Source: Modestobacter altitudinis (GTDB lineage: Bacteria > Actinomycetota > Actinomycetes > Mycobacteriales > Geodermatophilaceae). Taken from it: a stretch of DNA of 64,000 nt. The notes beneath the pieces were generated by a model, which saw nothing but the letters and a program-made list of their open reading frames with translations, searched no databases and was not told the DNA's origin. Location of the stretch: assembly GCF_005930475.1 (NCBI RefSeq), contig NZ_SJEW01000015.1, positions 1-64,000 on the forward strand. Direction: 5' to 3'. Of the stretch, positions 1 to 64,000 are shown piece after piece (the stretch's first letter is position 1; every line of letters starts with the position of its first letter). The translations under genes and the position numbers were made by a program.

Positions 1-1065
1 GTGCTCGAGCAGCGCGACGGCGAACTCCTGGGGGCGCTCCACGTGCGGTGAGTGGCCCACCCCGGGCAGCAGCACCTCGCGGTAGCTCCCGCCGCTGGCG
101 GCGTAGCGGTCGAGCACCGAGCGGGTCTGGGTGACCATCGGCTGGGCCGGGAAGACGGCGTCCCCCGGCCAGCCCGGGACCGCTCCGAGCGCTCCCAGGT
201 GCGCGAGGTCGAAGACCGAGGCGTCGGACACGATCGCGTCGGCGTCGCCGCGGACCCACAGCACCGGCGGCCGCACCGGCAGCTCGGTGATGCCCGACAG
301 GTCCAGCACCGTCGGCGCCATGGTGTTGAGGACGCCGCGCTCCCCCGGCGCCGTCCCGGGCCAGTCGGCCGTGGGCACCGCGTCACCCGGGTAGTGGTCG
401 ACGCCGGTGCGGGTGGTGAGCATCGAGCCGACGAAGACGTCCTCCAGCTGCGGGTCCAGCGGCAGCGAGCCCGGCGCGACGTAGAACGCGCGCAGCACCG
501 ACCGCGGGCTGGCCGGGCCGTCGGCCGAGGTGTCCCCCGCGGCCAGCGCGGCGACGAAGTCCGGGTTCGCGGCCCCGGCGCCGGAGCCGGTGCCCTCGGG
601 GTGCACCCGCTGCCCGTCGTGGCCGACGGTGCCCCCGAAGCCGTACGGCGACACCGGCGCCACCAGCGCCACGGAGGCGACCCGGGCCGGGTCGTCGAGC
701 AGGCGCTGGAGGACGACGCCGGCGCCCATGCTCCAGCCGACCAGGTGCACGCGGTCCAGGCCGAGCGCGTCGACGAGGGCGCCGAGGTCGTCGGCCCAGT
801 CCCGGACACCGCGCCGGGCGTCGACCGGCAGCGGGTCGGTGCTCCCGAAGCCGCGCAGGTCGACCGCCAGCGGCCGCCAGCTCGGGTCGAGGGTGAGCAG
901 CTGCGGCTGCCAGAAGGCCGCCGAGCTGACGTTCCCGTGCACGAAGAGCACCGCGTCGCCGCCGCCGAAGGGGTCCACGCCCTCGGCGTGCAGCACCTGC
1001 TGGGTCAGCCGGGCGGTGGGCACCGCGGTGGCGGCGATCCCGGGGAGCAGCAGGTCAGTGGGCAT
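1..1065 (-). CDS. alpha/beta hydrolase (3' end outside window)
   Basis: Alpha/beta-hydrolase fold enzyme, probably soluble; substrate unknown. 355 codons are visible, starting at ATG 1065. The oxyanion-hole segment LFVHGN lies near residue 41, the nucleophile elbow GWSMG at about 110-114 (Ser112), the acid in VRGDADAIV near residue 300, and the catalytic His in GVGHSPHVERP near 343. The whole catalytic triad is therefore present and only the last residues fall off the window edge. The family covers esterases, haloperoxidase-like and epoxide-hydrolase-like enzymes, and nothing here narrows it. It is transcribed away from the lysozyme-like gene at 1188. Confidence 0.85.
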   Translation of the reverse strand, partial: MPTDLLLPGIAATAVPTARLTQQVLHAEGVDPFGGGDAVLFVHGNVSSAAFWQPQLLTLDPSWRPLAVDLRGFGSTDPLPVDARRGVRDWADDLGALVDALGLDRVHLVGWSMGAGVVLQRLLDDPARVASVALVAPVSPYGFGGTVGHDGQRVHPEGTGSGAGAANPDFVAALAAGDTSADGPASPRSVLRAFYVAPGSLPLDPQLEDVFVGSMLTTRTGVDHYPGDAVPTADWPGTAPGERGVLNTMAPTVLDLSGITELPVRPPVLWVRGDADAIVSDASVFDLAHLGALGAVPGWPGDAVFPAQPMVTQTRSVLDRYAASGGSYREVLLPGVGHSPHVERPQEFAVALLEH

Positions 1066-1187
1066 GGGCAGGCTCCCCGAGGTCGTGCCGGGTCCGCTCC
1101 CGGCGTCCGGGGCAGGGTAGTGCGGGCCGCCGCGCGGGGACAGCGAGTCCCCGCTCTGCCGGGGTCGCCCACCTACCATCGACGGCG

Positions 1188-2069
1188 ATGGCGAGCACCC
1201 GGGTCGGCAGTCGCCCACCCGTACGCCGGGTCGCCCGTCCGACTCCCCCACGACGACGGGGCCCGCGCCGCAGGATCGGGCCCTTCGTGCTCATCACGGT
1301 GCTGGTCGCCATCGGGGGCCTGAGCCTGCAGACCCGCCACGACGAGGAGGCACCCGCCGCGGTGGCCAGCCGGTGCTCGATCCCCGGGCAGGACGTGGAG
1401 CTCACCACCGAGCAGGCCGCCAACGCCGCCTCCATCGCGGCCGTGGCCCGCTCCCGCGGCCTCCCACCGCGGGCCACGGTGATCGCGCTGGCCACGGCCC
1501 AGCAGGAGTCCCGGCTGCGGAACCTCGACTACGGCGACCGGGACTCCCTCGGGCTGTTCCAGCAACGGCCCTCCCAGGGCTGGGGGTCCGCCGAACAGGT
1601 CCGGGACCCGGTCTACGCGGCCGGGAAGTTCTTCGACCACCTGGTCGAGGTGCCCGGCTGGGAAACCGGGGACCTGACGACCGTGGCAGACGCCGTGCAG
1701 CGCAGCGCGTTCCCGCTCGCCTACCGACAGTGGACGGGCCTGGCCGAGGCCCTGGCTCCGGTGCTCCTGTCCGACCAGCCCGGGCAGCTCTCCTGCAGCT
1801 TCATGCCGGCGGCCGAGGTCGCCACCGTGGCCGACCGCGCGCCGGCGATCACCGACGCGGTACGGCGGGAGGCGGGTACCCCCACCCTCGAGGCCGGCGT
1901 GGTCTCGGTGGCCGGAGCGGGTTGGCCGGAGGCGAGCTGGGCGGTGGCGCACGCCGACCGGTTCCAGCTCACCGCCGTGGTGATGGACGGCTGGCGGTGG
2001 ACGCCGGGCTCCGGCTGGGAGAACACCCCGAGCGCCTTCGCCCGGCCGCTCCAGCTGCACCTTGGGTGA
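1188..2069 (+). CDS. membrane-anchored lysozyme-like (transglycosylase-fold) protein
   Basis: 293-residue protein with a basic, Pro/Arg-rich cytoplasmic N-terminus, one membrane segment at about 31-48 and an extracellular domain. The stretch around Glu107 (AQQESRL, then DSLGLFQQRPSQGWG) matches the catalytic-Glu region of goose-lysozyme/SLT-like folds common in actinobacterial envelope proteins. Peptidoglycan cleavage is inferred from that motif, and the C-terminal about 100 residues are not recognisable. The ATG at 1188 places the basic tail before the membrane helix, as expected for a signal anchor. The gene ends 4 bp before the end of the opposing DUF1772 gene. Confidence 0.7.
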   Translation: MASTRVGSRPPVRRVARPTPPRRRGPRRRIGPFVLITVLVAIGGLSLQTRHDEEAPAAVASRCSIPGQDVELTTEQAANAASIAAVARSRGLPPRATVIALATAQQESRLRNLDYGDRDSLGLFQQRPSQGWGSAEQVRDPVYAAGKFFDHLVEVPGWETGDLTTVADAVQRSAFPLAYRQWTGLAEALAPVLLSDQPGQLSCSFMPAAEVATVADRAPAITDAVRREAGTPTLEAGVVSVAGAGWPEASWAVAHADRFQLTAVVMDGWRWTPGSGWENTPSAFARPLQLHLG

Positions 2070-2073
2070 GCGC

Positions 2074-2538
2074 TCATTCCGCCCCGACCAGGACGACGAC
2101 CAGCAGCGAACCGGCGGCCAGCGACGCCAGCGCCCGCACGGTGTTCCAGGCCGTCCACCGGCGCAGGTAGTCCGTCCACTGGCCGACCGCGGTCCCGTCG
2201 GCCCGGGCCAGCGCGTCGTTGAGCGGCACGTTCGCCAGCACGGTCACCCCGACCACCCCGACCAGGTACAGCCCCACCCCGACCAGCACGGCCGGCCGCC
2301 GGTCCCCGCCGAGCTCCCAGCCGCCGACGACCAGGCAGAGCAGCGCCGTCCCGAACAGCAGGCCCGTGAACACCGGCCGCACCGCGGTCCGGTTCACCGA
2401 CTGCATCGCGGCGATCCCACCGGCACCGGGCAACGCGGCGAGCGCTGGCATCACCATCAGGCTGAACACGGCGAAGGCACCGGCCACGACGGCCGCGCTG
2501 AGCCCGGTCGCCAGCAGGACGACGCCGCGGACGCTCAC
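2074..2538 (-). CDS. DUF1772 family four-TM membrane protein
   Basis: 154-residue hydrophobic protein with about four membrane helices (first near residues 5-25, last near 132-152). The pattern resembles DUF1772 (anthrone oxygenase-like) proteins: an early GAFAVFSLMVMPAL helix, a central WELGG, and NVPLNDAL before the last third. Molecular function is not established for most members. The GTG start at 2538 overlaps the stop of the upstream NmrA-like gene in a GTGA tetranucleotide, so the two are probably translationally coupled. An earlier GTG at 2547 is possible but would increase the overlap. Confidence 0.7.
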   Translation of the reverse strand: MSVRGVVLLATGLSAAVVAGAFAVFSLMVMPALAALPGAGGIAAMQSVNRTAVRPVFTGLLFGTALLCLVVGGWELGGDRRPAVLVGVGLYLVGVVGVTVLANVPLNDALARADGTAVGQWTDYLRRWTAWNTVRALASLAAGSLLVVVLVGAE

Positions 2539-3368
2539 GTCCAGCACCCTGCGGCCGCGCTGCGCCGCACCGCGTCGGCCAGGTCGGTGGGCGGGCGCCC
2601 CAGCACCTGCTGCACGCCGTCGGCCGGCCGGGAGTTGCGCCCGTCCAGCACCTCGGTGAACAGGTGCGTCAGCAGGTCCAGGACGTCGTCGGGCACCCCC
2701 TCGGCGGCCATGGCCTCCCGGAACCCGGCCGGCGACACCGGACGGAAGGTGACCGGTCGGCCCATCGCCGCGGCGCACTCACGCACCGCCTCGGCGAAGC
2801 CGAGCGCGCGGGGCCCGGTCAGCTCGTACGTCCGCCCCGCGTGTCCGTCCGCCAGCAGGGCCTCGACCGCCGCGTCGGCCACGTCGTCGGCGTCCAGGAA
2901 CGGCTCGACGACGTCGCCCACCGGCAGCGCCAGCTCCCCGGCCTGCAGGGCCGGTGCGAACTGGCCCTCGGTGAAGTTCTGCACGAACCAGCTGCAGCGC
3001 AGCACCGTCAGCGCCAGCCCGGCGGCGTCGGCGACCGCCCGCACCGAGCGCTCGGCCGCCTGGGCGCCCGGCTCGCCGCGGCCGGAGAGCAGCACGACCC
3101 GATGCACCTCGGCGGTCGCCGCGCACCGGGTGAAGGCCGCGAGCGTCTCCGCGGCCCCCGGCACGGCCAGGTCCGGCGCGTAGGCCAGGTACACCCCGGT
3201 CACGCCGGCCAGCGCCGGCTCCCAGGTGCCCGGCTGGTCCCAGTCCAGCGCGCAGGCGCTGTGCCGGGAAGCCGCCCGCACCCGCCTGCCCCGTGCCTCC
3301 AGGCGCTGCACCACGCGGCCGCCGGTCGTACCGGTGCCGCCCGTCGCCAACGTCAGCTCTCGTGTCAT
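2535..3368 (-). CDS. NmrA-like NAD(P)-binding atypical SDR
   Basis: 277-residue Rossmann protein of the NmrA/atypical SDR group. The dinucleotide loop is GGTGTTGG at residues 10-17. There is no classical YxxxK, as usual for this group. The middle (FVQNFTEGQF, then DADDVADAAVEALL) and the C-terminal helical part match NmrA/YtfG-type quinone or redox-sensing proteins. It is transcribed divergently from an AraC-family gene 81 bp away and coupled to the DUF1772 gene behind it. This suggests that the AraC protein controls a small NmrA-DUF1772 operon. The actual substrate or ligand cannot be told. Confidence 0.82.
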   Translation of the reverse strand: MTRELTLATGGTGTTGGRVVQRLEARGRRVRAASRHSACALDWDQPGTWEPALAGVTGVYLAYAPDLAVPGAAETLAAFTRCAATAEVHRVVLLSGRGEPGAQAAERSVRAVADAAGLALTVLRCSWFVQNFTEGQFAPALQAGELALPVGDVVEPFLDADDVADAAVEALLADGHAGRTYELTGPRALGFAEAVRECAAAMGRPVTFRPVSPAGFREAMAAEGVPDDVLDLLTHLFTEVLDGRNSRPADGVQQVLGRPPTDLADAVRRSAAAGCWT

Positions 3369-3449
3369 GCGCTCAGTCCAGCGGCCCGGATCGAGACGGG
3401 CCATCGTCGAGACGCCCGAGCGCATGCGCGAGCGTCTAGGTTCGCCGTC

Positions 3450-4373
3450 ATGGACGCCGTCGCCGCGTTGCTGAACGGCCCGCGGGCCAGCGGCGCGTTC
3501 CTGCTGCGCTCGGTGCTTCAAGCGCCCTGGTCGATGCGGATCGCCGACGAGGCGCCGCTGACGGTGCTGGCGGTGCTGCGCGGGTCGGCGTGGGTGCTCA
3601 CCGGCGGGCGGACGGAGCAGCTGGGCGCGGGCGCCGTCGCCCTGCTGCGCGGGCCGGAGCCCTACACGGTGGCCGACGACCCGGCGACGGCCCCGCAGGT
3701 GGCGGTCGGGCCCGGGCAGGTGTGCACCCCGCTGGGCGCTGCGGTGATGGCCGGCCTGGGCACCCGCACCTGGGGCAACGACGCCGACGGGGAGACCACC
3801 CTGCTGACCGGCACCTACACCGCGCCGGGCGCCGTCGGCGAGCGGCTGGTCCGGGCGCTGCCCGCGCTGGTCGTCGTCCCGCCCGACGCGGGCACCGCCG
3901 CGGTCACCGCGCTGCTGGCCGCGGAGATGGCCCGCGACGCCCCCGGTCAGGACGCGGTGCTGGACCGGCTGCTGGACGTCGCCCTGGTCAGCGCGCTGCG
4001 CGCCTGGGCGGCCCAGCCCGGCACCGACGCACCCGGCTGGTACCTGGCCCACGGCGACCCGGTGGTGGGTCCCGCGCTCCGCCTGGTGCACGACCGCCCG
4101 GCCGAGCCCTGGACGGTCGGCTCGCTGGCCGCCACGGTCGGCGTCTCCCGGGCCACGCTGGCCCGGCGCTTCACCGACCTCGTCGGCGAGCCCCCGATGA
4201 GCTACCTCACCGGCTGGCGGATCGCGCTCGCCGCCGACCTGCTCGCCGACCCCGCGCTCACCGTCGCCGGCATCGCCCGGCGGGTCGGGTACGCCACCCC
4301 GTTCGCGCTCAGCACCGCGTTCAAACGGGTCACCGGGGTCAGCCCGGCCGTGCACCGCAGCGCCGTCGGCTAA
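3450..4373 (+). CDS. AraC family regulator with N-terminal cupin domain
   Basis: 307-residue DNA-binding regulator. Residues 1 to about 180 form a cupin-like ligand domain (Cupin_6 type, with VLAVLRGSAWVL near 40). Residues about 205-305 hold the two helix-turn-helix motifs of AraC proteins (TVGSLAATVGVSRATLARRF, then IARRVGYATPFALSTAFKR), ending in the usual GVSPAVHR. It starts at ATG 3450 and faces away from the NmrA-like gene, its likely target. The 81-bp divergent spacer should hold the operator. The 3' end overlaps the end of dapC by 4 bp in convergent orientation. Confidence 0.85.
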   Translation: MDAVAALLNGPRASGAFLLRSVLQAPWSMRIADEAPLTVLAVLRGSAWVLTGGRTEQLGAGAVALLRGPEPYTVADDPATAPQVAVGPGQVCTPLGAAVMAGLGTRTWGNDADGETTLLTGTYTAPGAVGERLVRALPALVVVPPDAGTAAVTALLAAEMARDAPGQDAVLDRLLDVALVSALRAWAAQPGTDAPGWYLAHGDPVVGPALRLVHDRPAEPWTVGSLAATVGVSRATLARRFTDLVGEPPMSYLTGWRIALAADLLADPALTVAGIARRVGYATPFALSTAFKRVTGVSPAVHRSAVG

Positions 4374-5470
4374 CTGGCCAGGCGCTCCACGGCGGCGTCG
4401 ATCCGCTCGTCGGTCGCGGTGAGCGCCATCCGCACGTGCCGGCTCCCGGCCGGTCCGTAGAAGCTGCCGGGCGCGGCGACGATGCCCAGGCCGGCGAGCC
4501 GGTCGATCGTCGTCCAGCAGTCCTCGTCGCGGCTGACCCACAGGTAGAGCCCCGCCTCGGAGTGGTCGATCCGGGCGCCGGTCCCGCGCACCGCCGCCGC
4601 CAGCCGGTCCCGGCGCCGCCGGTAGCGCTCCCGCTGGGCCGTGACGTGCTCGTCGTCGGCCAGCGCCGCGGCCATCGCCGCCTGCACCGGGGTGGGCACG
4701 AGCAGGCCGAGGTGGCGGCGCACCTCCCACACCCGGCGGACCAGCGCGGGATCGCCGGAGAGCAGGCCCGCGCGGTAGCCGGCCGCGGTCGACTGCTTGG
4801 ACAGCGAGTGCACCGCCAGCAGGCCGGTGTGGTCGGCGCCGGCGACGTCGGGGTGCAGCACCGAACGCGGGACGACGTCCCAGCCCAGCTCGACGTAGCA
4901 CTCGTCGGCGACGACCGGCACCCCGTGGGCTCGGCCCCAGGTGACCCATGCTCGCAGCTCGTCGTCGGTCAGCACCCGGCCGTGCGGGTTGCCCGGCGAG
5001 TTGAGCCAGACGAGGACGGCGTCGCCCGGGTCGGCCGGCGGGGTGTCGGTGCGCAGCACCTGCAGGCCCGCGACGACCGCCCCCACCTCGTAGGTCGGGT
5101 AGGCGACCTCCGGGATGAGCACCGTGCCGCCACGCGGGAGCCCCAGCAGGGTGGGCAGCAGCGCCACCAGCTCCTTGGAGCCGACGGTCGGGATCACCGA
5201 CGGATCGGCACCGAACGGGTCGGCCACCTCGACCCCGAGCCGGCGGGACAGCCAGCCCGCCGCCGCTCGCCGCACGTCGGCGGTGCCGAGCGCCGTCGGG
5301 TAGCCCGGGGCGTTCCCCGCCGCGGCCAGGGCCAGGCCGAGCAGCGGCGGGGTGGGGTCGACCGGCGTGCCGATCGAGAGGTCGACGACGCCGTCGGCGT
5401 GCTCGGCGGCGCGGGCACGCGCCGCGGCCAGCGCGTCCCAGGGGAAGTCCGGCAGCCGGACCGTGCTCAC
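4370..5470 (-). CDS. dapC: succinyldiaminopimelate transaminase
   Basis: PLP-dependent class I/II aminotransferase of 366 residues, which by family resemblance makes N-succinyl-LL-2,6-diaminopimelate from the keto acid in lysine and peptidoglycan diaminopimelate synthesis. Visible features are NSPGNP at 157-162, the DECYVELG strand near 189 and the Schiff-base Lys225 in HSLSKQS. The GTG start at 5470 overlaps the fdxA stop (GTGA, 5467-5470). The fdxA-dapC pair is a common actinobacterial arrangement and supports the dapC call over other aminotransferases. Aspartate-type specificity cannot be excluded from sequence alone. Confidence 0.85.
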   Translation of the reverse strand: MSTVRLPDFPWDALAAARARAAEHADGVVDLSIGTPVDPTPPLLGLALAAAGNAPGYPTALGTADVRRAAAGWLSRRLGVEVADPFGADPSVIPTVGSKELVALLPTLLGLPRGGTVLIPEVAYPTYEVGAVVAGLQVLRTDTPPADPGDAVLVWLNSPGNPHGRVLTDDELRAWVTWGRAHGVPVVADECYVELGWDVVPRSVLHPDVAGADHTGLLAVHSLSKQSTAAGYRAGLLSGDPALVRRVWEVRRHLGLLVPTPVQAAMAAALADDEHVTAQRERYRRRRDRLAAAVRGTGARIDHSEAGLYLWVSRDEDCWTTIDRLAGLGIVAAPGSFYGPAGSRHVRMALTATDERIDAAVERLAS

Positions 5471-5787
5471 TCGCCCTGCGGGGGCAGCGCGGCCACGAGC
5501 GGGTGGTCCTTGTTGATCTTCCCGGTCTTGGCAGCGCCACCGGGGCTGCCCAGGTCGGAGAAGAACTCCACGTTGGCGTTGTAGAAGTCCTTCCACTTGT
5601 CCGGGACGTCGTCCTCGTAGTAGATGGCCTCCACCGGGCACACCGGCTCGCAGGCGCCGCAGTCCACGCACTCGTCGGGGTGGATGTAGAGCATCCGGTC
5701 GCCCTCGTAGATGCAGTCCACCGGACACTCGTCGATGCACGCCTTGTCGAGGACGTCGACGCAGGCCTGGGTGATGACGTAGGTCAC
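5467..5787 (-). CDS. fdxA: 7Fe ferredoxin (3Fe-4S / 4Fe-4S)
   Basis: 106-residue cytoplasmic electron carrier, the usual FdxA length. The N-terminal half holds cysteines at 9, 17, 21 and 25 with one extra spacing residue typical of a 3Fe-4S site, followed by a regular 4Fe-4S set at 40, 43, 46 and 50 (CVDCGACEPVCP). The acidic C-terminal half (WKDFYNANVEFF) is characteristic of actinobacterial FdxA. The start is GTG 5787, with a GGAGGAA ribosome-binding site just upstream. It is translationally coupled to dapC. It could feed electrons to P450s or to the ferredoxin-dependent sulfite reductase encoded at 20.7 kb, but that link is only inference. Confidence 0.93.
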   Translation of the reverse strand: MTYVITQACVDVLDKACIDECPVDCIYEGDRMLYIHPDECVDCGACEPVCPVEAIYYEDDVPDKWKDFYNANVEFFSDLGSPGGAAKTGKINKDHPLVAALPPQGE

Positions 5788-5933
5788 GGGTTCCTCCGGG
5801 GCGAGTTCCCTGGCAGGCCAGGGGCGTGTTCGATCACCGCAAGTATCACCCTCGGGCTCCCGGGTCGGCGCGACGGGTGGGCGGGACACGACCCGGTGGC
5901 CGGCCGCTCGACGCGCCGACGGAGGATCGCGGC

Positions 5934-6686
5934 ATGGGACAGCGCCGTTCACCGCTCGGCGTCGAGGACCTCGAGCGGGTGGCCGCCCGTGGCTGGCGCG
6001 CGCTCGAGGAGCACTCCCTCGGCGGGTGGCTGCTGCGTGCCGGCGGCGGGTTCACCGGGCGGGCCAACTCCGCGCTGGTGGTCGGCGACCCGGGCGTGCC
6101 GCTGCCGACCGCGGTGGGCGCCGTCGCCCGCTGGTACGACGACCGCGGGCTGCGGCCCGCCGCCCAGCTGCCCGGCGTGCAGTCGCGCGCCGCCGACGCG
6201 GCGTTCGCGGCGGCCGGCTGGGAACGGGACGAGGACACGCTGGTCCTGACGGCGCCGGTCGGGCGGCCACAGCCGGTCGACGTCCCGGTCGCGCTGGCGT
6301 CGTCCCCCGACGAGGCCTGGCTGGCCGGCTACCACCACGGCGGGCAGCCGCTGCCCGCGGTCGCCGTCGAGGTGCTCACCAGCGCTGCGGACGTCGTCTT
6401 CGCCTCCGTGCGCCTGGCCCCCGCCCCGGCCCCGCTGGCCGCGGTGGCCCGCGGCGTCCTCACCGACGGCTGGCTCGGGGTCACCGCGGTCACCGTCGCC
6501 GAGGAGCACCGTCGACAGGGGGTGGCCACCGCGGTGATGACCGCGCTGCAGGCCTGGGCCGCCGGACGCGGTGCGCACTCCGTCTACCTGCAGGTGGTCG
6601 GGAGCAACGCCGCCGCGCGGGCGCTCTACCGGCGGACGGGCTTCATCGAGCACCACCGCTACCACTACCGGCGCCGGGTGGGCTGA
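5934..6686 (+). CDS. GNAT family N-acetyltransferase
   Basis: 250-residue protein whose C-terminal third is a GNAT acetyltransferase domain. The acetyl-CoA pyrophosphate loop is in EEHRRQGVATAVMTAL, followed by [13 protein letters not shown], a standard GNAT end motif. The N-terminal 150 residues contain a degenerate GNAT-like half (GGFTGRANSALVVG), as in two-domain actinobacterial GNATs. The substrate is unknown. The start ATG 5934 has GGAGG 9 bases upstream. The last 44 bp overlap the 3' end of the convergent membrane-protein gene. Confidence 0.85.
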   Translation: MGQRRSPLGVEDLERVAARGWRALEEHSLGGWLLRAGGGFTGRANSALVVGDPGVPLPTAVGAVARWYDDRGLRPAAQLPGVQSRAADAAFAAAGWERDEDTLVLTAPVGRPQPVDVPVALASSPDEAWLAGYHHGGQPLPAVAVEVLTSAADVVFASVRLAPAPAPLAAVARGVLTDGWLGVTAVTVAEEHRRQGVATAVMTALQAWAAGRGAHSVYLQVVGSNAAARALYRRTGFIEHHRYHYRRRVG

Positions 6687-7056
6687 CCGGAGCGCCCAGC
6701 ACCTTGCCGACGGCGAACGCCGCGGCGAGGACGCCGAGCAGCAGGAACCCCAGGGTCGTCGTCGAGGTGACGGCGTCCCCACCGGGCAGCAGCAGGTCCC
6801 CCTCGGGACGGCGCATGGTCGCGCCGACCGCGATCACCAGCCACACGACGGCGGGCAGGACGGCGACCAGCCGCGACCCCGACAGCCGCCGGGCCGCGCC
6901 GGCCAGCAGCAGGTTGCCGACGACGGCGGCGAGCAGCGAGATCGGCACCGGGATGCCGGCGAGACGCCACGGCAGCCAGAAGACCTCGACCAGGGCGAGC
7001 CAGGCCGCGACGACGACGGCGGCGACCGCCCAGCCGAGCAGGTGCAGCGCCCTCAT
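6643..7056 (-). CDS. small membrane protein coupled to mshB
   Basis: 137-residue protein with about four membrane helices (near 5-28, 38-55, 62-82 and 98-118) and a Gly/Ser-rich cytoplasmic tail. I do not recognise a characterised family, though short DUF6113-like membrane proteins follow mshB in many actinobacteria. Its ATG overlaps the mshB stop (ATGA, 7053-7056), so it is cotranslated with mshB and may be linked to mycothiol or envelope physiology. The 3' end overlaps the GNAT gene by 44 bp on the other strand. Confidence 0.7.
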
Positions 7057-7949
7057 CCGGGCAGGCCGGCGAACAGGTCGTCCTCCCAGCCCTGCTCCCC
7101 CGGTCCGGCGGGCCCGCGGGTGCCGCGGACCAGTCGGTAGTGCTCGGTGCCCAGCACCGCGTGCCCGAGGTTGTTGGACAGCGCGAAGAAGGGCCCGTCG
7201 ACGGTCATCTGCGTCGGGTGCGCGCGCATGGCCGCGTCCTTGCGGTCGGCGTGGGCGCGGCCGTCGACGGCGGTGGTGACGACGTCGTCGGCCACCGCGA
7301 ACGGGACGTCGTCCAGGTCCCCCAGCCCCTCGAACGGCGACGCCTCCCCCAGCGCGGCCATGGCGTCGATGCCGGCCTGCACCACCGAGCGCGGCATGGC
7401 GTTCCAGTAGACCTTGGCGACCTCCCAGGCCGGGCCGAGGTCGGGGCGGTAGCCGGGGTCGGCCGCGGCGTCGACGGCGCCCATCGCGACGCGGTGCGCC
7501 TGGATGTGGTCCGGGTGGCCGTACCCGCCGACCTCGTCGTAGGCGACCAGCACCTGCGGGCGCACCTCCCGGACGACGGCCACCGCGTGCGCGACGGCCT
7601 CGCCGAGGTCGGCCCGCCAGAAGGCCCGCGGCTTGTCGTTGGCCGGGGTGTCCATCATCCCGGAGTCGCGGTAGCGGCCGGCGCCGCCGAGGAAGCGCCA
7701 GTCGGTGACCCCGAGGGCTGCCATCGCGGCGGCGAGCTCGCTGATCCGGTACCCGCCGAGCTGGTCGGCCTGGTCGGCGGCGAGCTGGGCCAGCGCGGGC
7801 ACGAGCACCTCACCCTCCTCACCCAGGGTGCAGGTGAGCACGGTGACGGAGGCGCCCTCGGCGACGTAGCGGGCCATGGTCGCCCCGTTGTTGATCGTCT
7901 CGTCGTCCGGATGGGCGTGCACCAGCAACAGGCGTCGAGAAGTGCTCAC
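7053..7949 (-). CDS. mshB: N-acetyl-glucosaminyl-inositol deacetylase (mycothiol synthesis)
   Basis: 298-residue LmbE-like zinc deacetylase. MshB removes the acetyl group from GlcNAc-inositol, the second step to mycothiol, the main low-molecular-weight thiol of actinobacteria. The zinc motif HAHPDDE is at 11-17 and the third ligand lies in [12 protein letters not shown]. The central [10 protein letters not shown] and the C-terminal HPTQM are MshB-typical and separate it from the related amidase Mca. GTG 7949 is chosen because the zinc strand starts eight residues later. No strong ribosome-binding site is visible, so the message may be leaderless. Confidence 0.9.
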
Positions 7950-8144
7950 GCGGAGATAATCCCGGACAGCACCCACGCGGGTGAGCGGGGCTCCCGACCG
8001 CACCACCACGCCCGAAGGGCTGTCGAGTGCAGGCACGGGGCCCGGAGGGCTCCTGCCTGCCCTCGACGAAGCGGCTCAGCGACAGCCGGGACGGCTCCTG
8101 GGCGCGGTGCGGCCCGTCAGGGTCGCCGTGTCACAGTCGCGATG

Positions 8145-9209
8145 TCAGAGCACCGACTGGACCTCGGCGAAGTGGCAGGCGTTGAGGTGCCCGGTGCCGC
8201 GGTCGGCGAGGGCCGGGTCGTCGGTGCGGCACTTCTCCCGCCGCCCGTCGTCCAGGACGTTGGCGAACTTCTGGCAGCGGGTGCGGAACCGGCAGCCCGA
8301 GGGCGGGTTCGCCGGGCTGGGCACGTCGCCGGAGATGATGATCCGCTGCCGGGCACGCTCGCGGCGCGGGTCGGGCAGCGGGATCGCCGACAGCAGCGCC
8401 TGCGTGTACGGGTGCGCCGGGCGGTCGAACAGCTCGTCGCGATCGGCGATCTCGATGATCCGGCCGAGGTACATGACCGCGACCCGGTCGGAGATGTGCC
8501 GGACGACGGACAGGTCGTGGGCGATGAACAGGTAGCTCAGGCCGAGGGAGTTCTTCAGGTCCTCGAGCAGGTTGATCACGCCGGCCTGGATGGAGACGTC
8601 CAGCGCGGACACCGGCTCGTCGAGCACGAGCACCTTCGGCTGCAGGGCCAGGGCACGGGCGATGCCGATGCGCTGGCGCTGACCGCCGGAGAACTCCGCG
8701 GGGTACCGGTTGGTGTGCTCGGGGTTGAGCCCGACGGTCTCGACCAGCCCCCGCACCCGGCTGCGCAGCTCGTCGTTGCTCTTCGTCAGGCCGTGGATCA
8801 CCAGCGGCTCGGCGACGATGTCGAAGACCGGCAGCCGGGGGTTGAGCGAGGCGTACGGGTCCTGGAACACCAGCTGGATGTCGCGGCGCAGCGGGCGCAT
8901 CTGCTTGCGGTTGAGCCCGACGATCTCCCGACCCTGGAAGACCACCGACCCTCCGGTGGCCGGCTGCAGGTTGAGGATGGCCCGGCCGGTGGTCGACTTG
9001 CCGCAGCCGGACTCCCCGACCAGGCCGAGGACCTCTCCGGGGTAGAGGTCGAGGTCGATGCCGTCGACGGCCTGCACCGCGCCGACGGTGCGCTTGATCA
9101 GCCCGCCGCCCTTGATCGGGAAGTGCTTCTGCAGGCCGCGCACGCTGAGGATCGGCTCTCCGCGACCCGTCGCGCCGCTCCTGGTGCGCTCGGTGGTGGG
9201 AGCGCTCAT
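8145..9209 (-). CDS. oligopeptide/dipeptide ABC transporter ATP-binding subunit (DppF/OppF-like)
   Basis: 354-residue ATPase of a peptide importer. It has Walker [10 protein letters not shown], signature FSGGQRQR, Walker [13 protein letters not shown] and the switch His in FIAHDLS. The C-terminal extension carries the cysteine-containing oligopeptide-ABC motif ([10 protein letters not shown]). That extension binds an Fe-S cluster in some relatives. It is the last gene of a five-gene minus-strand operon, with its ATG in ATGA overlap with the preceding ATPase (9206-9209). It should pair with that subunit to energise peptide uptake. Confidence 0.9.
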
Positions 9210-10492
9210 GCCCGGTCTCCGTCCTTCGTGCCGCGGTGGGTGCTGATGACGCTGCCGGTGTCGGGGACGTCGGCGGCGGGTTCGGTCTGGTCCGGCGGCG
9301 GGGTGTCGCCGGCGGTCGTGTCGCCGGCGCCCTCGCCGAGCGCCAGGTCGGCCGGCAGGGCGTCCCCGGCCAGGACGGCGTCCGTCGCCGTCCCGCTGAA
9401 CACCTCGGCGGCGTGGCCGTGCGCCCGCTCCACCTGCTCGGTGCGGATGCAGGCGGCCTCGTGCCCGGCGCCGACCTGGAACAGCGGCGGCTCGGCCGCG
9501 TCGCACTCGTCGATGTGCAGCGGGCAGCGCGGCGCGAAGGGGCAGCCGGGCGGCATGTTCACCAACGAGGGGGGCGCACCGAGGATCGGCGTCAGCCGCT
9601 CCCGGGTCGGGGCGTCCAGCCGGGGCAGCGACCCCAACAGGCCGAGGGTGTAGGGCATCCGCGGCTCGTAGTAGATGTCCTCGACGCTGCCGACCTCGAC
9701 CGGCCGGCCGGCGTACATGACCAGCACCCGGTCGGCGATCCCGGCGACCACGCCGAGGTCGTGGGTGATCATGACCATCGCCGCGCCGGTCTCCTGCAGC
9801 GCCGTCTGCAGCACCTCGAGGATCTGCGCCTGCACGGTCACGTCCAGCGCGGTCGTCGGCTCGTCGGCGATGATCACCTCCGGCTGGTTGGCCATGGCGA
9901 TGGCGATGACCACGCGCTGGCGCATGCCGCCGGAGAACTCGTGCGGGTAGGAGTGCACCCGGTCGCCGGCGTTCGGGATGCCGACCAGCTCGAGCAGCTC
10001 GACCGCGCGGGCCTCGGCGGCCTTCGACGACAGCGACGAGTCGTGAGTCCGCAGCGTCTCCTCGATCTGCGCCCCGACCTTGTAGACCGGGTCCAGCGAG
10101 GTCATCGGGTCCTGGAAGATCATCGAGACGCCCTTGCCGCGGATCCGCGACATGCTGCGGTCGCTCTGCCCGAGCAGCTCCTGGCCGCGGTACCTCACCG
10201 AGCCGGTGACCCGGGCGGAGCCGGGCAGCAGGCCCATGACGGCCAGCGAGGTGACCGACTTGCCGGACCCGGACTCGCCGACGATGCCCAGCACCTCACC
10301 GGAGCGCAGCGTGTAGTCGACGCCGCGGACGGCGTGGACCAGGCCGTCGTCGGTGGGGAACCGGACGTTGAGGTCGGTGACCTGCAGCAGTGGCGCAGCG
10401 GCGTCGAAGCCGGGCAGGCTCTGGGTGCGACCGCGGCTGATCGTCCCGGTCGAGGAGACGGCGGTCGCGCCGGTGGTCCCGGGGGTGGACAT
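9206..10492 (-). CDS. oligopeptide/dipeptide ABC transporter ATP-binding subunit (DppD/OppD-like)
   Basis: 428-residue ATPase, partner of the downstream DppF-like subunit. It has Walker A GESGSGKS, signature FSGGMRQR, Walker [13 protein letters not shown], switch MITHDLG and the C-terminal oligo-peptide motif [14 protein letters not shown]. It is longer than the usual 330 residues because of a 35-residue low-complexity N-terminus and an acidic, Pro/Asp-rich C-terminal tail of about 80 residues after the cysteine motif. The tail has no recognisable domain. It starts 24 bp after the permease gene stop. Confidence 0.9.
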
Positions 10493-10515
10493 GGTTCTCT
10501 CCGGTCTCAGCGCTG

Positions 10516-11481
10516 TCAGGCCCGCACGCGGCGGTTGCTCGGGTCGAAGGCATCCCGGATCCCGTCGCCGATCAGGTTGATCGACAAGACGATGATCAGC
10601 AGGGTGATGCCGGGGAAGTAGAAGAGCCACGGGCGGGTCGACGCGGCCTGCACGCCGTCGGAGACCAACCGGCCCAGCGACGTGGCGTTGGGGTCGTTGA
10701 CGCCGAAGCCCAGGTAGGTCAGGGACGCCTCGAGGATGATCGCGTTCGCCGCGGCGAGCGTCGTCCACACGATGAGGGAGCCCAGCGCGTTGGGGATCAG
10801 GTGCTTGAAGATGATCCGGCCGTTCGACGCGCCCAGGGAGTGCGCCGCCTCGACGTACTCCTTCTCGCGCAGCGACAGGAACTGGCTGCGCACGATGCGC
10901 GCCAGGTCCAGCCAGCCGAACAGGCCCAGGATGATGCCGACCCCGAGCGGCGTCCGGGAGCCGGGGAAGTTGCTGGCCACGACGATCAGCACGACCAGCA
11001 GCGGCACCGTGAGGATCAGGTCGACCACCCGCATGAGGACGCTGTCCACCCACCTGCCGAAGTAGCCGGCCAGCGCGCCGACGAGCAGGCCCACCGGCAG
11101 GGCGATGACGATGAACAGCAGCACGATGAACAGCGACCGCTGGACACCGGACATGAGGCCGGCGAGCAGGTCGCGGCCGATGGCGTCGCTGCCCAGCAGG
11201 TAGCCCTGGGTGCCCGGCCGGACCGACTGCGCCCCGGAGTCGAGGTCGGAGTAGGTCTTGCCGTCGACGAGCGGGCCGATGAAGCCGAAGACGAGCAGCA
11301 GGCAGAAGACGACCAGTCCGGTCATCCCGACCTTGTTGTGCAGGAATCGGCGGACGATCTGCTGCCGCTGACTGCGGGCCTTGACGGTGAACTCGCGCTC
11401 GACCCCGGCGCCGCCCTGGGGTGCCCCGGGCACGGCCGGCTGCACGCCGCCGGCGGTGGTGCTGGCCTGGGTGGTGGCCAT
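10516..11481 (-). CDS. peptide ABC transporter permease (DppC/OppC-like)
   Basis: 321-residue inner-membrane permease with an N-terminal OppC_N helix (residues about 52-75), a periplasmic segment containing [16 protein letters not shown], and five further helices. The ATPase-docking EAA loop reads [18 protein letters not shown]. The C-terminal [10 protein letters not shown] is typical of OppC/DppC proteins. It follows the DppB-like gene by 31 bp in the same operon, and the two permeases form the heterodimeric channel. Confidence 0.9.
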
Positions 11482-11512
11482 GGTGGTCTCTCTCTCTGAG
11501 GGGGTCGGCCGC

Positions 11513-12502
11513 TCAGGCCAGCCGGATCCGTGGGTCGAGGACCGCGTACAGGATGTCGGCCACGAGGTTGAACACGACGATGAAGATCGCGCTGACCAGC
11601 AGCCAGCCGAGCACGACGTTGATGTCGTTCTGGCCGATCCCGTCGAGGATCAGGTACTCCCCCATGCCGTGCCAGACGAACACCTGCTCGGTGATGATGG
11701 CGCCGCCGAACAGCGTGCCGATGCCCAGCGCCACGACCGTGGTGAGCGGGATCAGCGCGTTCCGCAGCCCGTGCTTGACCACGGTGCGCCGGTAGGTCAG
11801 CCCCTTGGCCCGCGCCAGGCGCATGTAGTCCGAGCCCAGCACGTCGAGCATCGAGGCGCGCTGGAACCGGCTCCACGCGGCGAAGGTCAGCAGCGCCAGG
11901 CTCAGCGTCGGGAGCACGAGGTGCCCCAGCCGGTCTTGCCAGAGCTCCCAGCCGCCGGCGTACAGCGACAGCCCGGGCGTCTCCTCACCGAGGGTGTAGA
12001 CCACCTGGCTGCCGACCAGGTCGTTGATCCCGCCGGCGACGAACTCCTTGAGCAGGGCGGCGAACCAGAAGGTCGGCAGCGCGATGAGGATGTAGGCGAT
12101 GAAGGTGAAGGTGTAGTCCGAGGGCTTGTACTGCCGGACCGCACCGATGACGCCGACGATGATCGCGAGCAGGACGGCGATGACGACCGCGCCGATGATC
12201 ATCCGGCCGGTCACCGCCAGCCGCGGGCCGAGCTGCTCGGCCACCGGCGTGCCGTTCACGGTGTTGCCGAAGTCGCCGGTGACCGCGCCGGACAGCCAGT
12301 TCCAGTACCGGACGAAGAAGTTGTCGTTCAGCCCCAGCTGCTCGCGCAGGTTCTCGAAGAACGCCGGCGGCGGCTGGGGGTTGCGGTTGTAGTACTGCGC
12401 GAGCGGATCGAAGCTGGTCGCGCAGAGCGCGAACACCAGGAACGAGCTCACCAGCAACACGAGGACCGACGCCAGGATGCGCCGGATCGTGAAGAAGAAC
12501 AT
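11513..12502 (-). CDS. peptide ABC transporter permease (DppB/OppB-like)
   Basis: 329-residue permease with a leading helix (residues about 8-30), a periplasmic loop containing FFVRYWNWLSGAVTGDFG, and five more helices. The coupling loop is YMRLARAKGLTYRRTVVKHG, and the C-terminus NLVADILYAVLDPRIRLA is canonical OppB/DppB. The ATG at 12502 is preceded by a 352-bp gap carrying several strong hairpins that separate it from the binding-protein gene of the same operon. Confidence 0.9.
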   Translation of the reverse strand: MFFFTIRRILASVLVLLVSSFLVFALCATSFDPLAQYYNRNPQPPPAFFENLREQLGLNDNFFVRYWNWLSGAVTGDFGNTVNGTPVAEQLGPRLAVTGRMIIGAVVIAVLLAIIVGVIGAVRQYKPSDYTFTFIAYILIALPTFWFAALLKEFVAGGINDLVGSQVVYTLGEETPGLSLYAGGWELWQDRLGHLVLPTLSLALLTFAAWSRFQRASMLDVLGSDYMRLARAKGLTYRRTVVKHGLRNALIPLTTVVALGIGTLFGGAIITEQVFVWHGMGEYLILDGIGQNDINVVLGWLLVSAIFIVVFNLVADILYAVLDPRIRLA

Positions 12503-12681
12503 GCGGTGACCTTACGCCGACAGCGGAAGTCGTCCGGGCGGAACGACCAGTGCAGCGAACTCCCCTCACCGGTTCCGCGCAGCTCGGGCGGAACCTCGGT
12601 CCAGGAGGACATCAGGGCGGACGCGTCGACGCACGGGACGGTCATCGGCGCGACACAGCGGTGTCACATCGTGCCCGGACA

Positions 12682-12807
12682 GACCTCGGCCCCCGGGGGG
12701 TGTGCCCGGGGGCCGAGGTCCGTCCGCGGCCGGCTCCGCGGAGCGGGGCCGAGCCGGAGGGCGGTTGGTGCTCCCGCTGTGCCGGGCAGGGTGCCCGGCA
12801 CAGCGGG
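12682..12807 (-). terminator. tandem hairpins between binding-protein and permease genes
   Basis: Two perfect 16-bp stems and one shorter stem lie in the 352-bp gap after the binding-protein stop. Stem A pairs 12792-12807 with 12773-12788 around a 3-nt loop. Stem B pairs 12705-12720 with 12682-12697 around a 7-nt loop. Between them a 7-bp stem (12730-12736 with 12751-12757) can form. No U-run follows. Partial termination or a 3' stabiliser would let the binding protein be made in excess over the membrane subunits, as is known for other ABC import operons. That role is inference. Confidence 0.7.
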
Positions 12808-12854
12808 TGGTGCGGTGCTGCGTGCGGCTCAGTACCGTCGGGGGACCCGACGGG

Positions 12855-14588
12855 TCACTGCACCGTCCAGGTGGACGCGTTCCAGAGCGGGCCGGCCTGC
12901 GTCGGGTTGTCCTCGACGCCGGAGACGGTGCTGGTGTACGCGATGTAGGTCGGCTTCTGGTACAGCGGCAGGGTCGCCATCTGCTCCCAGAGGGCCGCGT
13001 CGATCTCGTTGCCGGTCGCCGCGACGGCCGACTCGTCGGTCTCGGTCAGCCACCGGGTGAGCAGGGCATCGATCTCCGGCGTGCCGGTCCGGGAGTAGTT
13101 CTGCTGGACGGCACCCCCAGCACCCTCAGGGGACTGGTAGATCGGCGGGGTGTTCGAGATGAACGGGCTGCCGACCCAGGCGAACAGGGCGACCTGGAAG
13201 CCACCGGCGACGAGGCTGGTGGGCTTGTCCGGGCCGGCGAAGATGTCCGGGTTGGCGTTGAAGACGCCCTCGATGCCGGCGGCCTTCAACTGCGGGATCA
13301 TGACGTTGATCGTCTGCTCGCGCAGCGGGTTGCTGGCCGTGGTGTCGATCTTGAACGACAGCCGCTGCGAGCCCTTGGCGTAGATGCCGTCGGAGCCCAG
13401 GGTGTAGCCGGCCTGCTCGAGCAGCGCCTTGGCACCGGCGGTGTCCTGCGCCTTGTACTGCTCCGGCGCGTTGTCCTGGTACTGCTCCTGGGTGTTGAGC
13501 CAGACGCGGTTGTTCAGGACCTGGGCGTCGGAGGAGAACTGGCCGACGGTCTGGTCGACGATCTCCTGCCGGTCCATCGCCATCGCGAACGCCTGACGCA
13601 CCCGGACGTCGCTCAGCAGCGGGTCGGTGGTGTTGAAGTCCAGGTGCTCGAACGTGATGCCGAAGTTCACGTCGCTCTCGACGTTCGGCTTGAGGGCGTC
13701 GATCTGGGCCACCAGGTCCAGCTGCGGCTGCGGGTAGATGACGTTCAGCTCGCCGCTCTTGAGCGCCTGCACCTGAGCCGTCGGGTCGTTGCCCACGCCC
13801 TGGATGACCAGCTGCTCGAGCTTGGGCTTGTCACCCCAGTAGTTCTCGTTGGGGGTGAGGACGACGATCTGCTGACCGTTGTTGATGTTGGACTTCTTCA
13901 GCTGCCACGGGCCGCCGGAGATGTCCTGCGGCAGACCGTCGGCGATCGGCCAGCCGGTGCTGATGTAGGCGCAGTTGGCCTCGGGGCTGCCCTGGTCCAT
14001 CACGTGCTTGGGGAAGACCGGGTTGTTCGACCCCGAGAAGAGGGCCTTCCAGTCGGCGTACGGGGAGAGCGTCACGGTGACGGTCTTGCCCTCGTCCGAC
14101 CCCTCGACCGCGGTGATCTTGTCGTAGCCGGAGGTGCTCAGCAGCGTCTCGCACCCACCCTGCGCGGGGTCGGAGGACTTCTGCAGGTTCCAGCTGAACT
14201 CGAAGTCGTCCGCGGTGATCGGCTCGCCGTCGCTCCAGTTGGCGTCCGGGTTGATCTTGTACGTGACCGTCTGGGTGTCCCCGGCGACCTCGGAGGTGGG
14301 CTCCTCGGTCAGCAGCTGGTCGTCGTACTTGATGGAGAGGTCGGGCTGGACGAGGTACGCCTGCGGGAGCAGCTGCGCCTCGATGTTCGCCACCGACAGG
14401 GCGTTCCCGGCCGAGATCAGCGGCATCAGGTTCTCCGGCCAGTCGGTCGCCTCGCCGTAGACGACGCGGCCGGAACCGGAATCGCTGCCACCGCCCTCGC
14501 TGTCGCTGCCGCCACCGCACGCCGACAGGGCCATCGCACCGGTGAGCCCGGTGGCGATGAGCACTGCACTGCGCTTGCTCAACTTCAC
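12855..14588 (-). CDS. peptide-binding lipoprotein of ABC importer (SBP family 5)
   Basis: 577-residue extracytoplasmic solute-binding protein. The signal peptide ends in the lipobox LSAC (Cys about 24), followed by a Gly/Ser linker. The mature protein has family-5 features (GDTQTVTYKINPDANWSDG, then RVRQAFAMAMDR). Family 5 proteins bind oligopeptides, dipeptides or nickel chelates. The linked DppBCDF-type genes favour peptides. The GTG start at 14588 is set by a GGAGG 9 bases upstream. It is the first gene of the operon that continues to 8145. Confidence 0.88.
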   Translation of the reverse strand: MKLSKRSAVLIATGLTGAMALSACGGGSDSEGGGSDSGSGRVVYGEATDWPENLMPLISAGNALSVANIEAQLLPQAYLVQPDLSIKYDDQLLTEEPTSEVAGDTQTVTYKINPDANWSDGEPITADDFEFSWNLQKSSDPAQGGCETLLSTSGYDKITAVEGSDEGKTVTVTLSPYADWKALFSGSNNPVFPKHVMDQGSPEANCAYISTGWPIADGLPQDISGGPWQLKKSNINNGQQIVVLTPNENYWGDKPKLEQLVIQGVGNDPTAQVQALKSGELNVIYPQPQLDLVAQIDALKPNVESDVNFGITFEHLDFNTTDPLLSDVRVRQAFAMAMDRQEIVDQTVGQFSSDAQVLNNRVWLNTQEQYQDNAPEQYKAQDTAGAKALLEQAGYTLGSDGIYAKGSQRLSFKIDTTASNPLREQTINVMIPQLKAAGIEGVFNANPDIFAGPDKPTSLVAGGFQVALFAWVGSPFISNTPPIYQSPEGAGGAVQQNYSRTGTPEIDALLTRWLTETDESAVAATGNEIDAALWEQMATLPLYQKPTYIAYTSTVSGVEDNPTQAGPLWNASTWTVQ

Positions 14589-14973
14589 GTTCGAATGCCT
14601 CCTCGACCCGCATGTGCGGGGGGAACGTCCATGTCCGACCGCCCCGGGATCGGGGGGCTGACTGGCTGCCTGCGGAACCACACCCTGTCGAAGACCTGTC
14701 CGGAGACTGTCCTGCAGGGAGCGACGGGCCGACATTAGGCAGGTGCCGGAGACCCGTCGAGGACCGTCACCATTTTGTGACCTCGCCTCACGATCAGGGC
14801 CATCTCACCGGAACATCACCGCAACATCGGGCCTCTCGCGGGAGGAATTCCGGTCCAGTGGTGGGCCCCCGGGAAGAGATGATCTTCGCGTCCCCCACAC
14901 GGGCGACCCCACGTGTGCCCGCCCCCGGGCTGGGTATGCGGGCACTGATCGCATCGGACCAGAGGAGGCCCAC
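14589..14973. other. 385-bp divergent intergenic region
   Basis: Separates the peptide-importer operon (minus) from csbD (plus) and should hold both promoters. The csbD-proximal part contains a GTGT-N15-GGGTAT match listed separately. No open frame with coding character and no riboswitch-like fold was noticed. The part near 14760-14830 is comparatively AT-rich for this chromosome and could hold the importer promoter. Confidence 0.5.
14913..14937 (+). promoter_or_regulatory. possible SigB/SigF-type promoter of csbD
   Basis: GTGT at 14913-14916, a 15-base spacer, then GGGTAT at 14932-14937, 36 bases before the csbD ATG. This fits the GTTT-N15/17-GGGTAT pattern of actinobacterial general-stress sigma factors in the -10 half, with one mismatch in the -35 half. 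CsbD proteins are classic stress-sigma targets, which supports the reading. It remains a short motif match. Confidence 0.4.
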
Positions 14974-15144
14974 ATGAGCGCCATGGACAAGTTGCAGAAC
15001 AAGGCCCAGGAGCTGGCAGGACAGGGCAAGGAGGCCGCCGGCAAGGCGACCGACGACAAGGACCTGCAGGCCGAGGGCCACAAGGACCAGGCCGCCGGCA
15101 ACGCGAAGCAGGCCGGCGAGAAGGTCAAGGACATCTTCAAGTGA
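14974..15144 (+). CDS. CsbD family stress protein
   Basis: 56-residue, very hydrophilic Lys/Glu/Ala-rich protein, matching the small CsbD family (KLQNKAQELAGQGKEAAGKA, then DLQAEGHKDQAAG). Family members are strongly induced by general stress, but their biochemical role is unknown. An AGGAGG ribosome-binding site lies 6 bases before the ATG. A GGGTAT box upstream suggests alternative-sigma control. A hairpin terminator follows at 15170. Confidence 0.88.
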   Translation: MSAMDKLQNKAQELAGQGKEAAGKATDDKDLQAEGHKDQAAGNAKQAGEKVKDIFK

Positions 15145-15169
15145 CCTGCGGTCACTGACCAGCACCACC

Positions 15170-15212
15170 GAGAGCGCCGTCCCTGGTCCGCCGGGGGCGG
15201 CGCTCTCGCTTG
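15170..15212 (+). terminator. terminator after csbD
   Basis: A 10-bp GC stem pairs 15170-15179 with 15198-15207, extendable inward by four further pairs including a G-T, and is followed by GCTTGT. It lies 25 bp after the csbD stop, so csbD is probably monocistronic. Confidence 0.65.
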
Positions 15213-15267
15213 TGCCCCCCTCCCCCGGGGCGCACGATGGCCCCGATGATGAGCCTCGCTAAGAGAA

Positions 15268-16758
15268 GTGACCGGATCCGTGGCTGAGGTCCCCGGCAAC
15301 GTGGAGGCCGCTGCCTTCGACGCCGCCACGGCGGCGGTCGAGGCCGCACTGGCCGCCGGCGCCCGCTACGCGGACGCGCGGCTGGTCGACCGGCGGTACG
15401 AGTCGATGACCGCACGGGACGGTGACGTGCGCGCCCTCACCCAGACCACGTCGGCCGGGCTCGGCGTCCGCGCCCTCGTCGGCTCGTCGTGGGGCTTCGC
15501 CGCGCTGGGCGACCCCGCCGGCGACGACGACGCCCGCCGCACCGGCGCCCGCGCCACCGCGATCGCCGAGGCGTCGGCCGCCGTCCCCGGGCCTCCGGTG
15601 GACCTCGTCAGCGTCCCCGCCGTGCAGGGCGGCTGGGCCAGCGAGTGCCGGGAGGACCCGTTCGCCGTCCCGCTGGCAGAGAAGGGCGACCTGCTCACCG
15701 GCGTCACCGCGACCATGCGGGCCGCCGGGGTGGCCGTGGCGGAGGCCTCGTCACAGGCGTGGGACACCCGCACCGCGTTCGTCTCCAGCGAGGGCGCCCG
15801 GATCGGACAGCACGTCCGCGAGTGCGGCGCGGGCATGCACTGCCTGACCGTGGGGGACGGCGAGACCCAGCGTCGCTCCTACCCGGCCTTCCGCGGCCAG
15901 TTCGGCACCCGCGGCTGGGAGCTGGTCCGCGAGATCGACCTCCCCGGGCACGCCGACCGGATCGCCGCCGAGTGCCAGGAGCTGCTCACCGCGCCGTCCT
16001 GCCCCAGCGGGGACACCACCCTCCTGCTGGGCGGGGAGCAGATGTCGCTGCAGATCCACGAGTCGGTGGGGCACGCGATCGAGCTGGACCGCATCCTCGG
16101 CTGGGAGGCCGCCTTCGCCGGGACCTCGTGGCTGGACCTCGACCAGCTCGGCTCGCTGCGCTTCGGCTCGGAGCTGATGAACATCACCATCGACCCGACG
16201 ATCCCCGGGGCGCTGGGCTCCTTCGGCTTCGACGACGAGGGGACGCCCGCCACGGCCCGCGACGCCGTCCGCAACGGGGTCTGGGTGGGCGTGCTCGCCG
16301 GCCGGGACTCCGCTGCGGTCGCCGGCCTGGGGTACGCCGGCTCGGTCCGCGCCGACGGGTTCGCCCGGCTGCCGATGGTGCGGATGACCAACGTCGGCCT
16401 GGAGCCCGGTCCGCACACGCTGGAGGAGATGATCGCGGCCACCGACGACGGCGTCCTGATGGAGCACAACCGCTCCTGGTCGATCGACGACCGCCGGCTG
16501 AACTTCCAGTTCGGCTGCGAGATCGGCTGGGAGGTGAAGCGCGGCCGTCGCGGTCGGATGCTGAAGAACCCCTCGTACACCGGCATCGGCCCGCGGTTCT
16601 GGTCCTCGCTGGACATGCTCGGCGGCAAGGCCCCCGGCGAGTGGCGCGCGTGGGGCACGCCGAACTGCGGCAAGGGCCAGCCCGGCCAGGTCGGGCACAC
16701 CGGCCACGGCGCGGCGCCGGCCCGGTTCTCCGGCGTCCGGGTGGGGGTGCGCGGGTGA
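15268..16758 (+). CDS. tldD: TldD family metallopeptidase
   Basis: 496-residue zinc peptidase subunit. In Enterobacteria the TldD/TldE heterodimer cleaves unfolded peptides in a sequence-independent way, matures microcin B17 and degrades CcdA. The catalytic motif HESVGH is at 264-269. The C-terminal barrel region (KNPSYTGIGPRFWSSLDMLG) is typical. The GTG start at 15268 has only a weak AAGAGAAG upstream. The stop overlaps the start of the partner gene in GTGA (16755-16758), indicating coupled synthesis of the two subunits. Confidence 0.9.
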   Translation: MTGSVAEVPGNVEAAAFDAATAAVEAALAAGARYADARLVDRRYESMTARDGDVRALTQTTSAGLGVRALVGSSWGFAALGDPAGDDDARRTGARATAIAEASAAVPGPPVDLVSVPAVQGGWASECREDPFAVPLAEKGDLLTGVTATMRAAGVAVAEASSQAWDTRTAFVSSEGARIGQHVRECGAGMHCLTVGDGETQRRSYPAFRGQFGTRGWELVREIDLPGHADRIAAECQELLTAPSCPSGDTTLLLGGEQMSLQIHESVGHAIELDRILGWEAAFAGTSWLDLDQLGSLRFGSELMNITIDPTIPGALGSFGFDDEGTPATARDAVRNGVWVGVLAGRDSAAVAGLGYAGSVRADGFARLPMVRMTNVGLEPGPHTLEEMIAATDDGVLMEHNRSWSIDDRRLNFQFGCEIGWEVKRGRRGRMLKNPSYTGIGPRFWSSLDMLGGKAPGEWRAWGTPNCGKGQPGQVGHTGHGAAPARFSGVRVGVRG

Positions 16759-18110
16759 CCGCCCTCGACTCGCTGGTGGCCGCCGTCCTCGACGAGGTGC
16801 GCCGGCAGGCCGGTGTCCAGGCGTCCGCGATCGTGCGGGCCGAGTCCAGCGCGCTGGCGCTGACCCGGTTTGCCGCGTCGGCCGTGCACCAGAACGTGGC
16901 CGACGAGCAGACCACGCTGCACCTGCAGCTCACCGTGGACGGCGGCCGGACGGCGACCGCGTCGACCACCCGGACCTCCTCGGCGCCCGACCTGGTGACC
17001 GCGACCCTCGCCGCCGCCCGGCTGCGCCCCCGGGACGCCGACTGGCCGGGGCTCGGCGGCTCCGCTCCCCTGGTGTCGTCGGGCAACCCGGACGAGGCCA
17101 CCGCGCAAACCTCCCCCGCCGAGCGGGCCGCTGCCGTGGCCGCGTTCGTCGAGGCCGCCGGTGGGCTGAGCACCGCTGGCTACGTGCAGACGTCGGCGAG
17201 CACCGTCGTGCTGGCCGACACCGCCGGCCAGCACGTCCGCGGCGCGGCGACCTCGGCGGCGTGCGACGGCATCGCCCGGCTCAGCGGCGCCGACGGCGTG
17301 GCACGCTCGGCGTCCCGGCGGTTCGCCGACCTGGACCCCGCTGCGCTGGGTGCCCGGGCCGCGGCGAAGGCCCGGGCCGGGGTGGACGCCGTCCCGGTCG
17401 ACCCCGGCCGCTACGCCGTAGTGCTCGAGCCGGCCGCGGTCGGTGACCTGGTCGCCGGCCTGGCGTCGGGCCAGTTCAACGGCAAGGCCGTGGTCGACGG
17501 CACCTCCGGGCTGCGGCTGGGCGAGCAGCAGTTCGACCGCGCGGTCTTCCTCGTCGACGACGCGGTCGGCCCGGACGCGACCGGCCTGCCCTTCGACACC
17601 GAGGGCACCCCTGCCCGGCGCACCGACCTGGTGCGCGACGGCGTGCCCGTCGGCCTGACCACCGACCGGCGGGTGGCCGCCACCCTCGGGAGCTCCTCGA
17701 CCGGCCACGCGTCGGACACCTCGGCAACCGCCGGTCCGGTCGCGGGCGATCCCGCGCTGGCCGCCGCCGACGGCGGCTCGGTCGACGACCTGGTGGCTGG
17801 GCTGGAGCGCGGACTGCTGGTCAGCGACCTCTGGTACACCCGCGTCGTGGACCCCAAGCGGTCGGTGTGGACCGGGCTCACCCGCAACGGCGTGTGGCTG
17901 GTCGAGGACGGCCGGGTCGTGGCTCCGGTGAGCACGCTGCGTTTCACCCAGTCCTACCTGGAGGCCCTCGCCCCCGGCGCGGTCACCGTCGGCTCCGTGG
18001 TCGACCCGCAGCCCGGCCGGCTGACGATGACCTACGCGGGCACCAACCGCCTCGCCGTCCCCGCGCTGCGCCTGGCCTCCTGGAACATCACCGGCAACAC
18101 CACCGGCTGA
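16755..18110 (+). CDS. tldE: TldE/PmbA family partner subunit
   Basis: 451-residue non-catalytic partner of TldD. It lacks the HExxxH motif but shares the fold (EPAAVGDLVAGLASGQFNGK in the middle, then VSDLWYTRVVDPKRSVWTG and TLRFTQSY near the end). The heterodimer forms a chamber in which TldD supplies the zinc site. It is translationally coupled to tldD. The gene runs directly into the 24-nt repeat array that begins 10-20 bp after the stop. Confidence 0.9.
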   Translation: MTALDSLVAAVLDEVRRQAGVQASAIVRAESSALALTRFAASAVHQNVADEQTTLHLQLTVDGGRTATASTTRTSSAPDLVTATLAAARLRPRDADWPGLGGSAPLVSSGNPDEATAQTSPAERAAAVAAFVEAAGGLSTAGYVQTSASTVVLADTAGQHVRGAATSAACDGIARLSGADGVARSASRRFADLDPAALGARAAAKARAGVDAVPVDPGRYAVVLEPAAVGDLVAGLASGQFNGKAVVDGTSGLRLGEQQFDRAVFLVDDAVGPDATGLPFDTEGTPARRTDLVRDGVPVGLTTDRRVAATLGSSSTGHASDTSATAGPVAGDPALAAADGGSVDDLVAGLERGLLVSDLWYTRVVDPKRSVWTGLTRNGVWLVEDGRVVAPVSTLRFTQSYLEALAPGAVTVGSVVDPQPGRLTMTYAGTNRLAVPALRLASWNITGNTTG

Positions 18111-18121
18111 CCCCCTCCCCC

Positions 18122-18192
18122 GGCGCTTTCCCGCGCTCAAGTACGCGCGCTTTCGCGCGCTCAAGTACGCGCGCTTTCGCGCGATCAAGTAC
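18122..18192. repeat. array of three 24-nt repeats (orientation A)
   Basis: Three head-to-tail copies of a 24-nt unit, GCGCGCTTTCGCGCGCTCAA plus GTAC. The first copy is imperfect and the third has GATC in place of GCTC. Each unit can form a small hairpin with a GCGC stem. The array sits in the convergent gap between tldE and the DUF559 gene. Two copies in the opposite orientation lie on the other side of the DUF559 gene at 19152-19195. A bidirectional terminator or a genome-wide repeat family are possible readings. Confidence 0.85.
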
Positions 18193-18198
18193 GTGCCA

Positions 18199-19116
18199 TC
18201 AGCCGAGGACGCCGGCGTCCGTGAGTGCGGTGCGGATCCGGTCGACGACGGCGTCCAGGTCGTGCAGGTCGAACGAGCTCAGCCGGATGACCTTCCACCC
18301 GGCGGCGACCAGACGCGCGTACCGCGCGTCGTCCTTGACGATCTGGTGCTCGTCGAAGTGGTACTCGCCCTCGTACTCGACGACCAGCCTGGCCTCGGGC
18401 CATGCGAAGTCCACCTGTCCCAGGAGAACGCCCTCGTGGACGACTTCGTACTGGGGGACGGGGTGCGGCAGCCCGGCGAGGTGACACGCCACCCGGACAC
18501 GCGACTCCGGCGGGCTCATCGCTCGACCGTCGATGAGCGGCAGCAGGTTGCTGGCCCGCCTGCTGCCCCACTGACCGCGCCGTCGGAGGAACTCGGTCAC
18601 GAGCGCAGACCCGGTGAGACCGTCCGGGTTCTCCCGCCCGTCCCTCAACATGCCGTCGAGAAGGGCGACCGCTGCCGAGGTCGGCTCGAGCGTCGCGACG
18701 TCCCACGCGGTGCGCGTGGCCGTGGTGAGGGGCACCCCGTCGTCCGCTGTCCAGGTCACCCGTCCGTCGACGTCTGTCCGGTGGACCTGCACTCCGCGGG
18801 GTCCGGTCCACCGACACTCATGCGGGACGACGACCAGGACGGGATCGGCGGACGAGGTGAAGGGCGCACCGAACCAGGCCGCTGCCGAGCGCCCGCCCAG
18901 AGCCGCCCCGGCCGGCATCAGCAGAGCAGCCGCGCGTGCCTTCAACCGGTGGTCGTGCCGGAGACCTGGATCCGCGTAGACGTTCCGCAGCACCCGGCGG
19001 TACAGACCCGACTCCAGTTGGCGCTTCGTCAGCACTCCCTCGGCCAACGCGTGGGAGCCGAGGAAGAGACCTCCGAGGAAACGTCGGTACGGCGTCACGG
19101 CCGCAGCGTCGCCCAT
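18199..19116 (-). CDS. DUF559 domain protein (Vsr/PD-(D/E)XK nuclease-like)
   Basis: 305-residue protein. The C-terminal 110 residues form a DUF559 domain with a nuclease-like core: Asp in GQVDFAWPEARL, then VVEYEGEYHF, then GWKVIRL, the D-ExE pattern of very-short-patch-repair-like folds. The N-terminal 190 residues resemble the AbiEi-like/winged-helix part (LTKRQLESGLYRRVLRNVYA) seen in many actinobacterial paralogues. The function is unknown. DNA cleavage is suggested only by the fold. The gene is bracketed by inverted arrays of the same 24-nt repeat, which is unusual. Confidence 0.8.
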   Translation of the reverse strand: MGDAAAVTPYRRFLGGLFLGSHALAEGVLTKRQLESGLYRRVLRNVYADPGLRHDHRLKARAAALLMPAGAALGGRSAAAWFGAPFTSSADPVLVVVPHECRWTGPRGVQVHRTDVDGRVTWTADDGVPLTTATRTAWDVATLEPTSAAVALLDGMLRDGRENPDGLTGSALVTEFLRRRGQWGSRRASNLLPLIDGRAMSPPESRVRVACHLAGLPHPVPQYEVVHEGVLLGQVDFAWPEARLVVEYEGEYHFDEHQIVKDDARYARLVAAGWKVIRLSSFDLHDLDAVVDRIRTALTDAGVLG

Positions 19117-19151
19117 CCGGCCACACCCGTGCGTCCGTTGTCCACAGCCCC

Positions 19152-19195
19152 GTACTTGATCGCGCGAAAGCGCGTACTTGATCGCGCGAAAGCGC
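19152..19195. repeat. two 22-24 nt repeats (orientation B)
   Basis: Two tandem copies of GTACTTGATCGCGCGAAAGC, the reverse complement of the unit found three times at 18122-18192. The second copy ends exactly at the stop codon of the NUDIX gene (TAG read from 19197-19195). Each unit has a GCGC-GAAA-GCGC hairpin with a GNRA tetraloop. It lies between two minus-strand genes, so it could end transcription of the NUDIX gene. Confidence 0.85.
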
Positions 19196-19959
19196 TAGGG
19201 GCGGGCGAGGAGGGTGCGGACGGCGGGGAGGAGGGGGCGGTCGGCGGCGATCCAGGCCAGGTCCTCGAGCTCGTCGGCGGACAGCCACCGCAGCTCGGTG
19301 TGCTCGTGCGCGACCAGCTCCCCCGCCGCGATCCGTCCCGACCACACCCGCAGGGTCGAGGCCCCTGGGGCCCCGCCGGCGACGACGCCGTCCAGCGGCA
19401 CCTCGCCGAGGAAGGTCTGCGGCTGCACGTGGACGCCGAGCTCCTCGGTGCACTCCCGGACCAGCGCGGTGAGGTCGGACTCCCCTGGCTCGACCTTGCC
19501 GCCGGGGAACTCCCAGAGCCCGGCGAGCGGACCGGACCCACGCTGGGCGACGAGCACCCGGCGCCGGTCGTCGACGAGCGCCGCGCCGACCACCTGGGTC
19601 ACGTCCAGCGCCTTGCGCGCAGCTGCGGCGGAGAAGGCGTCCAGGTGCGCCTGCATCGCCCGGACGACGCGGCCGCGCAGCACCGCCCGGCCCACAGCGC
19701 TCCCGAGGGGGCCGGGCAGGGCGGTGTCCCAGTCGACGTGCTCGTCGACGCGCGTGCCGGCGCCGGTCGCGGAGAAGTGCCGGGTGTGCACCAGCGTCCG
19801 CCGACCGTTGCCGGGCGCGGCCCGGTAGACGTCCCGCCACGGCCGCTCGGACACGACCTCCTGCAGCGGGTGCCCCCAGGGGCGCCCGAGGGACCTCGCG
19901 ACGTCGAAGGCCACGGTGAGCGGGGCATCCACCAACGTGGTGAACCTCAGCTGGGGCAC
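19195..19959 (-). CDS. START-like (SRPBCC) / NUDIX hydrolase fusion
   Basis: 254-residue two-domain protein. Residues 1 to about 115 look like an SRPBCC/START-like domain of the DUF2505 type (RFTTLVDAPLTVAFDVARSL, then DEHVDWDTALPGPLGSAVGR). Residues about 120-254 form a MutT-type NUDIX domain with a perfect box from Gly154 to Val176 (GGKVEPGE, RECTEELGV), likely acting on oxidised nucleoside triphosphates. The two domains are usually separate genes, and sequence alone does not explain the fusion. The start ATG 19959 is 26 bp from the divergent Rrf2 gene. Confidence 0.8.
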   Translation of the reverse strand: MPQLRFTTLVDAPLTVAFDVARSLGRPWGHPLQEVVSERPWRDVYRAAPGNGRRTLVHTRHFSATGAGTRVDEHVDWDTALPGPLGSAVGRAVLRGRVVRAMQAHLDAFSAAAARKALDVTQVVGAALVDDRRRVLVAQRGSGPLAGLWEFPGGKVEPGESDLTALVRECTEELGVHVQPQTFLGEVPLDGVVAGGAPGASTLRVWSGRIAAGELVAHEHTELRWLSADELEDLAWIAADRPLLPAVRTLLARP

Positions 19960-19985
19960 GGGTCCAGCCTCGCAGACACGGCAGG

Positions 19986-20468
19986 ATGGCCTCCGTGCGC
20001 ATCTCAGCCCGGGTCGACTACGCGGTGCGGGCGGCCGTCGAGCTGGCCTCCGTCGCCCCCGAGTCCCTCACCTCCGACCGGATCGCGCAGGCCCAGGGCA
20101 TCCCGGCGCGGTTCCTCCAGGCGATCCTCGGCGACCTGCAGCACGCCCGGCTGGTCACCAGCCAGCGTGGCCGGGAGGGCGGCTACCGGCTGGCCCTCCC
20201 CCCGTCGGAGGTGTCCATCGCCCGGGTCATGCGGATCGAGCAGGGCTTCCTGGCCGAGGTGCACGGCCAGCGGCCCGAGGACGTCGAGTACCCCGGCGCC
20301 GCCGCACCGCTGGCGCACGTGTGGGTCGCCGCCCGGGAGGCCTACCGGCGGGTGCTGGAGAACGTCACCCTCGCCGACGTCGTCTCGGGCGAGATGCCCC
20401 CGCAGGTGGCGGAGATGATCGAGCTGGAGAGCGCGTGGCGGTCCTTCGGCACCGCCGAGGCCGACTGA
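19986..20468 (+). CDS. Rrf2 family transcriptional regulator lacking Fe-S cysteines
   Basis: 160-residue winged-helix regulator. The N-terminus (VRISARVDYAVRAAVELA) and the wing (SQRGREGGYRLALPP) are canonical Rrf2. There is no cysteine anywhere in the protein, so it cannot bind an Fe-S cluster as IscR or NsrR do. Cluster-free Rrf2 proteins include CymR, the cysteine-metabolism repressor. Its position 60 bp before the sulfate-reduction leader peptide makes control of that operon a reasonable inference. The start ATG 19986 or the GTG at 19995 are both possible. A strong terminator follows at 20489. Confidence 0.85.
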   Translation: MASVRISARVDYAVRAAVELASVAPESLTSDRIAQAQGIPARFLQAILGDLQHARLVTSQRGREGGYRLALPPSEVSIARVMRIEQGFLAEVHGQRPEDVEYPGAAAPLAHVWVAAREAYRRVLENVTLADVVSGEMPPQVAEMIELESAWRSFGTAEAD

Positions 20469-20488
20469 CCCGGCCGAGCTCCCCTCCG

Positions 20489-20517
20489 CCCACACCCGGG
20501 CGGTGCCCGGGTGTGGG
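20489..20517 (+). terminator. terminator between rrf2 and the sulfur operon
   Basis: Perfect 13-bp stem, 20489-20501 with 20505-20517, and a 3-nt loop, 20 bp after the regulator stop. It separates the regulator from the leader peptide that starts at 20529, which then needs its own promoter or readthrough. Confidence 0.65.
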
Positions 20518-20528
20518 ACCATCGAGTC

Positions 20529-20615
20529 GTGACGGACTGCGGCGCTCTCCTCGTGGAGCGCCTGCACGTCGACCTGGCGCGCGTCTCCAGCGCCGCGTGT
20601 CGCGCCCAGCGCTGA
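20529..20615 (+). CDS. LHVDL-type leader peptide upstream of sulfite reductase
   Basis: 28-codon open frame beginning with GTG. The product is hydrophilic and contains RLHVDLARVSSAACRAQR at its C-terminus. This matches the pattern of short actinobacterial putative leader peptides found before sulfur-assimilation and transport genes (conserved LHVDL, then S-A-x-CR). It ends 96 bp before sirA. Cysteine codons at positions 4 and 24 fit a cysteine-responsive attenuation role, which is inference. No clear terminator hairpin is visible in the 96-bp spacer. Confidence 0.75.
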   Translation: MTDCGALLVERLHVDLARVSSAACRAQR

Positions 20616-20711
20616 CCCCGGCCCCGCTCCGCGCAGCCTCCCGAGCTGCTCCCCCGCACCTGGCCGCGTCGCGCACGCTCGGCGTGCCGGCGCAGATGGA
20701 GAATCCCTGAC

Positions 20712-22391
20712 GTGTCCACCCCCACCCGCACCAGCACCCGGCCGCAGCGCGGTCAGGGCCAGTGGGCGCTCGGCTACCGCGAGCCGCTGAACCCGAACGA
20801 GCGGATGAAGAAGGACTCCGACGGGCTCGACGTGCGCCAGCGGATCATCGACATCTACGCGCACACCGGCTTCGACGGCATCGACCCCGGCGACCTGCGC
20901 GGGCGGATGCGCTGGATGGGCCTCTACACCCAGCGGGCGCAGGGCATCCCCGGCGGCAGGACCGCCGTGCTGGAGCCCGAGGAGCTCGAGGACTCCTACT
21001 TCATGATGCGGGTGCGCACCGACGGCGGGCAGCTGTCCAGCGAGCAGTTGCGGGTGCTCGGCACCATCAGCACCCAGTTCGGCCGGGACGTCGCCGACGT
21101 GACCGACCGGCAGAACGTGCAGTACCACTGGATCCGCATCGAGGACGTGCCGCAGATCTGGGAGCAGCTCGCCGCGGTCGGCCTGCAGACGACGGAGGCC
21201 TGCGGCGACACCCCGCGCGGCATGCTGAACTGCCCGCTGGCCGGCGTGCTCGCCGACGAGGTCCTCGACGCCAGCGACGTGATGGCCGCGACGGTCGCCC
21301 GGTACGTCGGCGACCCGGCGTTCAGCAACCTGCCGCGCAAGTGGAAGACGTCGATGAGCGGCTGCGTCGACCACTGCACCGAACCGGAGATCGACGACAT
21401 CTCCTTCGTCGGGGTCCGCAACGCCGACGGCGAGGCCGGCTACGACCTGTGGGTCGGTGGCGGGCTGTCGACCAACCCGATGTTCGCCAAGCGGATCGGC
21501 GTCTTCGTCCGGCCCGAGCAGGTCACCGACGTCTGGGTGGCCGCGACCTCGATCTTCCGTGACTACGGCTACCGCCGGTCGCGGACCCACGCGCGGATCA
21601 AGTTCCTGATGGCCGACTGGGGCCCGGAGAAGTTCCGGCAGGTGCTGCAGGACGAGTACCTGCACGCAGAGCTGCCCGACGGGCCGGCCGCCGCGCCGGC
21701 GGTGCACGACCAGCGCGACCACGTCGGGGTCAGCAAGCAGAAGGACGGCGCCAACGCGGTCGGGTTCGCGCTGCGCACCGGCCGGATCAGCGGCTCGTTG
21801 CTGACCCGGATCGCCGACCTCGCCGCCGAGTACGGCACCCAGGGCGGCCGGGTCCGGACGACGACCCAGCAGAAGCTGGTGATCCTCGACGTCCCCGACG
21901 AGCGGGTCGAGGACCTGGTCGAGGCGCTGGCCCAGCACGACCTGCTGGTGCGGCCGAGCGCCTTCCGCCGCGGCACGATGGCCTGCACGGGGCTGGAGTT
22001 CTGCAAGCTCGCGATCGTCGAGACCAAGCAGCACGCCCAGGACCTGTACGCCGAGCTGGAGAAGCGGCTGCCGGACTTCGACGAGCCGATCGGGATCAAC
22101 GTCAACGGCTGCCCGAACAGCTGCGCCCGGTTCCAGACCGCCGACATCGGCTTCAAGGGCATGATCGTCCGCAACGCCGAGGGCGAGAGCGTCGAGGGCT
22201 TCCAGGTGCACCTGGGCGGTCACCTGGGCGTGGACGCCGCACTCGGTCGCAAGCTCCGCGGCCACAAGATCACCAAGGACGAGACGGCGGACTACTGCGA
22301 GCGGGTGCTGCGCGGCTACCTCGACCGGCGGACCGAGGGCGAGAGCTTCGCGGCCTACGTGTCCCGGGCCGAGGACGACTGGCTGCTGTGA
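20712..22391 (+). CDS. sirA: ferredoxin-dependent assimilatory sulfite reductase
   Basis: 559-residue siroheme/4Fe-4S enzyme that reduces sulfite to sulfide with ferredoxin electrons in cysteine synthesis. The cluster-siroheme cysteines are in MACTGLEFCKLA and NVNGCPNSCAR, the Cx5C...Cx3C pattern. The two ferrodoxin-like half-domains (RTDGGQL... and RTGRISGSLL...) are complete. Nitrite reductase is the alternative, since the family is shared. The downstream cysH argues for sulfite. GTG 20712 has GGAG 10 bases upstream. The stop overlaps the next start (GTGA, 22388-22391). Confidence 0.88.
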   Translation: MSTPTRTSTRPQRGQGQWALGYREPLNPNERMKKDSDGLDVRQRIIDIYAHTGFDGIDPGDLRGRMRWMGLYTQRAQGIPGGRTAVLEPEELEDSYFMMRVRTDGGQLSSEQLRVLGTISTQFGRDVADVTDRQNVQYHWIRIEDVPQIWEQLAAVGLQTTEACGDTPRGMLNCPLAGVLADEVLDASDVMAATVARYVGDPAFSNLPRKWKTSMSGCVDHCTEPEIDDISFVGVRNADGEAGYDLWVGGGLSTNPMFAKRIGVFVRPEQVTDVWVAATSIFRDYGYRRSRTHARIKFLMADWGPEKFRQVLQDEYLHAELPDGPAAAPAVHDQRDHVGVSKQKDGANAVGFALRTGRISGSLLTRIADLAAEYGTQGGRVRTTTQQKLVILDVPDERVEDLVEALAQHDLLVRPSAFRRGTMACTGLEFCKLAIVETKQHAQDLYAELEKRLPDFDEPIGINVNGCPNSCARFQTADIGFKGMIVRNAEGESVEGFQVHLGGHLGVDAALGRKLRGHKITKDETADYCERVLRGYLDRRTEGESFAAYVSRAEDDWLL

Positions 22392-22558
22392 CCGAGCCCA
22401 CCCACGGAAGGCAACGGCAGGCGCCACCGTTCCACTGCCCGTACTGCGCGGAAGAGGACCTGACACCGCACGGCGACGACCCGGACGGCTGGCACTGCGG
22501 TGCCTGCCTGCGGACCTTCACCGTGCACCTGACCGGAACGGGAGTGCAGCGCCCATGA
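22388..22558 (+). CDS. zinc-ribbon small protein between sirA and cysH
   Basis: 56-residue protein with one zinc-ribbon: CPYC near residue 17 and CGAC near residue 38. It starts at GTG 22388 in GTGA overlap with sirA and ends in ATGA overlap with cysH (22555-22558), so it is locked inside the operon by both joins. Small zinc-ribbon ORFs occur at this position in other actinobacterial sulfate-reduction operons, but I know of no assigned function. It could be an assembly or regulatory factor for the sulfite or APS reductase. Confidence 0.8.
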   Translation: MTEPTHGRQRQAPPFHCPYCAEEDLTPHGDDPDGWHCGACLRTFTVHLTGTGVQRP

Positions 22559-23268
22559 CGATCGCCGTCGCGACGCCCACAGCAGAGCTCGCGGCCGAGG
22601 CCGAGGCACGCTTCGCCGGCGTCGCCGACCCGGTCGAGCAGGCGCTGGCCGTGCTGGCCTGGGCCGGGGACACCTTCGGCGAGGCCTTCGCCATCACCTC
22701 GAGCATGGCCGACGGCCTGCTGGCACACCTGGCCAGCCGGGCGGTCCCCGGCGTCAACGTGGTGTTCCTCGACACCGGGTACCACTTCGCCGAGACGATC
22801 GGCACCCGCGACTGGATCACCAGCGCCCTGCCGATCACGCTGCACAACATCACGCCGGCGCGCACCGTGGCCGAGCAGGACGCCGAGCACGGGCCGGCGC
22901 TGTACGAGCGCGACCCCGACCTGTGCTGCGGGCTGCGCAAGGTGCAGCCGCTGGCCGCGGCGCTGGCCGGCTTCAGCGCATGGGGCTCCGGCGTGCGCCG
23001 CGACGAGGCGGTCACCCGGGCCGCCACGAAGCTGGTCGACTGGGACGCCAAGCGCGGCATGGTGAAGGTCAACCCGCTCGCCGCCTGGACCCAGGACGAC
23101 GTCGACGCCTACATCACCGAGCACCAGGTGCCGGTCAACCCGCTGCAGGAGATCGGCTACGCCTCCATCGGCTGCGAGCCCTGCACCCGCCCGGTGGCCC
23201 CGGGCGAGGACCCGCGCGCCGGGCGCTGGGCGGGCAAGAACAAGGTGGAGTGCGGGCTGCACCTGTAG
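22555..23268 (+). CDS. cysH: adenylylsulfate (APS) reductase
   Basis: 237-residue PAPS/APS reductase family enzyme producing sulfite from activated sulfate. It has the paired cysteines that bind a 4Fe-4S cluster (DLCCGLRKV and GCEPCTRP) and the catalytic C-terminal ECGLH. The cluster cysteines mark it as the APS-using bacterial type rather than the E. coli PAPS type. The start ATG 22555 overlaps the stop of the zinc-ribbon gene. It completes a leader-sirA-znr-cysH unit. Sulfate adenylyltransferase genes are not in the window. Confidence 0.92.
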   Translation: MTIAVATPTAELAAEAEARFAGVADPVEQALAVLAWAGDTFGEAFAITSSMADGLLAHLASRAVPGVNVVFLDTGYHFAETIGTRDWITSALPITLHNITPARTVAEQDAEHGPALYERDPDLCCGLRKVQPLAAALAGFSAWGSGVRRDEAVTRAATKLVDWDAKRGMVKVNPLAAWTQDDVDAYITEHQVPVNPLQEIGYASIGCEPCTRPVAPGEDPRAGRWAGKNKVECGLHL

Positions 23269-23292
23269 CTCTGCGGGGGCCAGGATGGCCGG

Positions 23293-23589
23293 GTGCCCCG
23301 ACCTCCGCGCCTGTCCCCCGACGACGTCGCCGCAGCACTGGGCGGGCTCCCGCTGTGGTCCGGCGGCGCCGACGGGATCGAACGCACCCTCGAGCTGCCC
23401 AGCTTCCGAGCCGCGGTCGAGGCGATCAGCGTGATCGCCGACGCCGCCGAGCTGATGGACCACCACCCGGACATGGACCTGCGGTGGACGAGGGTGCGGA
23501 TCGCCGTCGTCACCCACTCGGCGGGCGGGCTGACCGAGCTGGACCTGGAACTGGCCCGGCGCGTGGACGCCCTCTACCCCGGGTCCTGA
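23293..23589 (+). CDS. 4a-hydroxytetrahydrobiopterin (pterin carbinolamine) dehydratase
   Basis: 98-residue PCD/DCoH family protein. The active-site pattern is present (MDHHPDMDLRWTRVRI, then VVTHSAGGLTELD), with three histidines in the expected order. It recycles oxidised pterin cofactor for aromatic amino-acid hydroxylases and may act on other pterins. The GTG start at 23293 lies 25 bp after cysH, so it may be read through from the sulfur operon although no pathway link is known. Confidence 0.85.
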   Translation: MPRPPRLSPDDVAAALGGLPLWSGGADGIERTLELPSFRAAVEAISVIADAAELMDHHPDMDLRWTRVRIAVVTHSAGGLTELDLELARRVDALYPGS

Positions 23590-23675
23590 CCACCCTGCGT
23601 CACGGCGCGCGCCGACGTCCGGCCGGCAGTCCGGCGCGCCGCCTGCCGCTCCGCCTCGCGAGTAGCTTCCGCCGG

Positions 23676-24059
23676 GTGACCACCACGGTTGGCACCACCG
23701 TCGTCGACAGCTATGCCCGGGCCTGGCTGGAGCCGGACCCGGTGGCCCGACGGGCGCTGCTGGAGCAGTGCTGGGCGGTGGACGGCGTCTACTGCGACCC
23801 GCTGAGCCAGGTGACCGGCCGGGACGGGCTCGCCGACCACATCGGCGGCTTCCAAGCCGGGCAGCCGGGCGCCCGCCTGGAGGTGGTCAGCGGCGTCGAC
23901 GAGCACGACGGCCACCTGCGCTTCGCCTGGCAGTTGCGGGCGGCGGACGGCTCGGTGGCGCTCGAGGGCACGGACTTCGGGGAACTGGACGGCGACGGAG
24001 TGCTGCGCCGGATCATCGGCTTCTTCGGCCCCCTCCCCCCGGGTGGTCCGACGAGCTGA
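23676..24059 (+). CDS. NTF2-like (SnoaL-type) protein
   Basis: 127-residue single-domain protein with the cone-shaped NTF2-like fold signature: helix with YARAWLEPDPVARRALLEQCW, then GVYCDPLSQVTGRDGLADHI, then beta strands RFAWQLRAADGS and EGTDFGELDGDGVLRRIIGFFG. Such proteins serve as isomerases, hydrolases or binding proteins. None can be assigned here. The GTG 23676 start is the one that keeps the whole first helix. It lies 31 bp upstream of a flavoprotein gene, probably in one transcript. Confidence 0.75.
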   Translation: MTTTVGTTVVDSYARAWLEPDPVARRALLEQCWAVDGVYCDPLSQVTGRDGLADHIGGFQAGQPGARLEVVSGVDEHDGHLRFAWQLRAADGSVALEGTDFGELDGDGVLRRIIGFFGPLPPGGPTS

Positions 24060-24090
24060 CCCGACGCCGCCTCCACGGACGGAGGACGGC

Positions 24091-25515
24091 ATGGCTGCGA
24101 TCACGGTGCTCGGCGGCGGGGTGTGTGGGCTCGCGACGGCCATGGTGCTGGCCCGGGACGGGCACGAGGTGCGAGTGCTCGAGCGGGACGCCGCACCGGC
24201 CCCGGACTCCCCGGCGGAGGCGTGGGAGGGCTGGCGCCGGCCCGGGGTGGCGCAGTTCCACCAGGCGCACTTCCTGCACGCCCGTTCCGCCCGGGTCCTC
24301 GACGCGGAGCTGCCGGACGTCCGGGACGCCCTGCTCGCGGCCGGGGCGCTGCGCTACGACCCGCTGCGCAACGCGCCGCCGACCGCCGGCGTGCAGGAGC
24401 GGCACCCGGACGACGACCGGTTCGTCTCCGTGACCGCACGCCGGACGACGCTGGAGCAGGTGGTCGCCCGGGCGGCCGCCGACGAGCCGCGGGTCCAGGT
24501 CCAGCGGGGCGTCGAGGTGGACGGCCTGATCACCCGCCGGGTGGACGGCGCCGCGCTGGTGACCGCCGTGCACACCGCCACCGGCCGGCGGGTCGACGCC
24601 GACCTCGTCGTCGACGCGACCGGCCGCCGGTCCCCGTTGGCGGCATGGCTGCACGCGGCCGGGGACCGGCCGCCGTACCAGGAGGCGACGGACTCCGGGT
24701 TCGGCTACTACACCCGGTTCTTCCGGTCCCGGGACGGCGACCTGCCGCAGGTCCGGGCCAGCCTGCAGACCCCCGTCGGCACCTTCTCCCTGCTCACGCT
24801 CCCGGGCGACTGCGGCACCTGGTCGGTCACGGTGGTCGTCGACTCGCACGACCGGCCGTTGAAGGAGCTGCGGCACGAGGACGTGTGGACGGCGGTCGTG
24901 GCCGCCTGCCCGCGGCACGCCCACTGGCTGGACGGCGAGCCGCTCACCGGGGTGCTGCCGATGTCCGGGGTGCTCGACCGCTACACCCGGGCGGTGGTCG
25001 ACGGCGTCCCGGTCGTCACCGGGCTGGCCGCCGTGGCCGACTCCTGGTCCTGCACCAACCCCTCGCTGGGGCGCGGCATCACCATGGGGCTGATGCAGGC
25101 GGCGTGCCTGCGGGACGCCCTCCGGGACGGGGTGGACGACGACCCGCGGACGTTCGCCGGACGCTGGGACGACCGTGTGGAACAGGAGATGACCCCCTGG
25201 TACCGGGCGACCCTGGCCGTCGACCGGGCGCGGCTGGCCGAGATGCGGGCGCTGCGGGAGGGCCGGGTGCCCGACCCTCCCCAGGGACGCGCTGCGCTGG
25301 GGCCGGCGCTGGGCCGGGCGGCCGGGCACGACCCGGAGCTGTTCCGCGCGCTGCTGGAGATCATCGGCTGCCTCGCCCTGCCGTCGGAGGTGTTCTCCCG
25401 GCCCGGCGTGGTCGAGCGGGTGCTCCAGGTGGCCGGCGAGCTGCCGCCGGCACCCACGCCCGGCCCCGACCGTGAGCAGCTGCTCCACCTCGTGGCCGGG
25501 GCGCCGGTGAGCTGA
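24091..25515 (+). CDS. FAD-dependent oxidoreductase (PHBH/halogenase-like fold)
   Basis: 474-residue flavoprotein. The FAD-binding motif is GGGVCGLATAMVLARDG near residues 8-24, followed by LERDAAP. A DATGRRSPL segment near residue 175 and a late VTGLAAVADSWSCTNPSLGRG (flavin-ring binding) fit the p-hydroxybenzoate hydroxylase/geranylgeranyl-reductase superfamily. The halogenase WxWxIP motif is absent. The substrate is unknown. The start ATG 24091 has GGAGG 9 bases upstream. Possibly cotranscribed with the NTF2-like gene. Confidence 0.8.
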   Translation: MAAITVLGGGVCGLATAMVLARDGHEVRVLERDAAPAPDSPAEAWEGWRRPGVAQFHQAHFLHARSARVLDAELPDVRDALLAAGALRYDPLRNAPPTAGVQERHPDDDRFVSVTARRTTLEQVVARAAADEPRVQVQRGVEVDGLITRRVDGAALVTAVHTATGRRVDADLVVDATGRRSPLAAWLHAAGDRPPYQEATDSGFGYYTRFFRSRDGDLPQVRASLQTPVGTFSLLTLPGDCGTWSVTVVVDSHDRPLKELRHEDVWTAVVAACPRHAHWLDGEPLTGVLPMSGVLDRYTRAVVDGVPVVTGLAAVADSWSCTNPSLGRGITMGLMQAACLRDALRDGVDDDPRTFAGRWDDRVEQEMTPWYRATLAVDRARLAEMRALREGRVPDPPQGRAALGPALGRAAGHDPELFRALLEIIGCLALPSEVFSRPGVVERVLQVAGELPPAPTPGPDREQLLHLVAGAPVS

Positions 25516-25739
25516 CCGGCGACCCACCCCGCCAGCGGGGCGTAGACGTCGACGCGGTACCCGTCGGGGTCCGCGACCGTCGCGTAGCGCTGCTCCCAGG
25601 GAGCGTCGAAGGCCGCGGTCTCGACGGTGTGCCCGGCCGCCGCCACCCGGGTCACCAACCCGTCGACCTGCCCGGGCGTCGGCACACGGACGGCGAAGGC
25701 CGGGGTCTGCTCCGGGGCTCCGACAGTTCTCGCGCCGGG
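25515..25739 (-). pseudogene. remnant of a VOC/glyoxalase-family gene
   Basis: Reading the minus strand, about 65 codons encode the C-terminal half of a vicinal-oxygen-chelate protein: TPAFAVRVPTPGQVDGLV, then FDAPWEQRYATVADPDGYRV and DVYAPL. The N-terminal half and any start codon are absent, since the frame abuts the 3' end of the DUF3037 gene. No stop follows the natural C-terminus either. It is a truncated, dead copy. Intact VOC genes exist elsewhere in the window (40327). Confidence 0.7.
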
Positions 25740-25759
25740 CGCCCCACCGCGGGACCGCC

Positions 25760-26170
25760 TCAGTCGGTGACCGGCAGCACGAGCAGCCGGAGCAGCCGGT
25801 CGGCCTCGACCTCCGGGTCTGCGGTGAGGCCGGTGTGCACCGGGCCCGGCTGGACGACGGTGCTGCGCGGCGCGGTGAGCCAGCGGAACCGCGAGCCGAG
25901 CGCCTCCCGCCCGGCGGCACCTGAGGCGACCGCGGCCGAGCACACGTCGGCGGACGCCTGCAGGGCTGCGGTGATCGCGGCCGGGTCGGCGGTCGGGTCC
26001 AGCGCGCGCAGCCGGTCGACGTCCAGGTGCACCCGAGAACCGAGGTAGTCCCGCTGCCGGCAGTAGACCAGCACGCCGGCGTTGAGCGACTCGCCCCGCT
26101 CGACGCGGGGCACGACCCGCAGCACCGCGTACTCGAAGGTGTCCTTCGGTGTTCCAGCGCGCGCCGTCAT
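25760..26170 (-). CDS. DUF3037 domain protein
   Basis: 136-residue protein with DUF3037 hallmarks at the N-terminus (FEYAVLRVVPRVERGESLNAGVLVYCR). These proteins almost always follow a HipA-like kinase gene. Here the ATG overlaps the kinase stop (ATGA, 26167-26170), so the two are translated together. No catalytic motif is visible and the function is unknown. It could be the kinase's partner, substrate or antidote. Confidence 0.8.
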   Translation of the reverse strand: MTARAGTPKDTFEYAVLRVVPRVERGESLNAGVLVYCRQRDYLGSRVHLDVDRLRALDPTADPAAITAALQASADVCSAAVASGAAGREALGSRFRWLTAPRSTVVQPGPVHTGLTADPEVEADRLLRLLVLPVTD

Positions 26171-27024
26171 CGCTGGGTCACCCCCGCGGGCGGTGGCGGC
26201 CCCAGCCAGCTCGGTCGGTTCTGACCGCGCGGTGCGGTGCGCCGGCCGGCTCCCCCGGCGGCGGCCGCGGCCAGCACGCCGGGCAGCCAGGCGTCCCGGG
26301 CGGCCAGCCGGTCGAGCAGCTGGGTGACGTAGCGCACCCGGACGTCGTCCGGGGCGTCGTCGGGCGAGGGCCCCTCCAGCCACGCGTCGGGCACCTGGGC
26401 CAGCACGTCGGTGAGCAGCCGGCGGGTGACCAGCGGCGCCAGCGCGGCGTCGGCCGCGGCGACGTCCGGGTCGCACTCGATCAGCGCGTGCTGTGCCGCG
26501 TCGTAGGCGCGGCCCACCGCGGCCGGCGCGCCCGGCCAGTTGTGGTGGAAGGTCAGCGCGGCGCCGTGGTCGATCAGGTGCAACCGGCCGTGCCAGAAGA
26601 GCATGTTCGGGTTGCGCCAGGACCGGTCGACGTTGCCGATCAGCGCGTCGAACCAGAGCACCCGGCCGGCCAGCTCGGCGGAGACCGCGGCGACACCGGC
26701 CTCGAAGTCCAGCGCGCCGGGCAGGTAGTCCATGCCGAGGTTGACCCCCGCGGAGTTGCGCAGCAGCTCCTGGACCTCGAAGTCCGGCTCTCCGACGGCG
26801 AGCTCGGGCGCCACGTCGACGGTGACCAGCGCGGGGATCGGCAGCGCCAGCCGGCGGGCCAGCTCACCGCAGACCACCTCGGCGGCGAGCACCTTCACGC
26901 CCTGGCCGGCGGCACGCCACTTCACCACGTAGGTGCCGAGGTCGTCGGCCTCCATGAGCCCCGGCAGCGACCCACCCTCGCGCAGCGGGGTGACGTAGCG
27001 GGTGGCGGTGACGGGGGGGAGCAC
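26167..27024 (-). CDS. HipA-like kinase family protein
   Basis: 285-residue protein of the short HipA-like (HipA_2) type. Kinase features: Lys35 in TYVVKWR, the catalytic-loop-like NVDRSWRNPNML with Asp133, and the metal-binding LIDHGAAL with Asp152. It lacks the N-terminal HipA subdomain and there is no HipB-type antitoxin nearby. The partner instead is DUF3037. The start is GTG 27024. Full HipA phosphorylates glutamyl-tRNA synthetase. Whether this shorter form does so is unknown. Confidence 0.8.
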   Translation of the reverse strand: MLPPVTATRYVTPLREGGSLPGLMEADDLGTYVVKWRAAGQGVKVLAAEVVCGELARRLALPIPALVTVDVAPELAVGEPDFEVQELLRNSAGVNLGMDYLPGALDFEAGVAAVSAELAGRVLWFDALIGNVDRSWRNPNMLFWHGRLHLIDHGAALTFHHNWPGAPAAVGRAYDAAQHALIECDPDVAAADAALAPLVTRRLLTDVLAQVPDAWLEGPSPDDAPDDVRVRYVTQLLDRLAARDAWLPGVLAAAAAGGAGRRTAPRGQNRPSWLGPPPPAGVTQR

Positions 27025-27036
27025 AGTGACCTGACC

Positions 27037-27690
27037 CTATGCGGTCCGCTGCGGCTGGAGCTGCACCTCCACCGGGCAGACGTGCGCCGGCGTGCCGACC
27101 ACCCATCGGACGGCATCGGCGACGTCGTCGGGCTGGATCAGCCGGGACGGGTCGACCCCGGGCGCCCGCAGCCCCGCCCCGGCCGCGACGAGCCCCGGCG
27201 ACAGCAGCGTGACGGCGACGTCCCGGTCCCGGACGTCCAGGAAGACCGAGCGCGCGAAGCCGGCCAGCCCGTGCTTGCTCGCCACGTACGCCGGGTTGCC
27301 CGCGAAGGCGCCGTGCGCGGCCGCCGAGCCGAGCAGCACCAGGGACGACGGCGCGGCCGCGAGCAGCGCTGGGAGCACACCACGGGTCACCCGCAGAGCC
27401 GCGGCCAGGTTCACCGTGAGCAGCTCGTCCCAGACGTCCGGGTCACCCTCGTCGGCCGGGGCCCAGTCGAACAGCCCGGCGGCGTAGACGACGACCGACA
27501 GCCGGTCGGGGAGCTCGGCCAGGGCGGCGTCCACCTCCCGCGGTGACCGCAGGTCGACCACGCGGGACCGCTCGGGCAGCCGACCGACGTCGCGGCCCCA
27601 GCCGAGGCAGTCGTGCCCCGCAGCGGTCAGCGCCCGGACGACGGCCGCGCCGATCGCACTGCTGGCACCCACCACCAACGCCGTTCCCAT
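27037..27690 (-). CDS. short-chain dehydrogenase/reductase
   Basis: 217-residue classical SDR. The NAD(P) loop is GASSAIGA near residue 8, a VYAAGLFDWAP strand replaces the NNAG motif, and catalytic Ser and YxxxK (LLGSAAAH, then YVASK) are present. It oxidises or reduces an unknown alcohol or ketone. The ATG 27690 is divergent from the DUF1990 gene at 27728. It lies 12 bp upstream of the HipA-like gene, in the same direction. Confidence 0.85.
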   Translation of the reverse strand: MGTALVVGASSAIGAAVVRALTAAGHDCLGWGRDVGRLPERSRVVDLRSPREVDAALAELPDRLSVVVYAAGLFDWAPADEGDPDVWDELLTVNLAAALRVTRGVLPALLAAAPSSLVLLGSAAAHGAFAGNPAYVASKHGLAGFARSVFLDVRDRDVAVTLLSPGLVAAGAGLRAPGVDPSRLIQPDDVADAVRWVVGTPAHVCPVEVQLQPQRTA

Positions 27691-27727
27691 GCGGCGCCCG
27701 GTACCCCGGGTCCCGCAGACTGACCCG

Positions 27728-28270
27728 GTGGGAGTCCTCCGCCGCGCGACCCTCGAGCAGTTCGCCGACGCACCGTTCAGCTACCCCGAGGTCGGCGGCA
27801 CCCGGGAGACCGGACTGCCGGGCGGCTACGACCACGTCGAGCGCGAGCACCTGATCGGCGCCGGCCGGGCGGACTTCGACCGGGCGGCCGCGGCGGTGTT
27901 CCGCTGGACCGCCCAGCGCGGCGCGGGACTCCGGGTCCAGGCCAGCGGCCCGGCGAGCACCCCGGGCACCGTCGTCCTGATGACCGCCGGGCTGCGCCGG
28001 CTGGGCCTGGACATCCCCTGCCGGGTGGTGTGGGTGGTCGACGAGCCGGACCGGCGGGGCTTCGGCTACGGCACGCTGCCCGGCCACCCGGAGAGCGGCG
28101 AGGAGTCCTTCGTCGTCTCACTGCGGCCGGACGGCTCCGTCATCTACGAGCTGCGCGCGTTCTCCCGGCTGGCTGACCGGTTCGCCCGGCTGGGCGCACC
28201 GGTCGGCCACCGGGTGCAGACCCTCGCCCTGGACCGCTACGTCGCCGCGATGCGCAGGGCAGCCCGGTAG
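27728..28270 (+). CDS. DUF1990 (UPF0548) family protein
   Basis: 180-residue protein matching the DUF1990 family: early SYPEVGGTRETGLPGGYDHV, then central GYGTLPGHPESGEESF and a C-terminal RVQTLALDRYVAAM. The domain has a SRPBCC-like beta-alpha architecture, and no activity is established. The GTG start at 27728 places the conserved first strand close to the N-terminus. No ribosome-binding site is obvious. Confidence 0.8.
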   Translation: MGVLRRATLEQFADAPFSYPEVGGTRETGLPGGYDHVEREHLIGAGRADFDRAAAAVFRWTAQRGAGLRVQASGPASTPGTVVLMTAGLRRLGLDIPCRVVWVVDEPDRRGFGYGTLPGHPESGEESFVVSLRPDGSVIYELRAFSRLADRFARLGAPVGHRVQTLALDRYVAAMRRAAR

Positions 28271-28315
28271 GGACGGGTACGGCCTCCGTGCAGGGTGGGG
28301 GCGCGGAGTCCTCGT

Positions 28316-29230
28316 TCAGACGCCGGGCTCGGACCGGGGCCGGTCGTCCTCGCGCCGCTCGTCGCCGATCGCCACACCGAGAGCGGGGTTCGCCCGCTCC
28401 TTCAGCACGGTGTGCGGCGACTGGAAGAACCGCAGCAGGGTGACCAGCAGGACGCCCCCGACGATGTTCCCGACCGCCGCGAACCCCGCCGTCTGCGCCC
28501 ACTGCAGGTAGCCGAACGGCGCATGCCCGGTGTGCAGCGCGGCGAACATCAGCAGCGAGTTCACGACGGCGTGGTTGAGCTGGGCACCGGCGAGCAGGAA
28601 GCCCCCGGTGACCGCCGGCACCAGGCGGACGCCGGCCGACTCGGTGGTGTGCTGCATCCAGGTCATCAGCGTGATCACCGCGCCGCCGATGACGGAGAGG
28701 CAGAAGGCCTTGGTGCCCAGGCCCAGGTCGACGTAGAAGCTGCCCGCCTTGATCGCGGTCTCCGCGAACTGGGGGAACCCCTTCATGATCAGGTAGGTGA
28801 ACAGCCAGCCACCGGCCAGGTTGGCCACCAGCGTCCCGATCCACAGCCGCAGCAGCATCCGGGCTCGGGCCTGCCGGGCCATCACGGTCATCACCGGCAC
28901 CAGGAAGTCCTCGGTGAACAGTTCGCTGCGGGCCAGGGTCAGCGCGATGAACCCGATCGTGAAGGCCAGGCCCGCCAGTACCACGCTCTGCGTCTCGTGC
29001 TCGACGAAGAGCAGCGCGAGCACGCCGGTGCCCACGTCGATCCCGCCCAGCACGCCGGTGGCCAGCAGCGGCCAGGTGCGCCGGGAGATCCGCCGGCGGC
29101 CCTCGTCGATCGCCCGGGTGACCGTCTCCTCGACCGGCTGCTCGGCTACCTCGGGGTCCTGCTCGGGGTCGGCGCCCACGCCCGGTCGCGACTCCACCCC
29201 GTCCTCGTCCCGCGCACGTGCCTGCGTCAT
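28316..29230 (-). CDS. formate/nitrite transporter (FNT) family channel
   Basis: 304-residue membrane protein with six to seven helices in the central 220 residues and hydrophilic acidic tails at both ends. FNT features include ARSELFTEDFLVPV, the VANLAGGWLF helix, and the re-entrant LNHAVVNSLLMF. FNT channels are pentameric and carry formate, nitrite or hydrosulfide. The long charged tails place it with the YfdC-like actinobacterial branch rather than with FocA or NirC. It is not next to nitrite or formate genes, so the substrate is open. Confidence 0.82.
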   Translation of the reverse strand: MTQARARDEDGVESRPGVGADPEQDPEVAEQPVEETVTRAIDEGRRRISRRTWPLLATGVLGGIDVGTGVLALLFVEHETQSVVLAGLAFTIGFIALTLARSELFTEDFLVPVMTVMARQARARMLLRLWIGTLVANLAGGWLFTYLIMKGFPQFAETAIKAGSFYVDLGLGTKAFCLSVIGGAVITLMTWMQHTTESAGVRLVPAVTGGFLLAGAQLNHAVVNSLLMFAALHTGHAPFGYLQWAQTAGFAAVGNIVGGVLLVTLLRFFQSPHTVLKERANPALGVAIGDERREDDRPRSEPGV

Positions 29231-29287
29231 GTCCTCCGGATACCCGGCCGACAGCGACGGAACCGGGCCGGACCGTGACCCTCCCGG

Positions 29288-29670
29288 TCAGACGTCGCAA
29301 CGCACCAGCGGGACGGCGGCCAGCACCCACACCCCCCTCGTCGAGCCGGGGCCGCGGCAGGTGGTTGCTCTGCGCCAGCCCGAGCAGGTGGGCGCGGGCG
29401 GTGCGACCGGGGTGCCGCGCCCGCGGGTCGATCAGCGCGCCGACCGCGCGCATCGGGCGTCGAGCTCTGCGTACGCGACGCCCAGCACGGTCGCCGTCCC
29501 GCGGTCGGCCGGGCGAGGCCCAGGACGCACCGCACCGTCGTCGTCTTGCCGGAGCCGTTGGGCGCGAGGAGACCGGTGACCCGGCCCGGCCCGATCCTCA
29601 CCCTCAGGTCGTCGACCGCCGTCCGGGCGCGGTAGCGCTTGGTCAGCCCCTCGATCTCGATCACAGACAC
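29288..29670 (-). pseudogene. decayed ABC exporter gene (ATPase fragment joined to permease tail)
   Basis: The start of an exporter ATPase is intact (VIEIEGLTKRYRARTAVDDL and Walker A APNGSGKTTTVRC). The reading frame then breaks after GLARPTAG. The continuation is found in a second frame (TATVLGVAYAELDA) and a third (GALIDPRARHPGRTARAHLL). Signature and Walker B regions are missing. The final codons (VWVLAAVPLVRCDV and a stop at 29288) look like the end of an ABC-2 permease, suggesting an internal deletion. Non-functional. Confidence 0.75.
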
Positions 29671-29732
29671 CTCCGGCGGCCAGCCCAGCAGATCGCCGGC
29701 GGCCGCCGGCGGCGGACACGCGGTGGCCCGGC

Positions 29733-30743
29733 TCAGCCGAGGGCGGGCACCGTGGTGACCGGGTCGCCGTCGGCGGCAGCGGCGAGCGCCGGCACGACCT
29801 CGTCCAGCAGGTAGGGCAGCGACAACGGACTGCCGTAGCCCAGCGCCGCGGACACGGCGCCGGAGTAGCTGCCCAGCAGGACCGTCCGGCCCTGGGTGAC
29901 GACGTCGAGACCGGAGAACAGGGTGTCCGCGGCGGCGTCGGCCTCGGTGTACCCGTTCACCGCCAGGACGTCGGCCTCGAGCAGGTCCAGCCGCTCCTGG
30001 CTGACGTCGGTGCTGGTCTCGGGGACGGTGAAGCCCAGGTCGGTGAAGAACTGGGTGCGCAGGTCGTCCTGGCCGAGCGCGTAGTGGCCCGAGCCGACAC
30101 CGGTGAGGTCCACGGCGAGGCTCGTCCCGGCGAACGAGGGGTTCGCGCTGATCGCCTCGGCGAACTGGCCCTCGACGTCGTCCACGAGCCGCTGGGCCTC
30201 GTCCTCCTCGCCCAGCGCCTGGCCGGTGAGCAGGGTCTGCTGCTGCCAGGGGGTGGCGCCGTCGGCGTACTCGTCGGTCTGCGCGAGGGTCGGCGCGATG
30301 CCGGAGAGCTGGTCGTAGACCGCCTGGTCCATGTAGGAGTAGACGCCGACGATCAGGTCGGGTCGCAGGGCGGCGACGGCCTCGACGTCGACCTCCTCGC
30401 CACCGACGGTCGGGATCTCCCCCGCCCCGGCGAGCTGCTCCTGCGCCCAGGGCCGCTTCGTGACGTCGTAGTCACCGAGGTTCTCCCGGACACCGACCGG
30501 GGTCACGCCGAGGGCCAGCACGAAGTCCGCGTCGTTGAAGCCGACCGTGACCACGCGCTGCGGCTCCCCGGGGATCTCCGTGGTGCCGAACGCGTTCTCG
30601 ATGCTCAGCGGGAAGGTGCCCTCGGCCGACGATCCGGCCGGCGCCGGTGGTTCGTCCTCCGCGCCGCCGCAGGCAGCCGGGCCGGTGATGACGGCGAGCG
30701 TCCCCATCAGTACGAGGGCACGACGGACGGTACGGCGGGGCAC
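29733..30743 (-). CDS. iron-siderophore-binding lipoprotein
   Basis: 336-residue FepB/FecB-type solute-binding protein. The signal peptide ends in a lipobox, ITGPAAC, at about residue 25. The mature domain has the periplasmic-binding TroA-like features (PQRVVTVGFNDADFVLALG, then ALRPDLIVGVYSYMD). It should bind ferric siderophore outside the membrane. No permease or ATPase gene is adjacent. The GTG start at 30743 follows AGGAG. An iron box lies 28-46 bp upstream, so repression by an IdeR/DmdR-type regulator under iron-replete conditions is likely. Confidence 0.88.
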   Translation of the reverse strand: MPRRTVRRALVLMGTLAVITGPAACGGAEDEPPAPAGSSAEGTFPLSIENAFGTTEIPGEPQRVVTVGFNDADFVLALGVTPVGVRENLGDYDVTKRPWAQEQLAGAGEIPTVGGEEVDVEAVAALRPDLIVGVYSYMDQAVYDQLSGIAPTLAQTDEYADGATPWQQQTLLTGQALGEEDEAQRLVDDVEGQFAEAISANPSFAGTSLAVDLTGVGSGHYALGQDDLRTQFFTDLGFTVPETSTDVSQERLDLLEADVLAVNGYTEADAAADTLFSGLDVVTQGRTVLLGSYSGAVSAALGYGSPLSLPYLLDEVVPALAAAADGDPVTTVPALG

Positions 30744-30770
30744 GGCGACTCCTGGGTGATCGTGGGAAGC

Positions 30771-30789
30771 AGAGGATAGCCTGCCCTAA
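30771..30789 (-). promoter_or_regulatory. iron box (IdeR/DmdR operator)
   Basis: On the minus strand the site reads TTAGGGCAGGCTATCCTCT, matching 14 of 19 positions of the consensus TTAGGTTAGGCTAACCTAA. It lies 28 bp upstream of the start of the siderophore-binding protein gene, where it would overlap the promoter. Function and position agree. Confidence 0.75.
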
Positions 30790-30968
30790 CTTCACCCTCC
30801 GAGCTGTACCCGGCAGCCGACCCGCGGCCCGCACAGCGCCCACCCAGCCGCCACCCAGGGTGACCGCGCGCCGCCCCCGCCGACGGGCGTCGACCGGGCA
30901 CCCGACCGGGCACGGACCCGCCCCTACCGTCAGCCCGATCTCGCACCCTGCACCCCACGGAGGTGGCC

Positions 30969-32420
30969 ATGAACCGGCGGCTGGCAGGACTCACCCTCAC
31001 CACGGCAGCGCTGGCCCTGGTGCCCGCGACGGCGCTTGCGGCGCCCGGGCACGGCGGGCACGGGACCCCCTCCCCCGGGGCGCCGGGCATCGGCGACCCG
31101 TACTACCCACTGGACGGCAACGGCGGGTACGACGTCGACCACTACGACCTGGACCTGCTCTACGACCCCGCCACCGACGAGCTCACGGCCACCGCGACCA
31201 TCGAGGCCGTCGCCACCCAGGACCTGTCGGCGTTCGACCTGGACCTGCAGGGCCTGACCGTCGACGCGGTGCGGGTCGACCACGCCCCCGCCGGCTGGAC
31301 CCGGGAGGGCGGCGAGCTGGTCATCACCCCGCACCGGCCGGTGTGGGAGGGGCACGAGTTCACCACCGTGGTCCGCTACCACGGGGTCCCGGAGACCATC
31401 CAGGACGCACTGGGTGCCTCCGGGTTCCTGCACACCGACGACGGTGCGGTGGTGGCCGGGCAGCCCGACGGTGCGGCCACCTGGTTCCCGTCGAACGACC
31501 ACCCGCTCGACGCGGCGTCCGTGTCGGTCAGCGCGACCGTGCCCGAGGGGCTGGAGGCGGTCTCCAACGGCGTGCTCGAGGACCAGCGCACCCGGCACGG
31601 CTGGACCACGTGGCGCTGGCAGGCGGCCGAGCCGATGGCGACCTACCTGGTCACCCTGGCCGTCGGGGAGTTCGACCTGCGGGCCTACGAGGTCGACGGC
31701 GTCCGCTACTGGGACGCCCTGGACCCCGACCTCTTCTCCCCCGTCGAGGGCGGCCCGCCGCCGGGTGAGGTGGCCTCGGCGTCCTTCGCCCGGCAGCCGG
31801 AGATCATCGACTGGCTCGGCAACTACTTCGGGGACTACCCGTTCCAGGCCGCCGGCGGCATCGTCGACGACACACCGGACCTGCAGTTCGCGCTGGAGAC
31901 GCAGACCCGCCCGGTCTACGGCTCGGTGTTCTTCACCGACCAGGTGTCCGGTGACAGCGTGGTGGTGCACGAGCTGGCCCACCAGTGGACCGGCGACCTG
32001 GTGCGGCTCGCGGCCTGGCAGCACATCTGGCTCAACGAGGGCTTCGCCACCTACGCCGAGTGGATGTGGCAGGAGCGTGCGGGGATCTTGACCGTGCAGC
32101 AGCAGTTCGACGAGCTCGCGGCGCTGCCGGCCGACTCGGACCTGTGGGTCGGCGCCCCTGGCGACCCGGGGCCGGCCATCGAGGACCTGTTCAGCACGGG
32201 GGTCTACTCCCGTGGGGCGATGACGCTGCACGCGCTGCGGCTGCAGGTCGGGGACGAGCTGTTCGCCACGATCGTGCGGGAGTGGACGGCCCGCCACGCC
32301 GGGGAGGCGGTCACCACGGCGGACTTCATCGCGCTCGCCGAGGAGGTCTCCGGACAGCAGCTGGACGAGCTGTTCCAGACCTGGCTGTTCACGCCGGGCA
32401 AGCCCGCCGTCCTGGGCTGA
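30969..32420 (+). CDS. secreted M1 family zinc aminopeptidase
   Basis: 483-residue exported peptidase with a Sec signal peptide (cleavage after ALA near residue 24). The zinc motif is HELAHQW at 334-340, with the third ligand Glu357 in LNEGFATY, the exact HExxH-18-E spacing of gluzincins. A GAMEN-like strand is replaced by ALETQTRPVY, as in related actinobacterial members. It lacks the large C-terminal helical domain of PepN. ATG 30969 is 6 bp from CGGAGG. Substrates are probably extracellular peptides. It ends in a bidirectional terminator. Confidence 0.9.
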   Translation: MNRRLAGLTLTTAALALVPATALAAPGHGGHGTPSPGAPGIGDPYYPLDGNGGYDVDHYDLDLLYDPATDELTATATIEAVATQDLSAFDLDLQGLTVDAVRVDHAPAGWTREGGELVITPHRPVWEGHEFTTVVRYHGVPETIQDALGASGFLHTDDGAVVAGQPDGAATWFPSNDHPLDAASVSVSATVPEGLEAVSNGVLEDQRTRHGWTTWRWQAAEPMATYLVTLAVGEFDLRAYEVDGVRYWDALDPDLFSPVEGGPPPGEVASASFARQPEIIDWLGNYFGDYPFQAAGGIVDDTPDLQFALETQTRPVYGSVFFTDQVSGDSVVVHELAHQWTGDLVRLAAWQHIWLNEGFATYAEWMWQERAGILTVQQQFDELAALPADSDLWVGAPGDPGPAIEDLFSTGVYSRGAMTLHALRLQVGDELFATIVREWTARHAGEAVTTADFIALAEEVSGQQLDELFQTWLFTPGKPAVLG

Positions 32421-32427
32421 GCAGCAC

Positions 32428-32460
32428 GGCGGCCCCGCTCCTCCGGGGAGCGGGGCCGCC
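32428..32460. terminator. bidirectional terminator
   Basis: Perfect 14-bp stem, 32428-32441 with 32447-32460, and a 5-nt loop, between the convergent peptidase (stop 32420) and FAD-reductase (stop 32466) genes. It would serve both strands. Confidence 0.75.
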
Positions 32461-32465
32461 GCCGT

Positions 32466-33246
32466 TCAGCGCTTGGGCGAGTCCAGTGCGGAGGGGCCGA
32501 ACTTCTCCACCCGCACCGACGTCGGCGGGATGCCCAGCCCGACCAGCAGCTGGCTGGCCGACTCGGCGAAACCGGCGGAGCCGCAGACGAACGCGGTCTG
32601 CCCCTCCTCCCAGAGCGGCAGCAGGTCCATCGCGGTCAGCCGGGCGGCCGGGCGGATGCCGTGCGCCTCCCGGGTGGTCACGATCAGCGCGCCGACGTCG
32701 GCCAGCTCGTCGGCGTAGGGCAGGTCGGCCAGGGTGCGGGTCGACACGGCCACCCGCAGCAGGTCCAGCCGGCCGAGGTCCCGTGCGTGCCGGACCATCG
32801 CCACCAGCGGGACGACGCCGGTGCCACCGCCGACCAGCAGCGCCGGGGTGGCGCCGTCCCAGACGAACCAGCCGCCGATCGGGCCCCGGACCTCCAGCTC
32901 GTCACCGGGCTCGACGACGTCGACCAGGTAGGGCGAGACCTCACCGTCGTCGAGCCGCTCGACGAAGAGCTCGACGAGCGGGTCGGACGGCGGCGAGGCC
33001 ACCGAGTAGGAGCGCTGCGCGGTGTACCCGTCCTCGGCGGTCAGCCGCACGACGTAGTGCTGCCCGGGCAGGTGGGCGACCCGGTCGTGGACGTCGAAGC
33101 GCAGTTCCACCGACCGGGCGACCGGACGGCGCACACCGGCCACCGTCGCCGTCCGCCAGCCACCCGCCGGTGCCGCGGCACCGCTGGGCGGGCCGCCCCC
33201 GGCGCCGAGCGGGGTGGCGGCGGGGCCTCCCTCGAGCGGCTCGGCG

Positions 33247-33254
<8 letters not shown>
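32466..33254 (-). CDS. FAD/NAD(P)-binding reductase (ferredoxin-NADP reductase-like)
   Basis: 262-residue flavoprotein reductase. The FAD motif is AQRSYSVASPPSDP, and the NAD(P) pyrophosphate loop is LLVGGGTGVVPLVAM. CGSAGFAES closes the nucleotide domain. There is no 2Fe-2S domain. It starts at GTG 33254, 8 bp inside the sulfite-oxidase-like gene, so the two are coupled. The pair recalls MsrPQ-like or sulfite-oxidase modules, in which the reductase would supply or take electrons from the molybdenum enzyme. This pairing is inference. Confidence 0.82.
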
Positions 33255-33858
<604 letters not shown>

Positions 33859-34078
33859 GTCTCTGGTCCTGTCTGCAGGGCCCCTCCGGGGCACTCGACT
33901 CGGTCACGGACGATGTTCCCGCACCCACGGTCCCGTTGTCTGTAGGGGTCGGGGAACACCGGGTGACGCCACCTCGTTGGCCGGACGGGAGAACCCGCAG
34001 GTGAGGGTCGCCTTACATGAGGTGTGTCACGACCGGTTCACCTGGGTGTCACGTGTGTCGTGGGCTTACCGTGGCGCT

Positions 34079-34789
34079 GTGGCGACAGTGACGACGCAGC
34101 AGGCTCCACGCACGACCCGGAAGCCCGGGAAGTTCAGCAACTCGGTGGTCAAGAAGGCCGTCATGGCGGTCACCGGGATCATCATGATCCTGTACTTGAT
34201 CGCGCACATGATCGGCAACCTGCACGCGTTCCAGGGCGCCGAGGAGTTCAACGGCTACTCCCACTGGATCCGCACGATCGGTGAGCCGGCCGTGCCGGAG
34301 CAGACGACGCTGTGGATCATCCGGATCGTGCTGCTGGTCTCCGTGGTGGCGCACTTCTGGGCGGCGATCTCCCTGTGGCGCCAGGCCCGGCGGGCCCGGC
34401 CGGTGCCCTACGCGACCAAGAAGCGCGTGCAGCAGAGCTTCGCCTCGCGCACGGTCCGCTGGGGCGGGCTCATCCTGGCGCTGTTCATCATCTGGCACAT
34501 CCTCGACCTCACCTTCGGTGTGGTGAACCCGGCCGGCACGGACACGACGCCCTACGACCGGCTGATCGCCAGCTTCTCCAACATCCCGATCACGCTGTTC
34601 TACGTGGTCTCGATGATCCTGCTGGGCCTGCACCTGCGGCACGGCATCTTCGCCGCCACCCAGACGCTGGGGCAGACCAACAAGCGCCGCGAGCGCGCGG
34701 TCAACGGGATCGCCTACGCGGTGTCCGCGGTGATCACCCTGGGCTTCATCCTCGTGCCGCTGTCCATCGCGTTCGGCCTCATCGACTGA
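34079..34789 (+). CDS. sdhC: succinate dehydrogenase cytochrome b subunit (di-heme type B)
   Basis: 236-residue membrane anchor with five helices (first near 25-45, last near 208-230) and heme-ligand histidines in [25 protein letters not shown] and LGLHLRHG. A single five-helix anchor with four or more His is the B-type organisation of Bacillus and Wolinella SQR/QFR. There is no sdhD gene. It donates electrons from succinate to menaquinone. GTG 34079 is chosen, and GTG 34088 is an alternative. First gene of sdhCAB. Confidence 0.85.
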
Positions 34790-34803
34790 CGGAGTCATCA
34801 GCC

Positions 34804-36746
<1,943 letters not shown>

Positions 36747-36750
<4 letters not shown>

Positions 36751-37502
36751 ACTTGACCCTCAAGATCTGGCGGCAGGTCAGCCCTGCCAAGAAGGGCAAG
36801 ATGGTGAGCTACCACGTCACCGACGTCTCGCCCGACATGTCCTTCCTCGAGATGCTCGACGTGCTCAACGAGAAGCTGATCCTGGACGGCGACGACCCCA
36901 TCGCCTTCGACCACGACTGCCGCGAGGGCATCTGCGGCTCCTGCGGCCTGATGATCGACGGTGTCGCGCACGGCCCGGAGCAGGCGACGGTGTGCCAGCT
37001 GCACATGCGGTCGTTCTCCGACGGCGACGTCATCGACATCGAGCCGTGGCGCTCCGGTGGCTTCCCGGTCGTCAAGGACCTCGTCGTCGACCGGTCCGCC
37101 TTCGACCGGATCATCTCCGCCGGTGGCTTCATCAGCGCGCCCACCGGCACGGCGCCGGAGGCGCACGCCACCCCGGTGCCGAAGAAGGACTCCGACGCCG
37201 CCTTCGACGCCGCCACCTGCATCGGCTGCGGCGCCTGCGTGGCCGCCTGCCCGAACGGCTCGGCGATGCTGTTCACCGCGTCGAAGGTCGCCCACCTCGG
37301 CCTGCTCCCGCAGGGCCAGCCGGAGCGGGACGAGCGGGTGCTGCGGATGGTGGGCCAGCAGGACGCCGAGGACTTCGGTGGCTGCTCCAACATCGGCGAG
37401 TGCTCCGCGGTCTGCCCGAAGGGCATCTCGATGGAGACCATCTCCCGGCTGAACCACGACCTGCTCGGCGCCCTGCGTGCAGGAGCAGTCCCTGCGAGTT
37501 GA
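36747..37502 (+). CDS. sdhB: succinate dehydrogenase iron-sulfur subunit
   Basis: 251-residue electron-transfer subunit. 2Fe-2S ligands are in [16 protein letters not shown]. The 4Fe-4S and 3Fe-4S ligands are in [14 protein letters not shown] and [14 protein letters not shown]. The spacing is complete. GTG 36747 overlaps the sdhA stop, giving tight stoichiometry. The operon ends with a strong bidirectional terminator at 37564-37602. Confidence 0.93.
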
Positions 37503-37563
37503 GGAAGGACCCCGTCCTCCTCATCCCTCGCGAGCTCGGGACGAGCCTCTGGACGGGGCCGTT

Positions 37564-37602
37564 CGAACGGGCCGGTACCCCATCGGGGTGCCGGCCCGTT
37601 CG
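37564..37602. terminator. bidirectional terminator after sdhB
   Basis: An 18-bp stem with one G-T pair, 37564-37581 with 37585-37602, and a 3-nt loop, between sdhB (stop 37502) and the convergent nucleotidyltransferase gene (stop 37608). Confidence 0.75.
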
Positions 37603-37607
37603 TCGTC

Positions 37608-38159
37608 TCAGGAGGGGGAGATGCCCAGCCGGTCGGTGAGGAAGAGGAAGGCGACGGCGAAGTCGTTGCCCTCGACCTCGCTGCGCAGCCGGTCCCAGTC
37701 CAGCTGCTCCCGGACGGCGCGGACGTGCGGCAGCAGCCGGCCGAAGTCGCAGTAGTGCTCGGTCATCGACCGGAGCTTGCTGGACAGCAGGTCGGTGGCC
37801 GGCAGCACCGGCAGCCGGATGCCCAGCAGGTCCATCTCCTCGGACCGCTTCAGCAGCTCGGGGTCGACCGGCTCCCCCACGACCCGGTGCAGCACGTCGA
37901 CCTGCGCTCCCTCGCAGCCGACCTTGAACAGCCAGTCCTCCGGCGGCCGGACCACCTCGAAACCGGCCTCAGCCAGCACGTCGACCGCGCGCTCGGTGTC
38001 CTCCTCGGCGACGACGAAGTCGACGTCGTTCTCCGACTCCGGGGCGCCGTGCGCCCACAGCGCGTAGCCACCGGCCAGCGCGAAGGGCACTCCGTCGGCC
38101 TTGAGGGTGGAGGCGGTCCGCTTGAGGGCAGATCGCAGGGCGTCCCGGTCGGCGGGCAC
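37608..38159 (-). CDS. nucleotidyltransferase-fold protein
   Basis: 183-residue protein of the pol-beta-like nucleotidyltransferase superfamily (NTP_transf/AbiEii-like subset). The active-site pattern is FALAGGYALWAHG, then ENDVDFVV with the two metal Asp, and a third Asp in VDVLHRVVG. Starts at GTG 38159. Members include MNT-type antitoxins and AbiEii toxins. No HEPN or AbiEi partner is adjacent, so a solitary enzyme of unknown target is the cautious reading. Confidence 0.75.
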   Translation of the reverse strand: MPADRDALRSALKRTASTLKADGVPFALAGGYALWAHGAPESENDVDFVVAEEDTERAVDVLAEAGFEVVRPPEDWLFKVGCEGAQVDVLHRVVGEPVDPELLKRSEEMDLLGIRLPVLPATDLLSSKLRSMTEHYCDFGRLLPHVRAVREQLDWDRLRSEVEGNDFAVAFLFLTDRLGISPS

Positions 38160-38224
38160 GCGTCACGCTCCTCGGTCGGGGACCGGATCGGGTGGAGCGT
38201 TACCCGGACGGGTAGCGGTCACGC

Positions 38225-38986
38225 GTGCGCCTCGCGACCTTCAACATCCTGCACGGACGCTCCCTGGACGACGACCGGGTGGACGTCGACCGCTTCGCCG
38301 CGGCGGTGCGGACGCTCGACGCCGACGTCCTGGCGCTGCAGGAGGTGGACCGGGAGCAACCCCGTTCGCACCACGCCGACCTGACCGCGGTGGCCGCCGA
38401 GGCGATGGGCGCCGCCGAGCACCGGTTCGTCGCGGCGATCGCCGGCACGCCGGGGGCCACCTGGATGGCGGCGACCGGGCGCGAGCAGCCGGGGACGGCG
38501 GAGTACGGCATCGCGCTGCTGTCCCGGTACCCGGTGCGCTCCTGGCAGGTGGTCCGGCTGCCCGCCATCCCGTTCCGGTTCCCGATGTGGCTGCCCGGTC
38601 CGCGCAAGGTGATCGTGGTCGACGAGGAGCCGCGGGCCGCCGTCGTCGCGGTGGTGGAGACCCCGCACGGCGAGCTGACCGTGGTGAACACCCACCTGTC
38701 GTTCGTGCCGGGGTGGAACCGGCGGCAGCTGCGCCGGCTGCAGCGCGACCTGACCGCGTTCCCCGGACCGCTGGTGCTGATGGGCGACCTGAACATGACC
38801 CCGCCGACGCCGACCTCGGTCACCGGCTGGCAGTCCCTGGCCAGCGGGCTGACCTTCCCGCTCGACGCGCCGGACCGGCAACTGGACCACGTGCTGCTGC
38901 GCGGGTCGTTCGCGCCGGTCACCGCGGTGTCGGCGCCCGCGCTGCCGCTGTCGGACCACCGCGCGCTCACCGTCGACGTCGGTTGA
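38225..38986 (+). CDS. endonuclease/exonuclease/phosphatase family hydrolase
   Basis: 253-residue EEP-fold metal hydrolase. The motifs are complete: RLATFNILHG, ALQEVDRE, NTHLSF, MGDLNMTPP and the terminal LSDHRALTVDVG. It could act on phosphodiesters in DNA, lipids or sphingomyelin. It has no signal peptide. The start is GTG 38225. Confidence 0.85.
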   Translation: MRLATFNILHGRSLDDDRVDVDRFAAAVRTLDADVLALQEVDREQPRSHHADLTAVAAEAMGAAEHRFVAAIAGTPGATWMAATGREQPGTAEYGIALLSRYPVRSWQVVRLPAIPFRFPMWLPGPRKVIVVDEEPRAAVVAVVETPHGELTVVNTHLSFVPGWNRRQLRRLQRDLTAFPGPLVLMGDLNMTPPTPTSVTGWQSLASGLTFPLDAPDRQLDHVLLRGSFAPVTAVSAPALPLSDHRALTVDVG

Positions 38987-38998
38987 CGGAGGTGCACC

Positions 38999-39388
38999 AT
39001 GAGCCACATGCCCGCTGGAACGCTCGTCTTCGACGGTGACTGCGCCTTCTGCACCCGCTCGGCCGACGTCGCCCGCCGCCTGCTGCCCGCCGACGTCGAG
39101 GTCGTCCCCTGGCAGTGGACCGACCTGGCCGCCGCCGGGGTGACCGCCGAGCGCGCCCGGTCCGAGGTGCTCTGGATCAGCGGGGACGGAGCGGTGGCCG
39201 GCGGGGCGCCCGCGGTGGCGCTGGCACTCCGGGCGGCCGGGGCGCCGTGGTCGCTGGCCGGCCTGCTGCTGTCGGTGCCGCCGCTGCGCTGGGTCGCCCC
39301 GCAGCTCTACCGCCTGGTCGCGGCCAACCGGCACCGCCTGCCCGGGGGGACGGCGGCCTGCCGGATGCCCCCGCGCGACGCCGCCTGA
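38999..39388 (+). CDS. DCC family thiol-disulfide oxidoreductase
   Basis: 129-residue protein named for the motif seen here as FDGDCAFCTRSAD near residue 11-23, a thioredoxin-like CxxC active site. The C-terminal PPLRWVAPQLYRLVAANRHR fits the DUF393 family. It lies 12 bp after the EEP hydrolase and has a GGAGG ribosome-binding site 8 bp before the ATG. The redox partner is unknown. Confidence 0.85.
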   Translation: MSHMPAGTLVFDGDCAFCTRSADVARRLLPADVEVVPWQWTDLAAAGVTAERARSEVLWISGDGAVAGGAPAVALALRAAGAPWSLAGLLLSVPPLRWVAPQLYRLVAANRHRLPGGTAACRMPPRDAA

Positions 39389-40000
39389 TCAAGCAGCGCG
39401 GTCCTGCCGGCGGGCAGCCAGCTCGAGCAGGCGCGGCGCGAGCGCGTCGGCCACCAGCGCGTAGCCCGCGGACGAGGGGTGGAACCGGTCGGCGGAGAAC
39501 AGCGACGGGTCGCCGGCGAACCGGGCGGTGAGCTCGGGCGCGACCGGGGCGACGACGCCCCCGGCGGCCGCTGCGGCGGCGGTCTGCCGGGCCCGCAGCT
39601 GGTCGCAGATGCCGGCCACCACGGCGCGGAACGCCGGCGGGACCCAGGCCACCGACGACAGGTCGGGCGTCGGGACGACGAGCACCTCGGTGCCGCGGGC
39701 GCGCAGCTCCCGCACCGCCGCGCCGAGTGCGGCCGAGGCCCGCGCCGGCGGCACCTGGCGGGTCAGGTCGTTGGCGCCCACGACCAGCAGGGCCAGGTCG
39801 GCGTCGACGGCGGTGGCGCGCTGGACCTGCGCCGCGAGGTCGAGGGAGGTGGCACCGGGGACGGCGACGACGTGCAGCTCGACGGAGGAGCCGGCGTCGG
39901 TCAGCGTGCGGGTCAGCCGGGCGCCGAGGGTGTCCTGAGGGCGGGCGGCCCCGGTGCCGAAGGCGAGGGAGTCACCGAGGACGAGGAAGCGGAGCGTCAC
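39389..40000 (-). CDS. SGNH/GDSL-type hydrolase
   Basis: 203-residue esterase-like protein. Block I LGDSLAFGTG holds the nucleophile Ser11, block III is VVGANDL, and block V DRFHPSSAGY provides the Asp and His. No signal peptide is evident, so it is probably cytoplasmic. The acyl or acetyl substrate is unknown. It converges on the DCC gene, the stop codons being adjacent. Confidence 0.85.
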   Translation of the reverse strand: MTLRFLVLGDSLAFGTGAARPQDTLGARLTRTLTDAGSSVELHVVAVPGATSLDLAAQVQRATAVDADLALLVVGANDLTRQVPPARASAALGAAVRELRARGTEVLVVPTPDLSSVAWVPPAFRAVVAGICDQLRARQTAAAAAAGGVVAPVAPELTARFAGDPSLFSADRFHPSSAGYALVADALAPRLLELAARRQDRAA

Positions 40001-40051
40001 ACCCCGTACAACCGCCGTGCGCCGTGCGCTGTGCCGTGATCCGGGACGCCC

Positions 40052-40249
40052 TCAGCCGCCCTGGGCGAAGAGGGCGGCGGCCTGGGCGTCGTCCACGAAC
40101 GGGTACTTGACCTTGAACTGGGCCAGCGCATCGGGCACCGACAGCACGTGGGTCTCCCGCCTGCCGGTCGCGTCGACGGTCTGCACGGTGACCATGTCCC
40201 CGTTGATCGGCACCCAGTGCGTCTCGGCGTAGTCGGTGAAGACGTTCAT
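40052..40249 (-). CDS. hypothetical 65-residue protein
   Basis: Small acidic protein beginning at ATG 40249. I do not recognise a family. Codon use is typical of the chromosome, and the frame ends in FVDDAQAAALFAQGG. It lies 52 bp upstream of the SGNH hydrolase gene in the same direction, with which it may be cotranscribed. A longer start at 40306 is possible but would run across a likely promoter. Confidence 0.6.
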   Translation of the reverse strand: MNVFTDYAETHWVPINGDMVTVQTVDATGRRETHVLSVPDALAQFKVKYPFVDDAQAAALFAQGG

Positions 40250-40326
40250 GCCGCCATCCTGACCTCCGATGAGTCCGGCCGGCCGGGGCGGTCTGCACTG
40301 GACCACCGCTCCCCCAGGAGGACGTC

Positions 40327-40719
40327 ATGACCGGCACCGCACGCCGCACCCACCTCACCTCCGTGCACACCGTCGCCGTCCCCGTCACCGACCAGGACCG
40401 CGCGCTGGCCTTCTACGTCGGCGTCCTCGGCTGCGAGGTGCGGCTCGATGGCTCCTACGGTCCCGGCGCCCGGTGGCTGGAGGTCGCGCCGCCCGGTGCG
40501 GCGACCACGCTGGCGCTGGTCCGGCGGGACGACGCGCCGTCCGGCGTGGACACCGGCATCCGGCTGGCGACGAGGGACGCCGCCGCCGACCACGCGGCCC
40601 TGCGCGCCGCCGGGGCCGACGTCGATCCCGAGCTGATCGACATGGGTCCGCAGGTCCCGCCGATGTTCACCTTCCGCGACCCGGACGGGAACACGCTCGT
40701 CGTCGTGCAGCTGGCGTAG
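40327..40719 (+). CDS. VOC family (glyoxalase-like) protein
   Basis: 130-residue vicinal-oxygen-chelate protein with two beta-alpha-beta modules. HTVAVPVTDQDRALAFYVGV begins the first and FRDPDGNTLVVVQL ends the second. Members are glyoxalases, dioxygenases or antibiotic-binding proteins. The metal-ligand pattern does not choose between them. AGGAGG lies 8 bp before the ATG. Confidence 0.85.
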   Translation: MTGTARRTHLTSVHTVAVPVTDQDRALAFYVGVLGCEVRLDGSYGPGARWLEVAPPGAATTLALVRRDDAPSGVDTGIRLATRDAAADHAALRAAGADVDPELIDMGPQVPPMFTFRDPDGNTLVVVQLA

Positions 40720-40754
40720 CGCCGGGGGTGGCGCGGGGTCGTAGCGTCCCCGGC

Positions 40755-41144
40755 ATGGCCACCTGGGACGACGTCGCACGGCTCGCCCTCGCCCTCCCGG
40801 AGGCAACCGAGGGACCGACCCACGGCGGCAACCGCAGCTGGCGGGTGCGGGACAAGCAGTTCGCCTGGCAGCGGCCGCTGCGCCCCAGGGACCTCGCCGA
40901 GCTGGGGGACGCCGCACCGGCCGGCCCGGTGCTGGGCGCGTACGTCCCGGACGTCGGTGTGCGCACCGCGCTGATCGCGGACTCCCCCGGCGTCTACTTC
41001 ACCACCGCGCACTTCGCCGACCACCCATCCGTGCTGGTCCGGCTCGCCGAGGTCGACGCCGCCGAGCTGGCCGAGCTGCTCGACGAGGCGTGGGCGTGCC
41101 GGGCACCCCGCCGGCTGGTCGCCGAGCACCGCCGGCCGGGCTGA
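40755..41144 (+). CDS. MmcQ/YjbR family protein
   Basis: 129-residue protein of the MmcQ/YjbR (CyaY-like DNA-binding fold) family: ALALPEATEGPTHGGNRSWRV at the start, then VYFTTAHFADHPSVLVRL and a C-terminal LLDEAWACRAPRRLV. DNA binding is suggested for the fold, but biological roles are not known. A second family member is at 53547. It converges with the deaminase gene, the stops being 2 bp apart. Confidence 0.83.
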   Translation: MATWDDVARLALALPEATEGPTHGGNRSWRVRDKQFAWQRPLRPRDLAELGDAAPAGPVLGAYVPDVGVRTALIADSPGVYFTTAHFADHPSVLVRLAEVDAAELAELLDEAWACRAPRRLVAEHRRPG

Positions 41145-41146
41145 GG

Positions 41147-42160
41147 TCAGCCGGCGGCCGCGGCCACCGCGGCCAGGTGCCGCTGCTTGTCCGCCTCGGG
41201 CAGGAAGCTGGCCCGGAAGCTGTTCTCCGCCAGCAGCCGCCGTTCCGCGGCACCGAGGCCGAGCGCCCGGCAGGCGGCGACGGTGTTGTCGTGCAGGTAG
41301 CCACCGAAGTAGGCCGGGTCGTCGGAGTTGACGTTGACCAGCAGGCCGGCGTCCAGCATCGAGCGCAGCGGGTGCGCAGCCAGGCCGGGCACCGCCTTGA
41401 GGGCGACGTTGGACAGCGGGCAGACGGTCAGCGGGACCTGCTCCTCCCGCAGCCGGGCCACCAGCGAGGGGTCCTCCATGCTGCGGATGCCGTGGTCGAC
41501 CCGCTCGACACCGAGGGCGTCCAGCGCGCCGTGCACGTAGCCGGGCGGCCCCTCCTCCCCCGCGTGCGCGACCCGGTGCAGGCCCTCGTCGGCCGCCAGC
41601 GCGTAGGCGCGCCGGAAGAGCTCCGGCGGGAACCCGACCTCGGCACTGTCCAGCCCGACGCCGATGACGAGGTCGTGCCACGGGCGCAGCCGCGGCACCA
41701 GCGCCTCGGCCTCCTCCGGGTCCCGGTCGCGCACGAAGCAGACGATCAGCCGGGCGCTGAGCCCGTGCCGCTGCTCCGCCGTCCGGAAGGCCTCGGCCAG
41801 CCCGTCCAGGACGACCTCGAGCGGCACGCCGCGGCTGGTGTGGGCCTGCGGGTCGACGAACACCTCCGCGTGCCGCACCCCGTGCGCCGCGGCCCGGGCC
41901 AGGTAGGCCTCGGCCAGGTCGGTGAAGTCCTGCGGCTGCTGCAGCACCTCGGTGAGCTCGTAGTAGAGGTCCAGGAAGGACGGCAGGTCGCTGAACGAGT
42001 ACGCCCGGCGCAGCGACGCCAGGTCGGGGTGGCGCAGCCGGACCCGGTTGCGCCGGGCCAGGTCGACCGCAAGCTCGGGCTCGAGGGTCCCCTCGATGTG
42101 CAGGTGCAGCTCGGCGGTGGGCAGGGCGGGCACCTTGGAGCTGGTCTGCATGGCCGGCAT
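41147..42160 (-). CDS. adenine/adenosine deaminase
   Basis: 337-residue zinc aminohydrolase. Metal ligands and catalytic residues are in LHLHIEGTLEPE, VAHAGEEGPPGYV, RVDHGIRSMED and VNSDDPAYFGG. The EGTLEPE and NSDDPAYFGGY variants, together with LDLYYE and FVDPQAHTSRG, resemble adenine deaminases of the Aah1/PA0148 group more than E. coli Add. Adenine to hypoxanthine is therefore at least as likely as adenosine to inosine. ATG 42160 or ATG 42151 may start the protein. Confidence 0.83.
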   Translation of the reverse strand: MPAMQTSSKVPALPTAELHLHIEGTLEPELAVDLARRNRVRLRHPDLASLRRAYSFSDLPSFLDLYYELTEVLQQPQDFTDLAEAYLARAAAHGVRHAEVFVDPQAHTSRGVPLEVVLDGLAEAFRTAEQRHGLSARLIVCFVRDRDPEEAEALVPRLRPWHDLVIGVGLDSAEVGFPPELFRRAYALAADEGLHRVAHAGEEGPPGYVHGALDALGVERVDHGIRSMEDPSLVARLREEQVPLTVCPLSNVALKAVPGLAAHPLRSMLDAGLLVNVNSDDPAYFGGYLHDNTVAACRALGLGAAERRLLAENSFRASFLPEADKQRHLAAVAAAAG

Positions 42161-42179
42161 TGTCACCCGGGCGCTGTGG

Positions 42180-43382
42180 TCAGGGGACCATCCGCTGAGG
42201 AGAGCCGGTGTGCCACTCCAGGACGACGATGCTCGCGTCGTCCTGCAGTTGGCCACCCTGGTGCTCCAGGACCTTGCGCATCAGCCGGCGCAGCGCCTCC
42301 GGGGCTGCGTCCCCGGAGGCCCCGGCCTGGAGGACGAAGTCCGCCAGCCGCTCCTCGCCGAAGAACTCACCGGACTCGGAGCGGGCCTCCACGATCCCGT
42401 CGCTGTAGACGAGCACCCGGTCGCCGGGGTGCAGGTGCATCTCGCAGACGTCGGGCTTGCGGACCTGGAGCCCCAGCGGCGGGTGTGGCCGGCACACGGG
42501 CGGGCGGACGAAGGCACCGTCCCGCAGGACCAGGGGGTCCGGGTGCCCGGCGTTCACCCACCGCAGCAGCCCGGTGTCCAGGTCCAGCCGGGCGATCGCA
42601 GCGGTGGCGAACTGGCTGCCGGTGAAGTTGTCCGCGATGACCCGGTTCACCGCCACGGCGATGTCCGGCAGGTCGTACATCTCCCGACGGGCGTGCCGGT
42701 AGGCGCCGATCGCGGCGCTGGCGAGCAGCGCGGCAGGCAGCCCGTGTCCCACGGCGTCCAAGACCAGCACGTGCGCGGAGGAACCGTTGACGGCGTAGTC
42801 GAAGCTGTCCCCACCGATGTCATAGGCGGGTTCGAGGGCACCGGACACGACGACCCGATCGGTCGCAAAGGTCATCGGCGGCAGCAGCTCCCACTGGATC
42901 TCCGCCGCCACGCTCAGCGTCTTGCGCCGCCGGAGCCGCGCGAAGATGTCGGTGTAGGCCTCGTTGACGACCAGGACCTCGGCGAGCAGGGAGACGAAGG
43001 CCTTCGCGGTCTCCTCCACCTCGTCGGTGACGGAGTCCACGAGCAGCTCGACCACGCCCAGCCGCTCGACGCCGTCCAGCAGCGGCACCCACAGCCGGGG
43101 ACCGCCGCTGCCCGTGGTGCGCACCGTCTCGTGCTTCCGGTAACACCGGCCGGCGACCGAGCCCTCCACCGAGAGCTCCTGGCGCTCCGGCACACCATCG
43201 CCGCGGACCGGCTGCAACAACACCTGTTCGTAGTCCACCACGTACAGCACGGTGTCGCGGAAACCCAGTCGGCGGCCGTGCACGGCGACCCGCTCGGCCA
43301 GCCTGTCCGGAGCGAGCAGGTGCAGCTCGCGCAGCATGGACCGGAGCGGGCCGGGCAGCGCTGGCTGGTCGATCGACGTCAC
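42180..43382 (-). CDS. SpoIIE-type PP2C phosphatase with N-terminal sensor region
   Basis: 400-residue protein. Residues 1 to about 150 form a GAF-like sensory region. Residues about 165-395 are a PPM/SpoIIE serine phosphatase (DIGGDSFDYAV, LDAVGHGLPAALLAS, LVYSDGIVEAR, DDASIVVLEW), with the metal-binding aspartates present. Such phosphatases activate anti-sigma-factor antagonists in partner-switching stress pathways. No anti-sigma or STAS gene is adjacent. The start is GTG 43382. Confidence 0.87.
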   Translation of the reverse strand: MTSIDQPALPGPLRSMLRELHLLAPDRLAERVAVHGRRLGFRDTVLYVVDYEQVLLQPVRGDGVPERQELSVEGSVAGRCYRKHETVRTTGSGGPRLWVPLLDGVERLGVVELLVDSVTDEVEETAKAFVSLLAEVLVVNEAYTDIFARLRRRKTLSVAAEIQWELLPPMTFATDRVVVSGALEPAYDIGGDSFDYAVNGSSAHVLVLDAVGHGLPAALLASAAIGAYRHARREMYDLPDIAVAVNRVIADNFTGSQFATAAIARLDLDTGLLRWVNAGHPDPLVLRDGAFVRPPVCRPHPPLGLQVRKPDVCEMHLHPGDRVLVYSDGIVEARSESGEFFGEERLADFVLQAGASGDAAPEALRRLMRKVLEHQGGQLQDDASIVVLEWHTGSPQRMVP

Positions 43383-43423
43383 GGACGCACCCTGGCAGAG
43401 AGGCGCATCGCACGCCCAGGGGG

Positions 43424-44902
43424 TCAGGCCTGCTTCGGCTCGCGCGTCCGGCGGACGTCCCGGATCGCCAGCACCGCGGCGGCCGCGGCGAAGACCACGC
43501 TCACCACCAGGCTGAGCGCGTAGGCCTGCCCGTAGTCGCCCTGCCGGCCGGCGCCATCGGACGCCGCCCCGGAGACCGAGACGTAGAAGACCGCGGTGAT
43601 GACCGCTGCGCCGACGGCGTTCCCGAAGCGCTGCGCGGTCTGCAGCACCCCGCCGGCCGTCGACCCACCGCGGACGTCGACCTCGGCCAGGGACAGCGCC
43701 TGGTTCGGCGTGATCACCGAGCCGCCGCCGAGCCCGGCGACCAGCAGCGCCGGGGCCATCGCCGGCGCCACCAGCCCCGGATCGACCTCACCGGCCAGCG
43801 CGAGTGCCACCAGCGCGGCCGCCGCCACGCCGACCAGGAACAGCCCGAGCGCGACCACCAGGACCCGCTGCCCCAGCCGGGACACCAGCCGGCCGCCGAT
43901 CGGCGCCGACAGGGCCGCACCGACCGCGTAGGAGGACGCGGTGAGCCCGGACTGCAGCGGGCTGTAGCCGAGGCCCTCCTGGAGGAAGAGCGCCAGCACC
44001 AGCGGGGTGCCGGTGTAGGCGCAGAAGAAGAGCACGGCCAGCACGGTGCCGTCGGCGAAGGACCGGATGCGGAACAGCGCCAGGTCCACCAGGGGGTGGC
44101 CGCGCCGACGTCCCGGCCCGCGTTTCCAGCCGACGAAGCCGGCGAGCACCGCGAGTGCCGGCAGCAGCAGCAGCGCCAGCCGGAGGTCGTGGGCGGCGTC
44201 GTACTGGACGACGGGGAAGAGCAACCCGAGGACGCCGACCGCCAGCAGCGCCGCGCCGGGGAGGTCCAGCGGCCGGTGGGCGTCCCGGGGCGGCGGCGAG
44301 GGCAGCAGCCGGGCGCACAGCACCAGCGCGAGGAGCCCCACCGGCACGTTGACCAGGAAGCACAGCCGCCAGCCGGACTCCTCCCCACCCAGGGCGATCA
44401 GCGCACCGCCGACGACCGGGCCGGCGGCGGTCGCGATGCCCACGGCCGCCCCGATCGTGCCGAACGCCCGGCCGCGCTCGTGCTGCGGGAACAGCTGCTG
44501 CACCAGGCCGGAGACCTGCGGGTTGACCAGCCCGCCGGCCAGTCCCTGCAGCACCCGGCCGGCGATCAGCACCCCCGGCGTCGGAGCCAGCCCGACGAGT
44601 GCGCTGCAGACGACGAAGGCAGCGATCCCGATGAGCAGCACCCGCCGGCGGCCGCGGTCGTCGCCCAGCCGGCCACCGATGATCGGCACCATCCCGAAGG
44701 CGAGCGCGTAGCCGGAGACCACCCACTGCAGCTGCGACGGGCCGGCACCGGTGCTCGTGCCGATCGAGGGCAGCGCGACGGTGACGATGCTGACGTCCAG
44801 CAGCGTCATGAACAGCGCGGAGACGCAGACACCGAGGGCCACCCACCGCCGCGGGTCGAGCTGTTCCGTCTCGCCGGGGGCGGTGCTGGTCACGGTCGGC
44901 AT
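43424..44902 (-). CDS. MFS drug exporter (DHA2, 14 TM)
   Basis: 492-residue transporter with about 14 helices. Motif A is GGRLGDDRGRRRVLL. Motif C of antiporters is in VGIATAAGPVVGGALI. The N-terminal VTVALPSIGTSTGAG fits EmrB/QacA-type H+/drug antiporters. It would export hydrophobic or cationic compounds. An inverted repeat upstream at 44958-44974 may be the operator of an unlinked regulator. It is divergent from the NlpC/P60 gene. Confidence 0.88.
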   Translation of the reverse strand: MPTVTSTAPGETEQLDPRRWVALGVCVSALFMTLLDVSIVTVALPSIGTSTGAGPSQLQWVVSGYALAFGMVPIIGGRLGDDRGRRRVLLIGIAAFVVCSALVGLAPTPGVLIAGRVLQGLAGGLVNPQVSGLVQQLFPQHERGRAFGTIGAAVGIATAAGPVVGGALIALGGEESGWRLCFLVNVPVGLLALVLCARLLPSPPPRDAHRPLDLPGAALLAVGVLGLLFPVVQYDAAHDLRLALLLLPALAVLAGFVGWKRGPGRRRGHPLVDLALFRIRSFADGTVLAVLFFCAYTGTPLVLALFLQEGLGYSPLQSGLTASSYAVGAALSAPIGGRLVSRLGQRVLVVALGLFLVGVAAAALVALALAGEVDPGLVAPAMAPALLVAGLGGGSVITPNQALSLAEVDVRGGSTAGGVLQTAQRFGNAVGAAVITAVFYVSVSGAASDGAGRQGDYGQAYALSLVVSVVFAAAAAVLAIRDVRRTREPKQA

Positions 44903-44957
44903 CCTCCGACGGCCGCCACCGGGCCGCTCGTTCTCCGACCGGCTCCCGCCGGTCGCC

Positions 44958-44974
44958 AGTTGCTTTCGTCAACT
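44958..44974. promoter_or_regulatory. possible operator of the MFS exporter gene
   Basis: AGTTG and CAACT arms are separated by 7 bases, 56-72 bp upstream of the exporter start. Drug-exporter genes are commonly controlled by TetR or MarR proteins binding such sites. No regulator gene is adjacent, so this rests on the short palindrome alone. Confidence 0.3.
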
Positions 44975-45068
44975 CATTGTCGCCCCTCGCTCAAGCAGTG
45001 CGCCGCGTCGGCCGATCAGGTCCTGGGTCACCCGAACGGATGACCATCCAGCGGAAGGCGAGGCGGAC

Positions 45069-46349
45069 ATGGGCACCCAGGCATCCACCCCGGCACGGAC
45101 CGGCAACCGGCTGGCACGTTCGGTCGCCACGGTCGTCGTGTCGCTCGCCCTGGGCGTCGGAGTCGCTCCCGCTACCGCCACTGCGGCCCCGACCGACCCC
45201 AGCGACACCCAGCTGAGCCAGGCGCAGCAGGCCAAGGCCGACGCCGCCGAGCAGGTCGGCGCACTGTCCGCCGCCCTCGCCGCCGCCCAGACCCAGGTGG
45301 ACGACGCCCGGGCGCAGTCCGCCATCGCACTGGACGCCTTCCAGGGCGTGCAGGCCGAGTACGAGGCCGCGCAGACCGCCGCCGACGATGCCGCCACCGC
45401 TGCCCAGCGCGCCCGGGACGACCTGGCCGCCGCCCGTGCCGACCTCGCCGACTTCGCCCGGCAGAGCTACCTGCAGGGCAGCACCTCACCCACGCTCGAG
45501 GCGCTGATGACCGCCGAGGGGCCCACGCAGATCGTCGAGCGGGCCGCCCTGCTGGAGGCCGCGGGGGCGCACCAGGGCAGCGTCGTCGTCCAGGTGACCG
45601 CCGCCGAGCAGCAGGCGACCGCCGCCGACCTCGCCGCGCAGACCGCGCTGGCCCGGGCGGCCACGCTCGAGCAGCAGGCCGCCGACGCGCTGGCTGCCGC
45701 CGAGGCGCTCGAGGTGACTGCGCGGCAGCAGGCCGCGGGACTGGCGAGCCGGCAGGCCGCCGTGCAGCAGCAGCTCGAGCAGGCCCAGCAGACCCTGCTC
45801 GGCCTGGAGGGCGCCCGTGCCGCTGCCGACCAGTACGCCGCCCAGCAGACCGCCGCCGCGGCCCGCGCGGCCGCCGACCAGCGGTCGGCCAGCCATGCCG
45901 TGTCCGCCGGCGCCGTCACCACCGCCGGAGCCGGCTCGTCCGCCGCGGCCGAGACCGCGATCTCCGCGGCCCGCCGGTGGCTGGGCACGATCTACGCCTG
46001 GGGCGGGGGCTCGCTCACCGGCCCGAGCGTGGGCTGGGGCATCGACGCCGGCATCGTCGGCTTCGACTGCTCGGGCCTGACCCGCTACGCCTACGCCCAG
46101 GCCGGCGTCAGCATCCCGCGCAACAGCAGTGCGCAGTACTCAGCGCTGCCGAGGGTCTCCCGCAGCGACCTGCAGCGGGGTGACCTGGTCTTCTGGGCCA
46201 CCGACACGAGCAGCCCCGCGACGATCCACCACGTCGCCCTCTACCTGGGCGACGGGCAGATCCTGGAGGCACCGGAGAGCGGGTCCCGGGTCCGGGTCAC
46301 CGCGATGCGGTGGGGCGGCTTCATCGGCGGAGCCCGCCCCAGCGCCTAG
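45069..46349 (+). CDS. secreted NlpC/P60 peptidoglycan hydrolase with coiled coil
   Basis: 426-residue exported endopeptidase. The signal peptide ends near residue 40 (ATATAA). Residues about 50-290 are an Ala/Gln-rich coiled coil of the RipA/PcsB type. Residues about 310-426 are the NlpC/P60 domain with Cys334 ([12 protein letters not shown]) and His388 ([10 protein letters not shown]). It should cleave D-Glu-DAP bonds in the wall during division, and the coiled coil is usually an autoinhibitory or FtsEX-binding part. The stop overlaps the convergent gene's stop in CTAG. Confidence 0.9.
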
Positions 46350-47323
46350 GCGAGGGCCTCGGCGGTGAGGGTGACCGAGCGCAGCCGGCCCTCCGTCGTC
46401 GGGGACTGGTGGGCGACGATCAGCTCGTCGGCGTCGGCCTGCTTGCGGAAGCCCTCCAGGTACTCGCCCACGTCGTGCGGCGTGCCCACCGCGGCGTGGG
46501 TGAACATCGAGCTGACGTGGTGGCCGGCGCCCTGCTCGAGGAGCAGGTCGGCCTCCTCGTCGGTGAAGGAGCGTCCCCGGCCGAAGAGCCCGACGGCCAT
46601 GGTCCGCCGCACCGCCTGCAAGTTCTCCTCCGCCTGGCTGCGGCTGTCGGCGGCGATGACGTTGACCCCGGCGATCACGTACGGGGCCTCGAGCTCGGCG
46701 GAGGGCTGGAACTCCCGCCGGTAGGTGGCCACGGCGGCCTCCAGCGCCTGCGGGGCGAAGTGGCTGGCGAAGGCGTAGGGCAGCCCGAGCGCCGCGGCGA
46801 GGTGCGCGCCGAACAGCGACGAGCCGAGCACGTACAGCGGGACACGCGACCCCTTGCCGGGGATGGCGTCGACCCCGGGCACCCGGGTCTGCCCGGCCAG
46901 GTAGGCCTGCAGCTCCAGCACGTCCTGCGGGAAGGTGTCGGCCGAGTTCGGGTCGCGGCGCAGCGCGTACATCGTGTTCTGGTCCGAGCCGGGCGCGCGG
47001 CCCAGCCCCAGGTCGATCCGCCCGGGGTACATCGCCTCGAGCGTGCCGAACTGCTCGGCGATGGTCAGCGGCGAGTGGTTGGGCAGCATGACCCCGCCGG
47101 CCCCGAGCCGGATCGACGACGTCCGGGCGCCCACGTGCGCGATGAGCACGCTGGTCGCCGACGAGGCGATCGTCGGCATGTTGTGGTGCTCGGCGTACCA
47201 GACACGGCGGTAGCCGTGCTCCTCCGCGCGCTGGGCGAGCGCGACGCTGGCGGCGATGCTGCTGCTGACGGTCTCCCCGCGGGCGATCGGCGCGAGGTCG
47301 AGGACGGACAGCGGGATGCGCAT
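46346..47323 (-). CDS. LLM class flavin-dependent oxidoreductase
   Basis: 325-residue luciferase-like monooxygenase of the single-subunit MsnO8-like group: [15 protein letters not shown] at the N-terminus, [33 protein letters not shown] and a late [13 protein letters not shown]. It uses FMN or F420, and the AEHHN variant is more usual for FMN enzymes. The substrate is unknown. ATG 47323 is set by the conserved [10 protein letters not shown] start. Confidence 0.87.
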
Positions 47324-47520
47324 GGGATGCCTTCCGGTCGGTTGTCCGGACCAACGCGGAGGGCGCCGCTCCCCTTCCCCACCGCCGGGTGGGGCACGTC
47401 TCCACGCGCACCCCGTGACGGTGGTGCCGTTCGGGTCCGCCCCTTCCGGAACCCCCGCCGCACGTGTCACGCTGGGGGATCCACCGTGGACGCAACGCCT
47501 TCTCCTCGGGAGCAGCCGTG

Positions 47521-47931
47521 GTGTTGACCCGGAGCACGTACGCACCGGACTACGTCGAGCAGCGGCGGGCCGCCGTCGACGCGCAACTGGACGCCTACCG
47601 GAGGCTGGTGAGCGAGGCCGACTGCGCCCCGGACGCCCTGTACGACTTCGAGCCGGTCTTCTTCAACAACATGGTCATCGCCTTGGAGCACAGCTTCGTG
47701 CACCGCGGCCGGGGCCTGGAGGAGGGCGACGGGACGGCCCTGGACGAGGTGCGGCTGATCAGCGAGTCGCTGCACCGCGGCAACACGGTGATCACCGACC
47801 GGCAGATCCGGCTGGACCCGGACCGGACGGTGCTGAAGTACCGGCACGGTGATGAGATCGCGGTCCGCGAGGCCGACTTCGTCGCCCTGTGCAAGGCCTT
47901 CTTCGCCGAGCTGGAGAGCAGCTACCTGTAA
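47521..47931 (+). CDS. hypothetical protein
   Basis: 136-residue acidic protein without membrane segments. I do not recognise a family. Features include a helix-rich start ([20 protein letters not shown]) and a central [20 protein letters not shown], then [23 protein letters not shown] 47521 has GGGAGC 7-12 bases upstream, and GTG 47518 is an alternative. Codon use is strongly biased as in neighbouring real genes. It overlaps the 3' end of the convergent GH16-like gene by 10 bp. Confidence 0.7.
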
Positions 47932-48686
47932 CCCCGGATGACGTCCACGACCAGCTCGGGGACGACGTAGCGCTCCCCCGGCACCGCGCGCTCCGGGAAG
48001 TCGAAGACCGCCAGCATGGACTGCATCGGGTAGTCCGGGGTGACCGCCACCGAGCGCACCGGCTCCCCGTCGACGGAGAAGACGGCGCCGTCGGGCCGCC
48101 AGTCGACCGCGTAGGTGTGGAAGTCGGCGACGTCGACGGCCAGCCGCGGGGCGGCGAAGTCCTCGACCGACCGCGGGTCCCGGAACGGGTGCGCACCCAT
48201 CCCCACGGCGGCGCTGGGCCGACCGTCGTCCCCGACCCGGACCGCGTCCCCGAAGACCTCGGCCACGCACAGCTCCGCGGAGCGCTCGGGTCGGTCCTCG
48301 AACCCGACCAGCCACCAGGCCGCCATCGACCGGGCGGTCAGGGTCATCCGCGCCCGCATCTCCAGCCGGCCGAACGTCGGCGTCCATCCCGCCAGCGCCG
48401 GCTGCTCCTCCCGGACGACCGCGCCCGGTCGCACCGGCTGCTGGCCGACCGTGCTGCCGACCGGGCCGGAGAACACCCCGGACTGGACGCAGGAGACCCG
48501 CAGCGGCGGGTGGTCGTCGGGACACCAGAGCGGGTGCTCGGCGGGCAGGAACAGCCGGAGGCAGGAGTCACGCACCTCGTAGGCAGCCGCGGTGGCCGCG
48601 CGCGAGGTCCACTGCGGGAGGTAGTGCGGCACCCAGACAGCGGTGTCGAGGCCCGGTCCGTCGAAGTCGTCGGCAAACGTCGGCAC
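47922..48686 (-). CDS. GH16-like beta-glucanase family protein
   Basis: 254-residue jelly-roll protein of the glycoside hydrolase family 16 superfamily. The start [20 protein letters not shown] and the middle [16 protein letters not shown] fit a frequent actinobacterial subgroup. The catalytic strand reads [11 protein letters not shown]: both glutamates of the ExDxxE motif are present but the central Asp is Cys. No signal peptide is visible from GTG 48686, so cytoplasmic localisation or an unconventional role is possible. It is divergent from the retron locus. Confidence 0.78.
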
Positions 48687-48770
48687 GGTCGGCCATCCTG
48701 GAGCCGCGGCCTCCGGCGGGGAAGAGCTCCGGGCGCGCGCCGTTCCGGCCCGGTCCCGTCCGTCGGTCAC

Positions 48771-48776
48771 TACGGT
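48771..48776 (+). promoter_or_regulatory. possible -10 box of the retron RNA
   Basis: TACGGT matches the TANNNT -10 pattern and is placed so that transcription would begin about 7 bases downstream, at or near 48783, exactly where the left arm of the 15-bp inverted repeat begins. No -35 box is evident. Supportive but short. Confidence 0.35.
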
Positions 48777-48782
48777 GTGCCC

Positions 48783-48943
48783 GTGCGCGACGGGGAGGGC
48801 AGGACGACCGGCACGAGCCGGTCCCCCCGGGGCAACCCCGGGGACTCGTGAGAAGCCCAGGCACGGCGTCATGAGCCGGACGGCGCGCTCCGCGCACGCA
48901 GCGGCGCATCGCCCAGGGACAGGCTGGTCTCCCCGTCGCGCAC
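48783..48943 (+). ncRNA. putative retron msr-msd RNA with a1/a2 inverted repeats
   Basis: A 161-nt segment directly before the reverse transcriptase gene, bounded by a perfect 15-bp inverted repeat: GTGCGCGACGGGGAG at 48783-48797 and its complement at 48929-48943. This is the a1/a2 arrangement of retron RNAs. Inside are a 7-bp hairpin (48806-48812 with 48817-48823), an 8-bp hairpin (48825-48832 with 48836-48843) and a 7-bp hairpin with one G-U (48845-48851 with 48869-48875), followed by a GC-rich foldable stretch to 48928 that may be the msd. The branching guanosine and the msr/msd boundary cannot be assigned. Confidence 0.6.
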
Positions 48944-48956
48944 CTTCCCGGCCGGC

Positions 48957-50306
48957 GTGACCGCCGAACGGCACGCCGCCGTCACCGCCTCGGGGATCGC
49001 CACCGCACTGCTGGCCGGACCGTGGCGTCGGCGGGACATGGTGCGGCGGGTGGCGGTGGCGCTCGGTCAGGCCCGCGCCGCGACCTGGGTGGGCACGATG
49101 GTCGGCGAGGTGCAGACCGGCTACCCGCAGGCGCCGGTCGACCGGCCGCGGGAGCTGGCCCGCTTCCTGCGGACGACGCACGGTTGGGCCCGCGGGCAGG
49201 ACGCGACGCCGCCACCCCGCGTGCTGCGCTGGGAACCGCGGCCGACGGAGCTCGCCTGGTCGCGCTCCCCGGTCGCCGACCTGCCCGACCAGGCCGCGGT
49301 CGCCCGGCTGCTGGACGTCGACGCCGGCGAGCTGGCCTGGTTCGCCGACGCCCGCGGGCTGGAGCGCACCGCAGGTGAGCCGCTCCGGCACTACCGGTGG
49401 CACGTCGTCCCGCGCCCGCACGGCGTCCGGCTGCTGGCCGCCCCCAAGCCACGGTTGAAGGAGGCGCAACGGCGGCTGCTGCGGCACGTGCTCACCCGGG
49501 TGCCGGTGCACGACGCGGCGCACGGATGCGTGCCGGGCCGGTCGGTGCGCACCGCGGTCGCCCCGCACGCCGGGTCCCCGGTCGTGCTGCGGATGGACCT
49601 GGAGGCGTTCTTCGCCTCGGTCGCGGCCGCGCGGGTGCACGGGCTGCTCCTCGGCCCGGCCGGGCTGCCAGAGCCGGTCGCGCACCTGCTCACCTCGCTG
49701 GCGACGACGGTGGTGCCCGCGCAGGTGTGGCGGCAGGTCCCCCTGCCGACCGGCGTCGAGGCCCGGGAGCGGCACCGCCGGCTGGGCCGGCAGCTGGCCG
49801 TCCCGCACCTGCCGCAGGGGGCGCCGACGTCCCCGGCGCTGGCGAACCTGGTGTGCTTCCGGCTGGACCGGCGGCTCGCCGGGCTGGCCGCCTCGTGCGG
49901 GGCCCGGTACACCCGCTACGTCGACGACCTGACCTTCAGCGGGGGCACGGCGGTCGGCCGGGACCGCTTCGCCGACCTGGTGGCCCGGGTCGTCACCGAC
50001 GAGGGCTTCCGGGTGAACGCCGCCAAGACGGCGGCGACCAGTGCCGCGCGCCGGCAGTCGGTGCTGGGCGCGGTCGTCAACACCCGGCCCACGCTGTCGC
50101 GCCGGGAACGCGACGCGCTGCGGGCGCTGCTGCACAACTGCGCCACCTCCGGCTGGGCCGGCCAGACCCGCGGCCGCGAGCCCGCCACCTTCCGCGACCA
50201 CGTGCTCGGCCGGGTGGCGTGGGCGGCGTCGCTCGACCCGGCCTTCGGCGCCCGGCTGCACGCCCTCGCCGAGCGGATCGACTGGTCGCACGGGCCGGCC
50301 GGCTAG
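48957..50306 (+). CDS. retron-type reverse transcriptase
   Basis: 449-residue RNA-directed DNA polymerase. RT blocks in order: KPRLKEAQRRLL (165-176), VHDAAHGCVPGRSVRT (184-199), RMDLEAFFASV (212-222, Asp214), LPQGAPTSP (285-293), RYTRYVDDLTFS (317-328, Asp323/324), EGFRVNAAKT (349-358), VLGAVVN (369-375, in place of the retron VTGxxVN) and LRALLHN near 388. The block order and the HYRW, AHG and LPQGAPTSP signatures match myxobacterial Mx162-type retron RTs, which also carry an N-terminal extension. About 110 N-terminal residues are unassigned. GTG 48957 lies 13 bp after the a2 repeat. Confidence 0.88.
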   Translation: MTAERHAAVTASGIATALLAGPWRRRDMVRRVAVALGQARAATWVGTMVGEVQTGYPQAPVDRPRELARFLRTTHGWARGQDATPPPRVLRWEPRPTELAWSRSPVADLPDQAAVARLLDVDAGELAWFADARGLERTAGEPLRHYRWHVVPRPHGVRLLAAPKPRLKEAQRRLLRHVLTRVPVHDAAHGCVPGRSVRTAVAPHAGSPVVLRMDLEAFFASVAAARVHGLLLGPAGLPEPVAHLLTSLATTVVPAQVWRQVPLPTGVEARERHRRLGRQLAVPHLPQGAPTSPALANLVCFRLDRRLAGLAASCGARYTRYVDDLTFSGGTAVGRDRFADLVARVVTDEGFRVNAAKTAATSAARRQSVLGAVVNTRPTLSRRERDALRALLHNCATSGWAGQTRGREPATFRDHVLGRVAWAASLDPAFGARLHALAERIDWSHGPAG

Positions 50307-50908
50307 CGGCTCTGCAGCGCGTCCAGCGCGACGGCCATCGAGGCCGCGACGCGGAAGTCCAGCCGCGGGTCGGGCACGGTCACGGTGTACCGGTCGCGGA
50401 CCGCCTTCTGCCGCTCGCTGACCAGCACCGGCCGGCCGGTGGCGGTGTCGGTGAAGTCGAAGTGGAAGACGAAGGGCACCCAGACGTCACCGACGTAGGG
50501 CAGCAGGTCCCAGACCCGGCGCAGGACGGCGACCGACATGCGGCGCTCCTGCCCGACCGCCTCCAGCCCCGGCACCGACAGGTTCCAGGTCGAGCGCAGC
50601 AGGCTGGCGCCGAACTGCTTGCTGAAGCTGCCCAGCGGCACGCCGTTCTCGTCGAGGACGTCGTGCTCGGCGTGCACGTCCAGCCGCTGCCGGGCCTTGA
50701 AGGAGAACACCCGACGGGTCCGGGACTCGTCGGAGAAGAACTCGACCTCCTCCTTGAGCTTCATCCGCTTCTGCTCGGCGAAGGCCAGCAGCTGACCCTC
50801 GCCGCCGTCCGGGCCCACCGCCCGGACCTCGTACCGGTTGACCATGACCGTGATCCGCTGCTTGATCAGGAAGGCCGGGACGACCATCGGGGCGGACGGA
50901 CCTGTCAC
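50303..50908 (-). CDS. LURP-one-related (scramblase-like) protein
   Basis: 201-residue protein of the LURP-one/Tubby-C-like beta-barrel family: FLIKQRITVMVNRYEVRAVG, then LLAFAEQKRMKLKEEVEFFSD, and VFSFKARQRLDVHAEHDVLDENG. Eukaryotic and bacterial members are thought to bind membranes or lipids, with no firm activity. GTG 50908 follows AGGAGCAGCC. It converges on the reverse transcriptase gene with overlapping stops (CTAG). It is a common actinobacterial chromosomal gene and is not an evident retron effector. Confidence 0.78.
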   Translation of the reverse strand: MTGPSAPMVVPAFLIKQRITVMVNRYEVRAVGPDGGEGQLLAFAEQKRMKLKEEVEFFSDESRTRRVFSFKARQRLDVHAEHDVLDENGVPLGSFSKQFGASLLRSTWNLSVPGLEAVGQERRMSVAVLRRVWDLLPYVGDVWVPFVFHFDFTDTATGRPVLVSERQKAVRDRYTVTVPDPRLDFRVAASMAVALDALQSR

Positions 50909-50969
50909 GGCTGCTCCTGGGGCTGGGTGGACGTGCGGGAGCCCATCCTGGCGCATCCTCCGCTGTGCG

Positions 50970-51704
50970 CTACCGGGAGCGGTCCACGTCGAAGGAGAGC
51001 TCGGTCATCGGCACCTGCCGGTCGACCAGCCTGGCGGAGAGGTCGTCCAGCGTGGTCCCGGTGGCGTACGCGTGGGCCCGCAGCACGGCGAGCGCGTCGG
51101 GGCTCGCCAGCCGGAGGGCTGCGTTCACCATGCCGATCGCCTGCCACACGGTGGCCCGTCGTCCGGCTGCCGGGGCGTCCAACCAGGCCGGCCCGTCGGC
51201 GTGTCCACGGTCCCGCTCGTTCACGACCGCGAAGGCCGCCGCGACCTCGTGGGTGACCGCCACGGCGTCGGCCAGGGACAGCGCACCGGGGTCCCGGGGC
51301 GGCACGAGGTAGAGGTCGAGGGCGCCGATGTCGCGCAGGTCGTCCTCCAGCGGGAGCGAGAGGGTGGCCCGGATCGGGGTGGTGCTCGCCAGGCAGTCGT
51401 AGAAGGCCGGCCACCGGGACCGGATGGTCGCCTCGTCGGCCATGAGCGGGCGGCCCTCGGCGTGCGCAGCGAGGCAGGGGCCCTCCCCGACGGTGAACTG
51501 CAGGCGCTCGGCCTCGGCCGACACCGCATCGCTGGCCCCCAGCGGCAGCCGCCGGTCGTCGGCGAAGAAGAGGCTGATGCCGGCCCCGTCGACGGGCAGC
51601 GCCCGGGCGCAGGCCCGGGCGAGCCGTTCGGGGAGCAGTTCGGGGCCGGGCATCTGCGCCGAGGAGGCGGCCAGTGCGGTGCGGAACTGCTCGATCAGGG
51701 TCAC
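50970..51704 (-). CDS. GAF-ANTAR RNA-binding antiterminator-type regulator
   Basis: 244-residue regulator. Residues about 25-165 form a GAF sensor (LQFTVGEGPCLAAHAEGRPL, SLPLEDDLRDIGALDLYL). Residues about 175-235 form an ANTAR domain (VWQAIGMVNAALRLASPDAL, then LRAHAYATGTTLDDLSARLV). ANTAR domains bind dual hairpins in mRNA and prevent termination. GAF-ANTAR proteins are numerous in actinobacteria. Targets are unknown. GTG 51704 is the apparent start. Confidence 0.87.
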   Translation of the reverse strand: MTLIEQFRTALAASSAQMPGPELLPERLARACARALPVDGAGISLFFADDRRLPLGASDAVSAEAERLQFTVGEGPCLAAHAEGRPLMADEATIRSRWPAFYDCLASTTPIRATLSLPLEDDLRDIGALDLYLVPPRDPGALSLADAVAVTHEVAAAFAVVNERDRGHADGPAWLDAPAAGRRATVWQAIGMVNAALRLASPDALAVLRAHAYATGTTLDDLSARLVDRQVPMTELSFDVDRSR

Positions 51705-51817
51705 GCGGCTCCCGCCGGCCGGAGCCGTCCTGAGGACAGCGCGCAGCGCCGGCTCCGCTCGCCGGCTCCTGGGGACTGCCCGCTCGCCCGGCCGGGAAAC
51801 CCCCGGGCGCAGCAGGT

Positions 51818-51957
51818 CGGTCCACCAACTGGTCCAGCAGGGCGAACGTGCGCCGGGCCATCAGGTCGGCACCCAGGGCCCGGACCGCCCGGACGCGCGC
51901 TCGCGCGCCGAGGTCGGCGCGCCGCCCGGCGTCCGTCAGCAGCACCGCGAGCGCGCC
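51818..51957 (-). pseudogene. glycosyltransferase C-terminal remnant
   Basis: On the minus strand about 46 codons read like the end of a family 4 glycosyltransferase: LAVLLTDAGRRADLGARARV, then ALGADLMARRTFALLDQLV. There is no start and no catalytic part. The upstream side is cut off exactly where a fragment of an unrelated GGDEF gene begins on the other strand. Confidence 0.5.
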
Positions 51958-52180
51958 GGCCGCAGTCGCCGAGCGGCTGCGGCATGCTGTCGCCGCCGAC
52001 CTCGCGGACGGGCTCTCGGTGACCATCTCGGCGGGGGTGGCCTCCGCTCGGGGCGCGCAGGTGGAGCTGGGGGACCTGACCTGCCGGGCGGACCACGCGC
52101 TGTACGCCGCGAAGGCCGCCGGTCGCAACCAGGTCAGCTGCGACGAGGACGCCACGGCGGCCTCCCGACCCGTGCGCTGA
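51955..52180 (+). pseudogene. GGDEF (diguanylate cyclase) C-terminal remnant
   Basis: About 75 codons on the plus strand encode the last third of a GGDEF domain: AVAERLRHAVAADLADGLSV, TISAGVASARG and CRADHALYAAKAAGRNQV, then a stop at 52180. The GG(D/E)EF motif and everything before it are missing. Upstream sequence belongs to another gene fragment, so this is the scar of a deletion or rearrangement. Confidence 0.75.
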
Positions 52181-52315
52181 GCTCGCGAGCTCCGCGTCAT
52201 CGGTGGGTCCCAGAGGTCGCGGCTGCTCGTCGACCGCTCCCGGACGCCGGCGACCCCCCCGGACCGCGGAGAGTCGCCGGGGCGTCCAGGTGGTCACCAC
52301 GCCGACCCGCTGGTC

Positions 52316-53305
52316 TCACGTGCGGAGCGGGCTCGCAGCTCGGTCACGCCGGGCGGCCTCGCCGGCGGAGGGCCCCGGGTCGCCCGACGGGAGCGGGATC
52401 TCCGTCGTCAGCGGCAGTGGTGCACCGAAGTCGGGACGCCCGTCGGCGTGCCAGGCCAGACGCTGCGCCCGCGCCGTCCGGCCTTCGTAGGTGTACTCAT
52501 CGGTGCTCTTGGCGTGGTAGACGAACCAGTCCTCGGTTCCGTCCGGGGAGGTGAAGAAGCCGCTGTGGCCGGGACCGAACACCCCATGGTCGGCTCGGCT
52601 TCGGAAGACCGGCTCCGGGTGCTGGTGCCAGGAGCTCGCATCCAGCAGGTCATCGGTCTCATCAGCGCTGAGCATGCCCATGCAGTAGTCGGGTGTACCG
52701 GTGTCGCAGGCCGAGTACACGAGGAACACCCTGCCGTTCCGCCGGATGCAGACGGGCCCCTCCCGGATGTCCGGGCAGCCGAACCCGCTCGCGGGCAGCT
52801 GTACGCGGTCACCGACCAGCTGCCAGGGGCTGGCCATGCGGGAGAGGTAGAGCACGTGCCCTGGCATGCCCGCCCAGACCAGGTAGAGCGCACCGGAGGG
52901 GAGCAGGAGCGGGCTCCCGTCTATCGCGTAGTGCTCATCGGCGGGATCGGTGTTCAGACGCGCCTTGTAGCGGAAGGGACCGCACGGGTCGTCACCGGTG
53001 CTCTCCAGGACGTGCATGCGGTGATGGAGGTGGTCGGAGGCATCCGACGCGGTGTAGTAGAGGTACCAGCGTCGACCGTCGGGACCGTCGAGCAGGTGCA
53101 GCTCCGGTGCCCACAGCATCGCGCACCGGTCTGGCTCGGTGTCGCTCCAGACGACCTGCGCCGGCGTGTCCGCCAGGTCGGCGATGCTCGAAGCCCTCGT
53201 GACCACGATGTGGTCGTGGGAGGTGCCGGTCGAGTAGTAGTGGCCGTCGTGGTGGACCAGCCAGGGATCGGGGTGCTGACTGATCGGGTTGAGGAACGTC
53301 GTCAC
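52316..53305 (-). CDS. glycoside hydrolase family 43-like protein
   Basis: 329-residue five-bladed beta-propeller glycosidase. GH43 catalytic residues appear in order: base Asp in SQHPDPWLVHHDGHYY, modulating Asp in HYAIDGSPLL, and acid Glu in IREGPVCIRRNG. RSRADHGVFGPGHSGFF is typical. Alpha-L-arabinofuranosidase or beta-xylosidase action on plant polysaccharide is likely. No signal peptide is visible, so it may act on imported oligosaccharides. The start is GTG 53305. Confidence 0.85.
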   Translation of the reverse strand: MTTFLNPISQHPDPWLVHHDGHYYSTGTSHDHIVVTRASSIADLADTPAQVVWSDTEPDRCAMLWAPELHLLDGPDGRRWYLYYTASDASDHLHHRMHVLESTGDDPCGPFRYKARLNTDPADEHYAIDGSPLLLPSGALYLVWAGMPGHVLYLSRMASPWQLVGDRVQLPASGFGCPDIREGPVCIRRNGRVFLVYSACDTGTPDYCMGMLSADETDDLLDASSWHQHPEPVFRSRADHGVFGPGHSGFFTSPDGTEDWFVYHAKSTDEYTYEGRTARAQRLAWHADGRPDFGAPLPLTTEIPLPSGDPGPSAGEAARRDRAASPLRT

Positions 53306-53546
53306 AGCTGCCCCGTCCGTCGAGGGAGGCCTCCCGTGTCGGCGTCCCGACGGTCACGGGCCCGACCGCCGGGGAACTCGAGCCGGACCTGCAGGACCAC
53401 CGGCGCCCCGTGCCCATGATGACACCCGCCGGGATCGGCACGGACCTGCAGGGCATGGCGCCCGGTCCGGACCAACTGCTGTGCAGACCGTCGAGGGACG
53501 GACGACCTGTTCGCCCGCGAGGAGTGCGACCCCGGTCAGCGCACGA

Positions 53547-54014
53547 TCAGGAGAGAGCCCGCAGGTCACCGTCTGTCGGGTTCCGGTCCGGGACCGACGT
53601 GGTGCCCTGCGCGGCCAGCCAGGCGGCCCCCCTGCGGGCAGAGGCCTGAGCGAGCCACGCGTCCTGCACCAGTTCGGCCAGTTCCTGCCGGGTGATCTCG
53701 CCGAGCCGGCTCGCCTGCACCAGCACCGAGTTGTGCCCGTCGAAGTGCGGGGTGGTGAAGAACGGCGTCGTCTCGTCCTGCACCAGGGCCTGCTTGTCAG
53801 CTTCGGACTCGACCCAGAAGACGATCACGTCGGGAAGCCGTTCCCCGGTCGCGGCGTCCACGGCGTCCGGTCGCGGAGTACGGAAGAAGACGAAGGACTT
53901 TCCACCCACCTGGTACACAGGATTGCCGCGCTCCCCGTGGACGACGGTCACGTGCGGGAGCCCCCGCGCGAGCTCGTGCACGTCTTCCGCCCGGGCCTGC
54001 CGATCAACGGTCAC
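53547..54014 (-). CDS. MmcQ/YjbR family protein (second copy)
   Basis: 155-residue protein related to the gene at 40755: ARGLPHVTVVHGERGNPVYQ at the start, TTPHFDGHNSVLVQASRLGE in the middle and LVQDAWLAQASARRGAAWLA at the end. Same CyaY-like fold, function unknown. The start is GTG 54014. About 570 bp upstream hold no convincing gene. Confidence 0.78.
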   Translation of the reverse strand: MTVDRQARAEDVHELARGLPHVTVVHGERGNPVYQVGGKSFVFFRTPRPDAVDAATGERLPDVIVFWVESEADKQALVQDETTPFFTTPHFDGHNSVLVQASRLGEITRQELAELVQDAWLAQASARRGAAWLAAQGTTSVPDRNPTDGDLRALS

Positions 54015-54583
54015 GCCGGGCAGCGTAGGAGCGGTCCCGTGGCCATGCCGGCGGTCGTTCTCGTTGCGAGTGTCGGAGTGCAGACGGGCCGTGCCCGGTA
54101 GCCCTGAGTGGGCCGCTGAGGGACGGGGGGCACCTTCGGGGACACGCGTGTGATCTCAGGAACGGCCTCCGGCCCCAGGTGGGAGGGAGTTCCGGCCCAC
54201 CTTCGCTGTGCAGGTGCGTGTCGTGGGAGCGAGCTCGGCCCGATTTGATCTTGGTGGTGTTCGCTCGCCGTGTGCGTCGCGCGGGTGGTGCCGTGCGGCG
54301 CTGACCTGTAAGCAGTCGAGGAAGCGCCGAGGCCGGCGACAGGGTGCTGACCGTGGTCGGCAAGGAACTGGCCGAGTCCAGCGCGGACTGTCGGCCTCGA
54401 CGGGCGGCGACCGGTCGGGTGAGCCGGTGGGCATCGGTCAGCTCGGCGCAGCGCGCCGGGCGTGGGCGAGCCGGGACGATCGGCCGCAGCGTCATGGGTT
54501 CCTCGTCACCCGACAACGCGGACCGACGAGTTCGCGGCTCCCGGCCGGTCCAAGCTCGTGACACCTCAGGAGAGGACACCACC
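54015..54583. other. 569-bp region without a recognisable gene
   Basis: No frame on either strand shows a recognisable domain, and codon bias is weaker than in neighbouring genes. The part at 54190-54330 has a mixed base composition that could be a gene remnant. The last 25 bp hold the AGGAGAGG ribosome-binding site of the next gene. Confidence 0.4.
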
Positions 54584-55189
54584 ATGTCGGAGCTTCTCGT
54601 CGACTTCATCACCTCCCTCGACGGCTACGCATCGGGAGAGGGCTGGCCCGGGTTCTGGGGCCTCGAGGGCCCAGAGTACCTCGCTTGGCTCGGCGAGCAG
54701 CCCGAGGTCACCTACCTGATGGGAGCGAACACCTACCGCCTGATGTCGGGCTTCGCCGCGGGCGAGGTCCCGAATGGTCAAGACGAGTTCAGGGCCGAGG
54801 AGGAGGCGTCCGTCGACGAGCTGACGCAAGCGTCCAAGGTGGTGTTCTCCTCCTCGCTCGAGGAGTCACTGGCGTGGGCCAACTGCACGCTCGTCCGCGC
54901 CGACGCCGTCGAGGCGGTCCGTGCCATGAAGGGGAACGGCTCGGGGCTGCTCAGCACGATCGGCAGCCTCAGCCTGTGCCGGTCCCTGCTCAGAGCCGGA
55001 CTCGTCGACCGCTTCCGGGTCGGGATGTTCCCGGTGATCACCGGGGCCACGGGCGAGGAACGCATCTACGACGGCTACCCGGACGTCGCCCTCGAGATGA
55101 TCGAGCACCGGACCTTCGACGGCCGCATCCAGCTGGTCGAGTACAAGCCACGCGTGCTCGAGCACCCGCCGCTCGGCGCCCCGGCGTGA
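54584..55189 (+). CDS. dihydrofolate reductase (RibD C-terminal) family protein
   Basis: 201-residue RibD/DHFR-fold protein: LLVDFITSLDGYASGEGWPG, TYLMGANTYRLMSGF, then VFSSSLEESLAWANCTLV and GSLSLCRSLLRAGLVDRFRV. These small chromosomal homologues bind NADPH and are often annotated as dihydrofolate reductase family, but few are tested. ATG 54584 has AGGAGAGG 8 bases upstream. It is the last clearly chromosomal gene before the integrated element. Confidence 0.85.
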   Translation: MSELLVDFITSLDGYASGEGWPGFWGLEGPEYLAWLGEQPEVTYLMGANTYRLMSGFAAGEVPNGQDEFRAEEEASVDELTQASKVVFSSSLEESLAWANCTLVRADAVEAVRAMKGNGSGLLSTIGSLSLCRSLLRAGLVDRFRVGMFPVITGATGEERIYDGYPDVALEMIEHRTFDGRIQLVEYKPRVLEHPPLGAPA

Positions 55190-55455
55190 CGTCGCCCCGT
55201 CCGCTGGTGTCGAACGCCATCACCGCCCGCCGCCTCATCGAACTGGTCGGGCCCAATGCGGTCATCACGTACCTGGCGCCCGAGCCGACCGAAGCAGTGG
55301 TGGCGCTCGGTGCCGCGTGCGGACTGGCCGCCGCAAACGGGGCGCTGATCAGCAGGTTTCTGCCACGTCAGACGTTGAAGCGGAACTCCACCACGTCGCC
55401 GTCGGCCATGACGAGCCTGCCCGGAGTTCACAGTGCAACTGGACCACGCCCGTAG
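55187..55455 (+). CDS. hypothetical protein running into the left attachment repeat
   Basis: Open frame starting with GTG 55187 in overlap with the previous stop. The first 58 residues have coding-like character (VSNAITARRLIELVGPNAVI, then ALGAACGLAAANGALISRF) but no family I recognise. From 55362 it reads through the 52-bp attachment repeat antisense to the ychF end and into the integrase start. In the uninterrupted chromosome the frame would stop just after the repeat (acg-tag at the right copy). The reality of this gene is uncertain. Confidence 0.35.
55362..55413. repeat. attL: left 52-bp direct repeat of integrated element
   Basis: Identical over 52 bp to 63811-63862. The sequence is the 3' end of ychF (minus-strand [14 protein letters not shown] and stop) plus 5 bases beyond the stop. 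Flanks differ on both sides. It lies 20 bp before the integrase gene. It marks the left end of an about 8.4-kb integrated element. Confidence 0.93.
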
Positions 55456-56188
55456 CTGCCTTGACGTAGCTCAGGAGCGCCTGTCAATGCGCCCCATCAA
55501 GGAGACCACCCACAAGGAATACCTAGCCACCCTGCGGAACCTGGACCTGGCCGACGTTCCGTTTGATTCCGTCACGGTAGCAATGCTCAACACGAGGTTG
55601 CAGCGTGTCTTGAGCCCCAACACCCGGCGGAAACATGCAATCAACCTCCGGGCTTGCCTGGGCCTTCCCATTCCTTGCCCACGTGCCCAGCGAACCGAAT
55701 ACGACCTTCCTCCCTTGGAGCAGTTAAGGGGGGCGGTAGAGGGCAGCTCGTATCGCCTGTGGGGCTACGCCATGTTGTTGGCTGGCCTCCGCCTGGGTGA
55801 GGTTTGCACCAATCAACCAATCAAGGGGAACGTCATCACGGTTGACCGGCAACGTTTGCCGGACGGCACAATCAGCACGCCAAAGACTGGCGGTCCCGTG
55901 ATTGTTCCGGAGTGGTACGCCGAGGAATACCGCAACCACGACTTCACCAAGGCCGCCAACACGGTTTACATCGGGATTCGCCGGGCAGGCAAGAAGGCAG
56001 GTCTTGGTAATTCGTTGACGCCTAAGGTTCTCCGTCATGCGTTCGCTACAAACTTGGTGAACGCCGGTTGCTCGCCCGAGGTACTGCGTCGCCAGATGCG
56101 GCACCATGATGTGAGCGTTTCTCTAAGGTTCTATGTTCAGACCACACAGGCGGACGTTGAGGAAGCCATAATCCGCGCCTTCGGTTAG
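55433..56188 (+). CDS. int: tyrosine recombinase (integrase)
   Basis: 251-residue integrase, short because the arm-binding N-terminal domain is missing. Residues about 15-80 are a SAM-like core-binding domain. The catalytic domain has Arg120 (AGLRLGE), Lys151 (TPKTGG), LRHAF with Arg201, His224 in MRHHD and nucleophile Tyr234 (LRFYVQ). The first His of the HxxR box is Lys198, a tolerated variant. It sits 20 bp inside attL, as usual for site-specific integrases, and probably catalyses integration at ychF. The start is GTG 55433. Confidence 0.9.
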   Translation: MQLDHARSCLDVAQERLSMRPIKETTHKEYLATLRNLDLADVPFDSVTVAMLNTRLQRVLSPNTRRKHAINLRACLGLPIPCPRAQRTEYDLPPLEQLRGAVEGSSYRLWGYAMLLAGLRLGEVCTNQPIKGNVITVDRQRLPDGTISTPKTGGPVIVPEWYAEEYRNHDFTKAANTVYIGIRRAGKKAGLGNSLTPKVLRHAFATNLVNAGCSPEVLRRQMRHHDVSVSLRFYVQTTQADVEEAIIRAFG

Positions 56189-56219
56189 TCAAGTCTAAGG
56201 TGCTAAGGAAGGCGCTATC

Positions 56220-56390
56220 ATGCCTACCATGAACAGGGCATACCAGGGCGACGGCAAGTGTCCAGGATGCGGTAAGACGGTCGTCCGACGGTCGGCCTCA
56301 CTTCCCGATTTGGATAGCAACCTCACACGTACCGTGACAGGTCCGTACGAGTGCACGAACATGCTTTGCGGCTGGTACCAGGAAGAATAG
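56220..56390 (+). CDS. zinc-ribbon small protein of the element
   Basis: 56-residue protein with two cysteine pairs, CPGC at residues 14-17 and C-x4-C near residues 45-50, that would hold one zinc. It starts at ATG 56220 with AAGGAAGG upstream, 31 bp after the integrase stop, and is followed by a rho-independent terminator. It may be an excisionase-like or other accessory factor, which is speculation from position only. Confidence 0.7.
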   Translation: MPTMNRAYQGDGKCPGCGKTVVRRSASLPDLDSNLTRTVTGPYECTNMLCGWYQEE

Positions 56391-56402
56391 CCAGACAGCA
56401 AG

Positions 56403-56449
56403 AAGCCCGGCAGGTTGCCGATACACGGGGGTGCCTGCCGGGCTTTGTC
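56403..56449 (+). terminator. rho-independent terminator after the integrase operon
   Basis: A 12-bp stem, 56403-56414 with 56434-56445, followed by TTTGTCTGTTT. It ends the int and zinc-ribbon transcript. It is the only classical U-tailed terminator noticed in the window, in keeping with foreign origin. Confidence 0.8.
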
Positions 56450-56519
56450 TGTTTAATATGGCAGTTGTGTTAGCTCGCTCAACCCGGAGCGAGTGAGCAG
56501 GACTGAGCCAGCTTGATGG

Positions 56520-57149
56520 TCACAGATCATCAATCGGTGTCTCGACTAGCACCTGCAAGCTAGCAGACAGCTTCTGCGGGTCTAACTGGTCATAGTCAAT
56601 AGAGGCACCTTCGGCGATGTACCTACGCAACTCCACGACAGCGTTATGGCTGAGCGATAGAACTTGAAAGGCCATGTCATGCGTCGCCTTTTCATCCGTG
56701 TAGTCGTTAGCCCCCAGGTTCAGGCTTTGACGCATATATGCAATGGACAACCGAAAGCAGAACTTCTTGATTTCGGTGTCGCCGATGAGGGTCTGGTAGT
56801 CAGCCAGCCGTCTACTGTGCGACAGCAGAGCCTCTCTCACGTTGCCTTTGAGCACCTCACCCACACGCTCTGACATATCGTCACGATGGGCAATTACGGC
56901 CTTCAATAGGTCGTTCTGGTAGGTAATCTGTACCTTTGTGCCTTCGTCAACGCGGTCATGCCACCGCTTGAGGAAGTACAAGGTCACGGCCACTGCCGCG
57001 CTTCCCGACGTGCTGAGCGTAGCGATATAGACCTTTTGCGCGAAGTCGCTCCAGATGGTTCCGGTCGCCAGAAGGATTGCTGCCAGCAGGCACAACCCGC
57101 AGATGACGAAGCAGACGGACGACCAACGCCGCATGGTTCTGGGCTTCAT
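56520..57149 (-). CDS. two-TM membrane protein with cytoplasmic domain
   Basis: 209-residue protein with two N-terminal membrane helices (about 8-30, rich in Cys/Leu, and about 38-56) and a soluble helical domain of about 150 residues (VDEGTKVQITYQNDLLKAVI, SHSRRLADYQTLIGDTEIKK). The family is not recognised. Two helices plus a cytoplasmic helical part recall SLATT-type or other membrane effectors of defence islands, but no motif proves it. The ATG 57149 start is chosen. Longer starts up to 57266 exist and none has a good ribosome-binding site. It is the only element gene on the minus strand. Confidence 0.65.
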   Translation of the reverse strand: MKPRTMRRWSSVCFVICGLCLLAAILLATGTIWSDFAQKVYIATLSTSGSAAVAVTLYFLKRWHDRVDEGTKVQITYQNDLLKAVIAHRDDMSERVGEVLKGNVREALLSHSRRLADYQTLIGDTEIKKFCFRLSIAYMRQSLNLGANDYTDEKATHDMAFQVLSLSHNAVVELRRYIAEGASIDYDQLDPQKLSASLQVLVETPIDDL

Positions 57150-57499
57150 GCCAGTCACGGTAGCTGTGGACCCGGCCTGACACTCGTTAGCCGACTTGAC
57201 GTCGCGAGTCTCCCTCGGGACTGGCCGGCAACGCTCTAAGCGCTCGCCTGGGAGCATGCTGACCAACGTACGTCAGTGTGGTCCGGATGCTCATGGGCTT
57301 TTGGTGAGTCTTTTCGTTTTCCGCGCCTGAGCTTTGGTCGTTTTCACGCTTTCAACGGGAGTTTCGTCAGCATCTTCCCCTATTGGTCTAACTACCTTCG
57401 GGTGCAGTCCGGCCGTTGACCTGGATTGGCCCGACTATTGTCGCAATTGGGTCGAATCATGCCTTGAATTTGCCAGAGGTGAGAGTTTACGGTGGCGCT

Positions 57500-57784
57500 A
57501 TGAGCTGGACCGAAGACTGGACGCCGACACCGTATGCCGTCACGTGGGACGAGGCGGAGGGCATTTACAGGATCGCGCCAGACGGCGCAATCGCACTGCC
57601 CATAGAAGAGGGCGGCAATGAGTTGCTGACCAGATTGCACGGCATCAGTAGCGGGCGGCTAGTTGTGGCTGTTGCTGACTACATGGCTATGGCGGACGAA
57701 GGTGACGGCATATTCCGGCTTAGCAATCACCAATTGCGACAGATGGTGAAGGTCCAGCGGGCGAACCATGACCTGGAGTTCTGA
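57500..57784 (+). CDS. hypothetical protein of the element
   Basis: 94-residue acidic protein (SWTEDWTPTPYAVTWDEAEG, then VVAVADYMAMADEGDGIFRL). No recognisable domain. It lies 24 bp upstream of the primase gene in the same direction, so a role in replication or its control is possible. The ATG at 57500 has a weak GGTGG upstream. A longer start at 57416 exists. Confidence 0.6.
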   Translation: MSWTEDWTPTPYAVTWDEAEGIYRIAPDGAIALPIEEGGNELLTRLHGISSGRLVVAVADYMAMADEGDGIFRLSNHQLRQMVKVQRANHDLEF

Positions 57785-57808
57785 TACAGCATCTACCCGA
57801 GGACTGAC

Positions 57809-58897
57809 ATGAACATTGAAGTCGCCACTCGAAGCTGCTTCGGTGACGAGCTGGGGAACCACCTGCTGGCCAACCGCGCGATTCTGCCGCTCAGGGACAA
57901 GAGGCCAGCGGCAGGCATTCGTAACCACAACGCTGGAGTGGACCTCAGTAAGTCGTTTGGACCACACAATGGGCTAGCCATCATCAACGGGGAGTTGTCG
58001 GGAATCGTTACCGTTGACCTGGACAGTGCCGATTTGCATCCACCCGCACCTATCAATGTGGAGACTGCGAAGGGAGGGCACATCTACCTGCCATGGGCCG
58101 GCCAGGTGAGGGCACTTGCTGTGGTTCCCAAGGTCGACGTGTTGGGCGCTGGCGGTTACTCGGAGTTCGTCGGACCTGGGAAGCGGTTCTTGCGCCCGGA
58201 TTTTGCCGACACGGACACCGTGTCCAACTGGTTGGCTTCTCTGTCCCCCTCTTATGTGAAGGGAGTCTTGCTAGGTAGTGGTTCTAGGGAGTATGGCAAG
58301 AGGGTAAGTCCAGATAGTGTTTCCAGAGAGTGTATGTACCCTGAGAAGTTGAGAGCTCTTGGATACAGGCTTCGTGTCGATACAATTAGCAAAACCTATG
58401 CCTCACAGATGCGGTCGGCTGCTGTGGGAACCCGCAACAATCTATGTTTTCGGTACGCCTTGGAAGTCCTCCGCTGTGGAGCGGACTTGGAAGCGTTCAC
58501 AGAGGCAGCGGTTGACAGCGGCCTGACACCGGACGAGGTTCACCGAACGATTCGACAGGCAGAGGCTTCGATCGAGTTGGATTACCGGCCAGAGATTGAA
58601 GTCTTCGAACGCGTCCAGGGGTGGCTGGCGGCGCACGCTGGCATGAAGGGAATCACGCTTGACCTTGCGCAATGCTTGGCCTTCGAGGCCATCGAGTGCA
58701 ACACGACTCGGCCGCAGTTGAGTCAAGTACGCGCCGCCATGGATGTAGGTAGCGATGCTCCATACGTGGGGCGCGTCCTGAAGATTATGGCCGATAAGCA
58801 TAGGGCCGTGAGAGTTCACGTGCCGAAGGGGCGGCAGGCGAACGGCCTGAGCCACTGCAACAACTACGAATTGACGATCGAAGGCGTGACTATCTGA
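57809..58897 (+). CDS. bifunctional primase-polymerase (prim-pol) domain protein
   Basis: 362-residue archaeo-eukaryotic-type primase. The catalytic DxD is Asp70/Asp72 in GIVTVDLDSADL. The conserved His91 is in ETAKGGHIYLPW, and KVDVLGAGGYSEFVGPGK provides the third motif. The C-terminal 200 residues have a helical region resembling the primase C-terminal part, but there is no helicase domain. It suggests autonomous replication or primer synthesis by the element, as in satellite or plasmid-like integrative elements. Confidence 0.82.
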   Translation: MNIEVATRSCFGDELGNHLLANRAILPLRDKRPAAGIRNHNAGVDLSKSFGPHNGLAIINGELSGIVTVDLDSADLHPPAPINVETAKGGHIYLPWAGQVRALAVVPKVDVLGAGGYSEFVGPGKRFLRPDFADTDTVSNWLASLSPSYVKGVLLGSGSREYGKRVSPDSVSRECMYPEKLRALGYRLRVDTISKTYASQMRSAAVGTRNNLCFRYALEVLRCGADLEAFTEAAVDSGLTPDEVHRTIRQAEASIELDYRPEIEVFERVQGWLAAHAGMKGITLDLAQCLAFEAIECNTTRPQLSQVRAAMDVGSDAPYVGRVLKIMADKHRAVRVHVPKGRQANGLSHCNNYELTIEGVTI

Positions 58898-59125
58898 CGC
58901 TAGTGCCCAGCTCGTCCAATCCTGAGGTAACTGCCCGTTGCGCGCGTCGATTGACCGTTCGCTGACGTGCACGTCGCATGTCGAGACGTCGACAATTTTG
59001 GAGACGCCAGGTTGAACTGGTGCCGGTCGCAGATGATGTCGGGTCAGGCCGGATCAATCGGAGGGCGATAGAGCGCCCATCGCGGGGTCTTACATCAATC
59101 GGACGTTTGCTGTAAGGTTCCCGTC

Positions 59126-59791
59126 ATGGTCCCTCCGCTGACTCACCTTCCTCCCAATGCCATCGGCTACTGCCGTGTCAGCACAGGCGACCAAGTCAAC
59201 AGCGGGGCCGGGCTGGATGCTCAGCGGGCTGCCCTACAAGCAGAGGCCGACCGCCGAGGCTGGAATTTGGAGTTTGTCATTGAGGACGGGCTAAGCGCCA
59301 AGGACCTCAACCGCCCCGCCCTTGTTGCCGCCCTCGGTCGTATGGACAGGGGTGAGGCGGACGTCTTGATGGTTAGCAAGTTGGACCGCCTCTCCCGTTC
59401 CGTGAAGGACTTTGGAGGCCTCTTGGAACGGGCGAGTCGCCGCAATTGGTCCGTGTTGTGCCTAGACCTTGGCGTAGACACGACTACGCCGGTAGGCGAG
59501 TTCACCGCGAACGTCGTTGTCTCAGCGAGTCAATACGAGCGTCGTCTGATTGGCCAGCGGACGAAGGACGCCCTGGCCGCTAAGAAGGCTGCTGGAGTAA
59601 AGCTGGGTCGTCCGCGTCTGCTGCCTGCTGATCTGGTGAAGCGGATCGTGGAAGCTAAGGAGGTGGGAGGGAGTCTTGCTGGCATCGCACGTGACCTTAC
59701 GTCAGAAGGTGTGCCGACAGCCCAGGGCGGGAAGCGCTGGTACGCATCTACGGTGGCTGCTGTGCTGCGCAGCGCCGAGCGGGCCAAGTAA
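59126..59791 (+). CDS. serine recombinase (resolvase/invertase family)
   Basis: 221-residue small serine recombinase. The nucleophile is Ser19 in GYCRVSTGDQ. LMVSKLDRLSRSVKDFG carries the active-site arginines, and ERRLIGQRTKDALAAKKAAG leads to the C-terminal helix-turn-helix (GSLAGIARDLTSEGVPTAQG). It would resolve dimers or invert a segment. No inverted crossover sites were seen. A short homologous fragment at 61675 shows that a second copy once existed. Confidence 0.9.
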   Translation: MVPPLTHLPPNAIGYCRVSTGDQVNSGAGLDAQRAALQAEADRRGWNLEFVIEDGLSAKDLNRPALVAALGRMDRGEADVLMVSKLDRLSRSVKDFGGLLERASRRNWSVLCLDLGVDTTTPVGEFTANVVVSASQYERRLIGQRTKDALAAKKAAGVKLGRPRLLPADLVKRIVEAKEVGGSLAGIARDLTSEGVPTAQGGKRWYASTVAAVLRSAERAK

Positions 59792-60136
59792 CGTTCGCTG
59801 CGGGCGTTAGAAGGCAACATATGGCACGCTGGCCGTCCGGCGTTCCTTCTTAGCCGGGGGTCTGGAGCCGTTTTGGTCGGCTAGATACTCGCGGGCCGAT
59901 TTAAATCCCCCGTCATAGTTTGTTTCATGGGAATCACTAAGGTGAGTTGCTTCTTATAAGGGCCACTGCGGGGCCAGGGACAAGGCGGTCTGACGCGACG
60001 ACCGCCGAGCCGCCCCGAAGGCGGCATGTCGAATCTCTGCAACCGCCTCAACCGTGCTTTGCTCCTCAGGGTCGGTGCAAACGTTCGCTTGATGATCGTC
60101 AGGCCCTAGGCCCAGCGCTCGCGGATACAACGTCAC
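59792..60136. other. 345-bp spacer of the element without a clear gene
   Basis: No frame on either strand has a recognisable product. A local AT-rich patch at 59895-59945 (TTTAAATCCCCCGTCATAG and around) could hold the promoter of the next gene. The part from 59970 to 60120 is more GC-rich and may be a short imported fragment. Confidence 0.4.
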
Positions 60137-61678
60137 TTGGAGAACGCCATCTGTAGCTTCGACGCGGATCCTATTCCACAGAGACTCACGGAGGGGCTGA
60201 AGACCGGACGAGCCTACGCACCATGGTTGACAACGGGGGACCCATTTATCGACCTGTCTAGTACAGGCTACGCAATTGAGGTGCCCGGAGACAGTGACCC
60301 AGTCACGATCGTGCCGGCTCAGGCCGTTCTCGAAACCATCCGCAGCCATGCCGACGATGGGCACCCTTATGGCCTAACCATTATGCACGCACGCATATCC
60401 GGGCGCTTTGACGCGTCATACCTAAAGGTGCCCTTCCCACTACGCTTTCTTCATTGTCATTTCGAGGATTGGGTCTCTGTGATCCAGTCCGACTTCCCTG
60501 AGTTGGACTTCGCAGGCTCCAAGCTCGTGGGAATCATTGGAGATCGAGTAAGGGTTAGGGGCAACCTCAACCTGAACCGGACGGTCGTCAAAGTATCCGC
60601 TCGCTTCAGGAGCGGTCACGTCGAAGGTAACCTAAGCGCATCCGGGGCCCTGCTAGGTGAATCTGCGACCGAGTCGAAAGTCCCGGAGGCCGACCCGCTT
60701 TACACGGGGTATGCGTTCGAGGGCGACCGATTGAAAGTTGACGACTATCTCTTTCTGGACGACGGTTTCACCGCGATCGGCGGCGTGAACCTTACAGGAG
60801 CCCGCGTCGGGGGAAACCTCGAACTGCAGCATGCTGATCTCCAAATTGCAGGACCATGGCAGGTTTGGGGCTGCAACGCGGAGGACGTCGTGGTCGAAGG
60901 CAACCTAGACCTGCGAAGGCTTCAGTCTCCTACCTTCTGTCTCACATCGGCGCGCGTAAACTCACTACTTCTGGACGATCTTGAAATGCGCCCGCCTCTC
61001 CGGCTTTGGACCGACGGCTGGCAGGTTAACCAGCTCTACGGGGCCCCTCGGGAGTCGGCTGGTGCCGCTCGTCGCCTGCTCGACGGCGCGCTCCGATTCA
61101 ATGCCCAGTCTTGGCATGAGCTCGCTTCGTGTTATGAGCGAGCCGGCGCCGCCTACAGAGGTCGATACTTGCGCTGGCAAGCCGCTCGACGCATCACACA
61201 GAAGAGCCCTTTGTACTTGCGACCCCTACGGTGGGTGTACGGCGCCACAACTGGTTATGGGTATTATCCTTTGATTGCTGCCGTCTGGTTGGCGCTGCTT
61301 ATCGTGGGTGGGGGGCTCCTCGGCGTTGGACAACGGGATGGTTTTACTACGTCGTCAATGAACGTCCCCGCGACTGCCGTGGCGGGCACGGGTAGCGGCG
61401 CACCGCCTAGCTCTTCACCTGGCGTGCCGGTAACACATGCTCAGGACGGCCGAGTAGTTGCGACATCCTGTCCAGAGAGCCTAAGGGTTCCATGCTTCGA
61501 CCCGTGGATTTATGCAGCGGAATCCGTGCTGCCGACCGCAAATCTTGGACAATCGCAGTCGTGGCAGCCCACCGGGAACCAGGCGCTTTCCGGCGTGTTC
61601 ATCGCGCTGCGCGTGGCCGGCTGGGCGATGACCGCCCTGCTTATAGCCGGAGTTACAGGGCTTCTTCGCAAGACATGA
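60137..61678 (+). CDS. membrane protein with probable beta-helical N-terminal domain
   Basis: About 513 residues. Residues about 75-300 show regularly spaced short strands such as RVRVRGNLNLNRTVVKV, GHVEGNLSASGALLG, GGVNLTGARVGGNLELQHAD and DVVVEGNLDLRRL, i.e. repeated xGNLxLxxA units of a right-handed beta-helix. Residues about 370-400 and 485-508 are membrane helices separated by an extracellular Ser/Pro-rich loop. Similar Streptomyces proteins are labelled membrane-associated oxidoreductase without proof. The TTG start at 60137 is uncertain. Role in the element unknown. Confidence 0.65.
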   Translation: MENAICSFDADPIPQRLTEGLKTGRAYAPWLTTGDPFIDLSSTGYAIEVPGDSDPVTIVPAQAVLETIRSHADDGHPYGLTIMHARISGRFDASYLKVPFPLRFLHCHFEDWVSVIQSDFPELDFAGSKLVGIIGDRVRVRGNLNLNRTVVKVSARFRSGHVEGNLSASGALLGESATESKVPEADPLYTGYAFEGDRLKVDDYLFLDDGFTAIGGVNLTGARVGGNLELQHADLQIAGPWQVWGCNAEDVVVEGNLDLRRLQSPTFCLTSARVNSLLLDDLEMRPPLRLWTDGWQVNQLYGAPRESAGAARRLLDGALRFNAQSWHELASCYERAGAAYRGRYLRWQAARRITQKSPLYLRPLRWVYGATTGYGYYPLIAAVWLALLIVGGGLLGVGQRDGFTTSSMNVPATAVAGTGSGAPPSSSPGVPVTHAQDGRVVATSCPESLRVPCFDPWIYAAESVLPTANLGQSQSWQPTGNQALSGVFIALRVAGWAMTALLIAGVTGLLRKT

Positions 61679-61794
61679 ATGGTCCTCTATCGGCCATCGC
61701 ACGGGAGTTGAGCGAGGAGGACGTTCCGACCGCTCAGGGCGGCAAGCGTTGGTCCGCATCCACCGTGGCAGCGGTGCCTAGAAGCACTTGCTAA
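61675..61794 (+). pseudogene. remnant of a second serine recombinase
   Basis: 39 codons matching the C-terminal helix-turn-helix of the recombinase at 59126 (SAIARELSEEDVPTAQGG, KRWSASTVAAV against KRWYASTVAAV), with no catalytic domain. It overlaps the end of the previous gene by 4 bp. The nucleotide sequence has diverged, so it is an older, separate copy. Confidence 0.8.
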
Positions 61795-61831
61795 GAGCAG
61801 GGCGACCCCAGGACATTGAGGAAGGTTGATA

Positions 61832-63715
61832 GTGGACGTGGCAGGCGGGCTAGCCGGACGGTTCTCCCAGGGCGGGTGGGCACTTCACCACAGGGAAGAA
61901 ATAATCGTTTCGTACTTCATTCCCCTTCCTGAGCCGCTTGGCTTCCCTGACTCGTGGCTATCGCCGGTGTACGAGAAATTGCCCGCGATCGAGCCGGAGC
62001 GTATCGTGAGCATGGGTGAGGGATTCATCCTCGCACCGCTCACCGACGACGCCGTAGTGGAGCCGGCCGACGAACCGAGTGACGAGTACCCATTACCTGT
62101 CGACGAGCGAAACTGGGCCAACAAGGTGGTCTTGCGCTCGTCGTCACTCCTCCACAGAGTGGGTGCGAACTTCGTGTCCCGGGCGTCCATCGATGCTGCG
62201 CAGGCAGTGGCGGAGCGAGCGACGGCGGGGAAGTACAGCTCCGATCAGGTGGACCCAATTGTTGTCGGACAGGGCGATGCGAGTTTCCCGGAAGAACTTC
62301 TGAGAGAGTCGCTCGCTGCTGGCGTGGGCATCGTTACGGTTGCCGAGGTGGCTGTCCCGATTCACGTCCTCGGTCGTGTGCCGGATTCGCTAAGTGTCAA
62401 CTTCTCTGAGCTATCGCGCTCCGCGAACCTTGACGCCTTGCCTGGTGGTTATGACTGGCCGCCGTACGTCTCGCAGGCGGACTTCGCCAATGAGGACGAC
62501 TACGCCGCTGAGGTCGCGTTGCGCGCAATGAATGGGTTGCGTATAGCGATTGCTGACGTACGTGACCTGCAAACTGCTTACCATGCCGTGACGAGAACGC
62601 CTTTGACCTTGATTTCGTATGAGCTGCTCCCTCCTATCCTCCCCGTCGGCTTTCGCCAACTGAAAGGTATCGGCGACCCCGCTGCGGGCAGCGTTTTGTC
62701 GGTTCAAACGCATGAGAACCTGTGGTCCTGGCTAGCCCCGCCAGACCTTTCGCCGGAACAGTACGAACAGTACAGCAATGTTCGCTCCCGACTGGACCGC
62801 ATGGCATTCACTTCTCACCTCGACTTGCGGCGTGAGGCTGACGTGGCACGCAGACGAGACGGTGATACGCGTGCTGCCGCGATCTACTCCGGACTAGCTG
62901 CGGAAGCCTTGCTCGACGAAGTCTTGTTGCACCTTATGTGGGAGGAAGCGCTAACTCCTGAACAAGCTGCCGGTGTTTGGCGCGATGGTTTACTCAGTCG
63001 TGTGAAGAAGGACTACGCCCCCCGCCTCGGCGGCGATTGGGACATAACCTCCCAGGGGGCTGTTGGGCGCTGGTCGCGAGACTGTGCGGAACTCAGGCAT
63101 CGGGCGGTCCACGGCGGCTATGAAGCGTCCTACGCCGAGGTTGACGCCTCCATGGCGGCTCTGGACGGACTCCTGGCCTATGTGTGTGACCGATTGTGCC
63201 TGCCAGCGAAGTTGCGTCATTATCCCCGAACTGCGCTGGCGCTTGCTGGGCCTCCGGGCTTGAAACGGCGCAGCCAGTACAGTCGACGTCTTGTAAACCT
63301 GCAAGCTGACGCTACGGAGACGAACTGGGACGAGGCGTTCTCGCGATGGCGAGAGGCGTACCGGCGAATCAGGCGTCAAGCTCAGGGATTCCCTAGGCTT
63401 CCAGTGGTGCACGAAAGCGAACTCATCGCGGTTGCCAGGCCCGACGGTGCTAAGTATTTTTGTCTGAGCCATAGAGAGACGGTACTCGCGGTGAAGGTCG
63501 ACGTGGGGCCAGATGTGTGTTCGAAGAATGCTCGGGTCAGGGTAGTTGCTGACTGGCTTACGGACATCGATGTCACCGGCTTTGCGGAAGGCGGACTTTC
63601 GATGGGCGTGTCCGGCACCGACCTCACAGGAATCTCGATCCGCGGCGATTGGGTGGAGGCGTATCACCTGCTGCCGCTAGCCAGTCTCATGGTCGATAAG
63701 TCGGACCTTCGATAG
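61832..63715 (+). CDS. large protein with central HEPN-like domain (RX4H)
   Basis: About 627 residues. A helical region at about 355-450 (AAAIYSGLAAEALLDEVLLH, then LRHRAVHGGYEASYAEVDAS) fits the HEPN fold with the RNase motif Arg422-x4-His427. The N-terminal 330 residues and the C-terminal 150 residues, which look beta-rich, are not recognised. HEPN proteins in mobile elements are commonly abortive-infection ribonucleases or toxin components. Here the function is inferred. GTG 61832 follows GAGGAAGG with good spacing. It is the last gene before attR. Confidence 0.7.
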   Translation: MDVAGGLAGRFSQGGWALHHREEIIVSYFIPLPEPLGFPDSWLSPVYEKLPAIEPERIVSMGEGFILAPLTDDAVVEPADEPSDEYPLPVDERNWANKVVLRSSSLLHRVGANFVSRASIDAAQAVAERATAGKYSSDQVDPIVVGQGDASFPEELLRESLAAGVGIVTVAEVAVPIHVLGRVPDSLSVNFSELSRSANLDALPGGYDWPPYVSQADFANEDDYAAEVALRAMNGLRIAIADVRDLQTAYHAVTRTPLTLISYELLPPILPVGFRQLKGIGDPAAGSVLSVQTHENLWSWLAPPDLSPEQYEQYSNVRSRLDRMAFTSHLDLRREADVARRRDGDTRAAAIYSGLAAEALLDEVLLHLMWEEALTPEQAAGVWRDGLLSRVKKDYAPRLGGDWDITSQGAVGRWSRDCAELRHRAVHGGYEASYAEVDASMAALDGLLAYVCDRLCLPAKLRHYPRTALALAGPPGLKRRSQYSRRLVNLQADATETNWDEAFSRWREAYRRIRRQAQGFPRLPVVHESELIAVARPDGAKYFCLSHRETVLAVKVDVGPDVCSKNARVRVVADWLTDIDVTGFAEGGLSMGVSGTDLTGISIRGDWVEAYHLLPLASLMVDKSDLR

Positions 63716-63791
63716 CGAGGAGCGTCATACGACTGGGGTCAGCGTGGTAGCTTGTCCCCGCAATCCGGCGGTTGTCTAACAGTTCCAGGTG

Positions 63792-63826
63792 CAACGTCTG
63801 ACAATGCGAGGCCACGTCAGACGTTG
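63792..63826. other. integrase core-type inverted repeat at the right junction
   Basis: CAACGTCTGAC at 63792-63802 in the element and its complement GTCAGACGTTG at 63816-63826 in the ychF end are separated by 13 bases. Tyrosine recombinases bind such inverted core sites and exchange strands in the spacer. The spacer ends with the first 5 bases of the 52-bp repeat, so crossover likely occurs just past the ychF stop codon. Confidence 0.55.
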
Positions 63827-63862
63827 AAGCGGAACTCCACCACGTCGCCGTCGGCCATGACG
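63811..63862. repeat. attR: right 52-bp direct repeat
   Basis: Identical to 55362-55413. This copy is continuous with the coding sequence of ychF and is therefore the native chromosomal end. The left copy is the part carried by the element. Confidence 0.93.
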
Positions 63863-64000
63863 TAGTCCTTGCCCTCGATCCGCACCCAGCCGCGGGACTT
63901 CGCCTCGGTCATCGACCCGGCCTCCATCAGCTGGTCGAAGCTGACGACCTCGGCCTTGATGAAGCCGCGCTGGAAGTCGGTGTGGATGACGCCGGCCGCC
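63817..64000 (-). CDS. ychF: redox-regulated ATPase YchF (5' part outside window)
   Basis: 61 C-terminal codons of the universally conserved Obg-family ATPase YchF. The visible part is the TGS-like end: [20 protein letters not shown], then [18 protein letters not shown] and a stop at 63817. YchF binds ATP rather than GTP and associates with ribosomes and stress responses. Its last codons form the attachment site of the integrated element, and the gene end remains intact. Confidence 0.93.

What the first reader, a model, noticed from the sequence alone, without database searches (positions are those of the whole stretch)
48783..50306. Candidate undescribed actinobacterial retron: RT plus a1/a2-bounded RNA
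A reverse transcriptase with the block order and signatures of myxobacterial Mx162-type retron enzymes is preceded by a 161-nt segment bounded by a perfect 15-bp inverted repeat, with three hairpins inside and the right repeat ending 13 bp before the RT start. This is the layout of a retron that makes branched RNA-DNA (msDNA).
Basis: partly seen in the sequence, partly recalled or inferred. Interest (0 to 1): 0.88.

Follow-up and report, generated by a model that had tools for sequence, protein, structure and literature searches.

The report
Effector-less actinobacterial retron with conserved RNA
A Modestobacter genome carries a compact retron, a reverse transcriptase with a structured RNA that it probably turns into a branched RNA-DNA molecule, and the same unit recurs in related bacteria without the neighbouring toxin gene that usually goes with such systems.

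Summary
At 48783-48943 a 161-nt segment bounded by a perfect 15-bp repeat lies 13 bp before a 449-aa reverse transcriptase (RT). Twenty-nine Geodermatophilaceae loci align over a terminal stem and three hairpins (98.2% of cells paired, 37 cells with both-sided changes). In Modestobacter, 16 of 16 genomes with the RT have the RNA; 7 of 7 without it lack it. A model from those 29 finds the RNA upstream of RTs 42-51% identical in 10 of 24 loci at E<=0.01. A -10 element (TANNNT) lies 4-7 nt before the left repeat in 29 of 29 near and 5 of 11 divergent loci. A guanosine in CAGG or GAG[ACG] ends the left stem, where known retrons prime. The RT is of the retron clade (PADLOC RT_other, E=1e-162) but departs from typical signatures (YVDD, VLG, no NAXXH). 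Between genera the homologous unit is only promoter, RNA and RT (about 1.52 kb). Over 13 genus labels no other neighbouring gene family is shared by more than two. Best reading: a mostly vertically inherited actinobacterial retron without a linked effector. msDNA and function are untested.

The parts
48771..48776 (+). -10 promoter element TACGGT (TANNNT), 6 nt before a1; predicted start of the RNA at about 48783
   Evidence: TANNNT ends 4-7 nt before a1 in 34 of 40 loci (29 of 29 near, 5 of 11 divergent); the same test at other positions of eight loci succeeds in 0.00086. Homology to L036, L056 and L060 begins at 48768-48771.
48783..48943 (+). Retron non-coding RNA (msr-msd), 161 nt
   Evidence: Fold z -5.08; alignment A2 and pair counts; model R1 on divergent loci; in the same 16 of 23 Modestobacter genomes as the RT.
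48783..48802 (+). a1: left arm of the terminal stem (perfect 48783-48797, inner CAG 48800-48802)
   Evidence: 5 of 18 stem pairs show changes on both sides.
48802..48802 (+). Predicted priming (branch) guanosine, in CAGG at the inner end of a1
   Evidence: CAGGACG invariant in 29 of 29 rows of A2; GAG[ACG] at the matching place in 20 of 20 divergent rows aligned. Placement rule from PMC6868368. Inferred.
48806..48823 (+). msr hairpin A
   Evidence: 6 pairs, 100% of cells paired
48825..48843 (+). msr hairpin B, CCCCGGGG-CAA-CCCCGGGG; the best conserved sequence of the RNA family
   Evidence: 98.3% of cells paired; CTCCGGGGNNNCCCCGGGG or a near variant in the divergent loci
48844..48923 (+). Predicted msd (template): up to about 80 nt of msDNA
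   Evidence: Inferred: between the msr hairpins and the inner end of a2
48875..48905 (+). msd hairpin C (GCC...GCGCTCCGCGC...GGC)
   Evidence: Two helices, 97.4% and 99.3% of cells paired, one pair with 9 both-sided cells
48924..48943 (+). a2: right arm of the terminal stem (perfect 48929-48943)
48957..50306 (+). Retron reverse transcriptase, 449 aa, GTG start, YVDD at 49917-49928
   Evidence: PADLOC RT_other E 1.1e-162, RT_outgroup 1e-153; best-matching solved structures are retron RTs
48957..49376 (+). N-terminal extension of the RT (about residues 1-140), helical, no recognised fold
   Evidence: AlphaFold on residues 1-147: mean pLDDT 75, pTM 0.61; no Foldseek PDB match with E<=0.001

Best explanation
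This is a retron. A promoter at 48771-48776 starts an RNA at the left repeat a1. The a1/a2 arms pair into a long terminal stem that presents a guanosine (predicted G48802). The RT binds the msr hairpins 48806-48843, primes from the 2'-OH of that guanosine and copies the region before a2 back towards the msr, giving a branched RNA-DNA (msDNA) of up to about 80 nt of DNA. Shown by sequence: conserved RNA architecture, compensatory changes, co-occurrence of RNA and RT, conserved promoter-like element, selection on the RT, no neighbouring gene shared across lineages. Inferred from other retrons: 2'-5' priming, branch position, msDNA length, processing. Most likely role: defence-like sensing in which the effector is either the RT's own N-terminal helical domain or a host protein encoded elsewhere; this last step is a guess (about 0.5).
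For: Inverted repeat and fold. An exact run of 9 or more pairs at the expected place in 28 of 32 loci scanned, with matched changes such as GACGGGGAG and GGCGGGGCGG arms; the other four (L006, L026, L027, L046) fold with the stem interrupted by a mismatch. Covariation: 37 both-sided cells, shuffles 13.5 +/- 2.6, 0 of 500; slid structures 1-5 cells. RNA and RT present together in 16 and absent together in 7 of 23 Modestobacter genomes. Divergent loci: model hits upstream of the RT in 10 of 24 at E<=0.01; best repeat spans 150-190 nt in 20 of 24 against 25.5% of 960 shuffles. Promoter-like element. RT in the retron clade. Priming-G context.
Against: No msDNA or RNA data. NAXXH and VTG are not met (VAPH, VLG) and YADD is YVDD; the NCBIfam retron models match only below their curated cut-offs. 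In many divergent loci the repeat alone is no better than shuffles (beyond all 40 shuffles in only 7 of 24; L048 15 of 40, L108 20, L110 18 as high), and 7 of 24 give no model hit there even at E<=1. Hits above E 0.01 are weak evidence: antisense matches at or over the RNA's own place score E 0.012-0.45 in the same search. Two covariation measures are weak (pairs with both-sided change, 21 of 500 shuffles as high; pair types, 26 of 500). The promoter-like element is missing in 6 of 11 divergent loci. No linked effector. Rfam has no relevant match.
Confidence: 0.87

Rival explanations
1. An RT-associated RNA of another kind: the RNA guides or templates DNA synthesis that is protein-primed or primed otherwise (as in some DRT systems), not 2'-5' branched msDNA.
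For: Retron signature residues are altered: YVDD, VLG, N of NAXXH lost. The priming context CAGG is not among the contexts named in the passage of PMC6868368 seen.
Against: Matches are far better to retron RTs than to Drt2/Drt3a. a1/a2 pairing up to a conserved G is the retron layout. VTG was present in only 47% and NAXXH in 59% of retron-lineage RTs in PMC4244168 (passages).
Confidence: 0.07
2. A degenerate or selfish retron (a sub-case of the retron reading): it makes msDNA but has no host function and is often lost.
For: By my reading, 16 of 50 family genomes with an RT match have only fragmented or split copies, and 62 of 112 have no match. No effector is linked. dN/dS is 0.40 at about 71% identity.
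Against: Purifying selection (0.21 between close copies), compensatory changes, an RT tree that mostly follows the genera, RNA kept in 16 of 18 good Modestobacter genomes.
Confidence: 0.2
3. The repeat and hairpins are a cis-regulatory leader (attenuator or RT autoregulation) and not an RT template.
For: It lies immediately upstream of the RT on the same strand.
Against: The terminal stem closes about 160 nt with the RT start outside it; the promoter-like element sits at a1; layout, RT clade and conserved G match retrons. No run of T follows a2.
Confidence: 0.04
4. Chance repeat in GC-rich DNA.
For: GC is 77%; best repeats of score 12 or more arise in 114 of 1000 shuffles of such regions.
Against: The window's score of 16 exceeds 40 of 40 shuffles; conservation, covariation and co-occurrence.
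Confidence: 0.005

Closest known systems
Myxobacterial retrons Mx162 (Mxa1), Sa163, Ne144, Mx65
   Same: N-terminally extended RT, paired msr/msd ends, priming G in CAGC (Mx162, Sa163) or GAGC (Mx65), here CAGG and in relatives GAG[ACG]; Mx162 and Sa163 cluster in related species and were probably vertically inherited (PMC6868368, passages). That they lack a known effector is recalled.
   Different: RNA 161 nt against a 241-nt transcript; predicted DNA about 80 nt against 162.
PADLOC RT_other / RT_outgroup
   Same: Nearly full-length match, E 1.1e-162 and 1e-153; RT_outgroup is described as retron.
   Different: The models describe the protein only. That they derive from the classification of Mestre et al. 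2020 is recalled; the paper is not held.
Retron-Eco1 (Ec86) and other tripartite defence retrons
   Same: RT core and RNA plan; Ec86 RT is the best-matching solved structure (E 9e-39).
   Different: Those have a dedicated effector gene or domain; none was found here. Signature residues differ.
Retron type XIII RT (PADLOC RT_XIII)
   Same: Next model after RT_other and RT_outgroup, E 1.6e-83.
   Different: Much weaker match; no shared neighbour gene here.

Membership tests
Retron (general) | RT of the retron lineage | tested here: met
   PADLOC; PDB; NCBIfam retron models are the best but below curated cut-offs
Retron (general) | Upstream RNA bounded by a1/a2 inverted repeats | tested here: met
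   mixed locus by locus in divergent relatives
Retron (general) | Conserved guanosine at the inner end of the a1 stem | tested here: met
   CAGG in 29 of 29, GAG[ACG] in 20 of 20 divergent rows aligned; its use as primer is not testable here
Retron (general) | msr hairpins followed by a structured msd | tested here: met
Retron (general) | NAXXH in region X (typical, not universal) | tested here: not met
   VAPH: A and H kept, N lost. In 59% of retron-lineage RTs per PMC4244168, so typical and not defining
Retron (general) | VTG in region Y (typical, not universal) | tested here: not met
   VLG here; LGG in the two Nocardioides rows. VTG in 47% per PMC4244168
Retron (general) | msDNA with a 2'-5' RNA-DNA branch | not testable with these tools
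   needs nucleic acid extraction
Tripartite defence retron | Linked effector gene or recognised effector domain | tested here: not met
   No neighbour family within 5 kb in more than 2 of 13 genus labels except the RT; neighbours scanned; N-terminal part without fold match. Gene calling was crude
Tripartite defence retron | Anti-phage activity | not testable with these tools
   needs phage assays
Mx162-type myxobacterial retron | N-terminal extension of the RT | tested here: met
   Pfam RT domain begins at residue 156 of 449; most PADLOC retron RT models begin at 107-156 or later
Mx162-type myxobacterial retron | RT groups with Mx162/Sa163 in a tree | not tested
   no myxobacterial sequence could be fetched
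Rfam RNA families | Covariance-model match | tested here: not met
   three matches up to E=5 in 46000-52500, none in the RNA and none relevant

The most novel reading that the evidence does not exclude
A retron lineage of Actinomycetota, with its own RNA family, that works without any dedicated effector: the msDNA-RT particle, through the RT's N-terminal helical domain or a conserved host protein, is itself the working unit, perhaps with a role other than toxin-based phage defence.
Probability: 0.35. Interest if true: 0.72.

Novelty: new variant of a known kind. Interest (0 to 1): 0.55.

Why it matters
In the 2019 review PMC6868368 the experimentally validated retron RTs compared come only from Gamma- and Deltaproteobacteria, and actinobacterial retrons are called putative (passages); later censuses could not be read here. 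This lineage supplies a defined RNA, promoter-like element, priming site and hosts for a direct msDNA test in Actinomycetota. A unit kept in several genera without a linked effector bears on the open question of what such retrons, the myxobacterial ones included, do for their host. A compact RT-RNA pair from high-GC bacteria might also serve genome editing there.

Tried and rejected
Rfam at E<=5: three irrelevant matches. Viral contigs: 14 loci, all 21-31% identical RTs, none close. AlphaFold of the whole RT from 14 sequences was poor (mean pLDDT 54.7), so it was not searched; the N-terminal part alone was better, and Foldseek gave nothing at E<=0.001. Alignment A6 of 28 near and far RNAs was not used for covariation because its ends are not reliably aligned; A3, fitted to the model, was not used either.

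Rows dropped. From A2: L017 (its alignment was displaced by an insertion, though it has a 16-bp repeat) and L029 (RT start missing). From A6: L052, L102, L105, L112 of 24 divergent loci, because the scan gave no repeat of the expected span there or the RT start was unclear; 8 of the 29 near loci were used in A6.

The shuffle control per divergent locus is mixed: 7 of 24 had 0 of 40 shuffles as high. The binomial figure (P 5e-9) treats related loci as independent and is optimistic. For L052 and L112 the RT's N-terminal part does not align, so 'upstream of the RT' means upstream of the part that does. Two hits at E<=1 were not counted because they lie on the strand opposite to the RT (L102, L110).

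Movement of the unit: it lies left of the 50303-50956 gene in the window's clade and right of it in L035-L039 and L046, while two retron-less genomes keep flanking genes; transposition and gene rearrangement were not told apart.

Papers: Mestre et al. 2020 and the 2024 retron census are not held; what I say of the first is recalled. Searches for a description of this RNA or of retrons in these genera; no title or abstract listed describes it, but listings were cut (for example 20 of 372), bodies were not read beyond passages of four papers, and most subscription papers are not held.

Full report
What is there. The window lies in a genome whose close named relatives are Modestobacter (G000). 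On the plus strand, a perfect 15-bp inverted repeat (48783-48797 / 48929-48943) bounds 161 nt and ends 13 bp before a 449-aa RT gene, 48957-50306. Extended inward, 18 of 20 bases are complementary. The RNA folds with z -5.08. The best repeat around the RT start scores 16 against at most 12 in 40 dinucleotide shuffles.

The protein. Pfam finds RVT_1 at residues 156-372. PADLOC's best models are RT_other (1.1e-162) and RT_outgroup (1e-153), then RT_XIII (1.6e-83). NCBIfam's best is the retron St85 RT family, 156 bits against a cut-off of 235, so it is not a member of that family. The best-matching solved structures are Ec86 and other retron RTs. Aligned with Ec86, NAXXH reads VAPH and VTG reads VLG; the catalytic box is YVDD, and YADD in the two Nocardioides rows. 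These motifs are typical and not universal: PMC4244168 gives VTG in 47% and NAXXH in 59% of retron-lineage RTs (passages). About 140 residues precede the RT core; they are predicted helical (mean pLDDT 75) and match no solved fold at E<=0.001. dN/dS against L031, L033, L036 and L040 is 0.21, 0.31, 0.31 and 0.40; against Nocardioides L044 it is 0.68, at high divergence (dS 0.74).

Relatives. In the family, 50 of 112 genomes have an RT match at E<=1e-20; by my reading of that table 34 have one stretch of 400 residues or more and 16 have only fragments or split copies. In a draw of 396 genomes of the phylum, 7 match at E<=1e-30, the window's own included. In family f45, 15 of 78 match at E<=1e-40. 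The window's genome has one RT match at E<=0.001 and one RNA match at E<=0.01.

The RNA is conserved. Of 32 loci scanned (30 Geodermatophilaceae, 2 Nocardioides), 28 have an exact run of 9 or more pairs at the expected place upstream of the RT; in L006, L026, L027 and L046 the stem is interrupted by a mismatch. Twenty-nine loci were aligned over the RNA (A2; L017 and L029 left out). The consensus has 41 pairs: a terminal stem of 18, hairpin A of 6, hairpin B of 8, hairpin C of 4+5. Of 1187 cells 98.2% pair; 37 cells have both-sided changes against 13.5 in shuffles (0 of 500 as high) and 1-5 when the structure is slid; but the counts of pairs (7 against 5.0, 21 of 500) and pair types (23 against 21.0, 26 of 500) are weak. 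The sequences are related, so these are not probabilities. In Modestobacter the RNA is in the same 16 of 23 genomes as the RT; the 7 without RT, two of them over 90% complete, lack it.

Further away. The model built from these 29 was run on 24 divergent loci (RT 42-51% identical): four of other Geodermatophilaceae genera, two Nocardioides, and families f45, f2 and f34. It hits upstream of the RT in 10 of 24 at E<=0.01 and in 17 of 24 at E<=1. The E-values are rough, and antisense matches at or over the RNA's own place reach E 0.012-0.45 in the same search, so the seven hits above 0.01 count for little alone. The best repeat spans 150-190 nt in 20 of 24, against 25.5% of 960 shuffles; taken locus by locus the repeat is beyond all 40 shuffles in 7 of 24. 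The 20 loci aligned share the plan: stem ending in GAG[ACG], hairpin A, a strongly conserved hairpin B (mostly TCCGGGG-NNN-CCCCGGGG), a longer hairpin, a2.

Promoter and priming site. TANNNT ends 4-7 nt before a1 in 34 of 40 loci (accepted range 3-10): 29 of 29 near and 5 of 11 divergent; the same test at other positions in eight loci succeeds in 0.09%. Homology of the window to L056 (another genus), L060 and the more distant Modestobacter loci starts at or a few bases before this element (48768-48771; 48754 in L039) and, in L056, L060 and the loci where the next gene lies elsewhere, ends at the RT end (50285-50288). PMC6868368 (passages) says the a1 part of the stem contains or ends just before the priming G, in TAGC or variants such as CAGC (Mx162), GAGC (Mx65), CAGA (Ec67). 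Here CAGG (29 of 29) and GAG[ACG] (20 of 20) sit at that place; G48802 is therefore the predicted branch point, by inference.

No partner gene found. Genes called within about 5-7 kb were clustered. Over 13 genus labels (one of them Nocardioides, which could coincide with an unnamed one), the RT family is in all 13; no other family lies within 5 kb in more than two. Ten neighbours of relatives scanned with Pfam are a permease, a nitrite/sulfite reductase domain protein, a VanW-like protein, a phosphodiester glycosidase, an MFS transporter, a DUF1905 protein, two methyltransferases, a luciferase-like protein and one without match. Of ten scanned with PADLOC (eight of these and two of the window) the two methyltransferases match the mad2 model (E about 1e-18) and the rest nothing. 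My gene caller is crude: in the window, L032, L056 and L067 it took the wrong strand over the RT, so small or unusual partners could be missed. A trans-encoded partner is not excluded.

Inheritance. In a tree of 49 RTs the Geodermatophilaceae genera form their own clades, with one exception (G091 of g1 with g3), which suggests mostly vertical inheritance with frequent loss, in changing neighbourhoods. Within Modestobacter the unit lies on different sides of the 50303-50956 gene.

Judgement. By layout, co-occurrence, covariation and RT clade this is a retron, and probably a working one. It looks like a retron on what could be tested by sequence, apart from the typical motifs named above; the msDNA itself is not shown. 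It does not pass the effector test of tripartite defence retrons. Membership of the Mx162 type is open. I rate it a new, effector-less variant of a known kind; its RT clade is already in PADLOC, its RNA matches no Rfam family and appears in no title or abstract that my searches listed.

Noticed in passing
window 55433-56188: ORF of 251 aa with a Phage_integrase (tyrosine recombinase) domain, E 8.4e-10, about 5 kb beyond the retron, followed by three ORFs without Pfam match at 56520-58897: possibly an integrated element.
   Followed up: partly
window 47922-48692 (-): A GH16-like gene (Pfam E 4.3e-08) lies between the retron and the 47464-47931 gene in the window; in L033 and L034 the retron homology follows that gene by about 22 bp without it.
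   Followed up: partly
L046 (G100), G104: RT genes in two pieces while the upstream RNA is still recognised (157.8 and 101.3 bits): perhaps the RT decays first. G043, G048 and G063 also have split RTs.
   Followed up: no
L044 6353-6598, L045 6319-6597: Both Nocardioides loci share a small ORF just downstream of the RT on the same strand; the L044 copy (81 aa) has no Pfam or PADLOC match: possible lineage-specific partner.
   Followed up: partly
G091 (L021): A genome placed in the window's genus whose RT groups with genus g3: horizontal transfer or misplacement of the genome.
   Followed up: no
G064:C5:445623-446519, G080:C12:17916-18842: Second, more distant RTs (37% and 33% identical) in genomes that also have this one.
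   Followed up: no
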